Positions 1-35,776 of a stretch of DNA of 35,776 bases are shown one piece after another. Every line of letters begins with the position of its first letter. Position 1 is the first letter of the stretch. The notes below the pieces were generated by a model. It was given only the letters and a program-made list of their open reading frames with translations, had not been told where the DNA came from and made no database searches. Position numbers and translations under genes: made by a program. Source of the DNA: a virus; IMG/VR virus record IMGVR_UViG_3300035698_027953, positions 1-35,776 of that record, one strand, 5' to 3'.

Positions 1-522
1 GACGATTCGTTTAGGATATCCCAGGGCTCTGCTCTGGGAACCAATGATACATTGGTAATGACAGCTGCTGGCGAGAGAACTATGCCAATACAGCCAGCAT
101 TTTCAGCTTATTTGAGTTCTCAGGCTGCTAATGTAACAGGAAGTGGAACAAATTATACTTATGTTTGTGATACAGAAATTTTCGATCAGGGTGCAGATTA
201 TGCAACTGGTACTGGGATCTTCACCGCGCCAGTTGCAGGTCGATATTTTTTCTGTGGAGGTGTCTATTTTACAGGATGCGTTGCAGCAGATAGATCGTTT
301 ATATATGTTCAAACAAGCAACAGAACATACGCCAATGGACTTTACAGGGGTTCCTCAGGCGCAGACCACTGGGTTATAATAGGAGCATTTGCAGATATGG
401 ATGCGGCTGATACAGCAGAGTCGCATTGCTATGTTTATGGTGAAGCTGGCGATATATGCGATCTAGAGCCATCAACAGCTACAGAAATGAAAACCTATTT
501 TGCGGGTCATTTGGCTTGTTAG
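1..522 (+). CDS. C1q-like tail fibre/receptor-binding protein (5' end cut by window)
   Basis: The frame is open from base 1, so the true start lies to the left; 173 residues are visible. The opening residues (DDSFRISQGSALGTNDTLV) and the VMTAAGERTMP motif match the next gene closely, so the two are tandem paralogues. The C-terminal ~130 residues look like a C1q/TNF-type jelly roll: FDQGADY, then GIFTAPVAGRYFF, is the typical strand pair of phage C1q-like fibre tips, which trimerise and bind receptors. The family assignment rests on these motifs only. An in-frame ATG at 52 exists but lies inside the conserved region, so it is not the real start. The gene ends 9 bases before its paralogue, probably in the same transcript. 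Confidence 0.75.
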   Translation, partial: DDSFRISQGSALGTNDTLVMTAAGERTMPIQPAFSAYLSSQAANVTGSGTNYTYVCDTEIFDQGADYATGTGIFTAPVAGRYFFCGGVYFTGCVAADRSFIYVQTSNRTYANGLYRGSSGADHWVIIGAFADMDAADTAESHCYVYGEAGDICDLEPSTATEMKTYFAGHLAC

Positions 523-531
523 GAGTTATAT

Positions 532-1167
532 ATGGCAACAAAAAATAATATTAATAACGCATCACAAGAGTTGACGATCGATCCTGGAGCTTCTGGAGAT
601 TCATTCGTTCAGTTAGATATCAATACGACAGGAGAATTCCGTATTGGTGTGGATGATGACGCAGCTGATGCTTTTAAGATATCAAATGGATCTGCTCTAG
701 GAACTACCGACACGTTTGTAATGACGGCTGCTGGCGAGAGAACTATGCCATTACAGCCGGCATTCATGGCATATCTTTCGGATACCTTATCAAGTGTAAC
801 TGGAGATGGGACTGTTTATACTATCATTGCTAATTCAGAAGATTTTGATCAAGGTTCCGACTATAATACTACAACGGGGACATTTACGGCACCAATTACA
901 GGTCGATATTTTCTGAATGTATCAGTTGCTTCGTGGAATTCTTCACATAATCAAAACAACATTCAAGTTCAAATAGTGACTAGCAATAGAACATATACCG
1001 TTATTCATACCCCAGCGAGTTCTACTAACCAGTTTCAATTTTATACTACGTTTACTGATATGGATTCGTCGGATACAGCATATTTTACAGTTATGGTTTC
1101 TGGTGTTGGAAAGAACGTGAATCTAAGTGCTAATGGTACGTATCTTTCAGGTTATCTAGTTTGTTAA
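532..1167 (+). CDS. C1q-like tail fibre/receptor-binding protein, paralogue 2
   Basis: 211 residues. Residues ~1-75 form a short N-terminal region (FVQLDINTTGEFRIGVDDDAADAF is split here only to show its acidic, strand-rich nature: FRIGVDDDAADAF), followed by VMTAAGERTMP. Residues ~80-211 are a C1q-like domain with FDQGSDY and TFTAPITGRYFL. A GGAG ribosome site lies just before the ATG. It is clearly homologous to the preceding gene over its whole visible length but divergent in the tip (different loops between the shared strands). This pattern fits receptor-binding variants kept side by side. Predicted extracellular virion component; not seen elsewhere in the window. Confidence 0.75.
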   Translation: MATKNNINNASQELTIDPGASGDSFVQLDINTTGEFRIGVDDDAADAFKISNGSALGTTDTFVMTAAGERTMPLQPAFMAYLSDTLSSVTGDGTVYTIIANSEDFDQGSDYNTTTGTFTAPITGRYFLNVSVASWNSSHNQNNIQVQIVTSNRTYTVIHTPASSTNQFQFYTTFTDMDSSDTAYFTVMVSGVGKNVNLSANGTYLSGYLVC

Positions 1168-1179
1168 AAAGGGAGAGTA

Positions 1180-2931
1180 ATGGCTAAAAAAGACTCAAGA
1201 CTTAATGGATTGAATCCGCTCGCTTATGTTGGCACAAATGCATATTCACCTCCAAACTTAACAGTTGATAACAGAGCTCCTACAGCAAACGATAAAAAGA
1301 ACTTGGATGTAGGTGCCATTTGGATAGATCAATCAACTTCACCAGAAAACGTATGGATGTTGGTGAGTCTTGAAGCTAATACTGCAACATGGCTAGAAGT
1401 TTCCACTGGAGCAGCGCTTCAATTTGACGGTGATGCTGGATCAGCGGTACCCGCATTAGGCATTATAACCATTGCAGGCGGAACCGGAGTGATAACTTCA
1501 GGAGCTGGTTCAACTTTAACGGTTGATGCTTCAATAGATGTAGCTACTTCCTATGATACGGATGCAGGAGCTGCTGTACCCGCAGCTAATATTTTAACGA
1601 TTGCAGGAGGAACTGGGGTTTCTACTTCTGGAGCTGGTTCTACTGTAACAGTGGATGCTTCGGTAGATGTAGCCACTTCGTATGTTACAGATGCTGGAAC
1701 GGCTATACCGGCAGCTAATATACTTGACGTCGTAGGAGGTTTCTACATTCAAACTTCAGCAGCCGGGTCTGAGTTAACAGTGGATGTTACAGATGATGTG
1801 CCTACTTTATTTATTGCGGATTCAGGGACGGCCATCCCTGATGTGAACGGTATCAATATTTACGGAGGTACTAATATTAATACCTCTGCTTTTGGAGATA
1901 CGATCACTATTAACGGTGGCGTGCTGTCTATTTTCGAACCACTTGCTTCAGATCCAGCAACTCCAATTGCTGGACAGGTTTGGTACAACACCACTACTGA
2001 CTTGTTTAAAGGCTCTAAAGGAACAGGAGCACTAGCTTGGGTGGTAAAAGCTAATTTTCCTATCGCTATACAGAATCCGCAAGATGGTGGATCGGGCACT
2101 TCAGAAGAAATTCTATGTTCCGGTGAGACTTCAGGTGCTGGTTATACTGTACTCTATGAGCTTCTATCGGATAGTTTTTCTAATAGAACTCAACGAAATA
2201 ATAGCACTGTAATACGTGGTGCTCTTGTTGGTGATTCCGGTTCTAGTGCTATATCTTTTTGTGGATCAACACCAGTAGGATGTGGGCCCGTAGCATTTAC
2301 AGAAGTTTATGAAGGTGCTGGAGATTCGTGGACAAATAAAACAGCTATAACTATCGCTCGTCGCTTTCTTGGCAAATCAGGAACTTCTTCTGATGCTTTA
2401 GCGTTTGGTGGAAGAATTGATAATAATGCATGTGCGACGTATGTACCAACTGACAGCACAGAAAGATATGATGGTGTTGGAGATGCGTGGACAACAAAAG
2501 CAGTTTTAAGCGCAGCAAGAATCCAATCTGGTGGAACTGGAACAGGTACAGATACTTTATGTTTTGGTGGCCAGAATAGTGGTGGAACTGGGATAGACAT
2601 AGTTGAAAGATATGATGGTGTTGGAGATACGTGGACAAATAAAACAGTATTGTCAGCAACTAGATTTGAGGCTAGTGGTTCTGGTCCCGCTGCAGATGCA
2701 CTTTGTATCGGTGGCTATGTTGCGGCAGCATTAAGTGTAACAACTGAAATATATGATGGAGCATTAGATTCTTGGTCAGCTGGACCTGCTCTTAATGTGG
2801 TAAGAGCTGCATCTGGTAGCGCTGGATCTTCAAGTAGTGATGCTATAACAATTGATGGTTCTGGCGTCGGCTCAATTGCCTCTGAAAGGCTAGAAAGTGG
2901 CCCAACAATAGTAACCTTCACCGTTACGTAG
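1180..2931 (+). CDS. Large tail fibre with N-terminal docking domain, beta repeats and kelch-like C-terminus
   Basis: 583 residues, start with GGGAGAG ribosome site 7-8 bases upstream. Residues ~1-75 contain RAPT..D, an IW segment and N-ATW, and are shared with the fibre gene at 34470, so this is probably the virion-attachment domain. Residues ~80-250 hold four repeats of ~42 residues built around VPAANILTIAGGTGV and STVTVDAS. A segment near residue 265 (PATPIAGQVWYNTTTD) is a common phage fibre motif. Residues ~300-575 hold about five kelch-like units (for example ERYDGVGDAWTTK, ERYDGVGDTWTNK, EIYDGALDSWSAG), suggesting a beta-propeller. Two of these units are nearly identical in DNA (2461-2504 and 2608-2651), a sign of recent duplication. 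Role inferred: receptor recognition. Confidence 0.75.
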   Translation: MAKKDSRLNGLNPLAYVGTNAYSPPNLTVDNRAPTANDKKNLDVGAIWIDQSTSPENVWMLVSLEANTATWLEVSTGAALQFDGDAGSAVPALGIITIAGGTGVITSGAGSTLTVDASIDVATSYDTDAGAAVPAANILTIAGGTGVSTSGAGSTVTVDASVDVATSYVTDAGTAIPAANILDVVGGFYIQTSAAGSELTVDVTDDVPTLFIADSGTAIPDVNGINIYGGTNINTSAFGDTITINGGVLSIFEPLASDPATPIAGQVWYNTTTDLFKGSKGTGALAWVVKANFPIAIQNPQDGGSGTSEEILCSGETSGAGYTVLYELLSDSFSNRTQRNNSTVIRGALVGDSGSSAISFCGSTPVGCGPVAFTEVYEGAGDSWTNKTAITIARRFLGKSGTSSDALAFGGRIDNNACATYVPTDSTERYDGVGDAWTTKAVLSAARIQSGGTGTGTDTLCFGGQNSGGTGIDIVERYDGVGDTWTNKTVLSATRFEASGSGPAADALCIGGYVAAALSVTTEIYDGALDSWSAGPALNVVRAASGSAGSSSSDAITIDGSGVGSIASERLESGPTIVTFTVT

Positions 2932-2938
2932 GAACAAC

Positions 2939-3550
2939 ATGGATTATTTAGAGCCAATAGCGTCAATTTTAGATGAGAAAGAGTTCAATAAGCTTCGAGA
3001 CATTAGTGCTGAGCTCTTAGATTCGTGGAATAAGAACCAGATATTCCGTACAGAAACACAAGCTCGGTTTTCGGTTCTTAATGACGCAAAGTTCCCAACA
3101 AAGGCATCAAAGTATTGGCAGTCTGTTCGTGAGCAGGTGTGTCACTTTAATGAGCTGGTTAACTCTTCTTTTATGATACGAAGAAAAAGAATAGATCTGA
3201 AAGAGATTGAGGAGAAGCTTGAGTCATCAGCTGGATTTGAGAAGGAACGACTTGAAATTGACCGTGAGGAGATTCTTTTTCACCTGGCTAGCGGAGATCT
3301 AGTCTCAAAGGATCGTGTCCGTGAGATCATGCAGTGGTCTCAAATAAAGAAAGAAGTTGATGATGGGTCATTCGATAATAAGAATGTGAATACTCATCAG
3401 CGAGAATCTCTCTTTAAGTCTGTTTTAAATCGAGCAAAAATAGGCGACAAGAATATGTCGACCGATGAGAAATTATCCATCCAAGGCATTGTAGAGATGC
3501 TTAAAAAAGAAGATGTAAATAAAGAAACAGCAAAAACTTTAATCAAGTAA
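2939..3550 (+). CDS. Unknown helical protein after the fibre gene
   Basis: 203 residues, charged and predicted mostly alpha-helical, with a long Lys/Glu-rich coiled-coil stretch around residues 80-115. The TAGGA ribosome site overlaps the stop region of the fibre gene 7 bases upstream, so the two are co-transcribed. No signal peptide or membrane segment. I do not recognise the family. A fibre-assembly or virion-associated role is only a guess from position. Confidence 0.6.
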   Translation: MDYLEPIASILDEKEFNKLRDISAELLDSWNKNQIFRTETQARFSVLNDAKFPTKASKYWQSVREQVCHFNELVNSSFMIRRKRIDLKEIEEKLESSAGFEKERLEIDREEILFHLASGDLVSKDRVREIMQWSQIKKEVDDGSFDNKNVNTHQRESLFKSVLNRAKIGDKNMSTDEKLSIQGIVEMLKKEDVNKETAKTLIK

Positions 3551-3559
3551 AGGAAGCCC

Positions 3560-3862
3560 ATGGAAATTAAAGTTGACGGCGTAGAACTTTTAACATTGAG
3601 TGAGACACATAAGAAGGTTATCAAGAACGAGATTTCTTCTGAGATCTTTGAAGCGGACATGAAGCGTAGGATAGCGTATTATCCAATGCATAAGTACGAG
3701 CAATGCATCAAGCGTTTGAAAGAAAAGTGGGAGCCAAAGTTGGCTGCTCTGGGTGTTGAATCTATTCCTACCAATAAAGAAGCTTTTGCCGAGCTTGTAT
3801 TTGCTCAGCCTACATACAAAGATAGAGCAGCTCGTGATGCAGCTGCAGTTGCAAAAGACTAA
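3560..3862 (+). CDS. Unknown small protein
   Basis: 100 residues, ATG preceded by AAAGGAAG 9 bases upstream, 9 bases after the previous stop. It is charged and helical (KEKWEPKLAALG, then an Ala/Lys-rich tail YKDRAARDAAAVAKD). No motif recognised. It is the last gene of the left rightward operon; a strong hairpin follows within 25 bases. Confidence 0.6.
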   Translation: MEIKVDGVELLTLSETHKKVIKNEISSEIFEADMKRRIAYYPMHKYEQCIKRLKEKWEPKLAALGVESIPTNKEAFAELVFAQPTYKDRAARDAAAVAKD

Positions 3863-3883
3863 GACCTTATTTTCATTTAACTT

Positions 3884-3937
3884 CCCCCTGAAAAGCTCTA
3901 ACCGGGCTTGCCAGGGGGATGTGAACCATGAGTTCAC
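3884..3937 (+). other. Two tandem RNA hairpins after the left operon
   Basis: Stem 1 pairs CCCCCTG (3884-3890) with CAGGGGG (3912-3918) and carries an inner 6-bp stem AAGCTC/GGGCTT (3893-3898, 3904-3909) with loop TAACC, giving 13 bp with a 2x2 internal loop. Stem 2 pairs GTGAAC (3921-3926) with GTTCAC (3932-3937) around CATGA. No U-run follows, so this is not a textbook intrinsic terminator. It could be a 3'-end protecting structure, a processing site, or control of the tiny ORF at 3970. Confidence 0.55.
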
Positions 3938-3969
3938 GAGCAGTATTCTTTAAAGACTGGAGGAAGCAA

Positions 3970-4059
3970 ATGGAATTTAATCAGATTTATCTTTTGATAT
4001 CGATGTGTGTTGTAGCGTCTTTGTTGGTCGCTTTTTCGCTGTGGTTGTTGAATCTTTAG
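3970..4059 (+). CDS. Possible 29-residue membrane peptide
   Basis: ATG with an excellent GGAGGA site 8 bases upstream. The peptide starts MEFNQIYLL and continues as one hydrophobic helix (MCVVASLLVAFSLWLLNL), so a single-pass membrane micropeptide. It overlaps the 3' end of the leftward ORF at 3977-4192 on the other strand; both may not be real. Small hydrophobic peptides are common in phages as lysis or inhibitor proteins, but nothing here identifies a role. Confidence 0.35.
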   Translation: MEFNQIYLLISMCVVASLLVAFSLWLLNL

Positions 4060-4192
4060 CAATATAGTGTGCTCTTTCAGTTCGTGCATCAGAAGACAAA
4101 TACCATAAGCATCCGCTTTTCTTAGATCTTTTCATTCCAACTATAGAAACTGAAGCAAGTAGTGTTATAAGAAGCAGTAGTTTTTTAAGCAT
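3977..4192 (-). CDS. Possible small exported protein at the end of the erf operon
   Basis: 71 residues from the ATG at 4192, which lies 7 bases after the stop of the ERF gene. It begins MLKKLLLLITLLASVSIVG, a good signal peptide or membrane anchor, followed by a basic, Ser/Thr-rich polar tail. No lipobox. The ribosome site is weak, so translation would depend on coupling to the upstream gene. A longer in-frame start at 4267 would lie inside the ERF gene and is less likely. Function unknown. Confidence 0.4.
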   Translation of the reverse strand: MLKKLLLLITLLASVSIVGMKRSKKSGCLWYLSSDARTERAHYIAKDSTTTAKKRPTKTLQHTSISKDKSD

Positions 4193-4199
4193 TGCTGAT

Positions 4200-4868
4200 T
4201 TATTTGTCCCGGTTATTTTTAAGGGTTGTGATATATTCTGATGCTTCTTGAATGGGAAGGTCTGCAAGGGTTTCTATCTCATTGGCCCTCAAGATTTCTT
4301 CTTTCATTACAGCCTTGCCTTGAAGTAGGCTATTAAGGAATTTTAGCTGACCTTCGGTTATCTTTCCGTTACTTGAACCTTTGCTTTCGGAATAAGGCTT
4401 AGTATCTTCGTCATCTTCTTCCATGATCCCAAGAAGTTCTTTTGTTATATAGCGCTCAAGCCTGGTGTAGACGCCTTGAATTTCTCCGGCCTCTTTTCCT
4501 GTTGGATTGTCTTTATGTGGCCCTTGTACGATTGACTCGAAGAACTGACCGCTCGAATGTTGTAGCCGGGCTCTCAAAAAGTGGTCACCTTTTATCTTTG
4601 ATCTATATAAGTAATAGACGATTCCGTTATTATGCAACGCTTTAAATGTTGAACTACCATAGTCAGCCAATACAGCATAAGCACCACGATCACCCATTCG
4701 CGACTTAACTAAGGGCTCATATTCGGACTGTGCTTTACAAAAAGCTGCCATCAACACATCGATCGATTGAGATTGAGTTCGCGGCTCATCGTTGAACTTT
4801 GCATGCTCTAGGGCATACAGTTTCATTTCTAAACTAGTGATTCTGGCTTGGAGGTTATTTTCTTCCAT
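4200..4868 (-). CDS. erf: ERF-family single-strand annealing recombinase
   Basis: 222 residues. ERF proteins (named for P22 Erf) anneal complementary single strands in phage recombination and genome circularisation. Family features visible: a helical start (IDVLMAAFCKAQSEYEPLVK, residues ~36-55), YAVLADY, a core strand region RARLQHSSGQFFES, and the late motif GVYTRLERYITKELLGI followed by an acidic stretch EEDDEDTK. Residues ~165-222 form a separate small C-terminal domain (ITEGQLKFLNSLL), as seen in several phage annealing proteins. AAAGGA ribosome site 8 bases before ATG. Length is within the family range. Upstream small genes in the same leftward operon are probable partners. Confidence 0.8.
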   Translation of the reverse strand: MEENNLQARITSLEMKLYALEHAKFNDEPRTQSQSIDVLMAAFCKAQSEYEPLVKSRMGDRGAYAVLADYGSSTFKALHNNGIVYYLYRSKIKGDHFLRARLQHSSGQFFESIVQGPHKDNPTGKEAGEIQGVYTRLERYITKELLGIMEEDDEDTKPYSESKGSSNGKITEGQLKFLNSLLQGKAVMKEEILRANEIETLADLPIQEASEYITTLKNNRDK

Positions 4869-4878
4869 TATTTATCCT

Positions 4879-5184
4879 TTAGATCTTTGTTAGTTTCCAT
4901 CGTTGTCCTTTAACTTTTCGGTAGAGTTCGAGGTCTACGTCTTCAAGTTCTGGTATTAAGCTGTAATCGATATTGGATTTGCATGGTGACTTGGTAAATA
5001 GATAGGTTCCGCCCTTAGAGCTCAAGTCTTCAGACAAGTCTTTCAGTTGCGCCAAGAGATTAAGTTCAATAGCAGCAAAGTGCTTCTTCATCTTTCTGGC
5101 TTCATACAGATTTTCAGCAACCTCACACCATTCAATCCCCTGCTCTGCATGATCAGGATACATGTCTATGTTTACTGTCTTCAT
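4879..5184 (-). CDS. Small protein of the recombination operon
   Basis: 101 residues from the ATG at 5184, which has AGAGGAAG upstream and overlaps the previous stop as ATGA, a classic coupled start. An open frame continues upstream to 5274 but covers the preceding gene. It has an acidic, helical N-terminal half and a C-terminal motif, NIDYSLIPELEDVDLELYRK followed by RWKLTKI. The second half resembles small phage proteins found beside exonuclease/annealing genes, but I cannot name the family with certainty. Likely partner in recombination by position. Confidence 0.6.
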   Translation of the reverse strand: MKTVNIDMYPDHAEQGIEWCEVAENLYEARKMKKHFAAIELNLLAQLKDLSEDLSSKGGTYLFTKSPCKSNIDYSLIPELEDVDLELYRKVKGQRWKLTKI

Positions 5185-5354
5185 TTTGCTTCCTCTTTCC
5201 ATAGAATTTCTTCTAGCTCTTTCAAAATCTCGTATATTTCTTCTGCCGTAGATACAGCAGAAGAAGAGTCGCAACCACGTTCAATATGAGCAAGTAGGCT
5301 TATTGCGTCGGCACACAAAGACATTTCTCTGCTTACTATTTTTTTCTTATTCAT
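5181..5354 (-). CDS. Small unknown protein, translationally coupled
   Basis: 57 residues from the ATG at 5354, whose codon overlaps the stop of the upstream gene; a start two codons earlier (5360) is also possible. Helical and acidic at the end (EEIYEILKELEEILWKEEAK). No ribosome site of its own, overlap at both ends, so it is expressed by coupling. Function unknown. Confidence 0.5.
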   Translation of the reverse strand: MNKKKIVSREMSLCADAISLLAHIERGCDSSSAVSTAEEIYEILKELEEILWKEEAK

Positions 5355-5625
5355 CGCCATCTTTGGCTTTCTTGTCGAGAGCATTAATCTTTAATAAAGC
5401 GCTCTTCACCATGCCTTCAATTCTTTTTAGTGTCTCCCCTTTTAGCTCATCGCTCTTGGAGCAAGTCCCTTCAGCTTTCTTCTTGGCAATTTCCATTTTT
5501 AAATTAGCAAATCGAATCATCTCTCTAGCCTGCTCGATAGGCCTACCGTCCCCAACTTCCGAAAGCCTTTTTGCGTGCTTTTCGAACTGCTCAGGCGTCA
5601 AGGTGTCTTTCTTTTTATTCATCAT
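5347..5625 (-). CDS. First gene of leftward recombination operon, unknown
   Basis: 92 residues, Lys/Glu-rich, predicted all-helical (TPEQFEKHAKRL, later LKRIEGMVKSALLKIN). The ATG pair at 5625/5622 follows an AGAGGG site. It is the promoter-proximal gene of the leftward operon that ends with the ERF gene, with overlapping stops and starts downstream. No motif recognised. Confidence 0.55.
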   Translation of the reverse strand: MMNKKKDTLTPEQFEKHAKRLSEVGDGRPIEQAREMIRFANLKMEIAKKKAEGTCSKSDELKGETLKRIEGMVKSALLKINALDKKAKDGDE

Positions 5626-5685
5626 TTTCCCTCTGGAGATTCATCTCAGTTCCTTTGGTTAGTTACTATATATACCGCTAGTCAT

Positions 5686-5714
5686 AACTTAACATCTTTG
5701 TACATGTATGTCAA
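5686..5714 (-). promoter_or_regulatory. Leftward promoter with palindromic spacer
   Basis: On the minus strand a perfect TTGACA (5714-5709) is followed, after exactly 17 bases, by TAAGTT (5691-5686). The spacer includes the 8-bp palindrome TACATGTA (5701-5708), suitable for a regulator. It would drive the recombination operon starting at 5625. The -10 is weak, so activation or tight control is plausible. Confidence 0.5.
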
Positions 5715-5736
5715 TAGGTAGCTAATATTGTTTATA

Positions 5737-5757
5737 AGTGTTATAATGGTTATCACT
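5737..5757 (+). promoter_or_regulatory. Candidate rightward promoter/operator for the HTH gene
   Basis: A consensus TATAAT lies at 5742-5747, about 46 bases before the HTH gene. It sits inside a dyad with AGTG (5737-5740) and CACT (5754-5757) ends. No good -35 is present. The arrangement suggests a repressor site over the -10, perhaps bound by the adjacent HTH protein. Confidence 0.35.
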
Positions 5758-5793
5758 ATTAACTTGTAAATAATTATATTCAAAGGGATTGAG

Positions 5794-6018
5794 ATGGAAG
5801 CGATTAAGAAGCTTTTGCCTTCAGATGAAGATTTAAGAGACGCCTTGGTTAAGTATATGATCGCGAATGATAGCAGTGTGTTAATGGCATCAAAGGACAT
5901 TGGGGTTGCGTATAGAACGCTCAGGAACTTTTTGGATGATAAACGTAAGACATCGCTAGTGACGCAGATTATACTGGCTAAGTTTTTGGGTTTTGATGTC
6001 ACGAAGAAGCTAAAGTAG
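5794..6018 (+). CDS. Small HTH regulator
   Basis: 74 residues. Residues ~25-65 read as a helix-turn-helix: SSVLMASKDIGVAYRTLRNF, then DDKRKTSLVTQIILAKFLG, similar in layout to small Cro/XRE-like phage repressors, although the class cannot be fixed by eye. AAAGGG ribosome site. It is the first gene of the rightward early region and faces the leftward recombination operon across a 168-base control region, the typical place for a switch protein. Tandem 11-bp repeats follow its stop. Confidence 0.6.
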   Translation: MEAIKKLLPSDEDLRDALVKYMIANDSSVLMASKDIGVAYRTLRNFLDDKRKTSLVTQIILAKFLGFDVTKKLK

Positions 6019-6036
6019 AACGCCTCTTTAAACAAC

Positions 6037-6074
6037 AAAGTTCCGATAAAGTTCCGATAAAGTTCCAATAAAGT
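6037..6074 (+). repeat. Tandem 11-bp repeats (3.4 copies)
   Basis: AAAGTTCCGAT occurs at 6037-6047 and 6048-6058, then AAAGTTCCAAT at 6059-6069 and a partial AAAGT at 6070-6074. The 11-base period places copies on the same face of the helix. They lie between the HTH gene and the next gene, ending 16 bases before its ATG. Could be operators or replication iterons. Confidence 0.8.
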
Positions 6075-6090
6075 AAGAAAAGGATATTGC

Positions 6091-6522
6091 ATGAAAGACA
6101 TTTTTTCAGAATCAGCAGTTAAGAATTTGCAAAAGGCTGCGAGCCAAAAATATGATTTGCTAAAGAAGCTTAAAGATAACGCGGAGTCTTATTTTGAGCT
6201 CGCAAAAGCGCACCACAAAAACACCATTCTGCGTTTTGAAGCACGGATTGTTGAGAGCCAGCTTGCGATAAAATACTATGAAGATATCTCAATTGAGAAT
6301 ATTGAAAAGTTACTGCCAAACGTGGATGAGCTGGATAAGACATCAGCCGAGCTGAGCACTCTTAATGTTGCGCTTGGAGCAGAAATGTCGTTGCTCTCAA
6401 AAGAGATTGACGCTGGCTGGGAAGAAGTTGATGCGTTTAATGTAAAACTCCAAGAGAGCGCCTTTAGTAAGAAGGCTATGCGACGTCTTAATAAGGGGAA
6501 TGCTCAACCGGGGCTTAAATAG
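6091..6522 (+). CDS. Unknown coiled-coil protein
   Basis: 143 residues, helical throughout with heptad-like stretches (SQKYDLLKKLKDNAESYF; STLNVALGAEMSLLSKEI) and a short basic tail. AAAAGGA ribosome site. It lies directly behind the 11-bp repeats, which could control it. No family recognised. Confidence 0.55.
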   Translation: MKDIFSESAVKNLQKAASQKYDLLKKLKDNAESYFELAKAHHKNTILRFEARIVESQLAIKYYEDISIENIEKLLPNVDELDKTSAELSTLNVALGAEMSLLSKEIDAGWEEVDAFNVKLQESAFSKKAMRRLNKGNAQPGLK

Positions 6523-6544
6523 CGCCGCAGCGTAAGGAGGTTGC

Positions 6545-6556
6545 ATGAAGAGATAA
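6545..6556 (+). other. Three-codon leader ORF (M-K-R-stop) with strong ribosome site
   Basis: The best Shine-Dalgarno in the area, TAAGGAGG, precedes ATG AAG AGA TAA. This mini-ORF is in frame with the next gene, whose own ATG at 6602 comes 19 codons after the first ATG and has its own GGAG. It may be a control leader, or the original start now closed by a stop codon. Confidence 0.45.
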
Positions 6557-6601
6557 AAATCAAGTGGACTAAAGCTTCTTCTTGAGTTATCTGGAGATTT
6601 T

Positions 6602-7132
6602 ATGATTGTTGATGAGTTTTCTAGTTTAAAGAAAATGGTTCCAATACTTAGTAGGTCAATTTCAAATGAATTTTCTGTAGTACTGAATTCTCTCAAAGAT
6701 GAAAGTGACGATAAAAATTCTATCTTGAAGTGGATTGGGAATTTGATGCGTTGCTCTCGTGTGAGTGCATGGAATGATGGAGTTCGCCATCTGTGGTATG
6801 CGGAAAGAAACTTCGGTGGGTTTTGCATCCAAAGCGAAATGATGTGGTTCATTGAAGATTCAGCCGGCTTTCCAGATGATATAAACTTTAAAGTAGATAT
6901 AGATTTTTCTCAAAGTAATAATGTAGGTTGCTGTGCTGATTTGTGGTCTAGTACTATAGAGTTAAGTAGGGTCTATGGAGAAACAGATAATGTTATTGAA
7001 GAGCTATCAAAAGAAATTAATAGTTACTTAATAGATTCGGCAAGATATTTTAAAGATGAGTATGAAGACAACGACGAGTTTTCAATAGATAGACTTAAAA
7101 CAAAAATTTGTAAAAGGTTCAGGAAAACTTAA
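6602..7132 (+). CDS. Unknown acidic protein
   Basis: 176 residues from ATG 6602 with TGGAG 6 bases upstream. Mixed alpha/beta, with several Trp and Cys residues (LMRCSRVSAWNDGVRHLWYA; NVGCCADLWSS) and an acidic C-terminal third ending in a basic KRFRKT. No membrane segment, no motif I can name. The frame extends upstream, through one stop codon, to a much stronger ribosome site at 6534-6540 (see the leader feature), so an N-terminal extension of 19 codons may once have existed. Confidence 0.5.
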   Translation: MIVDEFSSLKKMVPILSRSISNEFSVVLNSLKDESDDKNSILKWIGNLMRCSRVSAWNDGVRHLWYAERNFGGFCIQSEMMWFIEDSAGFPDDINFKVDIDFSQSNNVGCCADLWSSTIELSRVYGETDNVIEELSKEINSYLIDSARYFKDEYEDNDEFSIDRLKTKICKRFRKT

Positions 7133-7214
7133 GTTAAGATTTTCTTGAGTTCTTCTCAGACTTTCTCTACTTTAGAACCATCCATTAGTTGAAATAAGTA
7201 TCCCATAAACAAAC

Positions 7215-7236
7215 AAGCGCCTCCGAAGAGACGCTT
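7215..7236 (+). terminator. Possible weak terminator hairpin
   Basis: AAGCG/CGCTT (7215-7219, 7232-7236), one mismatch, then CTC/GAG and a CGAA loop. It is followed by AAATTTGTTTTC rather than a clean U-run. It sits in the 231-base gap between 7132 and 7364, whose remaining part holds the mini-ORF chain described next. Confidence 0.4.
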
Positions 7237-7273
7237 AAATTTGTTTTCACCCTCAACTGATCAAGGAAGGAAA

Positions 7274-7367
7274 GTGAATTGTTGTTAGGAATGAAAAACC
7301 AACGATGAAAAGCGAAGGTCTTCATATGTTAAATCCAAGAGTTGCATCCCCGAAAGATAACATGTGA
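7274..7367 (+). other. Chain of three coupled mini-ORFs upstream of the winged-helix gene
   Basis: After AAGGAAGG there is GTG-4 codons-TAG (7274-7288), then ATG at 7291 with stop TGA at 7306-7308. That stop overlaps ATG 7305 of a 20-codon ORF (MKSEGLHMLNPRVASPKDNM), whose TGA (7365-7367) overlaps the GTG start (7364) of the next gene. This looks like a translational-coupling ladder; it may be chance. Confidence 0.3.
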
Positions 7368-8281
7368 TTAATACTATACACATCTCTATCAGAAATCAAG
7401 CACAAAATAAAAATAAAGTTTCTCAGGACAAGTCTGAGCTGAAAGTTGCTCATAGTGGTACGGCTGTGGTCCACTTCTTAGAGTCTCAGCCGTACTCTGT
7501 CGGGGCTACGTTCAAGTTGCACATGACTATGGAGGCAAACGGTAGGCCGTCGAACCTTTCGCTTCAGGGCATTGCTGAGCGCATAGGGACATGGCCTTGC
7601 ACAGTTGTCCAAGCAAACAAGACGTTGCGTGACGCTGGTCTTCTGACCTGGGAGAGCGCACACATGAAGAGAAACAAATATTCTATTCCTGCAACGCTAC
7701 TCACCCCCGCAGTCACTAAGCTACTTAAGAATCTCATCCCTGCTCTAGCCTTCTTTTTCTGTGCATCGCAGCTTCAGTCAAAACCACAAGACTATTCTTC
7801 TCATTCTGAATACCAGTCACAATGTATTAAGAAAGAAAGAAATATATCTTTACTTAGAAATGAGAGAGAAATAGTGCCCTCTCGGGTCAAAATATACCCT
7901 GAAAAAGTACCAATGAGGGGAGAGATGTCAGGGGATACGCGATTTGCCATACCCAAACTGCGTCAATTTGCTGGAGCCGATAAAGATTGGTATTTAGAAT
8001 GCTCTCCAGCTATCAGAGACTTTAAGGCCTGGGATAAGAACCATAAATGGGACAGCTGTTACAACTCTTCACTTGAGGTGCCTTGTTTACCTCCGATACC
8101 CCAACAGGACGATTTTAGAACTCCACTGCCTCCAATGCCAACTGAGACATTTGCAAAGATAAAGATGCGCTCAATCCACAGAGAGATTGAACGACAAGAC
8201 ATGACTCGATACCGCCGCGCACTCAATGAATGGAAGTTGCAAACTGGACAAACCGTAGAGACTGGCTATAACTATTCCTGA
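7364..8281 (+). CDS. Winged-helix DNA-binding protein, candidate replication initiator
   Basis: 305 residues from a GTG start that overlaps an upstream stop; no good ribosome site of its own. Residues ~35-110 look like a winged helix: SGTAVVHFLESQPYSVG, then LSLQGIAERIGTWPCTVVQA as the HTH, and DAGLLTWE as the wing. This layout is typical of phage replication-initiator or O-like N-terminal domains. The rest is Pro- and Lys-rich and low in recognisable motifs, with a hydrophobic patch (LIPALAFFFCASQL, ~residues 124-137). No helicase or primase motif is seen. Position ahead of RusA and terminase genes fits an early DNA-metabolism role. Replication function is inference. Confidence 0.5.
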   Translation: MINTIHISIRNQAQNKNKVSQDKSELKVAHSGTAVVHFLESQPYSVGATFKLHMTMEANGRPSNLSLQGIAERIGTWPCTVVQANKTLRDAGLLTWESAHMKRNKYSIPATLLTPAVTKLLKNLIPALAFFFCASQLQSKPQDYSSHSEYQSQCIKKERNISLLRNEREIVPSRVKIYPEKVPMRGEMSGDTRFAIPKLRQFAGADKDWYLECSPAIRDFKAWDKNHKWDSCYNSSLEVPCLPPIPQQDDFRTPLPPMPTETFAKIKMRSIHREIERQDMTRYRRALNEWKLQTGQTVETGYNYS

Positions 8282-8304
8282 CCTAATCTTTTAGGAGTTC
8301 TTTA

Positions 8305-8967
8305 ATGACAACTGAACAACACACTAAGATTAAAACGATAGCCATGAATAAACTTATCCCACCAGCGACTCATCAGTTCCATAAATTAAACCTCACAACC
8401 GCCGGCAAAATACGCCTCTCCCAATTCCCTAACCAATCTCTCATCCATGCCCGAGATAACTACAACCAATCCCTTACAGGCGAACAAGCGTACCAAGAGA
8501 TCACTAACTTATGCCTACAGCATGTTAAGGATACGTACAGACAGCTTAACCTCGAAGCTATAAGCTTCCTGCTCGATCTTTATAAAATCGTTGATTCTGA
8601 GCCAAATACGAAGCCTGTTGTAGTTAAGCTTAAACACCCCGTCTATAAACACGACTTCTCAGATAAGCCTTACGAACCTGTTTATTATTCGTACTTCAAA
8701 CTTAAAGACCACTTAGGCCAAAACAATCTTAACCTTCCTAACCCCTACGAAGGACGTTACAGGTCATACTTACAAGAAGCACTAGAAACTGGAGTTGAAG
8801 CAGAAACCCTTGAGGAGCAACTTTATGAACTCTACCTTAAACAAAAAGCCGATGGTCTATACCCTGCTTGGAAAACCAATACCATTAAAAAGACCTCAGT
8901 TCTCAACAAAACCTTTCCCCCACGGAATCGACACACAGAAAGCACTCAAAGAAGAAGCACGGTATGA
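8305..8967 (+). CDS. Unknown protein overlapping the RusA gene
   Basis: 220 residues, TTAGGAG ribosome site 9 bases before ATG. Mixed Tyr-, His- and Pro-rich sequence, for example VVKLKHPVYKHDFSD and EPVYYSYFKL. Residues ~175-220 overlap the RusA-like gene in another frame by 143 bases and are basic and low-complexity (RNRHTESTQRRSTV), so the end may be a by-product of the overlap. No family recognised. The strand shows a marked preference for C-ending codons compared with neighbours, also seen in the next gene. Confidence 0.55.
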   Translation: MTTEQHTKIKTIAMNKLIPPATHQFHKLNLTTAGKIRLSQFPNQSLIHARDNYNQSLTGEQAYQEITNLCLQHVKDTYRQLNLEAISFLLDLYKIVDSEPNTKPVVVKLKHPVYKHDFSDKPYEPVYYSYFKLKDHLGQNNLNLPNPYEGRYRSYLQEALETGVEAETLEEQLYELYLKQKADGLYPAWKTNTIKKTSVLNKTFPPRNRHTESTQRRSTV

Positions 8968-9274
8968 TATACTCTCACAAGCACCCAAACCTACAATCCT
9001 AGACGGACCACTACACCTCGACGTTACCTTCTACATGCAAATCCCCAAATCCTACAGACCCAACAAACGAACCAAAATGCAGGGTACTCTACACGACAAA
9101 AGACCCGATGCCTCAAACCTTCTTAAATTCCTAGAAGATACTATTCAAGGTATCCTTATCAAAGACGACTCAACCATCACCACCATCACCGCTAGAAAAA
9201 TATACGATAAATTAACCAGAACCGAATTCACCATCGTAAAGGACACGTATGGCGAAGAAAAAACCACAGTCTAA
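8825..9274 (+). CDS. rusA: RusA-like Holliday-junction resolvase
   Basis: 149 residues from ATG 8825, chosen because TGAGGAG lies 8 bases upstream; alternatives are 8795 and 8852. RusA enzymes cut four-way junctions and are frequent in phages. Visible family features: start VYTLLGKPIPLKRPQF (residues ~11-26), strand LHLDVTFYMQIP, the catalytic-type motif KRPDASNLLKFLEDTIQG with Asp95 and Asp105, and the acidic pair IKDDSTI (114-115). The C-terminal strand ends TEFTIV. Length is close to the family norm. It overlaps the upstream gene by 143 bases and the downstream gene by 26. Likely resolves branched DNA before packaging and partners the ERF annealing protein in recombination. Confidence 0.75.
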   Translation: MNSTLNKKPMVYTLLGKPIPLKRPQFSTKPFPHGIDTQKALKEEARYDILSQAPKPTILDGPLHLDVTFYMQIPKSYRPNKRTKMQGTLHDKRPDASNLLKFLEDTIQGILIKDDSTITTITARKIYDKLTRTEFTIVKDTYGEEKTTV

Positions 9275-9746
9275 CACCGTTCAAAAACGCGAACGCAAAA
9301 TACTCAAGTTCGAGCCCTACCTAGACGGCCTATCCATGAAACAGAAGCCAATCTCACTTGCCGGTATCGAGAGAATCGGTGAGTCTTTAATCAAGTGGGC
9401 ACTAGAAGACGAGAGCGCTCTTATACTCAGGAAGTTCTTCACCGTTCGAGGTGTTTGCGAAGAAACTATGCACAGATGGGCTCGGAGAAGTAAGAACTTT
9501 AAAGCAGCCATTACTCTAGCAAGAGCAGCCATCGGAGACAGACTCCTCGAAGGCGGATATACCCGTAAATATGAACCTGGTCTCGTAACTCGTGGTCTTT
9601 CTAAATACGACGAAGAATGGAAAGCACTCGAAGTCTGGCGTTCTAAGCTCAAAGCACAAGAACAAGAACAGAAAGCAACAACATTCAACATCCAGATGCC
9701 TTCGTTTAAGGACGAGAAAGATGACGGATCTAGTAAAGGCACTTGA
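9249..9746 (+). CDS. terS: Terminase small subunit candidate
   Basis: 165 residues, AAAGGA ribosome site. Small terminases recognise phage DNA through an N-terminal helix-turn-helix and form a ring. Here residues ~38-105 read ERIGESLIKWALEDE, then FFTVRGVCEETMHRWARRSK as a recognition-helix pair and FKAAITLARAAIGDRLLEGG as a following helix. This layout is common in annotated DNA-packaging proteins. The C-terminal part is charged, with a Lys/Gln-rich segment and an end (QMPSFKDEKDDG) that could contact the large subunit. It precedes terL by 3 kb, with small membrane proteins between. Assignment by pattern and context. Confidence 0.6.
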   Translation: MAKKKPQSNTVQKRERKILKFEPYLDGLSMKQKPISLAGIERIGESLIKWALEDESALILRKFFTVRGVCEETMHRWARRSKNFKAAITLARAAIGDRLLEGGYTRKYEPGLVTRGLSKYDEEWKALEVWRSKLKAQEQEQKATTFNIQMPSFKDEKDDGSSKGT

Positions 9747-10185
9747 GGGAACATATCTCCTAGAACGCTCATCATTTGAAGAGCTCTTACCAATAAAAGA
9801 CTATCTCCGAAGACACAGTAGATACGAATCGAACAGGCGGGGAAGAATACTCTTTCCTGCTATCTTTGTTTTCTGTGACTTGTTCTTTAAGAATAGTACT
9901 TGTCTGAGAACGCGTGAGACCTATACCAGACTTAAAGAGTTTACAGGCGGTAAGAAGTTTATCTTTGCTCTATACAGGGGATCTTCTTATAGCTTCTTAG
10001 ACGCGGTGGACAGGCTTGAGGACTTCTATGAGCTTAACATCGGCAATGAAGTTCAAGACGACCGGCTGCATATCTTTTTGAAGTTGAGGGTTGATATATT
10101 CATAGTGATACGCTTTCTAACCTCCTTAACAAAGGTCAAACCTACATCAAGGTATTCATACCTGAAACAAAGTGGTAGGCTCTAG
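9721..10185 (+). CDS. Unknown protein between terS and the membrane cluster
   Basis: 154 residues from ATG 9721, with AAGGA 13 bases upstream; it overlaps the end of terS by 26 bases. A longer open frame reaches back to 9592 but covers terS. Rich in Arg, Phe and Leu (RRGRILFPAIFVFCDLFF; FILALYRGSS-like segment at ~80-90), mixed alpha/beta. No motif recognised. Confidence 0.5.
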   Translation: MTDLVKALEGTYLLERSSFEELLPIKDYLRRHSRYESNRRGRILFPAIFVFCDLFFKNSTCLRTRETYTRLKEFTGGKKFIFALYRGSSYSFLDAVDRLEDFYELNIGNEVQDDRLHIFLKLRVDIFIVIRFLTSLTKVKPTSRYSYLKQSGRL

Positions 10186-10219
10186 CGATCGTTTAGATTA
10201 TTAAACAATGTGAGTAAGT

Positions 10220-10414
10220 ATGATGAATTTTGCTGACTATCTATCGAGTGGTAAGGCGGCTAAGTTTCTTGGTGTATCTAGGGGTACGCTCAGAAACTGG
10301 GAGAGAATGGGAAAGGTTCGTGTTCATAGGAATCCAATAAACAACTACAGGCTTTATAGTCTTGCTGATCTTACGGATGTACTTAATGGCATTAAGCCGT
10401 CTCAGTTGATGTAG
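10220..10414 (+). CDS. MerR-type HTH DNA-binding protein
   Basis: 64 residues. The sequence ADYLSSGKAAKFLGVSRGTL, RNWERMGKVRVHRNPINNYR and LYSLADLTDVLNG is a complete single MerR-like winged-helix domain, as in excisionases and phage regulators: recognition helix SRGTLRNWE and the wing with R-NP-NYR-Y. It has no effector domain. Translation probably starts at one of the two ATGs (10220 or 10223). It could control the following cluster of small membrane proteins and terL. As no integrase is visible, an excisionase role has no direct support. Confidence 0.7.
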   Translation: MMNFADYLSSGKAAKFLGVSRGTLRNWERMGKVRVHRNPINNYRLYSLADLTDVLNGIKPSQLM

Positions 10415-10447
10415 CTTTTTAATAATCTTATCGCAAGGACTTCTTCC

Positions 10448-10615
10448 ATGGTACTTGAAGGGATTCTTCTAGGCAGTCTGGTTGCTAACGGCATTACTAT
10501 TATTGTTGCTCGACGTGCTCTGTCAAGGCGGGTTAGGCGTGACGAGCTTGAGTTGCGGGTACGTATTACGGAAGAAAGAAAGCGGTGGGAGCAGGGGTGT
10601 GATCGTGATGGTTAA
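10448..10615 (+). CDS. Small membrane protein, 55 residues
   Basis: ATG 10448 with AAGGA 10 bases upstream. Residues ~2-21 (VLEGILLGSLVANGITIIVA) form one hydrophobic helix; the rest is very basic and charged (RRALSRRVRRDELELR) and would lie in the cytoplasm. Overlaps the next gene by 8 bases. Single-pass topology with a charged cytoplasmic tail is seen in lysis accessory proteins, but no family is identified. Confidence 0.55.
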   Translation: MVLEGILLGSLVANGITIIVARRALSRRVRRDELELRVRITEERKRWEQGCDRDG

Positions 10616-10757
10616 ATGGATTCTAGTGCTCTCTTTTGTTTTGTTGGGTCTTAGTATTGCTGGCAGGTATGCGTTTCTTAAGGAGCCAACTACAGCTGTT
10701 CTATTGGCATCTTCTGCTGCTTATGTGATTGCTTGGACCTTGTACTTTTTTCTTTGA
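10608..10757 (+). CDS. Small two-helix membrane protein, 49 residues
   Basis: From ATG 10608: helix 1 WILVLSFVLLGLSIAG and helix 2 TTAVLLASSAAYVIAWTLYF, with a short basic loop RYAFLKEP. A GTG at 10599 is an alternative start. Overlaps the upstream gene by 8 bases, so it is coupled. Size and topology fit a small holin-like or pinholin-like protein, but this is only topology. Confidence 0.5.
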   Translation: MVKWILVLSFVLLGLSIAGRYAFLKEPTTAVLLASSAAYVIAWTLYFFL

Positions 10758-10864
10758 GGGAAGCGATTAATTACATTCTAGAAGTTTACGTTTTAGGAAA
10801 AGGCATAAAGCTTGACTACAGACTGCCTGAAGAGCCGGTTGATCCAGTAAAGGATATTTCATGA
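10754..10864 (+). CDS. Possible 36-residue coupled ORF
   Basis: A TTG at 10754 overlaps the previous stop, and the TGA at 10862-10864 overlaps the next ATG, giving coupled junctions at both ends. The soluble peptide reads REAINYILEVYVLGKGIKLD and ends in EEPVDPVKDIS. It fills the only gap in the cluster; no ribosome site of its own. Tentative. Confidence 0.35.
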   Translation: MREAINYILEVYVLGKGIKLDYRLPEEPVDPVKDIS

Positions 10865-11220
10865 GTGAAGCGTTTGCATGGTTATTATTACAAGTTCTTG
10901 ATGTGATGTCAGGCATATTTCTTTTGGCGTCGCTTGTGGCAGCTCTAGCGTGGATCGCTGTGATATTTGATGGTACTTTCGGCTATAATTCAGAGGAGGA
11001 GGAGGGGAAACTTGATCTCTGGTTCAAGCGGCTTGTATGGATAATGGGAATTTCTCTTGTGCTCTCTTTAATATTCCTCGGACTATCGTTTTATGTTGCG
11101 TTAACCCATTTGGGCGAACCAGGCTTGATATATGTCTTTGGAAAGCGATATATGTTAGCCAAGGGGGTAGGAACAATGCTTCCCAAAGCAGCAGCACTTG
11201 CGGATAAATTCTTAGGATAG
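10861..11220 (+). CDS. Two-pass membrane protein
   Basis: 119 residues, AAAGGA site. Helix 1 at ~7-33 (LLLQVLDVMSGIFLLASLVA), an acidic loop with SEEEEGKLD, helix 2 at ~58-82 (LVWIMGISLVLSLIFLGLSF), then an amphipathic Ala/Lys-rich tail. Holin-like topology, larger than its neighbours. No family recognised. The next gene begins 10 bases later. Confidence 0.55.
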   Translation: MSEAFAWLLLQVLDVMSGIFLLASLVAALAWIAVIFDGTFGYNSEEEEGKLDLWFKRLVWIMGISLVLSLIFLGLSFYVALTHLGEPGLIYVFGKRYMLAKGVGTMLPKAAALADKFLG

Positions 11221-11229
11221 GAGTAAGAA

Positions 11230-11643
11230 ATGACAATGGAAATGGTTACAACAGGTATGGTAGTGATAGTGGTTGGTCTTATTTCATTTATTGTTGGCTA
11301 CATTGTGCGTCAGCTGATGGAGAAGCCGACATCGAAAGAAGGACCGCAGTCGGCTTTCACGATGTCAGAAATGCTATGTCGAGAAATCCAAGAGATCTCT
11401 GGTGTTAATGAAGAACTTCTTGGTTCAGCTGTTGACGATAAATCACCAGCTTTATCGTCAAGCTTGAAGGGAAGTATTGAACTTCTTGGCCGCAAGTTTG
11501 ATAAGCTTTCGGCTCAGATACGGTCAGAGGTTAGGATGGACCATATTGTTAAGCACGAGCTTAGAGATAAGCCTAGTAAAGTAGTTGCACGCAAGAAGCG
11601 TGGACGGCCAGTTGGATCTAAAAACAAAGGGAGGAAGAAGTAA
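11230..11643 (+). CDS. Membrane protein carrying a portal-gene fragment and an AT-hook-like tail
   Basis: 137 residues, TAGGAG site. Residues ~8-28 form a membrane helix (GMVVIVVGLISFIVGYIV). Residues ~39-71 (PQSAFTMSEMLCREIQEISG, then VNEELLGSAVDDK) match the portal protein of this same phage (PQSFFQMSEILGKEIQEISG, VNEELLGSATDDK) in the same frame. The DNA match runs without gaps from about 11344 to 11443 against 19677-19776. The rest is a helix-rich linker and a very basic end with KKRGRPVGSKNKGRKK, an AT-hook-like motif. Likely a chimera: membrane anchor, borrowed portal segment, DNA-binding tail. Whether it touches the portal, DNA or both is unknown. Confidence 0.65.
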   Translation: MTMEMVTTGMVVIVVGLISFIVGYIVRQLMEKPTSKEGPQSAFTMSEMLCREIQEISGVNEELLGSAVDDKSPALSSSLKGSIELLGRKFDKLSAQIRSEVRMDHIVKHELRDKPSKVVARKKRGRPVGSKNKGRKK

Positions 11644-12054
11644 ATGGTTGATATTGTACCGTCTGTTGTAGGAACGTTTATTGGCTTATTTATTATTTTT
11701 ATCGTGATAGCCGTTGTGACTAAGGCTTATGATTATTGGGTCGGCAGGAAATCTGGAAAGGGTATGCCTATGATTAAGGATGAAACTAGCCGTATAAATG
11801 AGAAAGAAGCGGCGATGAGTTTGCCGATTACGGAGTTTTTTGAATTACTTAACAGTGAGTTTGCAAGCATAGAAAAGAAGCTATGGGGCTGTAGGGTGGA
11901 TGAAATTAAAGTGTATGTGAAAATTGCGACAGAAGACAATGCTGAAGGTAAGAAAATAATTCGTGTTGTCGGTGATCATTACAATACGGCAGGCGTAGGA
12001 AATTTGACGTTTGAGATGAGCCGCGTAGATAGGAAGCAAGCCAAGAAAGCTTAA
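11644..12054 (+). CDS. Membrane-anchored small protein
   Basis: 136 residues, start directly after the previous stop with GGAGGAAG upstream. Helix at ~6-28 (PSVVGTFIGLFIIFIVIAVV), then a soluble domain of ~105 residues with strands (IKVYVKIATED, KKIIRVVGDHYN) and a basic end. Single-pass, the domain probably cytoplasmic. Family not recognised. Confidence 0.55.
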   Translation: MVDIVPSVVGTFIGLFIIFIVIAVVTKAYDYWVGRKSGKGMPMIKDETSRINEKEAAMSLPITEFFELLNSEFASIEKKLWGCRVDEIKVYVKIATEDNAEGKKIIRVVGDHYNTAGVGNLTFEMSRVDRKQAKKA

Positions 12055-12058
12055 GTAA

Positions 12059-12238
12059 ATGTCTATATTATTGCGTCTTACTGCTGCGCTCGTCGTACTT
12101 GTTCTGTGGACTTTGGTGTCTCATTATTGGTTGGGTGAGCGAAGAGAAAACAGAGGACGCAGTATGATGTTGGAGTTTGTCGATAAGATTTTGGAGACCA
12201 AGCTCAGGCAGATAGTGACAAAAAGTTTGAGGGTATAA
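12059..12238 (+). CDS. Small membrane protein, 59 residues
   Basis: ATG 12059 follows the previous stop by 4 bases. Residues ~2-24 form a hydrophobic helix (ILLRLTAALVVLVLWTLVSH), then a basic segment GERRENRGR and an amphipathic helix LEFVDKILETKLRQIV. The upstream GAAAGCTTAAG is a poor ribosome site, so coupling is likely. One of at least five small membrane genes in a row. Confidence 0.5.
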   Translation: MSILLRLTAALVVLVLWTLVSHYWLGERRENRGRSMMLEFVDKILETKLRQIVTKSLRV

Positions 12239-12257
12239 AAAAGTTTAAGGATATCTA

Positions 12258-12614
12258 ATGATTAAGTGTTGTTGTGGCAATGAGTTAACATCTGAGCCTG
12301 TAGGCGTGATAGAGAAGCAAATCCCACAGTGTGATCGCTGTAGAAAAGAAGATGATCGGGATTGGAAGGTATTTCTAGAAGGATTGGTTGACCTTAAGGA
12401 TCCGCTACTTTTAGGCTTGTTTAAGCAGTCGAAGATGTACACCGTCAATGATAAACAAACAAAGATCATAGCTGTGTTTCCCTCTGCGTGTGGCTTCTTT
12501 GAAGAAACTATTAAAGAAACGGCTCCGGCATGGATGTCTTATGTTCGAGCTATATTTAGTGAAGATACGGTAGTTTATCCATTGTTTGATGGAGATATAA
12601 ATGTCGATTACTAA
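12258..12614 (+). CDS. Small protein with a Cys-rich N-terminal zinc site
   Basis: 118 residues, AAGGA site. The N-terminus reads MIKCCCGNEL and, after ~18 residues, PQCDRCRKE, giving CxC and CxxC pairs that could form one zinc ribbon. The rest is a compact alpha/beta region (KIIAVFPSACGFFEE). The last bases overlap the next gene by 14. Function unknown. Confidence 0.55.
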   Translation: MIKCCCGNELTSEPVGVIEKQIPQCDRCRKEDDRDWKVFLEGLVDLKDPLLLGLFKQSKMYTVNDKQTKIIAVFPSACGFFEETIKETAPAWMSYVRAIFSEDTVVYPLFDGDINVDY

Positions 12615-12819
12615 AGAACACACAATAAAGAGAATCGTTGAGTCTGTAGCTAGAGAATTTAGGAAATCTGGTATTAAGCCCACATCTGTTGAGATTGAAC
12701 TCGCGTTTGATTTGAACTCGGTGACAGCAGGTGTTTATGTCGAGGAAAACATTGTTATCAATGCAGCTGACTGCGCGCATAAGATTCGATTTAGGATCAA
12801 TCCTGATTATTTTGTGTAA
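12601..12819 (+). CDS. Small unknown protein before terL
   Basis: 72 residues, overlapping the previous gene by 14 bases. Basic first helix (EHTIKRIVESVAREFRKSG), then two or three strands (SVEIELAFDL; AGVYVEENIVIN). The GTG start of terL lies 10 bases downstream. No family recognised. Confidence 0.5.
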   Translation: MSITKEHTIKRIVESVAREFRKSGIKPTSVEIELAFDLNSVTAGVYVEENIVINAADCAHKIRFRINPDYFV

Positions 12820-12828
12820 AGGATTCGA

Positions 12829-15255
12829 GTGCCAAAAGCGGAGACCGTAAAACTAGATAACTTCGTTCCTCGTGATTATCAGCGTTGTATCTTTCAGGCT
12901 CTTGAGGTTGATGGTTACAAGCGTGTGATGGCTGTCTGGCCTCGACGGTGTCTGTCTGGAGAGACTCATATAACGATGGCCGACGGTTCCTGGAAGTTTC
13001 TTAAAAACATAGAGGTAGGCGATAAGATTCTCTCATGGGATCAAATGAATTTTGTTCAGGACACTGTAAAGAACGCTTGGAAGACGGGGATAAAAGACAC
13101 CAAGATTATTAAGACGTTTTCGGGTCTTCCAATTGTAACTTCTTATGATCATAAGTTTGCGGTAATTAACGATTATATTTCGCAATGGAAGCCTGCTTCT
13201 TCTTTAAATAATCGGACTAAAGTTCTAAATTATGCAGGGATTCGAAGAGGAACTCTTAATAATCCAGATCTTGCTGAGTTTATTGGGTATATGTCGAGCG
13301 ATGGATATTGCTCTGCTTATCAACAACCAAAATTCACCAATACAAACAAAGTGATACTTTGTCGCGTAGAATACTTAGCAAAAAAATTGTTTGATTATAA
13401 AGCTATATGGCGCAAGAAGGGCAATGGATACGATATAGGTTTTTCGAATGGGACTCGTGGGGGAGGGACATTTAAAAACAAGATAAAGGAGCTTTTCCGT
13501 CAAGAAGGACAAGATGTTCCAAAAAGGGAAAGCAGGCTTCTTTCATATGTGTGGCGCTTTGACGAGAAATCTTTAGGGCGTTTTTTTGCAGCAGTTATTT
13601 CATCTGATGGATCTATTTATTGCCATAATAAAGGATTCGTTGGAGATAGAGGAAGATCCATTCCGCCAGCGAATGAAGTCTCGATTCATTGTGGTAAAAG
13701 TTATGAGCTTGGTTGGGACATGTATTGGCTGCTTAGAAAGTTTGGAATTATGCCACAGTCCCCGATAAACGAGCGAGGTAGCAACTGGGAGATTAGGGTT
13801 GCCAAGGGAAATGCAGTTAAAAAGCTTCTATCATTTGGGCCTGTTTATGGAAAAACCGTTAAACAGAAAGAGGTTTTGGCAAGAATTCCCACTCATCCAT
13901 TTAAGCCTAAAAAAGAAAGCAGCTGTTGGAAGAATTGTCCTAGAATTTCTGATGGAGTTCCAGAAGAACTTTACGATATAGAAACAGAAACATTTCATAG
14001 CTTTGTGGCTAATGGATATGTAGTACATAATTCAGGAAAAGATGTCACCGCGTGGAATGTATGTATAAGAGACCTAATAAGATCCACCAAAACTATTTAT
14101 TACGTTTTCCCTACGTTTGCAGGGGGTCGGCGTATTCTCTGGGACGCTATTACCAACGACGGCTTTCGTATTTTAGACTATCTACCTATTGAACTTGTGG
14201 AGTCACGCAACGAGCAACTCATGCGTATACGACTTAAAAACGGTTCAGTGTTTCAGATTGTCGGCTCTGACTCGTATGACACCTCCTTGGTGGGAACTAA
14301 CCCGCAAGGCGTAGTATTTTCAGAGTTTGCCCTGAGTGACCCGCTGGCTTACCAGTTTGTAAGGCCAATTTTGACTGCAAACCAGGGGTGGACGCTCATA
14401 ATTTCCACGCCGAGAGGTAAAAATTTTCTATATGACATGTATTTAGCGGCACAGCTAAACCCTGATGATTGGTACCTATCGCATCTTACAGTAGAAGACA
14501 CTAAGCATATTTCTATTGAAAACATTATGCGTGAGCGCGAGATTGGAGAGATGTCCGAAGATCTACAGATGCAGGAATACTGGTGTTCATTTGATCTTGG
14601 TATTGAGGGAGGATATTACACTAAGTACATGGACAAGTTGCGGCTCAACGGTCAGATCGGTTTGGTTCCATGGGAACCGCAGTATCCTGTTCATACCGCC
14701 TGGGACATCGGAGTTCGTGACAGTACGGTTATTATCTTCTTTCAGATAGCTGGGCAAGCCATTAAGGTAATTGATTGCTATGAGAAAAATAAGGAAGGGA
14801 TTGAGCACTATGTCAATGTCATCAAAAGTAAGCCTTATACTTACGGTAAGCATGTGGGTCCTCATGACATACGTAATTTTGAGTTCTCTTCAGGCACAAC
14901 GAGATGGGAGAAAGCCCGTCAGCTTGGTGTTACCTTTGATGTTGCAGATAAGCTCTCAATAATGGACGGTATTGAAGCTGTAAGGACAACGCTTCCTAGA
15001 ATGTGGTTTGACGAGAAGAAATGTAGGCCGCTCATTAAGGCAATTGAGAATTACCGCCAAGAGTTCGATTCTAAGAAAAAGATCTATAAAAAGAACCCGT
15101 TACATGACAAGTGGAGCCATTTTTGTGACGGATTACGTTATCTTGCGGTTCACCTTCCTAAGCTTAGGGTTGGCCTCACTCCAGACGACATAGACAGACT
15201 CCGTAATGAAGCACAGTACGGTAAGCAATCGAAGCTTCCAAGGTTCTTTAGGTAG
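12829..15255 (+). CDS. terL: Terminase large subunit with an intein
   Basis: 808 residues as translated, GTG start; removal of the 361-residue intein leaves a 447-residue enzyme of normal size. TerL is the ATP-driven motor and headful/cos nuclease. In mature numbering: Walker A PRRSGKD at 38-44, rebuilt only after splicing; Walker B VVFSE at 134-138 with catalytic Glu; coupling motif IISTPRG at ~163-169; RNase H-like nuclease acids in AWDIGVRD (Asp265), VIDCYE (Asp288) and FCDGLRY (Asp406). The C-terminus is KQSKLPRFFR. The last 11 codons are repeated three times downstream (see repeats). Because the intein splits the ATP-binding loop, the unspliced protein should be inactive, so packaging depends on splicing. 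Confidence 0.92.
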   Translation: MPKAETVKLDNFVPRDYQRCIFQALEVDGYKRVMAVWPRRCLSGETHITMADGSWKFLKNIEVGDKILSWDQMNFVQDTVKNAWKTGIKDTKIIKTFSGLPIVTSYDHKFAVINDYISQWKPASSLNNRTKVLNYAGIRRGTLNNPDLAEFIGYMSSDGYCSAYQQPKFTNTNKVILCRVEYLAKKLFDYKAIWRKKGNGYDIGFSNGTRGGGTFKNKIKELFRQEGQDVPKRESRLLSYVWRFDEKSLGRFFAAVISSDGSIYCHNKGFVGDRGRSIPPANEVSIHCGKSYELGWDMYWLLRKFGIMPQSPINERGSNWEIRVAKGNAVKKLLSFGPVYGKTVKQKEVLARIPTHPFKPKKESSCWKNCPRISDGVPEELYDIETETFHSFVANGYVVHNSGKDVTAWNVCIRDLIRSTKTIYYVFPTFAGGRRILWDAITNDGFRILDYLPIELVESRNEQLMRIRLKNGSVFQIVGSDSYDTSLVGTNPQGVVFSEFALSDPLAYQFVRPILTANQGWTLIISTPRGKNFLYDMYLAAQLNPDDWYLSHLTVEDTKHISIENIMREREIGEMSEDLQMQEYWCSFDLGIEGGYYTKYMDKLRLNGQIGLVPWEPQYPVHTAWDIGVRDSTVIIFFQIAGQAIKVIDCYEKNKEGIEHYVNVIKSKPYTYGKHVGPHDIRNFEFSSGTTRWEKARQLGVTFDVADKLSIMDGIEAVRTTLPRMWFDEKKCRPLIKAIENYRQEFDSKKKIYKKNPLHDKWSHFCDGLRYLAVHLPKLRVGLTPDDIDRLRNEAQYGKQSKLPRFFR
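12949..14031 (+). mobile_element. Intein with LAGLIDADG homing endonuclease in TerL
   Basis: 361 residues between Arg40 and Ser of the TerL P-loop. Starts with Cys1 (CLSGETHI, block A) and continues NIEVGDKIL; block B is near PIVTSYDHKF. It ends LYDIETETFHSFVANG then YVVHN (blocks F and G, His-Asn), followed by +1 Ser; all splice residues are present. The nested endonuclease shows two degenerate dodecapeptides, LAEFIGYMSSDGY (~108-120) and LGRFFAAVISSDGSI (~209-223), each keeping an acidic residue. The insertion point RR^SGK in Walker A is a known type of intein site because of its conservation. Homing activity looks possible, not proven. Confidence 0.9.
15223..15255 (+). repeat. terL C-terminal tail, resident copy (copy A)
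   Basis: Eleven codons including the stop, encoding KQSKLPRFFR. This is the functional end of terL and the reference for three degenerate copies downstream. It is followed by AAAAATT and the ATG of the first inserted gene, so its TTTAGG also acts as the ribosome site for that gene. Confidence 0.85.
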
Positions 15256-15262
15256 AAAAATT

Positions 15263-15589
15263 ATGAGTGCAGAAGTGTTAGTTGCAGGCATGAGATTTGG
15301 TCGATGGACCGTTATTGGTTCAGCTGGAATTATGTTGAGCGTTGGGCGTATTAGTGACTGCCAGTGTGATTGTGGGATTAAACGTAAAATCGATAACGCA
15401 AGCCTTAATGCTGGTCTTACTAGGGAGTGCTGTGGCTGTTATCGCAGATACAGGTTTGATGTTCTTCCTCTTAGTCACGAATATAAATATGGTAAATCTG
15501 ACTGGACTTCAACTGTACGTATGGGCGCTATTGGGCTAGTTCGTCGATATACTACAAAGCGAAAGAACTTACTTGAATTTTGCTGGTAA
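15263..15589 (+). CDS. Small zinc-ribbon protein related to phage homing-nuclease accessory domains, cassette 1
   Basis: 108 residues from ATG 15263. Residues ~10-62 follow a pattern frequent at the ends of phage HNH/AP2 homing nucleases: GMRFGRWTVIG, a spacer, then CQCDCGIKRKIDNASLNAGL and ECCGC. Four or more Cys would bind zinc. No HNH, GIY-YIG or LAGLIDADG motif is present, so there is no visible nuclease. It lies 7 bases after terL, uses the terL tail as ribosome site, and its TAA is shared with a displaced copy of the terL tail. Probable mobile or mobilisable cassette; function unknown. Confidence 0.55.
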   Translation: MSAEVLVAGMRFGRWTVIGSAGIMLSVGRISDCQCDCGIKRKIDNASLNAGLTRECCGCYRRYRFDVLPLSHEYKYGKSDWTSTVRMGAIGLVRRYTTKRKNLLEFCW

Positions 15590-15620
15590 TAAATCTAAGC
15601 TCCCACAGTTTTTTAGGTAG
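15588..15620 (+). repeat. Displaced terL tail, copy B
   Basis: Directly after, and overlapping, the stop of cassette 1. In terL frame it reads NKSKLPQFFR and stop, that is 7 of 10 residues as in terL, with the other three changed conservatively. Its first two bases are the last two of the cassette stop codon. TTTAGGTAG followed by AAAAAA again precedes the next ATG. Confidence 0.8.
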
Positions 15621-15627
15621 AAAAAAT

Positions 15628-15981
15628 ATGAGAGAATATGAGAAGGTCCATATTTTTACGCGTGGGCAGCGGGTTGGATCTCTAGAGATAATAAAAGAGG
15701 TTCCAATCGAAGAAAGGAAAAACAGGAAAAACCGCTTTTTTGTATGTAAGTGCGATTGTGGAAGAATTAGTAAGATTGTGATCACAATCCTTATGAATGT
15801 TGAGAATTCAGCATGCTCTTTGTGTCGTGTTCGAGCAAAAAAAGTAAGAGTAAAAAAAACAACTGAAGAGACAAGAAAAAATCAAGGTTATCGTGGTTAT
15901 TTCGAATCTAAACAAGAAAAAAGGTTAGAAGAACTAGATTTGTTATTAGCTTTGAAGGGCCAAAAGTTTGATGATATTTAA
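15628..15981 (+). CDS. Small zinc-ribbon protein, cassette 2
   Basis: 117 residues from ATG 15628. Same architecture as cassette 1: GQRVGSLEIIKEVP, then FFVCKCDCGRISKIVITILM and CSLC, followed by a basic Lys-rich linker (KVRVKKTTEE) and a helical end. The upstream junction (TTTAGGTAGAAAAA.T.ATGAG) is nearly the same as for cassette 1, which suggests the two entered by the same route. No nuclease motif. Its TAA again overlaps a displaced terL tail. May be DNA-binding; role unknown. Confidence 0.55.
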   Translation: MREYEKVHIFTRGQRVGSLEIIKEVPIEERKNRKNRFFVCKCDCGRISKIVITILMNVENSACSLCRVRAKKVRVKKTTEETRKNQGYRGYFESKQEKRLEELDLLLALKGQKFDDI

Positions 15982-16012
15982 GCAATCAAAACTCCCCCGT
16001 TTCTTTAGGTAA
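15980..16012 (+). repeat. Displaced terL tail, copy C (identical peptide, synonymous codons)
   Basis: Reads KQSKLPRFFR and stop exactly as in terL, but with seven base differences from the resident copy, all synonymous: the Ser, Lys, Leu, Pro, Arg and stop codons differ (for example AGG in terL, CGT here). It overlaps the stop of cassette 2. This pattern means the copy evolved under selection as a real terL end. Confidence 0.88.
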
Positions 16013-16020
16013 GGACGACA

Positions 16021-16488
16021 ATGAACTATAGAGAAGCGTTTGAAGCCGTAAATCAAGCTATTTTGAATCTTAGAGGAAATTGGCTTTCTGAGAATGTGGA
16101 GATAATAAAGGAATATTTTAGTGAGGGCGGCTATCTATATAACTTGAACGACCCTGAAGTTAAGAAGTCTTTGGAAGCATTATCGCTTTTTGCTAAGGCT
16201 GCTTATGAAGCAAAACACTTTTATGATAAGGAAGCGGGTTGCGGCAGCTCTTTCAATGTTATTATTGGGAATATAAATACAGCTCTTAATAAGATCGAAG
16301 ATTATATTGAGGGCGATTATTTATGGGCTTTCTTCCCAAATGATAAAGAAAGCGAGCATGAAAAATTTACAGACGCGTATGAGGACGCGAGAATAAATGC
16401 GCGTCTTCTTAGAAAGAAAATTTTGATGCTTATGGATTTAGAATGGGATGTGCGAGAGGCTGAGGATTTTTTGAAGGACAGCAAGTAA
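16021..16488 (+). CDS. Unknown acidic helical protein, cassette 3
   Basis: 155 residues, TAAGGACG upstream, taken from the displaced terL tail. Acidic, all-helical, with two internal helical hairpins (ALSLFAKAAYEAKHFYDKEA; RINARLLRKKILMLMDLEWD). No zinc, nuclease or membrane motif. Its TAA overlaps the fourth terL-tail copy, so it occupies an insertion slot like the two zinc-ribbon genes, yet it does not look like a homing gene; it may be cargo. Function unknown. Confidence 0.55.
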   Translation: MNYREAFEAVNQAILNLRGNWLSENVEIIKEYFSEGGYLYNLNDPEVKKSLEALSLFAKAAYEAKHFYDKEAGCGSSFNVIIGNINTALNKIEDYIEGDYLWAFFPNDKESEHEKFTDAYEDARINARLLRKKILMLMDLEWDVREAEDFLKDSK

Positions 16489-16507
16489 GCAATCGAAACT
16501 CCCCCGA
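16487..16507 (+). repeat. Displaced terL tail, copy D (truncated)
   Basis: Seven codons reading KQSKLPR, sharing AAA-CTC-CCC codons with copy C and TCG with the resident copy, then diverging into GGAGCCAAC. Overlaps the stop of cassette 3 by two bases. It may be the oldest remnant, with the end lost. Confidence 0.8.
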
Positions 16508-16529
16508 GGAGCCAACAATTAGGATATGG

Positions 16530-16811
16530 ATGCAACCACCTTCAGGAAAATATAGTTGGGATGAAGAAACAGACATTTCTCGCTTAGAGAAGCTTAAGAA
16601 AAAGTCAGTTGTATTATCTTCTTGCGCAGACAAGTTGTATGAATACCTTAAGACAATGCGCGTTCATGTTGATTTTGAGGATATTACAGAGGAGCAACTA
16701 GGCAGCTCCTCTATGTTCGGCTTTGTTCAAAGCCTTGAGGACATTGCGCTTCGATTCGCTTACCAAAGTAGAGCTCTTGAGGAGAGAATTAAAAGGTTAA
16801 AAGATGCATGA
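16530..16811 (+). CDS. Unknown helical protein
   Basis: 93 residues from ATG 16530. Helical, with a coiled-coil start (DISRLEKLKKKSVVLSSCAD) and end (LRFAYQSRALEERIKRLKDA). The ribosome site is poor (TAGGA at short spacing). It closes the cassette array, 22 bases after the last terL-tail copy. No family recognised. Confidence 0.5.
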   Translation: MQPPSGKYSWDEETDISRLEKLKKKSVVLSSCADKLYEYLKTMRVHVDFEDITEEQLGSSSMFGFVQSLEDIALRFAYQSRALEERIKRLKDA

Positions 16812-16866
16812 ATCAAGAGGCTTTTGGAGAGCTAGACACTGCCTACTCCCATTATTACGTCTCTCA

Positions 16867-16892
16867 GGGAGGAGTAATTTCCTCCCTTTTTT
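16867..16892 (+). terminator. Intrinsic terminator after the terL cassette array
   Basis: GGGAGG (16867-16872) pairs with CCTCCC (16881-16886) around an 8-base loop, followed by TTTTTT. This ends the rightward packaging transcript before the unknown gene at 16944. Confidence 0.8.
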
Positions 16893-16943
16893 GTTAACCT
16901 GTGTACATCTATTCATATATAACCATAAGATTGAGAGGCTAGA

Positions 16944-17504
16944 ATGATTGGAGATCCATTTAGTAGTGAATACTGGAAATCCCACTTTTGTCGTGATTCG
17001 GGCCATCATATTTCTTTGCTAGCTAATTTATTAAGAAAAGAAGACAAGAAAAAGTATAAGAGTGCGTTCCAGGCTTCCTATTTTATTATTAATGAAAAAG
17101 AGAGGCGAAGAGCTAGTCGTTTATACCCAACAGGTGGTTGGAGAATAAGCCGACTTCTTTCTGTTTACTGTCCTAAGAATGTGTTCCCTTGTGGCACAAG
17201 TGAAACTAGAAAGAAGAGGCTTGCTGCATTCAGGGACAAAGAGAAGATTGAGATCGCGGCTTTTTTTAAGTTCATCAATGAATCTGTTTCTGGAAAAGAT
17301 ATTAAGTACTATGGCGATTGGCGGCTTGAGATATGGAATGAGTTTTCTAAGGAGCTTGAAGCTAAAGTAAATGAACATATTAAGATTCCATCGCGAGTAG
17401 AGTCCGCTCAACTGATTTTATTTTCTATGGGTGCCGCTCTTAAGACGATTGGTAAAAGTCTTTCTCCCTTTCTAAATAGACAAGAAAACCAAGATCCTAG
17501 TTAA
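16944..17504 (+). CDS. Unknown basic protein
   Basis: 186 residues; GAGAGG site 9 bases before the ATG. Basic and aromatic (SEYWKSHFCRDSGHHIS; RLYPTGGWRISRLLSVYC), with a hydrophobic helix near residues 155-172 (QLILFSMGAALKTIGKSL) that is too short and polar for a clear membrane segment. No motif recognised. It lies after a terminator, so it needs its own promoter; the AT-rich 50 bases before it (CATATATAAC) could supply a -10. Confidence 0.5.
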   Translation: MIGDPFSSEYWKSHFCRDSGHHISLLANLLRKEDKKKYKSAFQASYFIINEKERRRASRLYPTGGWRISRLLSVYCPKNVFPCGTSETRKKRLAAFRDKEKIEIAAFFKFINESVSGKDIKYYGDWRLEIWNEFSKELEAKVNEHIKIPSRVESAQLILFSMGAALKTIGKSLSPFLNRQENQDPS

Positions 17505-17512
17505 AAGAAAAG

Positions 17513-17627
17513 CCGCGCATCAGATAGCTAGCCGTATCTGTTACGCGGTGATTCTGCATATTAGCTTGAAAAACTAAATGACTTTTTGCCGTTTATCGGA
17601 CGGCGGTCGTGCTGTATAAGGCACAGC
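17513..17627 (+). other. Cluster of three RNA hairpins in a 160-base gap
   Basis: Hairpin 1: CCGCG/CGCGG (17513-17517, 17544-17548) outside, CAGATA/TATCTG (17521-17526, 17535-17540) inside. Hairpin 2: GCCGT/ACGGC (17588-17592, 17600-17604). Hairpin 3: GCTGT/ACAGC (17611-17615, 17623-17627). No U-run follows any of them. Could be a small structured RNA, a 3'-end stabiliser or an RNA-processing region. Not a tRNA: no T-arm is present. Confidence 0.45.
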
Positions 17628-17664
17628 GAGCAATTATGATAACACAAGTTTGAAGGAAAAGAGA

Positions 17665-18132
17665 ATGGAAAGACCACCGCTTAGACATATGAAAAAAGAA
17701 GTAGATCGTCTTAGTGCTATCGATAAAAGTATGCTTACAAAAGATGAGTTGTTTTATCTTGGTCTTTATTGGTGCCAAAAATATAGAGATGCTTGCGTAA
17801 CGCACTGTCATGTTTTTAAGATTTATAATGAGTGCGTATATAATCGTAAACAGCTGAATGAAAGGGTCATGGCTCATAATACAAGTCATATGGTTGATCT
17901 AGATTTCACTTTGCGTTCTCAGAAGCATCTTGGCGTCGATCACTGCATTATTGAAACGCGCAAGACTCTTAATGGCGCTAAGCTACGATGCCGTGTGACT
18001 TCTACAGAGAAAGCCATGCTTGATCAAGAGATCAAAGCTACTCGTGCTCGTCTCGATGTCGCATGTAACGAAAAGTACGAAACTGGGGTAGAGTTCTTCA
18101 CTATCTTTTATAAGCATTTGTTTAAAATGTAG
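17665..18132 (+). CDS. Unknown protein upstream of the tRNA-like genes
   Basis: 155 residues from ATG 17665 (GAAGGA upstream; a TTG at 17650 is less likely). Helical, His/Cys-rich middle (LYWCQKYRDACVTHCHVF), later QEIKATRARLDVACNEKYE. The Cys/His spacing does not form a standard zinc finger. Function unknown. Confidence 0.5.
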   Translation: MERPPLRHMKKEVDRLSAIDKSMLTKDELFYLGLYWCQKYRDACVTHCHVFKIYNECVYNRKQLNERVMAHNTSHMVDLDFTLRSQKHLGVDHCIIETRKTLNGAKLRCRVTSTEKAMLDQEIKATRARLDVACNEKYETGVEFFTIFYKHLFKM

Positions 18133-18159
18133 TGGAATTGCGCTATCATATTTGTTGGA

Positions 18160-18234
18160 GGCCCTAAAGCCACGCGTTAAGGCAACAGTCTGAGGGACTG
18201 TGATAGCTAGGTTAGACTCCTAGTAGCGCCTCCA
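18160..18234 (+). tRNA. tRNA-Cys-like gene with GAG anticodon position
   Basis: 75 bases fold as a cloverleaf. Acceptor GGCCCTA/TAGCGCC has one C-C mismatch; D-arm GCC..GGC; anticodon stem ACAGT/ACTGT with loop CTGAGGG; 5-base variable loop; T-stem CTAGG/CCTAG with loop TTAGACT; then T and an encoded CCA. U73 and the D-arm resemble bacterial tRNA-Cys, but the anticodon reads GAG (Leu codons CUC/CUU) without the long arm of tRNA-Leu. Position 8 is A and position 56 is A instead of C. A working tRNA, a tRNA-like element or a decayed gene are all possible. Confidence 0.5.
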
Positions 18235-18258
18235 AAATCCAGTCTTTTAAATTTATTG

Positions 18259-18329
18259 AACGATCTAGCCAAGCGTTAAGGCACGGACTGCACCTCTGTG
18301 ATGGCCAGGTTAGACTCCTGGGGTCGTTC
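18259..18329 (+). tRNA. tRNA-Cys-like gene (GCA anticodon)
   Basis: Acceptor AACGATC/GGTCGTT, extended by a further G-C pair; TA at positions 8-9; D-arm GCCAAGCGTTAAGGC; anticodon stem ACGGA/TCTGT with loop CTGCACC, placing GCA (Cys). The usual base between D-stem and anticodon stem seems missing. Variable loop GATGG; T-stem CCAGG/CCTGG with loop TTAGACT. No CCA is encoded. It shares the unusual T-loop and D-arm with the gene 25 bases upstream, so the two are duplicates. Anticodon is tentative. Confidence 0.55.
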
Positions 18330-18461
18330 AACTTCCATCTTTCGCTCTCCCCTTTTTTATTATTCTACATATTCGTAGTTTTGTTATGCTGGCAACGCTA
18401 AGCTGGACAAAATTATATAATGTTTGAAATCTTTTCTGTGCTCCATGAAAAAGGAGAAATA

Positions 18462-20534
18462 ATGGCGCTATTTCCAAAGGGTGATACCGGGTACTTTGAG
18501 CCTAAGGATAGAGATATCCAAAAGATGATGGAGAATTCCTACCAAGAAAGTATTACGATCAATCAAGCCTTTTGGGGAGAGGCTGATATAGATACCCGTT
18601 TTGAGGCTGGTGACCAACAGATCTTTTCAGACATTTATGGCAACGTTCCGTTCAACAGCAGAAAAACATTCAATTTCAATCGTATTAGACGTGTAGTCAA
18701 CACGATCTCTGGAACACAGCGTCGTGAGAGGAAGTCTACGATTGTAACTCCGGTAGAGAATGCCGATGAGGCTACGGCAGACCAATTTACAAAGATTATG
18801 TATTGGATCAATCAGCAAGAAAACGTACTCAATACGATATCAGATTCGTTTCATGGTGCTCTAGTTACTGGAATGAATCTCATGCAGGTCTGGGTTGACT
18901 ATAGGGATGACCCTATAAGTGGAAACATTAAGATAAACAACTGCAACTTTAACTCTTTCCTTATTGATCCCTACTTTAGGAAAAAGGATCTTTCCGATTG
19001 TAACTTTTTGTGGAAGCGCTCCTATCTATCACGACGAGAAGTTGTTTCGCTGCTTCCTGACTATAAAGACGATATATCTGCTCTCTCTGGCATGAACGCT
19101 AAAGACGGTAAGTTTCAGTTCATGCCAGAGAATTATGATCTAAGTAGAAGAAGCTTATTGCCTTACGACGAATACTATTACCGTGATTTCCGCACTCAAC
19201 AAATGTTAGTTGATACGCAAACCGGTGAAAGTATGGAATGGAAAGGTAAAGATGAAGCGGCGCTTAGAGAGTTTTTACGGATTTATCCGCAGGTCACCGT
19301 TCTCGATCAAGAGGTCCCTACGGTCAAGATGGCTATCGTTGTACAAGGGAAGGTATTCTACGACGGACTCAACCCTATGGGTACTGACAGGTATCCTTTT
19401 GTGCCTGTATTTGGTTATTACAATCCTCAGATGAGTGACTACTCGTCTCGAGTTCAGGGAGTTGTCCGCGGGCTTAGAGACGCTCAGTTCCTGTATAACC
19501 GACGTAAGGTTATCGAGCTTGATATTGCAGAATCTAAGGCAACTACGGGTTATATAGCTAAAGAGAACGCGTTGATCGATCCGAAAGATGTCTTCAAGAC
19601 GGGACAAGGCCGGTCGATATTCCTTAAAGAAACTGCACAGATGACGGACATTCAACCGATTCCTACGCAGGAGGTCCCGCAATCGTTCTTCCAGATGTCA
19701 GAAATACTTGGCAAAGAAATACAAGAGATCTCTGGTGTTAATGAAGAGCTTCTTGGTTCTGCTACTGATGATAAGGCTGGAGTATTGTCCATGCTTCGCC
19801 AAGGTGCTGGACTTACTACGTTACAGACTCTTTTTGATGGACTGGATATGTCTCAGAAGTTGCTTGGTCAGTTAATGATTGATATCATCCAATCAAACTT
19901 TACGCCCGGAAAAGTAAAAAGGATTATAGAAGATGAACCAAGTCCGCAGTTTTATAACAAGGCATTTGGAAAGTATGACGCAGCGGTTGAAGAGGGTCTT
20001 AATACGACTACACAACGCCAGATGCAGTTTGCACAGCTATTACAACTCCGTGAGGCTGGCGTTCCTGTGCCGGACGATATCATTATTAAAGCGGCAACAA
20101 TACAAGACAAGAAAGATCTTACGGAAGCGATAAATAAATCCAACGAGCAAAAAGCGCAAGCAGAGCAAATGCAACTTGAGGCTGCTCTTAAGGAACAAGA
20201 GGCTCGAACTGAGCTTGCTAAGTCCCGTGCAATTGCAGATCGTGGTCTTGGTATGGAGCGCGTAAGTAGGATTGATGAAAATAAAGAGCTAGCGGTTGAG
20301 CGTAGGGCTGAAGCAGAGAAGGATCGTACGCAAGGAATGCTAAACCTTGTTAAGACTCTTCAGGAGATTGATGATATTGATATCAATCAATTGCAGAAGC
20401 TTATTGAGCTCTCGAACATAGTAAAAGCCGAAGCAATATCAGGTGATGTAGCTGCAACTAGTACTCCTCCCTCATTAGCGGGGAGGGTAGCTGCGCCACA
20501 GGCTCCTGCTTCTGGTCTTGATGCTTTACGTTAG
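18462..20534 (+). CDS. Portal protein (P22-like family)
   Basis: 690 residues from ATG 18462, chosen for AAAGGAG 8 bases upstream (an earlier in-frame ATG at 18420 lacks one). The portal is the dodecameric DNA channel at the capsid vertex and docks TerL. Visible: N-terminal region with NRIRRVVNTISGTQRRER, a family-like motif; a wing/stem region around residue 400-450 with EIQEISGVNEELLGSATDD and VLSMLRQGAGLTTLQTLFDG, typical of large podovirus portals; then a long charged helix at ~565-680 rich in Ala, Glu, Gln and Arg, consistent with a barrel. Residues ~406-440 are the source of the segment found in the small membrane protein at 11230. Scaffold and capsid genes follow. Confidence 0.85.
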   Translation: MALFPKGDTGYFEPKDRDIQKMMENSYQESITINQAFWGEADIDTRFEAGDQQIFSDIYGNVPFNSRKTFNFNRIRRVVNTISGTQRRERKSTIVTPVENADEATADQFTKIMYWINQQENVLNTISDSFHGALVTGMNLMQVWVDYRDDPISGNIKINNCNFNSFLIDPYFRKKDLSDCNFLWKRSYLSRREVVSLLPDYKDDISALSGMNAKDGKFQFMPENYDLSRRSLLPYDEYYYRDFRTQQMLVDTQTGESMEWKGKDEAALREFLRIYPQVTVLDQEVPTVKMAIVVQGKVFYDGLNPMGTDRYPFVPVFGYYNPQMSDYSSRVQGVVRGLRDAQFLYNRRKVIELDIAESKATTGYIAKENALIDPKDVFKTGQGRSIFLKETAQMTDIQPIPTQEVPQSFFQMSEILGKEIQEISGVNEELLGSATDDKAGVLSMLRQGAGLTTLQTLFDGLDMSQKLLGQLMIDIIQSNFTPGKVKRIIEDEPSPQFYNKAFGKYDAAVEEGLNTTTQRQMQFAQLLQLREAGVPVPDDIIIKAATIQDKKDLTEAINKSNEQKAQAEQMQLEAALKEQEARTELAKSRAIADRGLGMERVSRIDENKELAVERRAEAEKDRTQGMLNLVKTLQEIDDIDINQLQKLIELSNIVKAEAISGDVAATSTPPSLAGRVAAPQAPASGLDALR

Positions 20535-20597
20535 ATGTAGTTAGAGGATATCTTATTAACCTTGCAGTTAATTCTGCAGTTTCTACAGGGAGCCGCA

Positions 20598-20828
20598 ATG
20601 GCAAAGAAGAAATATTATAAGTCTGAGGGCGAGAGGATGGGGGCAGCAATGGCTCCATCAAGCTCTAGCGCGTTTGCGTGTATGTATCAAGGTTCAATGA
20701 TGAAGCCGTTTCCATCGGTTTCTTTTATGACGACCGGTACATACCCAGATACATTGCGTGCTATTGACGCACAAATGTCCGGCATTGTTACAAAGGCAAA
20801 AAAGAACGCTGCTAAGACCAGGTTCTAA
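20598..20828 (+). CDS. Small basic protein after portal
   Basis: 76 residues from ATG 20598 with AGGGAG upstream. Basic ends (MAKKKYYKSEGER; KAKKNAAKTRF) flank a Ser/Met-rich middle (SMMKPFPSVSFMTTG). Small basic proteins between portal and scaffold genes are usual in this phage type, but no family is named here. Two bases separate its stop from the next ATG. Confidence 0.5.
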   Translation: MAKKKYYKSEGERMGAAMAPSSSSAFACMYQGSMMKPFPSVSFMTTGTYPDTLRAIDAQMSGIVTKAKKNAAKTRF

Positions 20829-20830
20829 TA

Positions 20831-20968
20831 ATGCCTACAATGCTAAGACCTGATAACCAAGCGAAGAAGATTGCAGAGTCTATTTTAGGTACTTTGGTTA
20901 ACGAGAAAGCTCCAAAGCCTAAGAAGGACGAACAATCCATTCGTGAAGAAGGTCTAAGAAGTAAATAG
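20831..20968 (+). CDS. 45-residue basic protein
   Basis: ATG 20831 two bases after the previous stop; no ribosome site of its own, so coupled. Reads MPTMLRPDNQAKKIAESILG and continues as a Lys/Glu-rich helix. Too short for family assignment. Confidence 0.45.
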   Translation: MPTMLRPDNQAKKIAESILGTLVNEKAPKPKKDEQSIREEGLRSK

Positions 20969-21019
20969 ATGCATTCGTGTGTCTAGACTAATTTGATATG
21001 GTATCGGGTGATATCATTG

Positions 21020-21064
21020 AGGGTAGGGCCAGTAGTTTTAAGCATTCTGCTGTTACCCTACCTT
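21020..21064 (+). other. Long hairpin in the gap before the head genes
   Basis: GGTAGGG (21022-21028) pairs with CCCTACC (21056-21062), extended by further weak pairs to 21020/21064, around a 27-base loop that has an inner CAG/CTG pairing. It ends 17 bases before the next ATG, without a U-run. It could occlude or set translation of the next gene, or mark an RNA end. Confidence 0.45.
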
Positions 21065-21081
21065 CAGACTAGGGAGCATTT

Positions 21082-21615
21082 ATGTCCGACAAGCAAAAAC
21101 CAACACTCGGTGCTGAGTCTCTTAGATTGATGAGTCAGAAACAAGAGAACAAGGATCCTATCGCACAACAACGTGAGATGCTTAAGGACTACGAAAAGCA
21201 TTTTAATGAGGCCTTTGATCGTGGAAACGCGCAGTTTCACGAAAGTTTTTATGTTGTAGTGATCACAAAAAAAGAACGTTTGATGGATAATGTGATCCGC
21301 AACTATTTTCTTGTACGAGAATCATGCCCTACCCCAGAGTTCGATCAGATTGTTTATAGATGCGATAAAGCACTAAAACAAGTCTTCTTACTGTGGACGA
21401 TACCTAATCTTCAGGCATGTGAAATCTATAGAGATCGTGCATTAGAAGTTCCTAAAGACGAAAAAGAGCTTCTTGCGTGTATTCTTTCGTTCTACGATGG
21501 ATCCCTGTTAGCACAGTGCAAAAAACTAAACAGTGAGCTTAAAGAGTCGACTGTTTCAAGTAGCTTTGATCCTAAAAAATTTAAAGATCAGGAAAATCTC
21601 ATTATTCAGTCGTAA
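21082..21615 (+). CDS. Unknown head-region protein
   Basis: 177 residues, AGGGAGC site 8 bases upstream. Helical; N-terminal part is polar (MSQKQENKDPIAQQREMLKD), the middle has a hydrophobic pattern (FHESFYVVVITKKERLMDNV), and Cys residues are spread in the second half. Lies just before the scaffold candidate, so it could be a head-assembly factor. No motif recognised. Confidence 0.5.
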   Translation: MSDKQKPTLGAESLRLMSQKQENKDPIAQQREMLKDYEKHFNEAFDRGNAQFHESFYVVVITKKERLMDNVIRNYFLVRESCPTPEFDQIVYRCDKALKQVFLLWTIPNLQACEIYRDRALEVPKDEKELLACILSFYDGSLLAQCKKLNSELKESTVSSSFDPKKFKDQENLIIQS

Positions 21616-21629
21616 GACAAAGGACATGC

Positions 21630-22385
21630 ATGGACATTGAGGAAACACAGAACGATCAAGCTCTCGCCGAAACACTCGAGACACCAACTGAGGAAGTTCA
21701 AGAGACAGAATCAACAGTTGAAGAAGCTCCTGTAGAAACTCCGGTTGCTGAAGCTAAACCAGCTGGTGATCAGGCACTTAGGTTCCGCGTACTTAGAGAA
21801 GCTCGTGAGAAAGCAGAACGTGAGAACGGAGAACTGCGTGCTCATATTGAACAAATACAAGCTTCTCAGGTAAAGCCCGTACCTCCTGCACCACAAGATT
21901 ATACAGTGGCACCGGATGACCTTGTTGAAGGAAAGCATCTTAATAAGTATGATCGCGATATCAAAAAGCTGACGCAGGATTTAGAGAGCTACAAGCGACA
22001 AAGTGCTGCTGAAGTGGTAGAAACAAAGCTTCAAACTCAATATCCTGACTTTGATACTGTTGTTTCAAAAGAGAATGTTGAGATGCTAAGAGCAGCATAT
22101 CCTGAGATAGCTTCTACGCTCAACTCATCGCCAGATCTTTACAATAAGGCTGTTTCTGCCTATACGATGATTAAGCAGTTCGGCATATCTACTGATCCTG
22201 CAATAGCTAAACAGGTTGCAAAGGCTCAAGAAAACGCTTCAAAGCCTAGACCTATAGCAAGTGTTGGTGCGCAGCAAGGAGCTGACGGTCCTCTTACTCA
22301 TGCGAATGCTTTTGCTGAAGGACTCACCAAAGAGACAAGAGATAGTCTTTACCGTGAGATGAGAGCAGCTGCAAAAAAACGTTAG
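21630..22385 (+). CDS. Scaffolding protein candidate
   Basis: 251 residues. Its composition is typical of phage scaffolds: a Glu/Pro/Thr-rich disordered start (ETPTEEVQETESTVEEAP), a coiled coil (VLREAREKAERENGELRAHI), a second helix KKLTQDLESYKRQSAAEVVE, and a basic end (KETRDSLYREMRAAAKKR) that would bind the capsid protein. It sits right before the major capsid gene, the usual place. No protease motif. Identification rests on composition and order. Confidence 0.65.
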   Translation: MDIEETQNDQALAETLETPTEEVQETESTVEEAPVETPVAEAKPAGDQALRFRVLREAREKAERENGELRAHIEQIQASQVKPVPPAPQDYTVAPDDLVEGKHLNKYDRDIKKLTQDLESYKRQSAAEVVETKLQTQYPDFDTVVSKENVEMLRAAYPEIASTLNSSPDLYNKAVSAYTMIKQFGISTDPAIAKQVAKAQENASKPRPIASVGAQQGADGPLTHANAFAEGLTKETRDSLYREMRAAAKKR

Positions 22386-22397
22386 ACATTCTATCGA

Positions 22398-22443
22398 CCT
22401 CTCGCCTAAAGTTGTCCTCGTAATACAAAAAAGGGCGGGAGGT
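22398..22443 (+). other. Hairpin between scaffold and capsid promoter
   Basis: CCTCTCGCC (22398-22406) pairs with GGCGGGAGG with one mismatch at the end of the interval, around a long loop containing AAAAAA. The sequence then runs into TTGTTT. It may be a terminator or attenuator ahead of the capsid promoter. Confidence 0.4.
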
Positions 22444-22472
22444 TGTTTAAAACTTCTTTAATGTATTATAGT
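22443..22472 (+). promoter_or_regulatory. Candidate promoter for the capsid gene
   Basis: TTGTTT (22443-22448) and TATAGT (22467-22472) with an 18-base spacer, in an otherwise AT-rich stretch. Located 210 bases before the capsid ATG; the transcript would carry the 51-bp repeats in its 5' untranslated region. Confidence 0.45.
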
Positions 22473-22478
22473 GGACCT

Positions 22479-22609
22479 GCGTATATCGGGCTTCGCACAC
22501 CCATGGCGTAGAATTGGATTCGCCACCCAGCGTACATCGAGTCTCGCAAACTCACGGCGTAGAACTGGCCTCGCCACCCAGCGTATATCGGGCCTCGCAA
22601 ACCCATTGG
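22479..22609 (+). repeat. 51-bp tandem repeats (about 2.6 copies) before the capsid gene
   Basis: Units at 22479-22529, 22530-22580 and a partial at 22581-22609. Each unit starts GCGTA(T/C)ATCG and full units contain a short stem (GGCG/CGCC) and end CGCCACCCA. Units 1 and 2 differ at about ten positions. No spacers, so not CRISPR. It fills most of the 296-base gap between scaffold and capsid genes. Confidence 0.85.
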
Positions 22610-22647
22610 ACAAATCGATCAATTGATTGAGCAATCCGTCCAATCTT
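22604..22647 (+). other. Hairpin after the 51-bp repeats
   Basis: ATTGGAC and GTCCAAT form a 7-bp stem around a loop that itself contains the self-complementary ATCAATTGAT. Lies about 35 bases before the capsid ATG, with no U-run. Confidence 0.45.
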
Positions 22648-22681
22648 AAGTTGTTAATTGTTTAATACTTAAGGGTATAAA

Positions 22682-24437
22682 ATGCCTATCACTACAACGA
22701 CAGTGCTTGCACCACAAGTGCAACAAAGTTTCAATATGAAGCTTTTGTCGACTCCTACTCCACAATATATTCACAAAGTACCTGCAGAGCTGTTCACACT
22801 ACCTAAAAATGGTGGTGACACTCTCAGAATGTCTCGTTATAACCAGCTAGCTTCATCGCTCGTTCCTTTGGGAAATACTGGTGTAACTCCTCCTTCAACA
22901 CAGCTCACCGCTGTAAATATTGACGCACAGATCTCTTACTACGGTCAATACATTGAGATTAACGAGCAGGTTGACTTATCGCTTAACTAGCGATAGTGCG
23001 CGAAACGTTCTTTGAAATTTCTTGGCTTGTAAAAAATGGCCTGCTTTAAATCCGCTCTGATTGACTTGGAAGTCCTAACGTAAAGACGAGGACGACAGGG
23101 GCGAAGCAATCATTTTTTATTGTTGTAGTTTCTACAGTGAAGAGACGCGAGTTCTTCGGCGTATTGTTTACGAAGAGCAAGAACTTCTGGACTAATTTTC
23201 CTTACTTTTCCTCTTCCTTTATATGTTTTTCTCATTGCGAGCATAATTTCAATCTCTCGTTTTTTGATAACGATATATGGGTAGACGATATTCAGAATAG
23301 TTTCCAGGTTCTTACCTGTTACCTGCCAACGATAAACCTTTTTACGTGAGTTTTTCGGTGTTTGTTTTGGAGTATATTCTGATAACCAACCCCCAAAATT
23401 TTCAACAACCCACTCAATAAGAACTTTATCGGTGCTTGTTATTCCTAAAGATGTTGAAAAGAAAGCTCTTCCTTGTGTATGACTGCTATCGCATATTGAG
23501 ATACTTCCTTCTCCATCTACGATTCCAGCCATATAAGCGAGAACAATAGGTTTAAAATTTTTATTTGGATCGATTGTTTTCATAAGAAACTCCTATATAG
23601 ATGTAGCTGTCACGTTACAGTATATAGCAATAAAGAATGGTGTGCACGCTGAGAGACTGAGGCGAGTGGACACTGAGAAGTGAAGCGACAGTCCGATCCG
23701 AGAAGGAAACTCTCGGAGGGAGGAATAACAAGACTCCCCGCCAAGTTGTAATATACTTGGTCATAAAAGTAACAGTTAAATGCACTTTGCAACGCCAGGA
23801 TCCGGTTTTGAACGCAGCATCGGAGCGTCTTGGTGAAGCTCTTCGTCGTACAGAAGATGAGCTAACAAGAAACATGCTTGCTAGTACTGCTGCTTTCCTT
23901 AACTGTGTTGGCGGTGTGAATGGCGATTCCCCTACAGAGTTGTCTCGTTCTGACGTTGATGAAGCGGTTCAAACGTTGCTTGGTGCTGATGCTAAGACTT
24001 TCCTGGAGAAGATTCCCGGAGAAGATCGTTTTGGTACAGCTCCTGTAAGAAATGCATATTTTGCTTTGGCAAATACTGACATTACGTCGAGCCTGGGCAA
24101 TGTAGCTGGATTTATTCACTCGTCTCAGTATCCAAACCCTAATGGGCCATTGGATGCAGAGTGGGGATCTGTAGCTAACATGCGTTTCTTGGTGTCGTCT
24201 ATTGGTTCAACAACTCCAACTTCGTCTATGCTTGGCGCGGATGTTTTCAACATCTTCTGTCTTGGTATGGAAGCTCTTGGTTGTGTTGAGCAGGATGCTT
24301 ACAGCGCGCAGTTTATTTATAACGGACCAGAGCTCAACGGACCGTTGCGTCTGAACAGCACTGTTGGTTATAAGTTTGCTGAAGTGCCTCGTATCCTGAA
24401 TGACGCATGGGTTATCAATCTACGTTGCACACTATAA
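22682..24437 (+). CDS. Major capsid protein (N4-gp56 type), split by a group I intron
   Basis: Exon 1 is 22682-22983 and exon 2 is predicted at 23795-24437; joined they encode 314 residues and the junction reads VDLSLQDPVLN, the continuous form expected for the family. Exon 1 holds FNMKLLSTPTPQYIHK and NGGDTLRMSRYNQL, features of N4-gp56-type capsid proteins (HK97-like fold). Exon 2 holds ASERLGEALRRTEDELTRNM and ends VINLRCTL. Reading straight through gives a stop at once after exon 1, so the protein needs RNA splicing. A shorter ORF starting at 23757 is intron sequence and not a gene start. Scaffold gene upstream and head genes downstream agree. Confidence 0.85.
22984..23794 (+). mobile_element. 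Group I intron in the capsid gene
   Basis: 811 bases. The 5' splice region forms a P1-like hairpin (exon ATCGCT with intron AGCGAT at 22989-22994). The 5' part has GGAAGTCCTAACG and GGGGCGAAGC, like P4-P6 pieces. The 3' part has CTGAGAGACTGAG and GAAGCGACAGTCC, forming P7 (GACTG/CAGTC). P9-type stems follow: CCGAGA/TCTCGG and CCAAGT/ACTTGG. The predicted last base is G, as required. Exact splice points may be off by a base or so; P1 has U-A rather than the usual U-G at the site. Contains an antisense LAGLIDADG gene. Confidence 0.85.
23110..23583 (-). CDS. LAGLIDADG homing endonuclease, antisense inside the intron
   Basis: 157 residues with a good TAGGAG site upstream on the minus strand. One LAGLIDADG motif near residue 16-27: LAYMAGIVDGEGSIS (the acidic residue is present), so it should act as a dimer. 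A typical fold follows: LGITSTDKVLIEWVVENFGG, YRWQVTGKNLETILNIVYPY and IKKREIEIMLAMR. It is encoded opposite to the host gene, so it needs its own promoter and is silent in the capsid transcript. It would cut intron-less capsid genes. Sits in a loop between the 5' and 3' core halves of the intron. Confidence 0.88.
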   Translation of the reverse strand: MKTIDPNKNFKPIVLAYMAGIVDGEGSISICDSSHTQGRAFFSTSLGITSTDKVLIEWVVENFGGWLSEYTPKQTPKNSRKKVYRWQVTGKNLETILNIVYPYIVIKKREIEIMLAMRKTYKGRGKVRKISPEVLALRKQYAEELASLHCRNYNNKK

Positions 24438-24449
24438 GAAAGGGTAATT

Positions 24450-25415
24450 ATGTCTGACAATACAATTATCCAACAAGGTAGGTTTACAGCTGACGGAGCC
24501 GCTGAGGTCATTAAGCTGAGAGCTGACATTGATTGGTTTAAAACCTATAACTACACAGTAACTGCTGCTGGTGGTGCTGCCACAGGCGTAGAAACCTGGT
24601 GGCAAAAGGGTATGGCTGCTGACACAGGCTTTATTCGTAATAAGCTTGCTGCCGATGATTCAACCACTGCCGAGATTATGGCAACAGGTGGATTCAGTTA
24701 TATTAATACTGGTACAGACGCTGAGCTCGGTGCTGTTATTGCAAGTACGGGTATCACGGCTGCTGCTCCACCTCTTTTGACGATGGCTGCAACTGCTGGT
24801 GTTGTTGAAGGAAATCTTCTCAGGCTAGGAAACGTAGCCGGAACATTGCAGTTTGGTGGCGTTGACTTTGAGATAGGTGCTATTGTAGCAAATACATCTG
24901 CAGAACTTGTATATGCACCAGCTGTTGTTGTATCTGCACTTGCTGGAGAGTTCCGTCTAATTAATACTCCTGCTGCATTCTATCCAAAACGCAGATTCAT
25001 TTCATCTATTACAGCAGCCGCTCCTGGTGTTGTAACGACAACTGTATCTCATGGATTTACAGTTGGTCAGAAGGTGAAGTTTGTAGTTCCTGCTGTGTTT
25101 GGAATGGTCGAGTTGGATGGATTAGAAGCAACAGTCACAGCTATTGCTGCATCTACAATTACAACTGACATTAACACAACTGCGTTTACTGCATTCGCAT
25201 GGCCTCTTACAGCAGGTGTACCATTTACACATGCTCAAGTTGTCCCTGTTGGTGAAGATAGTGGATTGGCTTATTCAAATCTGCTTGATGACGCAACTGT
25301 TGATGGTGGTTACATTGCTATGTCTCTTGCTGCGGGCACAACGAGCCCAGCTGGAGCCGCAAATGATGTTATTTACTGGCAGGCTGGAAAGTCTTTCAGT
25401 GTAGATAACGAGTAA
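24450..25415 (+). CDS. Head structural protein with FCCH-like domain
   Basis: 321 residues, AAGGG site. Ala/Gly/Thr-rich, all-beta sequence typical of virion proteins. Residues ~195-240 (VSHGFTVGQKVKFVVP, ELDGLEATVTAI) resemble the ubiquitin-activating-enzyme FCCH-like fold that recurs in phage tail and head proteins. It follows the capsid gene by 12 bases, the place of decoration or head-completion proteins. Role by position. Confidence 0.6.
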   Translation: MSDNTIIQQGRFTADGAAEVIKLRADIDWFKTYNYTVTAAGGAATGVETWWQKGMAADTGFIRNKLAADDSTTAEIMATGGFSYINTGTDAELGAVIASTGITAAAPPLLTMAATAGVVEGNLLRLGNVAGTLQFGGVDFEIGAIVANTSAELVYAPAVVVSALAGEFRLINTPAAFYPKRRFISSITAAAPGVVTTTVSHGFTVGQKVKFVVPAVFGMVELDGLEATVTAIAASTITTDINTTAFTAFAWPLTAGVPFTHAQVVPVGEDSGLAYSNLLDDATVDGGYIAMSLAAGTTSPAGAANDVIYWQAGKSFSVDNE

Positions 25416-25428
25416 AAACCGTTTTTAT

Positions 25429-25454
25429 GGGGGAAGGCGCGCGTTCCTTCCCCC
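25429..25454 (+). other. Perfect 9-bp hairpin in the head operon
   Basis: GGGGGAAGG (25429-25437) pairs with CCTTCCCCC (25446-25454) around CGCGCGTT. No U-run follows, so probably an RNA stability or processing element rather than a strong terminator; the next gene starts 17 bases later. Confidence 0.55.
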
Positions 25455-25471
25455 AATAACTAAAGGACAAG

Positions 25472-25894
25472 ATGACTAAAAGTAAGCAAGGCAAAATTGA
25501 AGGCGCTCCACAAGTTATTGATGTACAAGCACAAAGAGACGCTAAACTAGATAGAGAAAGACTTAAGGGTAATAAGATGGTCCGTGGAAAGTTTATTTTC
25601 CATGAAGTACCGGGTGGTAATATTGAGTTTCCGTTCAGGAAATATAAAAAAGACGGTATCAAAAGGTATGCATTTGTAGATGGTGAGATTTATACTATCC
25701 CTTTGACGGTAGCAAAGCATTTGAATGAAAATGGTAAGTATCCAGTTCATGCGTTTACTGTGAATGCTGCAGGCAAGTCAGTTTCAGGGTTAGGCAAATA
25801 TGTGCAACGGTTTAGCTTCCATAGTCTTGATTTTATTGATACCTCTGACGCTGACTCTCTTGCTACAATGGGGTCTTCGCAGATAGAACTTTAG
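25472..25894 (+). CDS. Head-associated protein
   Basis: 140 residues, AAAGGAC site. Charged start, then KMVRGKFIFHEVPGGNIEF, PFRKYKKDGIKRYAFVDGEI and YTIPLTVAKHLNENGKYPVH, a beta-rich segment common in head-completion proteins of N4-gp56-type phages by recall. The acidic C-terminus is FIDTSDADSLATMG. Function not assigned. Confidence 0.5.
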   Translation: MTKSKQGKIEGAPQVIDVQAQRDAKLDRERLKGNKMVRGKFIFHEVPGGNIEFPFRKYKKDGIKRYAFVDGEIYTIPLTVAKHLNENGKYPVHAFTVNAAGKSVSGLGKYVQRFSFHSLDFIDTSDADSLATMGSSQIEL

Positions 25895-25915
25895 TAATAA
25901 TAAAGGGGAAGAGAT

Positions 25916-26878
25916 ATGGCTGACTCCACACTTGCGGCGATCAGAAAGAAAGTTAGGCGATTGACTCGCAGTCCTTCTGAACAGCAATTATCTAATGCTG
26001 ACATTGATGAGTATGTAAATACCTTTATACAGTATGACTTCCCCCAAGAACTCCGTCTTTTCTCTCTTCGGACAACGTTCACTTTTTGGACACAGCCGAA
26101 TGTCTGGAAGTATGAAACAAGTACTGTGGTTGGTGAACCACTTTACAACTTTAAGAATAAATATACCGCCGTTCATGCTCCGGTCTATGTTGCAGGACGG
26201 CCTGCAAGTTTAGTACAAGATATAACTAAATTTACTGGCAAGTATCCTTTAGATAATACAATAGTAACTGAAGCTCAAGGCGACGGTATAATTCAGAACT
26301 TTGTTGGAACTTTGAGTGCAGTTCCTGTTATTGCAGATCAAGTAGTATTCAATGCAATTGATGCGAACAACAATGGATTGATATTACATGATGATGGCGC
26401 TGGAGCTTTTGCTGGTGATGGCGTTGGTACAATTAATTATCTTACTGGGGCCTACTCAGTAACATTTAACCAACCACCAGGAGCAGGCACAGATATCAAT
26501 AGTCTTACTATTCCATACGCTGCTGCACGTCCAGATACTATTTTCTATTTCCAGAATGGTTTTTTTACTCAGCCTATACCAGACCAGGTATACCCAATCT
26601 TGTTAGAAGTTGATGTACGCCCTACAGAGCTATTTAATGATCCGACAGCAATCCCAGAACTTGAGCAATGGTGGCAGTATATTGCTTATGGTGCCGCTAA
26701 GAAGGTATTTGAAGATAGAACTGATCCTGAGAGTGTACAAGAGATAATGCCTGAGTTTAAGAAACAAGAGCTTCTTGTTTTAAGAAGAACTATTAACATT
26801 CAATCTAAAGAGCAATCAGCTACTATTTATAGCGATGGTGCATCTATAGGTTATGGTGCTTGGGATAGAAAAAGATAA
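25916..26878 (+). CDS. Head-tail connector/adaptor candidate
   Basis: 320 residues, AGGGGAAG site. A helical start (LAAIRKKVRRLTRSPSEQQL, then SNADIDEYVNTFIQYDFPQE) followed by a beta-rich part. The helical head resembles adaptor proteins that bind the portal in podoviruses (P22 gp4-like location), but without a family hit this is inference. A late helix (PELEQWWQYIAYGAAKKVF) is a recurring feature of such proteins. Confidence 0.55.
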   Translation: MADSTLAAIRKKVRRLTRSPSEQQLSNADIDEYVNTFIQYDFPQELRLFSLRTTFTFWTQPNVWKYETSTVVGEPLYNFKNKYTAVHAPVYVAGRPASLVQDITKFTGKYPLDNTIVTEAQGDGIIQNFVGTLSAVPVIADQVVFNAIDANNNGLILHDDGAGAFAGDGVGTINYLTGAYSVTFNQPPGAGTDINSLTIPYAAARPDTIFYFQNGFFTQPIPDQVYPILLEVDVRPTELFNDPTAIPELEQWWQYIAYGAAKKVFEDRTDPESVQEIMPEFKKQELLVLRRTINIQSKEQSATIYSDGASIGYGAWDRKR

Positions 26879-26891
26879 AAGGAGATAGAAA

Positions 26892-27488
26892 TTGGCATAT
26901 ACCGTAAATATTCCCGAGGCTACAGATCGAATTGCAGATTCGCAGCTTCCTATTTTAAATAACTTTATTGCTCTTGATGCGTTTATAGATATCGATCATG
27001 TACCAATCAATAGTGTTGGTGGAGGCAAACATAATACTGTTACCTTCCCTGAGAGAGCAACTTCTCCGACAACAGCAGTTGATGAAGTAATTCTTTTTTC
27101 TCGTGAATCTGCCTATTCAACTGAAGCAGAGCTTGCAATTAGAAAAGAGAACAACGGCGATGTTGTTGAGTTTACTTCTGCCGGTAAAGCAGCTACTGGA
27201 TGGGCGCTTCTTCCTTCAGGAATTCTTATAAAATGGGGATTCTCTGCTCCTACAACAGGTCTTTCAACAATGACATGGCCAGTTGCAGCAACAATACCAG
27301 TTTTTAGCACTGTCTATAATGTGAATATAAGTCAACTTGAGGCAACAGGCGCAGATATTGATATAGCTACAAGGCTTGTGAGTTTTTCTACGACAAACGT
27401 TGTAGCGTATGTGTCAAAAAGAACTACTACTGGCGTCGCAACAACTAACGCAGTTCTATATTTTGTCACTATCGGGTTACCTGTTTAA
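26892..27488 (+). CDS. Tail protein with fibre-like C-terminal domain
   Basis: 198 residues from a TTG start with AAAGGAG just upstream. Beta-rich; the C-terminal ~80 residues (GILIKWGFSAPTTGLST, FSTVYNVNIS, NAVLYFVTIGLP) match the small knob domain seen at the ends of gp53-like and other tail fibres. Located between connector and nozzle candidates, so a short tail fibre or spike is plausible. The stop is 10 bases before the next start. Confidence 0.55.
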   Translation: MAYTVNIPEATDRIADSQLPILNNFIALDAFIDIDHVPINSVGGGKHNTVTFPERATSPTTAVDEVILFSRESAYSTEAELAIRKENNGDVVEFTSAGKAATGWALLPSGILIKWGFSAPTTGLSTMTWPVAATIPVFSTVYNVNISQLEATGADIDIATRLVSFSTTNVVAYVSKRTTTGVATTNAVLYFVTIGLPV

Positions 27489-27498
27489 GGAGATTTTC

Positions 27499-29916
27499 GT
27501 GGCACTTGACCAATTCCTTATAGCACCGATGACCCAGGGCAAGCAGACTGATGTTGAGCCGTGGCTTATTCCTGAACAAGCGTTTGCAGAACTCAAAAAT
27601 GCCTATGTATGGCGTGGCCGTGTCCGTAAACGGTTTGGATCAACCTACATAACGCCTTCAGATGCTCCAACTACTGGGTTCGAACAACTTAATTCTCGTT
27701 TAAGAATCAACAAACTTGCCGTACGGGTTGGAACTGCTCCTGGAATTATATGGAAAGTAGGACAGATGTTTTCCATAGGGACTGAGATTTTCACAGTAAC
27801 AACAGCCGGTGCTGCTGATATGATTACAACAGGTCCTGCAACAACCCTTACGTTTAATACGGGAACCGGCGCATATAATATTGTAACCGCAACAGTTGGT
27901 GATTTATACTTCTATCCAGCTGAACCTGTAATGGGTCTTATTAACTATGAAGTTGCTGCTATAAACGATGAACCTACGTACGCCTTTGATACGCAATTCT
28001 CCTATAGCTATACAGCAGCTGGGTGGGGAAGAATTGGTACTACGCCTACAGGTCTTTGGACTGGAACCGATTCGCAGTTCTTCTGGGGTGAGAATTATCG
28101 TGGCACAACCGCAAGCGACAGACTTTTATTCGTAACGAACAATAGCGCAACCGATAATATACGTTATTGGACTGGAGCTGCATGGGTTAACTTTACTCCT
28201 AAATACACACTAACAGCTACAGACACTATTGAAGGCTGCAGGATAATTCTTTCCTTCAAGAACAGGCTTATATTTTTCAATACATATGAGTCCATCCTTG
28301 GAGCTGCTGCAGTAAACTACCCAAACCGAATTCGTTATTCAATGGATGGTGATCCAATTGATACTGTGAATGACAATTCGTGGGTTGAGGGAGAATTTAT
28401 CTCAGGTAAAGGCGGCTTTGAAGATGCTGCAACCAAAGAAGCAATAATATCAGCTCGACTTTTGCGTGATCGTGTCATTGTTTTCTTTGAGAGAAGTACT
28501 TGGGAGCTTGTATTTACAGGCAACCAGATAAGACCGTTCGTGTTCCAGCGTATCAATGCAGAGCTTGGAGTAGAGTCTACATTCTCTACAGTTCTCTTTG
28601 ATAAGCAGATTCTTGGTGTCGGTAACGTTGGTATCCACGCTTGTAATGGTGCAAACGTACAGCGGATTGATTCTAAAATACCACAGGCTGTCTTTAGCTT
28701 TCATAATGGAAGTGAAGGAGTTGATCGAGTTTATGGAATAAGAGACTACTTTGCTGAGATGGTTTATTGGGCTATACCAGCGCACGCAACTGATCCAACA
28801 TATCCAACAAGAGTTTTAACGTATAACTACCGCAACAAGACATGGGCAGAGAACGACGACTCTATTACCTGCTTTGGGTATATTCAGAACTTAAACGACG
28901 AGACGTGGCAAATTGCTGAAGGAACGTGGGAAGATAGGGAAGATGTTTGGAACAGTGGTCAACAGCAATCAGAATACAGACAAGTAATTGCTGGAAACCA
29001 AGAAGGTTATACGTTTATTGTAAGTATTGATACTCCTAGAAATGTTGGCGCACTTCAGGTAACTGATCTTACTAATCTTGCTGGTGTTGTTACCGTTACC
29101 TCCATTGATCATAATGTACAGACGTCTGATTACATTCTTATAGAAAATGAGAATGGTAACTTTATAACTAATGTGACTGACGTAGCAGGAGCTGCCACAG
29201 GAATTGCTGCAGGGACTGAATGGTTTGCTGGGCAACGGTTTTCTATAGATACCACCTTTTTTACTATTGTAGATGGTGCTGGCGCTACAGCAATGACTCA
29301 AGTTGGACCTGCTGTTGCCACTGGAACATTTGACCTTACTACAGGAGAATATGTTTTTATAGGTGCAGTAGGACTAACAGATGTACTCTGGTTGCAAACA
29401 GGAGTTCGTGGCATTTATGAGATTATAAGCGTTCCTGTTGGTTCAACGTCAACATTCACTATCAATGAACCAGCATTTGTCGGAACTTATACAGGTGGTG
29501 GAACGATAGCTCGTGTAAGTAGGGTTAATATAAGGACTAAAGAGTATAATTTCTACCAGAAGTCTGCCCAAAACCTGTTCCTTCCTAAGATTGCTTTCTA
29601 TGTAGATAGCACAGCGAATGGACAGATTGCGGTTGATTTTTCAGCTTCATCGTCAGATAGATCTCTCACCGACGATGGATCAACATCTGGGGCTCTTATA
29701 GGAACTAACATTCTAGAAACTAGTCCATACGCCGACGTAGCGTTTGAGATATCACAAAAGCGCTTCTGGCATTCGATATATCCACAGGCAGAGGGAGAAA
29801 CAGTACAGATCAGGCTTTATCTGAACAATGATCAGATGGCTGATGAAGCTATTGCGCTGAGTGATTTCCAGCTCAATGCAATAAGTATCTATTCACGAAA
29901 GGTGCATCGCTACTAG
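27499..29916 (+). CDS. Large tail/nozzle structural protein
   Basis: 805 residues from GTG 27499 (AAGGAG upstream); an ATG at 27409 lies inside the preceding gene and is rejected. Start ALDQFLIAPMTQGKQTDVEP, then a segment PEQAFAELKNAYVWRGRVRK, is characteristic of the large nozzle/tail-tube-like proteins of small podovirus modules. Several beta-propeller-like or Ig-like stretches follow, and repeats related to the FCCH-like domain (TSIDHNVQTSDYILIENENG). Two similar units (around residues 80-130 and 565-615) contain FTVTTAGAADMITTGPATTL-like text, an internal duplication. Probably forms the tail tip. Confidence 0.65.
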   Translation: MALDQFLIAPMTQGKQTDVEPWLIPEQAFAELKNAYVWRGRVRKRFGSTYITPSDAPTTGFEQLNSRLRINKLAVRVGTAPGIIWKVGQMFSIGTEIFTVTTAGAADMITTGPATTLTFNTGTGAYNIVTATVGDLYFYPAEPVMGLINYEVAAINDEPTYAFDTQFSYSYTAAGWGRIGTTPTGLWTGTDSQFFWGENYRGTTASDRLLFVTNNSATDNIRYWTGAAWVNFTPKYTLTATDTIEGCRIILSFKNRLIFFNTYESILGAAAVNYPNRIRYSMDGDPIDTVNDNSWVEGEFISGKGGFEDAATKEAIISARLLRDRVIVFFERSTWELVFTGNQIRPFVFQRINAELGVESTFSTVLFDKQILGVGNVGIHACNGANVQRIDSKIPQAVFSFHNGSEGVDRVYGIRDYFAEMVYWAIPAHATDPTYPTRVLTYNYRNKTWAENDDSITCFGYIQNLNDETWQIAEGTWEDREDVWNSGQQQSEYRQVIAGNQEGYTFIVSIDTPRNVGALQVTDLTNLAGVVTVTSIDHNVQTSDYILIENENGNFITNVTDVAGAATGIAAGTEWFAGQRFSIDTTFFTIVDGAGATAMTQVGPAVATGTFDLTTGEYVFIGAVGLTDVLWLQTGVRGIYEIISVPVGSTSTFTINEPAFVGTYTGGGTIARVSRVNIRTKEYNFYQKSAQNLFLPKIAFYVDSTANGQIAVDFSASSSDRSLTDDGSTSGALIGTNILETSPYADVAFEISQKRFWHSIYPQAEGETVQIRLYLNNDQMADEAIALSDFQLNAISIYSRKVHRY

Positions 29917-30465
29917 CTACTGTTTGATATATTCGAGAATAACATAACAGGTGTCGTAAGCAGTTCTGTCTACGGCGCCTGTATCTATAGTTACATTCGT
30001 TACATCAACAGAGATTTCAATTGAACTTGTCGCTGCAGCTTGTGAGGCATAAGGAATAGGAATATAGGTTAGTCCTGTTGTATCTGATGCTGTTGCGTAG
30101 ATTCTGGTGAATGTAAAAGCGGTTGTTGGTGTTGTTATGCCATGAGCTACAGCTTTTGAAGTTGCGTTTGGAAGAGCTCCAAAGTTGATAACTTTTCTAA
30201 AAACCTGTCTATATTGTGGAGTTTGAGCTGTCTTTGAGCTAAGAGCTGGATTTGGAAACCAAACCTGTCCATTAACAAACTCAGTTTCAACGTAGTAGCC
30301 TGCGTCTCTAATGTTGACTGACTGAGCAATATTGTTGGTTGTTTGATAAAGTCTAACGAGAAAATCTCTAAATTCTTGGCTGTCTAAGTCTATTGTATTG
30401 ATCAAAGAGCGGTCAAATATGTCCGTAGTTGGAAGAAACGCACCGACATCAGTATCAAGTCCCAT
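29917..30465 (-). CDS. Inverted virion structural protein gene
   Basis: 182 residues, AAGGAG upstream of the ATG at 30465. Beta-rich and Thr/Ala-rich: VNIRDAGYYVETEFVNGQVW, YRQVFRKVINFGALPNATSK, AVAHGITTPTTAFTFTRIYA, then a final IDTGAVDRTAYDTCYVILEY. This is typical of small tail-fibre or spike proteins. It is the only structural gene on the minus strand; its stop abuts the stop of the nozzle gene with no gap. It would need its own promoter in the 99-base divergent gap 30466-30564. Confidence 0.6.
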   Translation of the reverse strand: MGLDTDVGAFLPTTDIFDRSLINTIDLDSQEFRDFLVRLYQTTNNIAQSVNIRDAGYYVETEFVNGQVWFPNPALSSKTAQTPQYRQVFRKVINFGALPNATSKAVAHGITTPTTAFTFTRIYATASDTTGLTYIPIPYASQAAATSSIEISVDVTNVTIDTGAVDRTAYDTCYVILEYIKQ

Positions 30466-30507
30466 TACTTCTCCTTGTTATCTCTGTTACAGATGTTAAA
30501 AAAAGTC

Positions 30508-30529
30508 TATGATTCTGACTAGTATCATA
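30508..30529. promoter_or_regulatory. Inverted repeat in the divergent gap
   Basis: TATGAT (30508-30513) and ATCATA (30524-30529) form a 6-bp dyad between the inverted structural gene and the ejection operon. No clear -35/-10 pair was identified on either strand. Possible regulator site. Confidence 0.35.
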
Positions 30530-30564
30530 CTGCATGCTGAAAATTGTTTTATAAGGAGAACAAG

Positions 30565-31257
30565 ATGGGCTTTTTTAGTGGAACACCAAGTAGAGTTGAG
30601 AGACAACAAAGATTTACTCCTGAGGTGCAATCAGCACTAAGCCAACTACTTCAAACGGGACTTGGAGGCGTGCAGCAAGGACAGGGTGGCTTTGAACCTA
30701 TCGCTCAACGTGAAATGCAAAGGTTCCAAGAAGATATTCTGCCAGGGATTGCACAAAGAATGACAAATATGGGGTCTCAAAGCAGTGGAAGCGGAAGAGC
30801 TGACGCTTTGCATAGAGGAGGAAGGCAACTTTCAACTAACCTAGCTGCTCTTGGTTCTCAATATGATCTTCAAAAACAAAATCAATATATGCAAATGTTA
30901 GGTATGGGTACTCAACCTCAAGAAGAGATAGGGTATTTTAGAGGTCACGAAGGGATGGGGGCTTTAGGGGCTTCAGGACTTTTTGAAGGAGTTGGCAAAT
31001 CAATGCCGTCTATTATAGAAAAATTAATGAGCACCCTTGGTAAGAGCCTCCCAGCAGTTGGCGCTGGAGTAGGAACGGCCGTAGGAGGTCCTGCTGGTGG
31101 AGCAGTAGGTGCGGGAAGTGGCGCATTGCTACAATTTATTATGAGCCTTTTAGGTGGCGGAGGAGATAATGGCGGAGGTGGCGGACTATCTCCTGTAGGA
31201 ACTAGGCCAGGGTCTGTCGATGGTTCTATAGTTTATGAGCAGCCAAACATTACTTAA
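30565..31257 (+). CDS. Ejection/internal virion protein candidate 1
   Basis: 230 residues from ATG 30565 (AAGGAG upstream; the earlier ATG at 30544 has no site). Gln-rich helical N-terminal half (RFTPEVQSALSQLLQTG; REMQRFQEDILPGIAQRM) and a glycine-zipper membrane segment near residues 160-200 (VGAGVGTAVGGPAGGAVGAG), then a Gly-rich tail. Such zipper helices occur in podovirus ejection proteins, which form a channel through the host envelope during DNA entry. Assigned by composition and gene order. Confidence 0.6.
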   Translation: MGFFSGTPSRVERQQRFTPEVQSALSQLLQTGLGGVQQGQGGFEPIAQREMQRFQEDILPGIAQRMTNMGSQSSGSGRADALHRGGRQLSTNLAALGSQYDLQKQNQYMQMLGMGTQPQEEIGYFRGHEGMGALGASGLFEGVGKSMPSIIEKLMSTLGKSLPAVGAGVGTAVGGPAGGAVGAGSGALLQFIMSLLGGGGDNGGGGGLSPVGTRPGSVDGSIVYEQPNIT

Positions 31258-31269
31258 AAGGAGCATGTA

Positions 31270-32565
31270 ATGGCTATACAAATTCTTCCTCAAAAGATGT
31301 CTTTAGGAGAACGTTTAGGAACAGGACTAGGCGCTGGATTGTCGAGTGGCCTTGAATTACTTGCTAAGCAAAAGATGCAGCAATTAGGGCAAAGACAACA
31401 GCAACAACAAACTCAACAAAGAACTAAACGCGGTTTGGAATTATTGCAAAGTGGAGATCCTAAAGATGTTCCTGAAGGGCTATCGTATCTTCCTGAGCGA
31501 ATGTCGATAGAGATTCAAAAAGGTTTAAGAGAAGCACAGTATGCATCAAATTTAGGTGGTCTTTATAATAATCAAGGTGGTGGTCAAGAAGTTGGGCCTC
31601 CGCAGCTAGGAGGACTATCATATTTAGGTGGTCAACCATCAGGGCCTCAAGAAGCTGGCGTAGCATTACCTGGTGCCACTGATCAGATAACTGATCCGCT
31701 ACAACAAAAGCCTTTACCTGTAAGTATTCCTTCGGGGCTAAAGACGAGGGATATTAAAGATTACGCTACCTATCTTCAGCAAAAAGAAAAAATGACTCAG
31801 GCTGAAGCAAACAAACAAGCAAACCGTGCTTTTAAAGAAAAGTCACTAGCATCAACTGAGAAGATAGCTGCTTTTAATGAGACTAGAAAAGTTCGCGACA
31901 CTGTAAGAGAGAAATCGAGGGCAGATCAAGATAAGTTAAGACAGACACGAAGAATGCAGCAACTTCATGATGAAGGCAAGCTTTCTAATCCTTTTGTGTA
32001 TGCAACATTGAAGAAATTTGGACTTGATATACCAGCGTTTTTAAGTGCTTCTTCACAAGAGTTTATATCACTTTCTATAGGATTTTTACGTCAAGCACGT
32101 GAAATGTTTGGTGCGCGAGTAACGAACTTTGAAGCTGCTACATTTCTTAAAAGTATTCCTTCTTTGTTACAAACAAAAGAGGGAAGAGCCAGGGTGTTAC
32201 GTAACTTTGAGATTCTTGATTCTCTTGGTCAAAAAAGAGAGCAAGTAATGGATGATATTATAAATGAAAATAAGGGCGTTCCTCCATTTAATCTAGATTC
32301 ATTGTTAGCTCAAAGAATGAGACCAGAATTAGATAAATTTAGCGAAGAGTTCAAAGGCGGTATAGATCAAAAAGTTTATCAAAGAGAGCTCTCTGATGGA
32401 AAGCTCAGTGAAGCCCTTGAAGCTCGAGGATACGAGGGAGCAGTGAATCCATATGCTGTTGGGAATGTTATTTCTGGCTCTGCAAAAGTACCTGATGGAC
32501 TTATTGTTGAAGATGCACAAGGAAATAAGTTTGTTTATAAAAATGGAAAGCGCATTCCACAATGA
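31270..32565 (+). CDS. Ejection/internal virion protein candidate 2
   Basis: 431 residues, AAAAGGAG site. Starts with a Gly-rich amphipathic region (GERLGTGLGAGLSSGLELLA), then a poly-Gln stretch (QQQQQTQQRT), a Gly/Pro-rich linker, long helices (EKMTQAEANKQANRAFKEKS) and a folded end (YKNGKRIPQ). Overlaps the next gene by 4 bases (ATGA). By order and composition a second pilot/ejection protein; no lytic transglycosylase motif was seen. Confidence 0.55.
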   Translation: MAIQILPQKMSLGERLGTGLGAGLSSGLELLAKQKMQQLGQRQQQQQTQQRTKRGLELLQSGDPKDVPEGLSYLPERMSIEIQKGLREAQYASNLGGLYNNQGGGQEVGPPQLGGLSYLGGQPSGPQEAGVALPGATDQITDPLQQKPLPVSIPSGLKTRDIKDYATYLQQKEKMTQAEANKQANRAFKEKSLASTEKIAAFNETRKVRDTVREKSRADQDKLRQTRRMQQLHDEGKLSNPFVYATLKKFGLDIPAFLSASSQEFISLSIGFLRQAREMFGARVTNFEAATFLKSIPSLLQTKEGRARVLRNFEILDSLGQKREQVMDDIINENKGVPPFNLDSLLAQRMRPELDKFSEEFKGGIDQKVYQRELSDGKLSEALEARGYEGAVNPYAVGNVISGSAKVPDGLIVEDAQGNKFVYKNGKRIPQ

Positions 32566-34187
32566 AACAAATAACTAGTGATCCATTAGCAGATTTTGAT
32601 ACTGGAATATCTCAAGAGCCGCAGTTTAAGGTTTTAGGGTTTGCCGATACTAATCCTATTGAACAGCCTCAAATGAATGCTGAAACTTCGTCACAATTAC
32701 CTTCCGAACTTGGTGCTCAAGAGGAACAAGAATTTAAAGTTATTGGAAAAGTTGAGCCAAAAGAAGATACATGGGGAAAGTGGGCCGCAAGAAATGCATT
32801 AACTCTTGGAAAAAGTGCCACAAAGAGATTAGCGGAACTTCCAAGCAACGTTGTTTCTTTATCTAAAATGTACACAAGCTCATTAAGGCCATCAGAAGAC
32901 GATATAGAAAAACTTTTAAATGTAGTCGAAGCTTCGGGTTTAAAAACGGACAGAAAGGCTTTAGAAAAAAACTTCAAAGCTATTAGAGAATCAAAAGAAG
33001 ATTCGGCATCCGGTGGACCGCTTGGTGAAGTTCTAGACTATGTTCAAGAAAAAGGTTTAATGCGCGCGGGAGAAAAAGTTGAGGGAGGCTTTCAAACTAT
33101 CTCCGATGTATTTGGTCTTGGACCTCTCAAGGCAGAAGGAACAGCTGCTAAATTTCTTAATGCATCAGCAAAAGATATAGCATCTTATGGACTTCCAGCT
33201 CTAGCAGGATTTGCTTTTGGTGGTCCAGTTGGAGCTGCTATAGGAATAGGTGGAGCAACTGGTCTTATTAGCCAAGCGGTTGTGCCAAATGTTGGTATAT
33301 ATGCTGCAAGAGCACTTGATGCTCCTAAAAGTGTTCAGCGCGGTATAAAGACAGCACTCCAGGTTGGAATGGGTATCTTTAATGCTTATAAATCCTTTAC
33401 GCCAAAAATGGCTGCTGACACAGAATATGCTGCAATGGAAGCCCAGTTACCTAAGATCAAAAACGCAAAAGCCTCAACTAATAATTTATCTAGAGCTTTT
33501 GAAAAAATAGAAAGAACGTTAAATGCTCCTGGTAAATCTAATACAGATCTTTCATTAATAAAACATGGAATGAAAGAGTTTGAATATCTAGCGGATGCTC
33601 CATTAGAAAATATTAATGAACTCCTTCTAACAAAAAACAAGTTGAACAATGTTCTTAGAGGTGGAGTAAAAGATAAGTACGCTGCAAAACTAATTAGAGA
33701 TTTTAAAGACGCCGCCTATAAAGATATTTTTAATTTTGGAAAAGAGTCAACTGAGATACCAGCAAAAGCCTTTATTCGTAGTTTTAAGGCAGCAGACGAT
33801 CTTACAAGAGATATGCATAAAACAGCAATTGGTTTAAAGTTTCTCAATAACAATAAAAAAGCTTTGGGCGGAGCTGTTATTGGCGGAGTAACATCAGCTC
33901 TTCTAGGAACAGTTGCATCAGCTTTAGAATCTGGCGAAGGTGCTGGTCCACAACGGGGACTTCGTCAAGCATCCCTATTTGCTCTTCTTGCTCCGCTAGG
34001 AATTGGCGGCCTTAGAGGTATCAACTTTTTACTGAAGGGACCTGCTGTACAAGGACATTATCTTAAGGTTATAAGTGCTGCAGCTAAACAAAATCTTCCA
34101 CTAGCTCTTAGTTATATAAAGCGATTGGATAAAGAGATAACAAAAAAGGTTGGAAAAGATATTAATAAACCCGTGGGAGTGTCGTAA
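32562..34187 (+). CDS. Ejection/internal virion protein candidate 3
   Basis: 541 residues, coupled start ATGA. Acidic start (SDPLADFDTGISQEPQFKV), two glycine-zipper membrane segments (~residues 212-240, LPALAGFAFGGPVGAAIGIG; ~440-465, GGAVIGGVTSALLGTVASAL) and a basic end. Helical elsewhere. Fits the largest pilot protein of a podovirus ejectosome. No enzymatic motif recognised. A bidirectional terminator follows directly. Confidence 0.6.
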   Translation: MKQITSDPLADFDTGISQEPQFKVLGFADTNPIEQPQMNAETSSQLPSELGAQEEQEFKVIGKVEPKEDTWGKWAARNALTLGKSATKRLAELPSNVVSLSKMYTSSLRPSEDDIEKLLNVVEASGLKTDRKALEKNFKAIRESKEDSASGGPLGEVLDYVQEKGLMRAGEKVEGGFQTISDVFGLGPLKAEGTAAKFLNASAKDIASYGLPALAGFAFGGPVGAAIGIGGATGLISQAVVPNVGIYAARALDAPKSVQRGIKTALQVGMGIFNAYKSFTPKMAADTEYAAMEAQLPKIKNAKASTNNLSRAFEKIERTLNAPGKSNTDLSLIKHGMKEFEYLADAPLENINELLLTKNKLNNVLRGGVKDKYAAKLIRDFKDAAYKDIFNFGKESTEIPAKAFIRSFKAADDLTRDMHKTAIGLKFLNNNKKALGGAVIGGVTSALLGTVASALESGEGAGPQRGLRQASLFALLAPLGIGGLRGINFLLKGPAVQGHYLKVISAAAKQNLPLALSYIKRLDKEITKKVGKDINKPVGVS

Positions 34188-34217
34188 GAGAGCGTTTTTT
34201 ATTCCGTCTCTCTTTTT
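34188..34217. terminator. Bidirectional terminator between convergent genes
   Basis: AAGAGAG-CG and CG-T-CTCTCTT form a stem around TTTTTTATTC, followed by T-rich sequence on the plus strand. It overlaps the end of the leftward repressor gene at 34199. The stem has a one-base bulge. Confidence 0.5.
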
Positions 34218-34357
34218 ATCTGTGCAATTAGAGCACTTATAGTCCACTTGGTTATAGTGCAGTTTTTGTCACCTGAAAGCATTCTGATTGTCATGTAAAG
34301 GTCTTTTGGGATGTCGACTGATAGCCTTTTGCGAGCCGTTCTATTGTACTCATCCAT
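34199..34357 (-). CDS. Ribbon-helix-helix (Arc/MetJ-type) repressor
   Basis: 52 residues from the ATG at 34357, which has AAGGAG upstream; a longer frame to 34393 lacks one. Layout is a ribbon-helix-helix: strand KRLSVDIP (DNA contacts), helix A KDLYMTIRMLSGDKN, helix B ITKWTISALIAQIKRE. It binds DNA as dimers on inverted repeats; a perfect 7-bp inverted repeat lies 31 bases upstream in its own promoter region, so autorepression is likely. It could also control the fibre gene on the other side. Confidence 0.8.
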   Translation of the reverse strand: MDEYNRTARKRLSVDIPKDLYMTIRMLSGDKNCTITKWTISALIAQIKRETE

Positions 34358-34387
34358 AATAACTCCTTTGTTAATTTTAACACAAAC

Positions 34388-34406
34388 GTACAAGATTAAC
34401 TTGTAC
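34388..34406. promoter_or_regulatory. Palindromic operator for the RHH repressor
   Basis: GTACAAG (34388-34394), spacer ATTAA, CTTGTAC (34400-34406): a perfect 7-bp inverted repeat in the divergent gap between the RHH gene and the fibre gene. The same half site TTGTAC also occurs at 5698-5703 in the early control region. Confidence 0.7.
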
Positions 34407-34469
34407 TATCTTTTGCGTGTGTGGTCTAGTGGGCATAGATTACAAATTTATCTTTTTAAGGAGACAAAA

Positions 34470-35048
34470 ATGGCAATTTCGAGACAACGCAGAAATGCTG
34501 TATATGGCGTTGGTCAACCACTGTATGATTTAAATCCACAACCCATTTCTTCTACGCGTGCTCCCACAACCTCAGACATGGCTGAGCTCAACACCATTTG
34601 GACTAACCGATCTACGAATGTTGCATATGTTCTAGCGAGCATTGTTTCTAACTCTGCTACGTGGACACCTGCTTCAGTTAATGCTGGTGTTCAGGTTGAT
34701 ACTGGTGACGTAAGACTTGAAACAGGATCTCTTGTTTTGGTTGCTGGCGATATCTTTGTTGCTGCTGGCGACGCGTCTTTAACACTTGGTGATCTTAATG
34801 TATTTGCTGGTGATATCAATGTTCCCCTTGGAGATATTACAGGTCGTGGTCTTTTTGCCATGGGCGATGAGGGAACAGGAGTTGCGGCACAGACATTGTT
34901 CACCAATGTTACTGATGAAACCTTAGGTGCTGGTAACGGTGCTGTACTTATGAAGACAGGTAACCCAGGAAATTCTTCTGGCTGGATGAAGATATATTCT
35001 GGCACCGATGTACGCTGGGTGCCCTACTGGACAAACATTTCGCCGTAA
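34470..35048 (+). CDS. Second tail fibre with shared docking domain and beta repeats
   Basis: 192 residues from ATG 34470 (AAGGAG upstream). Residues ~1-70 (LYDLNPQPISSTRAPTTSDM, LNTIWTNRS, SNSATW) match the N-terminal domain of the large fibre at 1180, so both fibres probably dock at the same site. Residues ~75-130 contain short repeats ending in GD (VDTGDVRL, VAGDIFVAAGD, FAGDINVPLGD), a triple-stranded beta-helix type pattern. The C-terminus is a small knob (GWMKIYSGTDVRWVPYWT). Extracellular, trimeric by analogy. Confidence 0.7.
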   Translation: MAISRQRRNAVYGVGQPLYDLNPQPISSTRAPTTSDMAELNTIWTNRSTNVAYVLASIVSNSATWTPASVNAGVQVDTGDVRLETGSLVLVAGDIFVAAGDASLTLGDLNVFAGDINVPLGDITGRGLFAMGDEGTGVAAQTLFTNVTDETLGAGNGAVLMKTGNPGNSSGWMKIYSGTDVRWVPYWTNISP

Positions 35049-35104
35049 TAATAGCAGTCCATAACATTGAGTTATAAATAAATGTACGCTTCTCCAAGAA
35101 ACGC

Positions 35105-35129
35105 TATAATAGATCCATCGGTTATAACC
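35105..35129 (+). promoter_or_regulatory. Candidate promoter and palindrome before the HNH gene
   Basis: A consensus TATAAT at 35105-35110, no good -35, then the perfect palindrome GGTTATAACC at 35120-35129 before the ATG at 35145. The palindrome could be an operator or an RNA element near the transcription start. It suggests the mobile gene has its own transcription. Confidence 0.4.
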
Positions 35130-35144
35130 ATAGAAGGATTTATT

Positions 35145-35776
35145 ATGAATGTTGCCAGATGCAAGGCTTGCGGAATGTTTTTATCAAAATTTGATAAAGA
35201 TATGTTTTGTTCGCAAGTTTGTCGAGCTAAAGGAGAGGCTGCAAATATTGTAATTGAATGTGTTGAATGTGGAAAAGTGTTTAAGGCTTGTAGCACTAGA
35301 ACTTCTGCAAAGTTTTGTTCACAGAAGTGTAATGGCAGGCATAATATGACGCTTCGAATGCAAAAAAAGAAAGAAGCATTCGAAGCGATCCCACAAGAAG
35401 AAAAAAATAAATTACTTAAAGCTCGTATTTTGAAATATACGAAAAATATTGACGGGTGCTTTGTTTGGCAGCGAGGAACAGATAAAGATGGATACGGTTG
35501 TTTCTCTTACAGAAATCAACCATCAAGAGCGCATCGAAAGATGTATGAAGCCACAAAAGGAGAAATACCTGATGGTATGTTCGTATGTCATACATGTGAT
35601 AATGCCTCGTGTTGCAATCAAGATCATCTTTACTTAGGAACTCCTTATCAAAATTCTTTGGATATGGTTACCCGTAAAAGAAATCTTACTTCTTGCGGAG
35701 AGCGGCACCCAAAGGCAAAACTAAAAAATGAAGATGTTTTAGAAATTAGACGTCTTCTTGAATTAGGAGTAACTCA
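35145..35776 (+). CDS. HNH homing endonuclease with two N-terminal zinc fingers (3' end cut by window)
   Basis: About 210 residues are visible and the frame is open at the window edge. Two Cys4 fingers: CKACG..FCSQVC (~6-26) and CVECG..FCSQKC (~39-62), then a linker and an HNH core with FVWQRGTDKDGYG, AHRKMYEATKGEIPDG, and VCHTCDNASCCNQDHLYLGT (the His-Asn-His core, two Cys pairs). NSLDMVTRKR and HPKAKLKNEDVLEIRRLLEL follow, the start of a DNA-binding helix-turn-helix common in phage HNH homing enzymes. AAGGA site. Free-standing and next to a fibre gene, so intergenic homing is likely. Confidence 0.85.
   Translation, partial: MNVARCKACGMFLSKFDKDMFCSQVCRAKGEAANIVIECVECGKVFKACSTRTSAKFCSQKCNGRHNMTLRMQKKKEAFEAIPQEEKNKLLKARILKYTKNIDGCFVWQRGTDKDGYGCFSYRNQPSRAHRKMYEATKGEIPDGMFVCHTCDNASCCNQDHLYLGTPYQNSLDMVTRKRNLTSCGERHPKAKLKNEDVLEIRRLLELGVT

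Follow-up and report, generated by a model that had tools for sequence, protein, structure and literature searches.

Displaced terL 3' ends behind small genes in an uncultured phage and nine related phages

The window analysed here is a stretch of 35,776 nt from an uncultured phage (IMG/VR virus record IMGVR_UViG_3300035698_027953, positions 1 to 35,776), in which the large terminase gene terL, interrupted by an intein, is followed by four small open reading frames, ORF1 to ORF4 (Table 1). The original prediction, made from the letters alone, was that the 3' end of terL recurs behind three successive genes. This was borne out by a repeat search of the window, which recovered four copies in register, namely the resident tail A and the displaced tails B, C and D; a check of gene ends found terL to be the only functional gene whose end is repeated in the window.

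Table 1 Features of the window relevant to the displaced terL ends.
Feature	Position	Strand	Evidence
Erf-like single-strand annealing protein	4200..4868	-	phrog_2324 2e-11, phrog_155 1e-8
RusA-like Holliday junction resolvase	8795..9274	+	Pfam RusA 1e-19; phrog_140 7e-31
terL, large terminase	12829..15255	+	PHROG terL 2.2e-20; phrog_2472 1e-45
Intein in terL, inside Walker A motif	about 12949-14031	+	Pfam Intein_splicing 8e-12
Tail A, resident functional terL end, GKQSKLPRFFR-stop	15220..15255	+	sequence, repeat search
ORF1, 108-aa zinc-finger protein (CxC...CxxC)	15263..15589	+	phrog_374 HNH endonuclease 4e-10, profile 197-252 of 617; invariant cysteines
Tail B, displaced terL end, GNKSKLPQFFR-stop	15585..15620	+	repeat search, alignment, substitution counts
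ORF2, 117-aa zinc-finger protein, same family as ORF1	15628..15981	+	phrog_374 7e-7
Tail C, displaced terL end, KQSKLPRFFR-stop	15979..16012	+	repeat search, alignment, substitution counts
ORF3, 155-aa protein	16021..16488	+	no credible family match
Tail D, truncated displaced terL end, KQSKLPR	16486..16506	+	repeat search, local alignment
ORF4, 93-aa protein	16530..16811	+	no family assigned

Tail C encodes the same peptide as tail A with seven base changes (TCG/TCA, AAG/AAA, CTT/CTC, CCA/CCC, two bases in AGG/CGT, and TAG/TAA) and no amino-acid change, while tail B keeps seven of the ten residues of KQSKLPRFFR and tail D the first seven, as had been read from the sequence. Local alignment scores were 37 for A against B and 36 for A against C, compared with a maximum of 29 when the 3.2-kb region was dinucleotide-shuffled 1,000 times. 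Tail D, which diverges after KQSKLPR, scored 28 against A, a value within the shuffle range, and is therefore tied to the set via tail C, its nearest copy (20/21 nt; score 37, best shuffle 26). The likeness between A and B runs beyond the stop codon up to the next start codon, TAGAAAAAWTATGAG. The TAA stops of ORF1, ORF2 and ORF3 are, as predicted, formed within the bases homologous to tails B, C and D (15587, 15979 and 16486), and the three joints share one and the same tail base. The further proposal that TTTAGG in each tail serves as ribosome site for the following gene is plausible but less well supported: AGG lies 12-13 nt upstream of ATG behind A and B, a better AAGGA stands 3' of the stop behind C, and the motif is lost in D.

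The idea that no mobile-element enzyme is involved had to be revised after comparison with family profiles. Judging by their profile matches, ORF1 and ORF2 correspond to the zinc-finger portion of the HNH homing-endonuclease family phrog_374. Alignment was confined to positions 193-261 of the 617 in the profile, the HNH catalytic domain being absent from both, and the two proteins are thus relatives or remnants, not HNH endonucleases. The best viral fold matches to the predicted structure of ORF2 (pLDDT 86) include HNH homing endonuclease and AP2/HNH proteins (E 1e-4 to 1e-3); against solved structures the zinc-finger protein gave no match. ORF3, ORF4 and the gene at 16944 had no relatives in viral_contigs, and ORF4 is presumably the original neighbour of terL. 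Elsewhere in the window, the Erf-like protein is a candidate recombination machinery for homologies of tail length. A likeness to integrases had also been suggested. Some integrases regenerate the 3' terminus of a tRNA or protein gene, as e14 does in icd, and such elements likewise supply a replacement gene end, leave the former end beyond the insert and may stack in tandem; here, however, the joints vary from 21 to 60 nt between lineages and each insert is a single small gene. As had been expected, family profiles found no integrase among ORF1-ORF4 and the other window genes scanned, which were a part of the total; the integrase-element reading was rejected on the lack of an integrase or recombinase gene among them, and the comparison proved unnecessary.

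Comparing the terL 3' ends of related phages, the check proposed with the original prediction, revealed the same arrangement in nine relatives. Among 197 non-redundant TerL loci, ten (the window and these nine) carry a copy of their own tail at a score of 32 or more, a threshold reached by none of 2,287 tests with unrelated tails (maximum 29). The ten loci have ten different terL ends and mostly unrelated inserted genes. All displaced remnants are at most about 60 nt long (20-60 nt across lineages), and longer ones would have been detectable by the search. The gene directly behind terL in L067 encodes a full HNH endonuclease (phrog_374, 2.9e-57) and is followed by the displaced tail, LPAMFRDDVSKY-stop, where the resident end reads LPGFFRDDVPKY-stop. 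A homologue of ORF2 (54% identical) stands directly behind terL in L003, without ORF1; its stop, too, is supplied by what is left of a tail, TTTTTTAGGTAG. L042 and L092 have the terL end and the next gene in common, with and without an intervening zinc-finger gene. Four candidates were dropped, L152, L215 and L108 because their matches are at chance level and L004 because the stretch that scored 33-37 lies outside the terL end; matches to other gene ends included paralogue or repeat artefacts (L152, L175) and were left uncounted. No tail copies were present in seven TerL-related phage isolates checked, nor were there DNA relatives of the 4.7-kb region among phage isolates. The back-translated tail pattern matched the contig of L003 and no other, so that this search yielded no donor of tails A-D.

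The differences between resident and displaced tails are mainly synonymous. Over all pairs there were 34.5 synonymous and 14.5 non-synonymous differences, against 9.5 synonymous expected (P about 4e-14); the displaced tails are therefore once-functional terL ends from other lineages, as had been predicted. The accompanying claim, that the old end was pushed downstream, agrees with L040, whose displaced copy resembles the terL ends resident in L092 and L042 (scores 61 and 60) more than its own terL end does (52 and 45), although informative sites are few. Compared with L003, tail C gave 38 to 30 for displaced against inserted end; most loci are without close relatives. These results bear on a rival in which the terL end was simply duplicated when a gene was inserted, much like a target-site duplication, and the useless copy then drifted. 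L091, L112 and L070, where resident and displaced tails show 1, 1 and 0 differences, could not by themselves distinguish this from donor-end replacement, yet drift predicts mainly non-synonymous changes, the opposite of what we observed overall. Copy C has none in ten codons, and the L040 copy groups with the terL ends of other phages, so that plain duplication is strongly disfavoured for the diverged cases and very improbable overall; the transposon version was rejected, since the flanking copies differ with a synonymous excess and not by neutral drift. A still slimmer chance is that the repeats are kept for another reason, as a translation signal of the next gene or as a conserved short ORF, the latter a concern raised with the original prediction. 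The repeat does often reach the next ribosome site or start codon (window A/B, L070, L112, L015), and copy C has an in-frame upstream ATG (13 codons). A ribosome site, however, needs no codon-wise synonymous conservation of a terL peptide, every lineage repeats its own terL end with no common motif, and the D and L032 copies are truncated or frameshifted. Five displaced copies (window D, L091, L112, L040 and L070) lack an in-frame start codon and are therefore not short ORFs; as sole cause, both versions are refuted by the synonymous pattern.

We propose that the terL 3' end is a recurrent insertion slot and that the insertions in the window were driven by HNH/zinc-finger homing, a reading to which we would give an even chance. 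A break near the recipient terL tail would be repaired with a gene-bearing genome as template, homology being provided by terL on the left and by the tail on the right. The donor stretch, from a co-infecting relative, would run from inside terL through its stop into the small gene and replace the resident end, its recoded tail both restoring TerL and escaping cutting. With the right-hand joint inside the last 20-60 nt of resident terL, the old end would persist downstream of the added gene as a direct repeat, retaining the start region of the next one. Repeated events would stack genes, the newest adjoining terL, and the three window events may have followed this order, with ORF1 and ORF2 as nuclease-less descendants and ORF3 as a passenger. 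The ten different recurring ends, the synonymous excess, the displaced copy of L040, the family matches of ORF1 and ORF2, L067, L003, the L042/L092 pair, the shared joint base in the window and the presence of Erf and RusA all fit this reading. Of 124 loci, 11 have a zinc-finger/HNH gene of this family no more than 1.6 kb behind terL, and the enrichment of such genes at displaced-tail loci (3/10 against 8/114 others, one-sided P 0.045) is weak. On the other side stand the remaining seven loci, which have no such gene near terL and whose inserts are DUF551-like or without a family, and L065, L069 and L039, where HNH genes behind terL come with no detectable displaced tail. Nuclease-driven homing is thus likely but unproven, because the majority of the other inserts cannot be recognised as nucleases; in the window itself nothing could cut, since ORF1 and ORF2 lack an HNH domain.

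The same replacement and stacking may have come about without a nuclease, by unequal recombination between co-infecting phages helped by Erf-type annealing, an explanation that we take seriously while leaning somewhat against it. The end of the small gene would be joined to a short run of identical bases within the recipient terL tail, in many cases the stop codon of the gene itself, and with the gene then flanked by two tails, later gains and losses would go through ordinary tail-tail homology. Short-homology recombination with the Erf and RusA that the phage encodes could suffice. The window joints contain TAA, which would be explained by joining at the gene's own stop with no site-specific nuclease, and stop-like bases common to gene and tail also occur at the joints of L091 (TGA) and L032 (TCATAA). 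The majority of inserted genes are not nucleases, and L106 has a tail repeat with no intervening gene, as expected from loss by tail-tail recombination. Also consistent are the terS ends, where small genes form long arrays in L015 and shorter arrays in L005, the genes being joined by copies of the terS end, ribosome site and start. Alone, however, this explanation does not account for the absence of remnants longer than about 60 nt, for three window joints on one base, or for the clustering of HNH/zinc-finger genes behind terL and also terS. A broader idea, which we regard as unlikely, is that the 3' ends of packaging genes in this phage group are reusable cassette sites, where recombination between phages at the short ends adds, stacks, exchanges and removes small genes that bring a synonymous replacement for the end of terL or terS. 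If true, this would be a gene-acquisition system in which a protein-coding tail is the docking sequence and recoding protects an occupied site.

The view that nothing of this kind had been described was right only in part: the literature searched contained no report of gene-end displacement in phages, but a comparable arrangement is described elsewhere. In fungal mitochondria, mobile ORFs (mORFs; Allomyces macrogynus atp6; Glomus atp6, atp9, cox2 and nad3) insert at the 3' terminus of essential genes and bring an endonuclease ORF together with a foreign C-terminus that is nearly synonymous, the ORF sometimes being in phase with the native end; the native C-terminus is shifted downstream and is nearer to that of relatives (PMC3630166). 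The window and its relatives share the displaced native C-terminus behind an inserted ORF, and differ in tail length (20-60 nt, against roughly 50-280 nt in fungi), in having terminase as host gene with up to three genes stacked, and in the inserts. These are endonucleases in fungi; here the homing enzyme is putative, the inserts being a full HNH endonuclease in L067, the zinc-finger part in ORF1 and ORF2, and mostly unrecognisable elsewhere, many of them not nucleases. The mode is thus known from fungal mitochondria, and its extension to phages is new relative to the literature searched. The gain of small accessory genes by phages without harm to essential genes has mostly been deduced by comparing mosaic genomes. 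In the present case the joints survive and each insertion leaves the former gene end behind as a dated fossil, from which the order of events, the relatedness of donors and the breakpoints can be read off directly, and homing at terL becomes testable with one enzyme, the HNH protein of L067.

Free-standing HNH homing endonucleases of phages, such as the T4 mob/seg genes (PMC2988022) and those in HEG islands (PMC10448857), are small genes that also adjoin essential genes, including terL, and overlap the end of the upstream gene; they home by break repair with co-conversion of the flanks (PMC2988022, PMC10448857). A displaced copy of the host-gene end is not described for them (PMC2988022), and, unlike them, ORF1 and ORF2 have no nuclease domain. 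HNH proteins of the HrdP/HK97 gp74 type, encoded between terL and portal (PMC12724721, PMC10448857), likewise lie directly behind terL, but are conserved packaging partners in all members, whereas the genes described here are patchy in occurrence and flanked by a displaced terL end.

The window is a 35.8-kb tailed-phage record, distant kin of pelagiphage HTVC010P and similar phages, and the closest isolate TerLs are ~43% identical to its own (the best identities among isolates). Six small genes separate terL from the portal gene (18420), and terL-end repeats stand between the first three. The original prediction had placed displaced copies of the terL end behind three successive genes, and its details were borne out by the sequence and by a repeat search; that the inserted genes lack a complete stop of their own, the TAA of each being drawn from the displaced tail, also proved correct. 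The repeats scored above all 1,000 dinucleotide shuffles, except for tail D against the resident tail A, and D was accepted as a copy because it is near-identical to tail C, not through A. The repeat shared by A and B runs on through the intergenic bases up to the next start codon.

Coordinates of features in the window and in related TerL loci
Locus	Feature	Position	Remarks
Window	Small gene	11230-11643	in-frame portal-protein fragment (SEMLCREIQEISGVNEELLGSAVDDK); DNA close match to portal gene near 19.7 kb
Window	terL	12829-15255	intein within Walker A motif
Window	TerL intein	12949-14031	LAGLIDADG-like domain
Window	Tail A	15220-15255	resident terL end
Window	ORF1	15263-15589	inserted gene
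Window	Tail B	15585-15620	displaced copy
Window	ORF2	15628-15981	inserted gene
Window	Tail C	15979-16012	displaced copy
Window	ORF3	16021-16488	inserted gene
Window	Tail D	16486-16506	displaced copy
Window	~50-nt sequence	18168-18319	two diverged copies, 98 nt apart, just 5' of portal gene
Window	Major capsid gene	22682-24437	seemingly split at 22990/23757
Window	LAGLIDADG endonuclease gene	23110-23583	strand opposite to capsid gene; phrog_5046 5.9e-26
L005	Gene row behind terS	3470-4860	
L005	Small gene, terS-terL interval	3720-4262	capsid-motif-like stretch
L015	Gene row behind terS	2910-5000	
L015	Small gene, terS-terL interval	4981-5301	capsid-motif-like stretch
L106	Tandem terL-tail repeat	1578-1646	no intervening gene

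TerL relatives were taken from viral and genome contigs, and each downstream region was searched with its own terL tail. Own-tail copies were found in 10 of 197 non-redundant loci (L091, L119, L012, L112, L040, L070, L032, the window, L106 and L067), all scoring at least 32, against maxima of 29 for unrelated tails (2,287 tests) and 27 on the reverse strand; in a peptide version of the search the weakest cases fall within the null range. As tails differ from lineage to lineage (e.g. QHDLPRPFRETPY*, EAVLGEESSIPYIFRHRQ*, GFFNDNHRIY*), the repeated end is each phage's own terL end. The displaced stretches measure 21 to ~60 nt. The tandem tail of L106 gives the impression that a gene once inserted there has since been lost.

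Between resident and displaced tails, synonymous steps number 34.5 (9.5 expected) and non-synonymous steps 14.5, in a test pooling twelve pairs (three from the window) taken as independent. A useless duplicate would give the reverse pattern, a non-synonymous excess, so until recently each of the two copies must have been a working terL end, in different genomes. Five displaced copies contain no in-frame start codon. The displaced copy of L040, counting the TAATG where it overlaps the following gene, agrees more closely with the resident ends of L092 and L042 than the terL end of L040 itself does. Few sites underlie this comparison, which uses the same argument as was made for mobile ORFs (mORFs) of fungal mitochondrial DNA.

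We propose that a donor stretch, running from inside its terL through the stop and into a gene, would replace the resident terL end, with the right joint falling inside the recipient's terL tail. Such a replacement would account for all the features: the recoded resident end and displaced old end, the borrowed stop, the following gene's preserved start region, and stacking with the newest gene adjoining terL. Insertion of a donor end plus gene, displacing the old end, is common to both mechanisms weighed here and is very probable.

For homing by HNH genes as the driver in the window, and as the maker of the joint, we consider the chances even. It would explain why genes of one family cluster as they do, as well as the L067 case and the constant position of the joint in the window. 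ORF1 and ORF2 share four invariant cysteines (CxC...CxxC) and align to positions 193-261 of the 617-position HNH endonuclease profile phrog_374. The confident ORF2 model (pLDDT 86) had no match among solved structures; its best viral structural matches (E 1e-4 to 1e-3, TM-scores <0.5) include a putative HNH homing endonuclease and AP2/HNH proteins. Directly behind terL, L067 carries a 235-aa phrog_374-family protein with an HNH domain, whose last codons and stop overlap the displaced tail. Genes of this family cluster behind terL and also upstream of it, behind terS. L042 and L092 have the same terL end and differ cleanly by the presence or absence of one zinc-finger gene directly behind it, and in L003 an ORF2 homologue follows terL, ORF1 being absent, with its stop borrowed from a tail remnant (chance ~7e-5). 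Unaided short-homology recombination, in which no nuclease makes the joint, is a somewhat less probable reading that would explain joints at stop-like triplets and the many non-nuclease inserted genes: 7 of the 10 displaced-tail loci have no zinc-finger/HNH gene near terL, their inserted genes being DUF551-like or of unrecognised family. The window phage has its own genes for RusA and an Erf-type annealing protein.

The fungal mitochondrial mORF, in which a foreign C-terminus and an endonuclease ORF are inserted and the native C-terminus is displaced, is the closest described case (PMC3630166). The string 'duplicat' is absent throughout a review of T4 homing endonucleases (PMC2988022), and the portion consulted of a HEG-island study (PMC10448857) locates HEGs beside terL and does not describe displaced gene ends. 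Searches of open-access literature gave no phage report of terL-end displacement, and absence there is weak evidence.

Of 1,588 ends of other genes at these loci, 17 also scored at least 32, some of them artefacts; among the 17, the terS end is truly repeated. Small genes behind terS are linked in L015 by four 36-nt terS-end copies and several shorter ones, and a comparable row in L005 has shorter repeats; in both rows the copies take in the next gene's RBS and start codon. The motif-like stretch in the terS-terL interval of L005 and L015 resembles NCxxGxNGDSPTEL of the capsid protein, a motif that surrounds a site of interruption in the L012 and L124 capsid genes. An Rfam intron match was sought at the window's own capsid-gene split, and none was found. 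In L042, TerL contains an intein with an HNH-like gene, inserted at another TerL site than in the window. The contigs of TerL relatives L146, L147, L151 and L174 fall in bins of Chlamydiia, Simkaniaceae and Parachlamydiaceae, which hints at possible hosts for part of the phage group.
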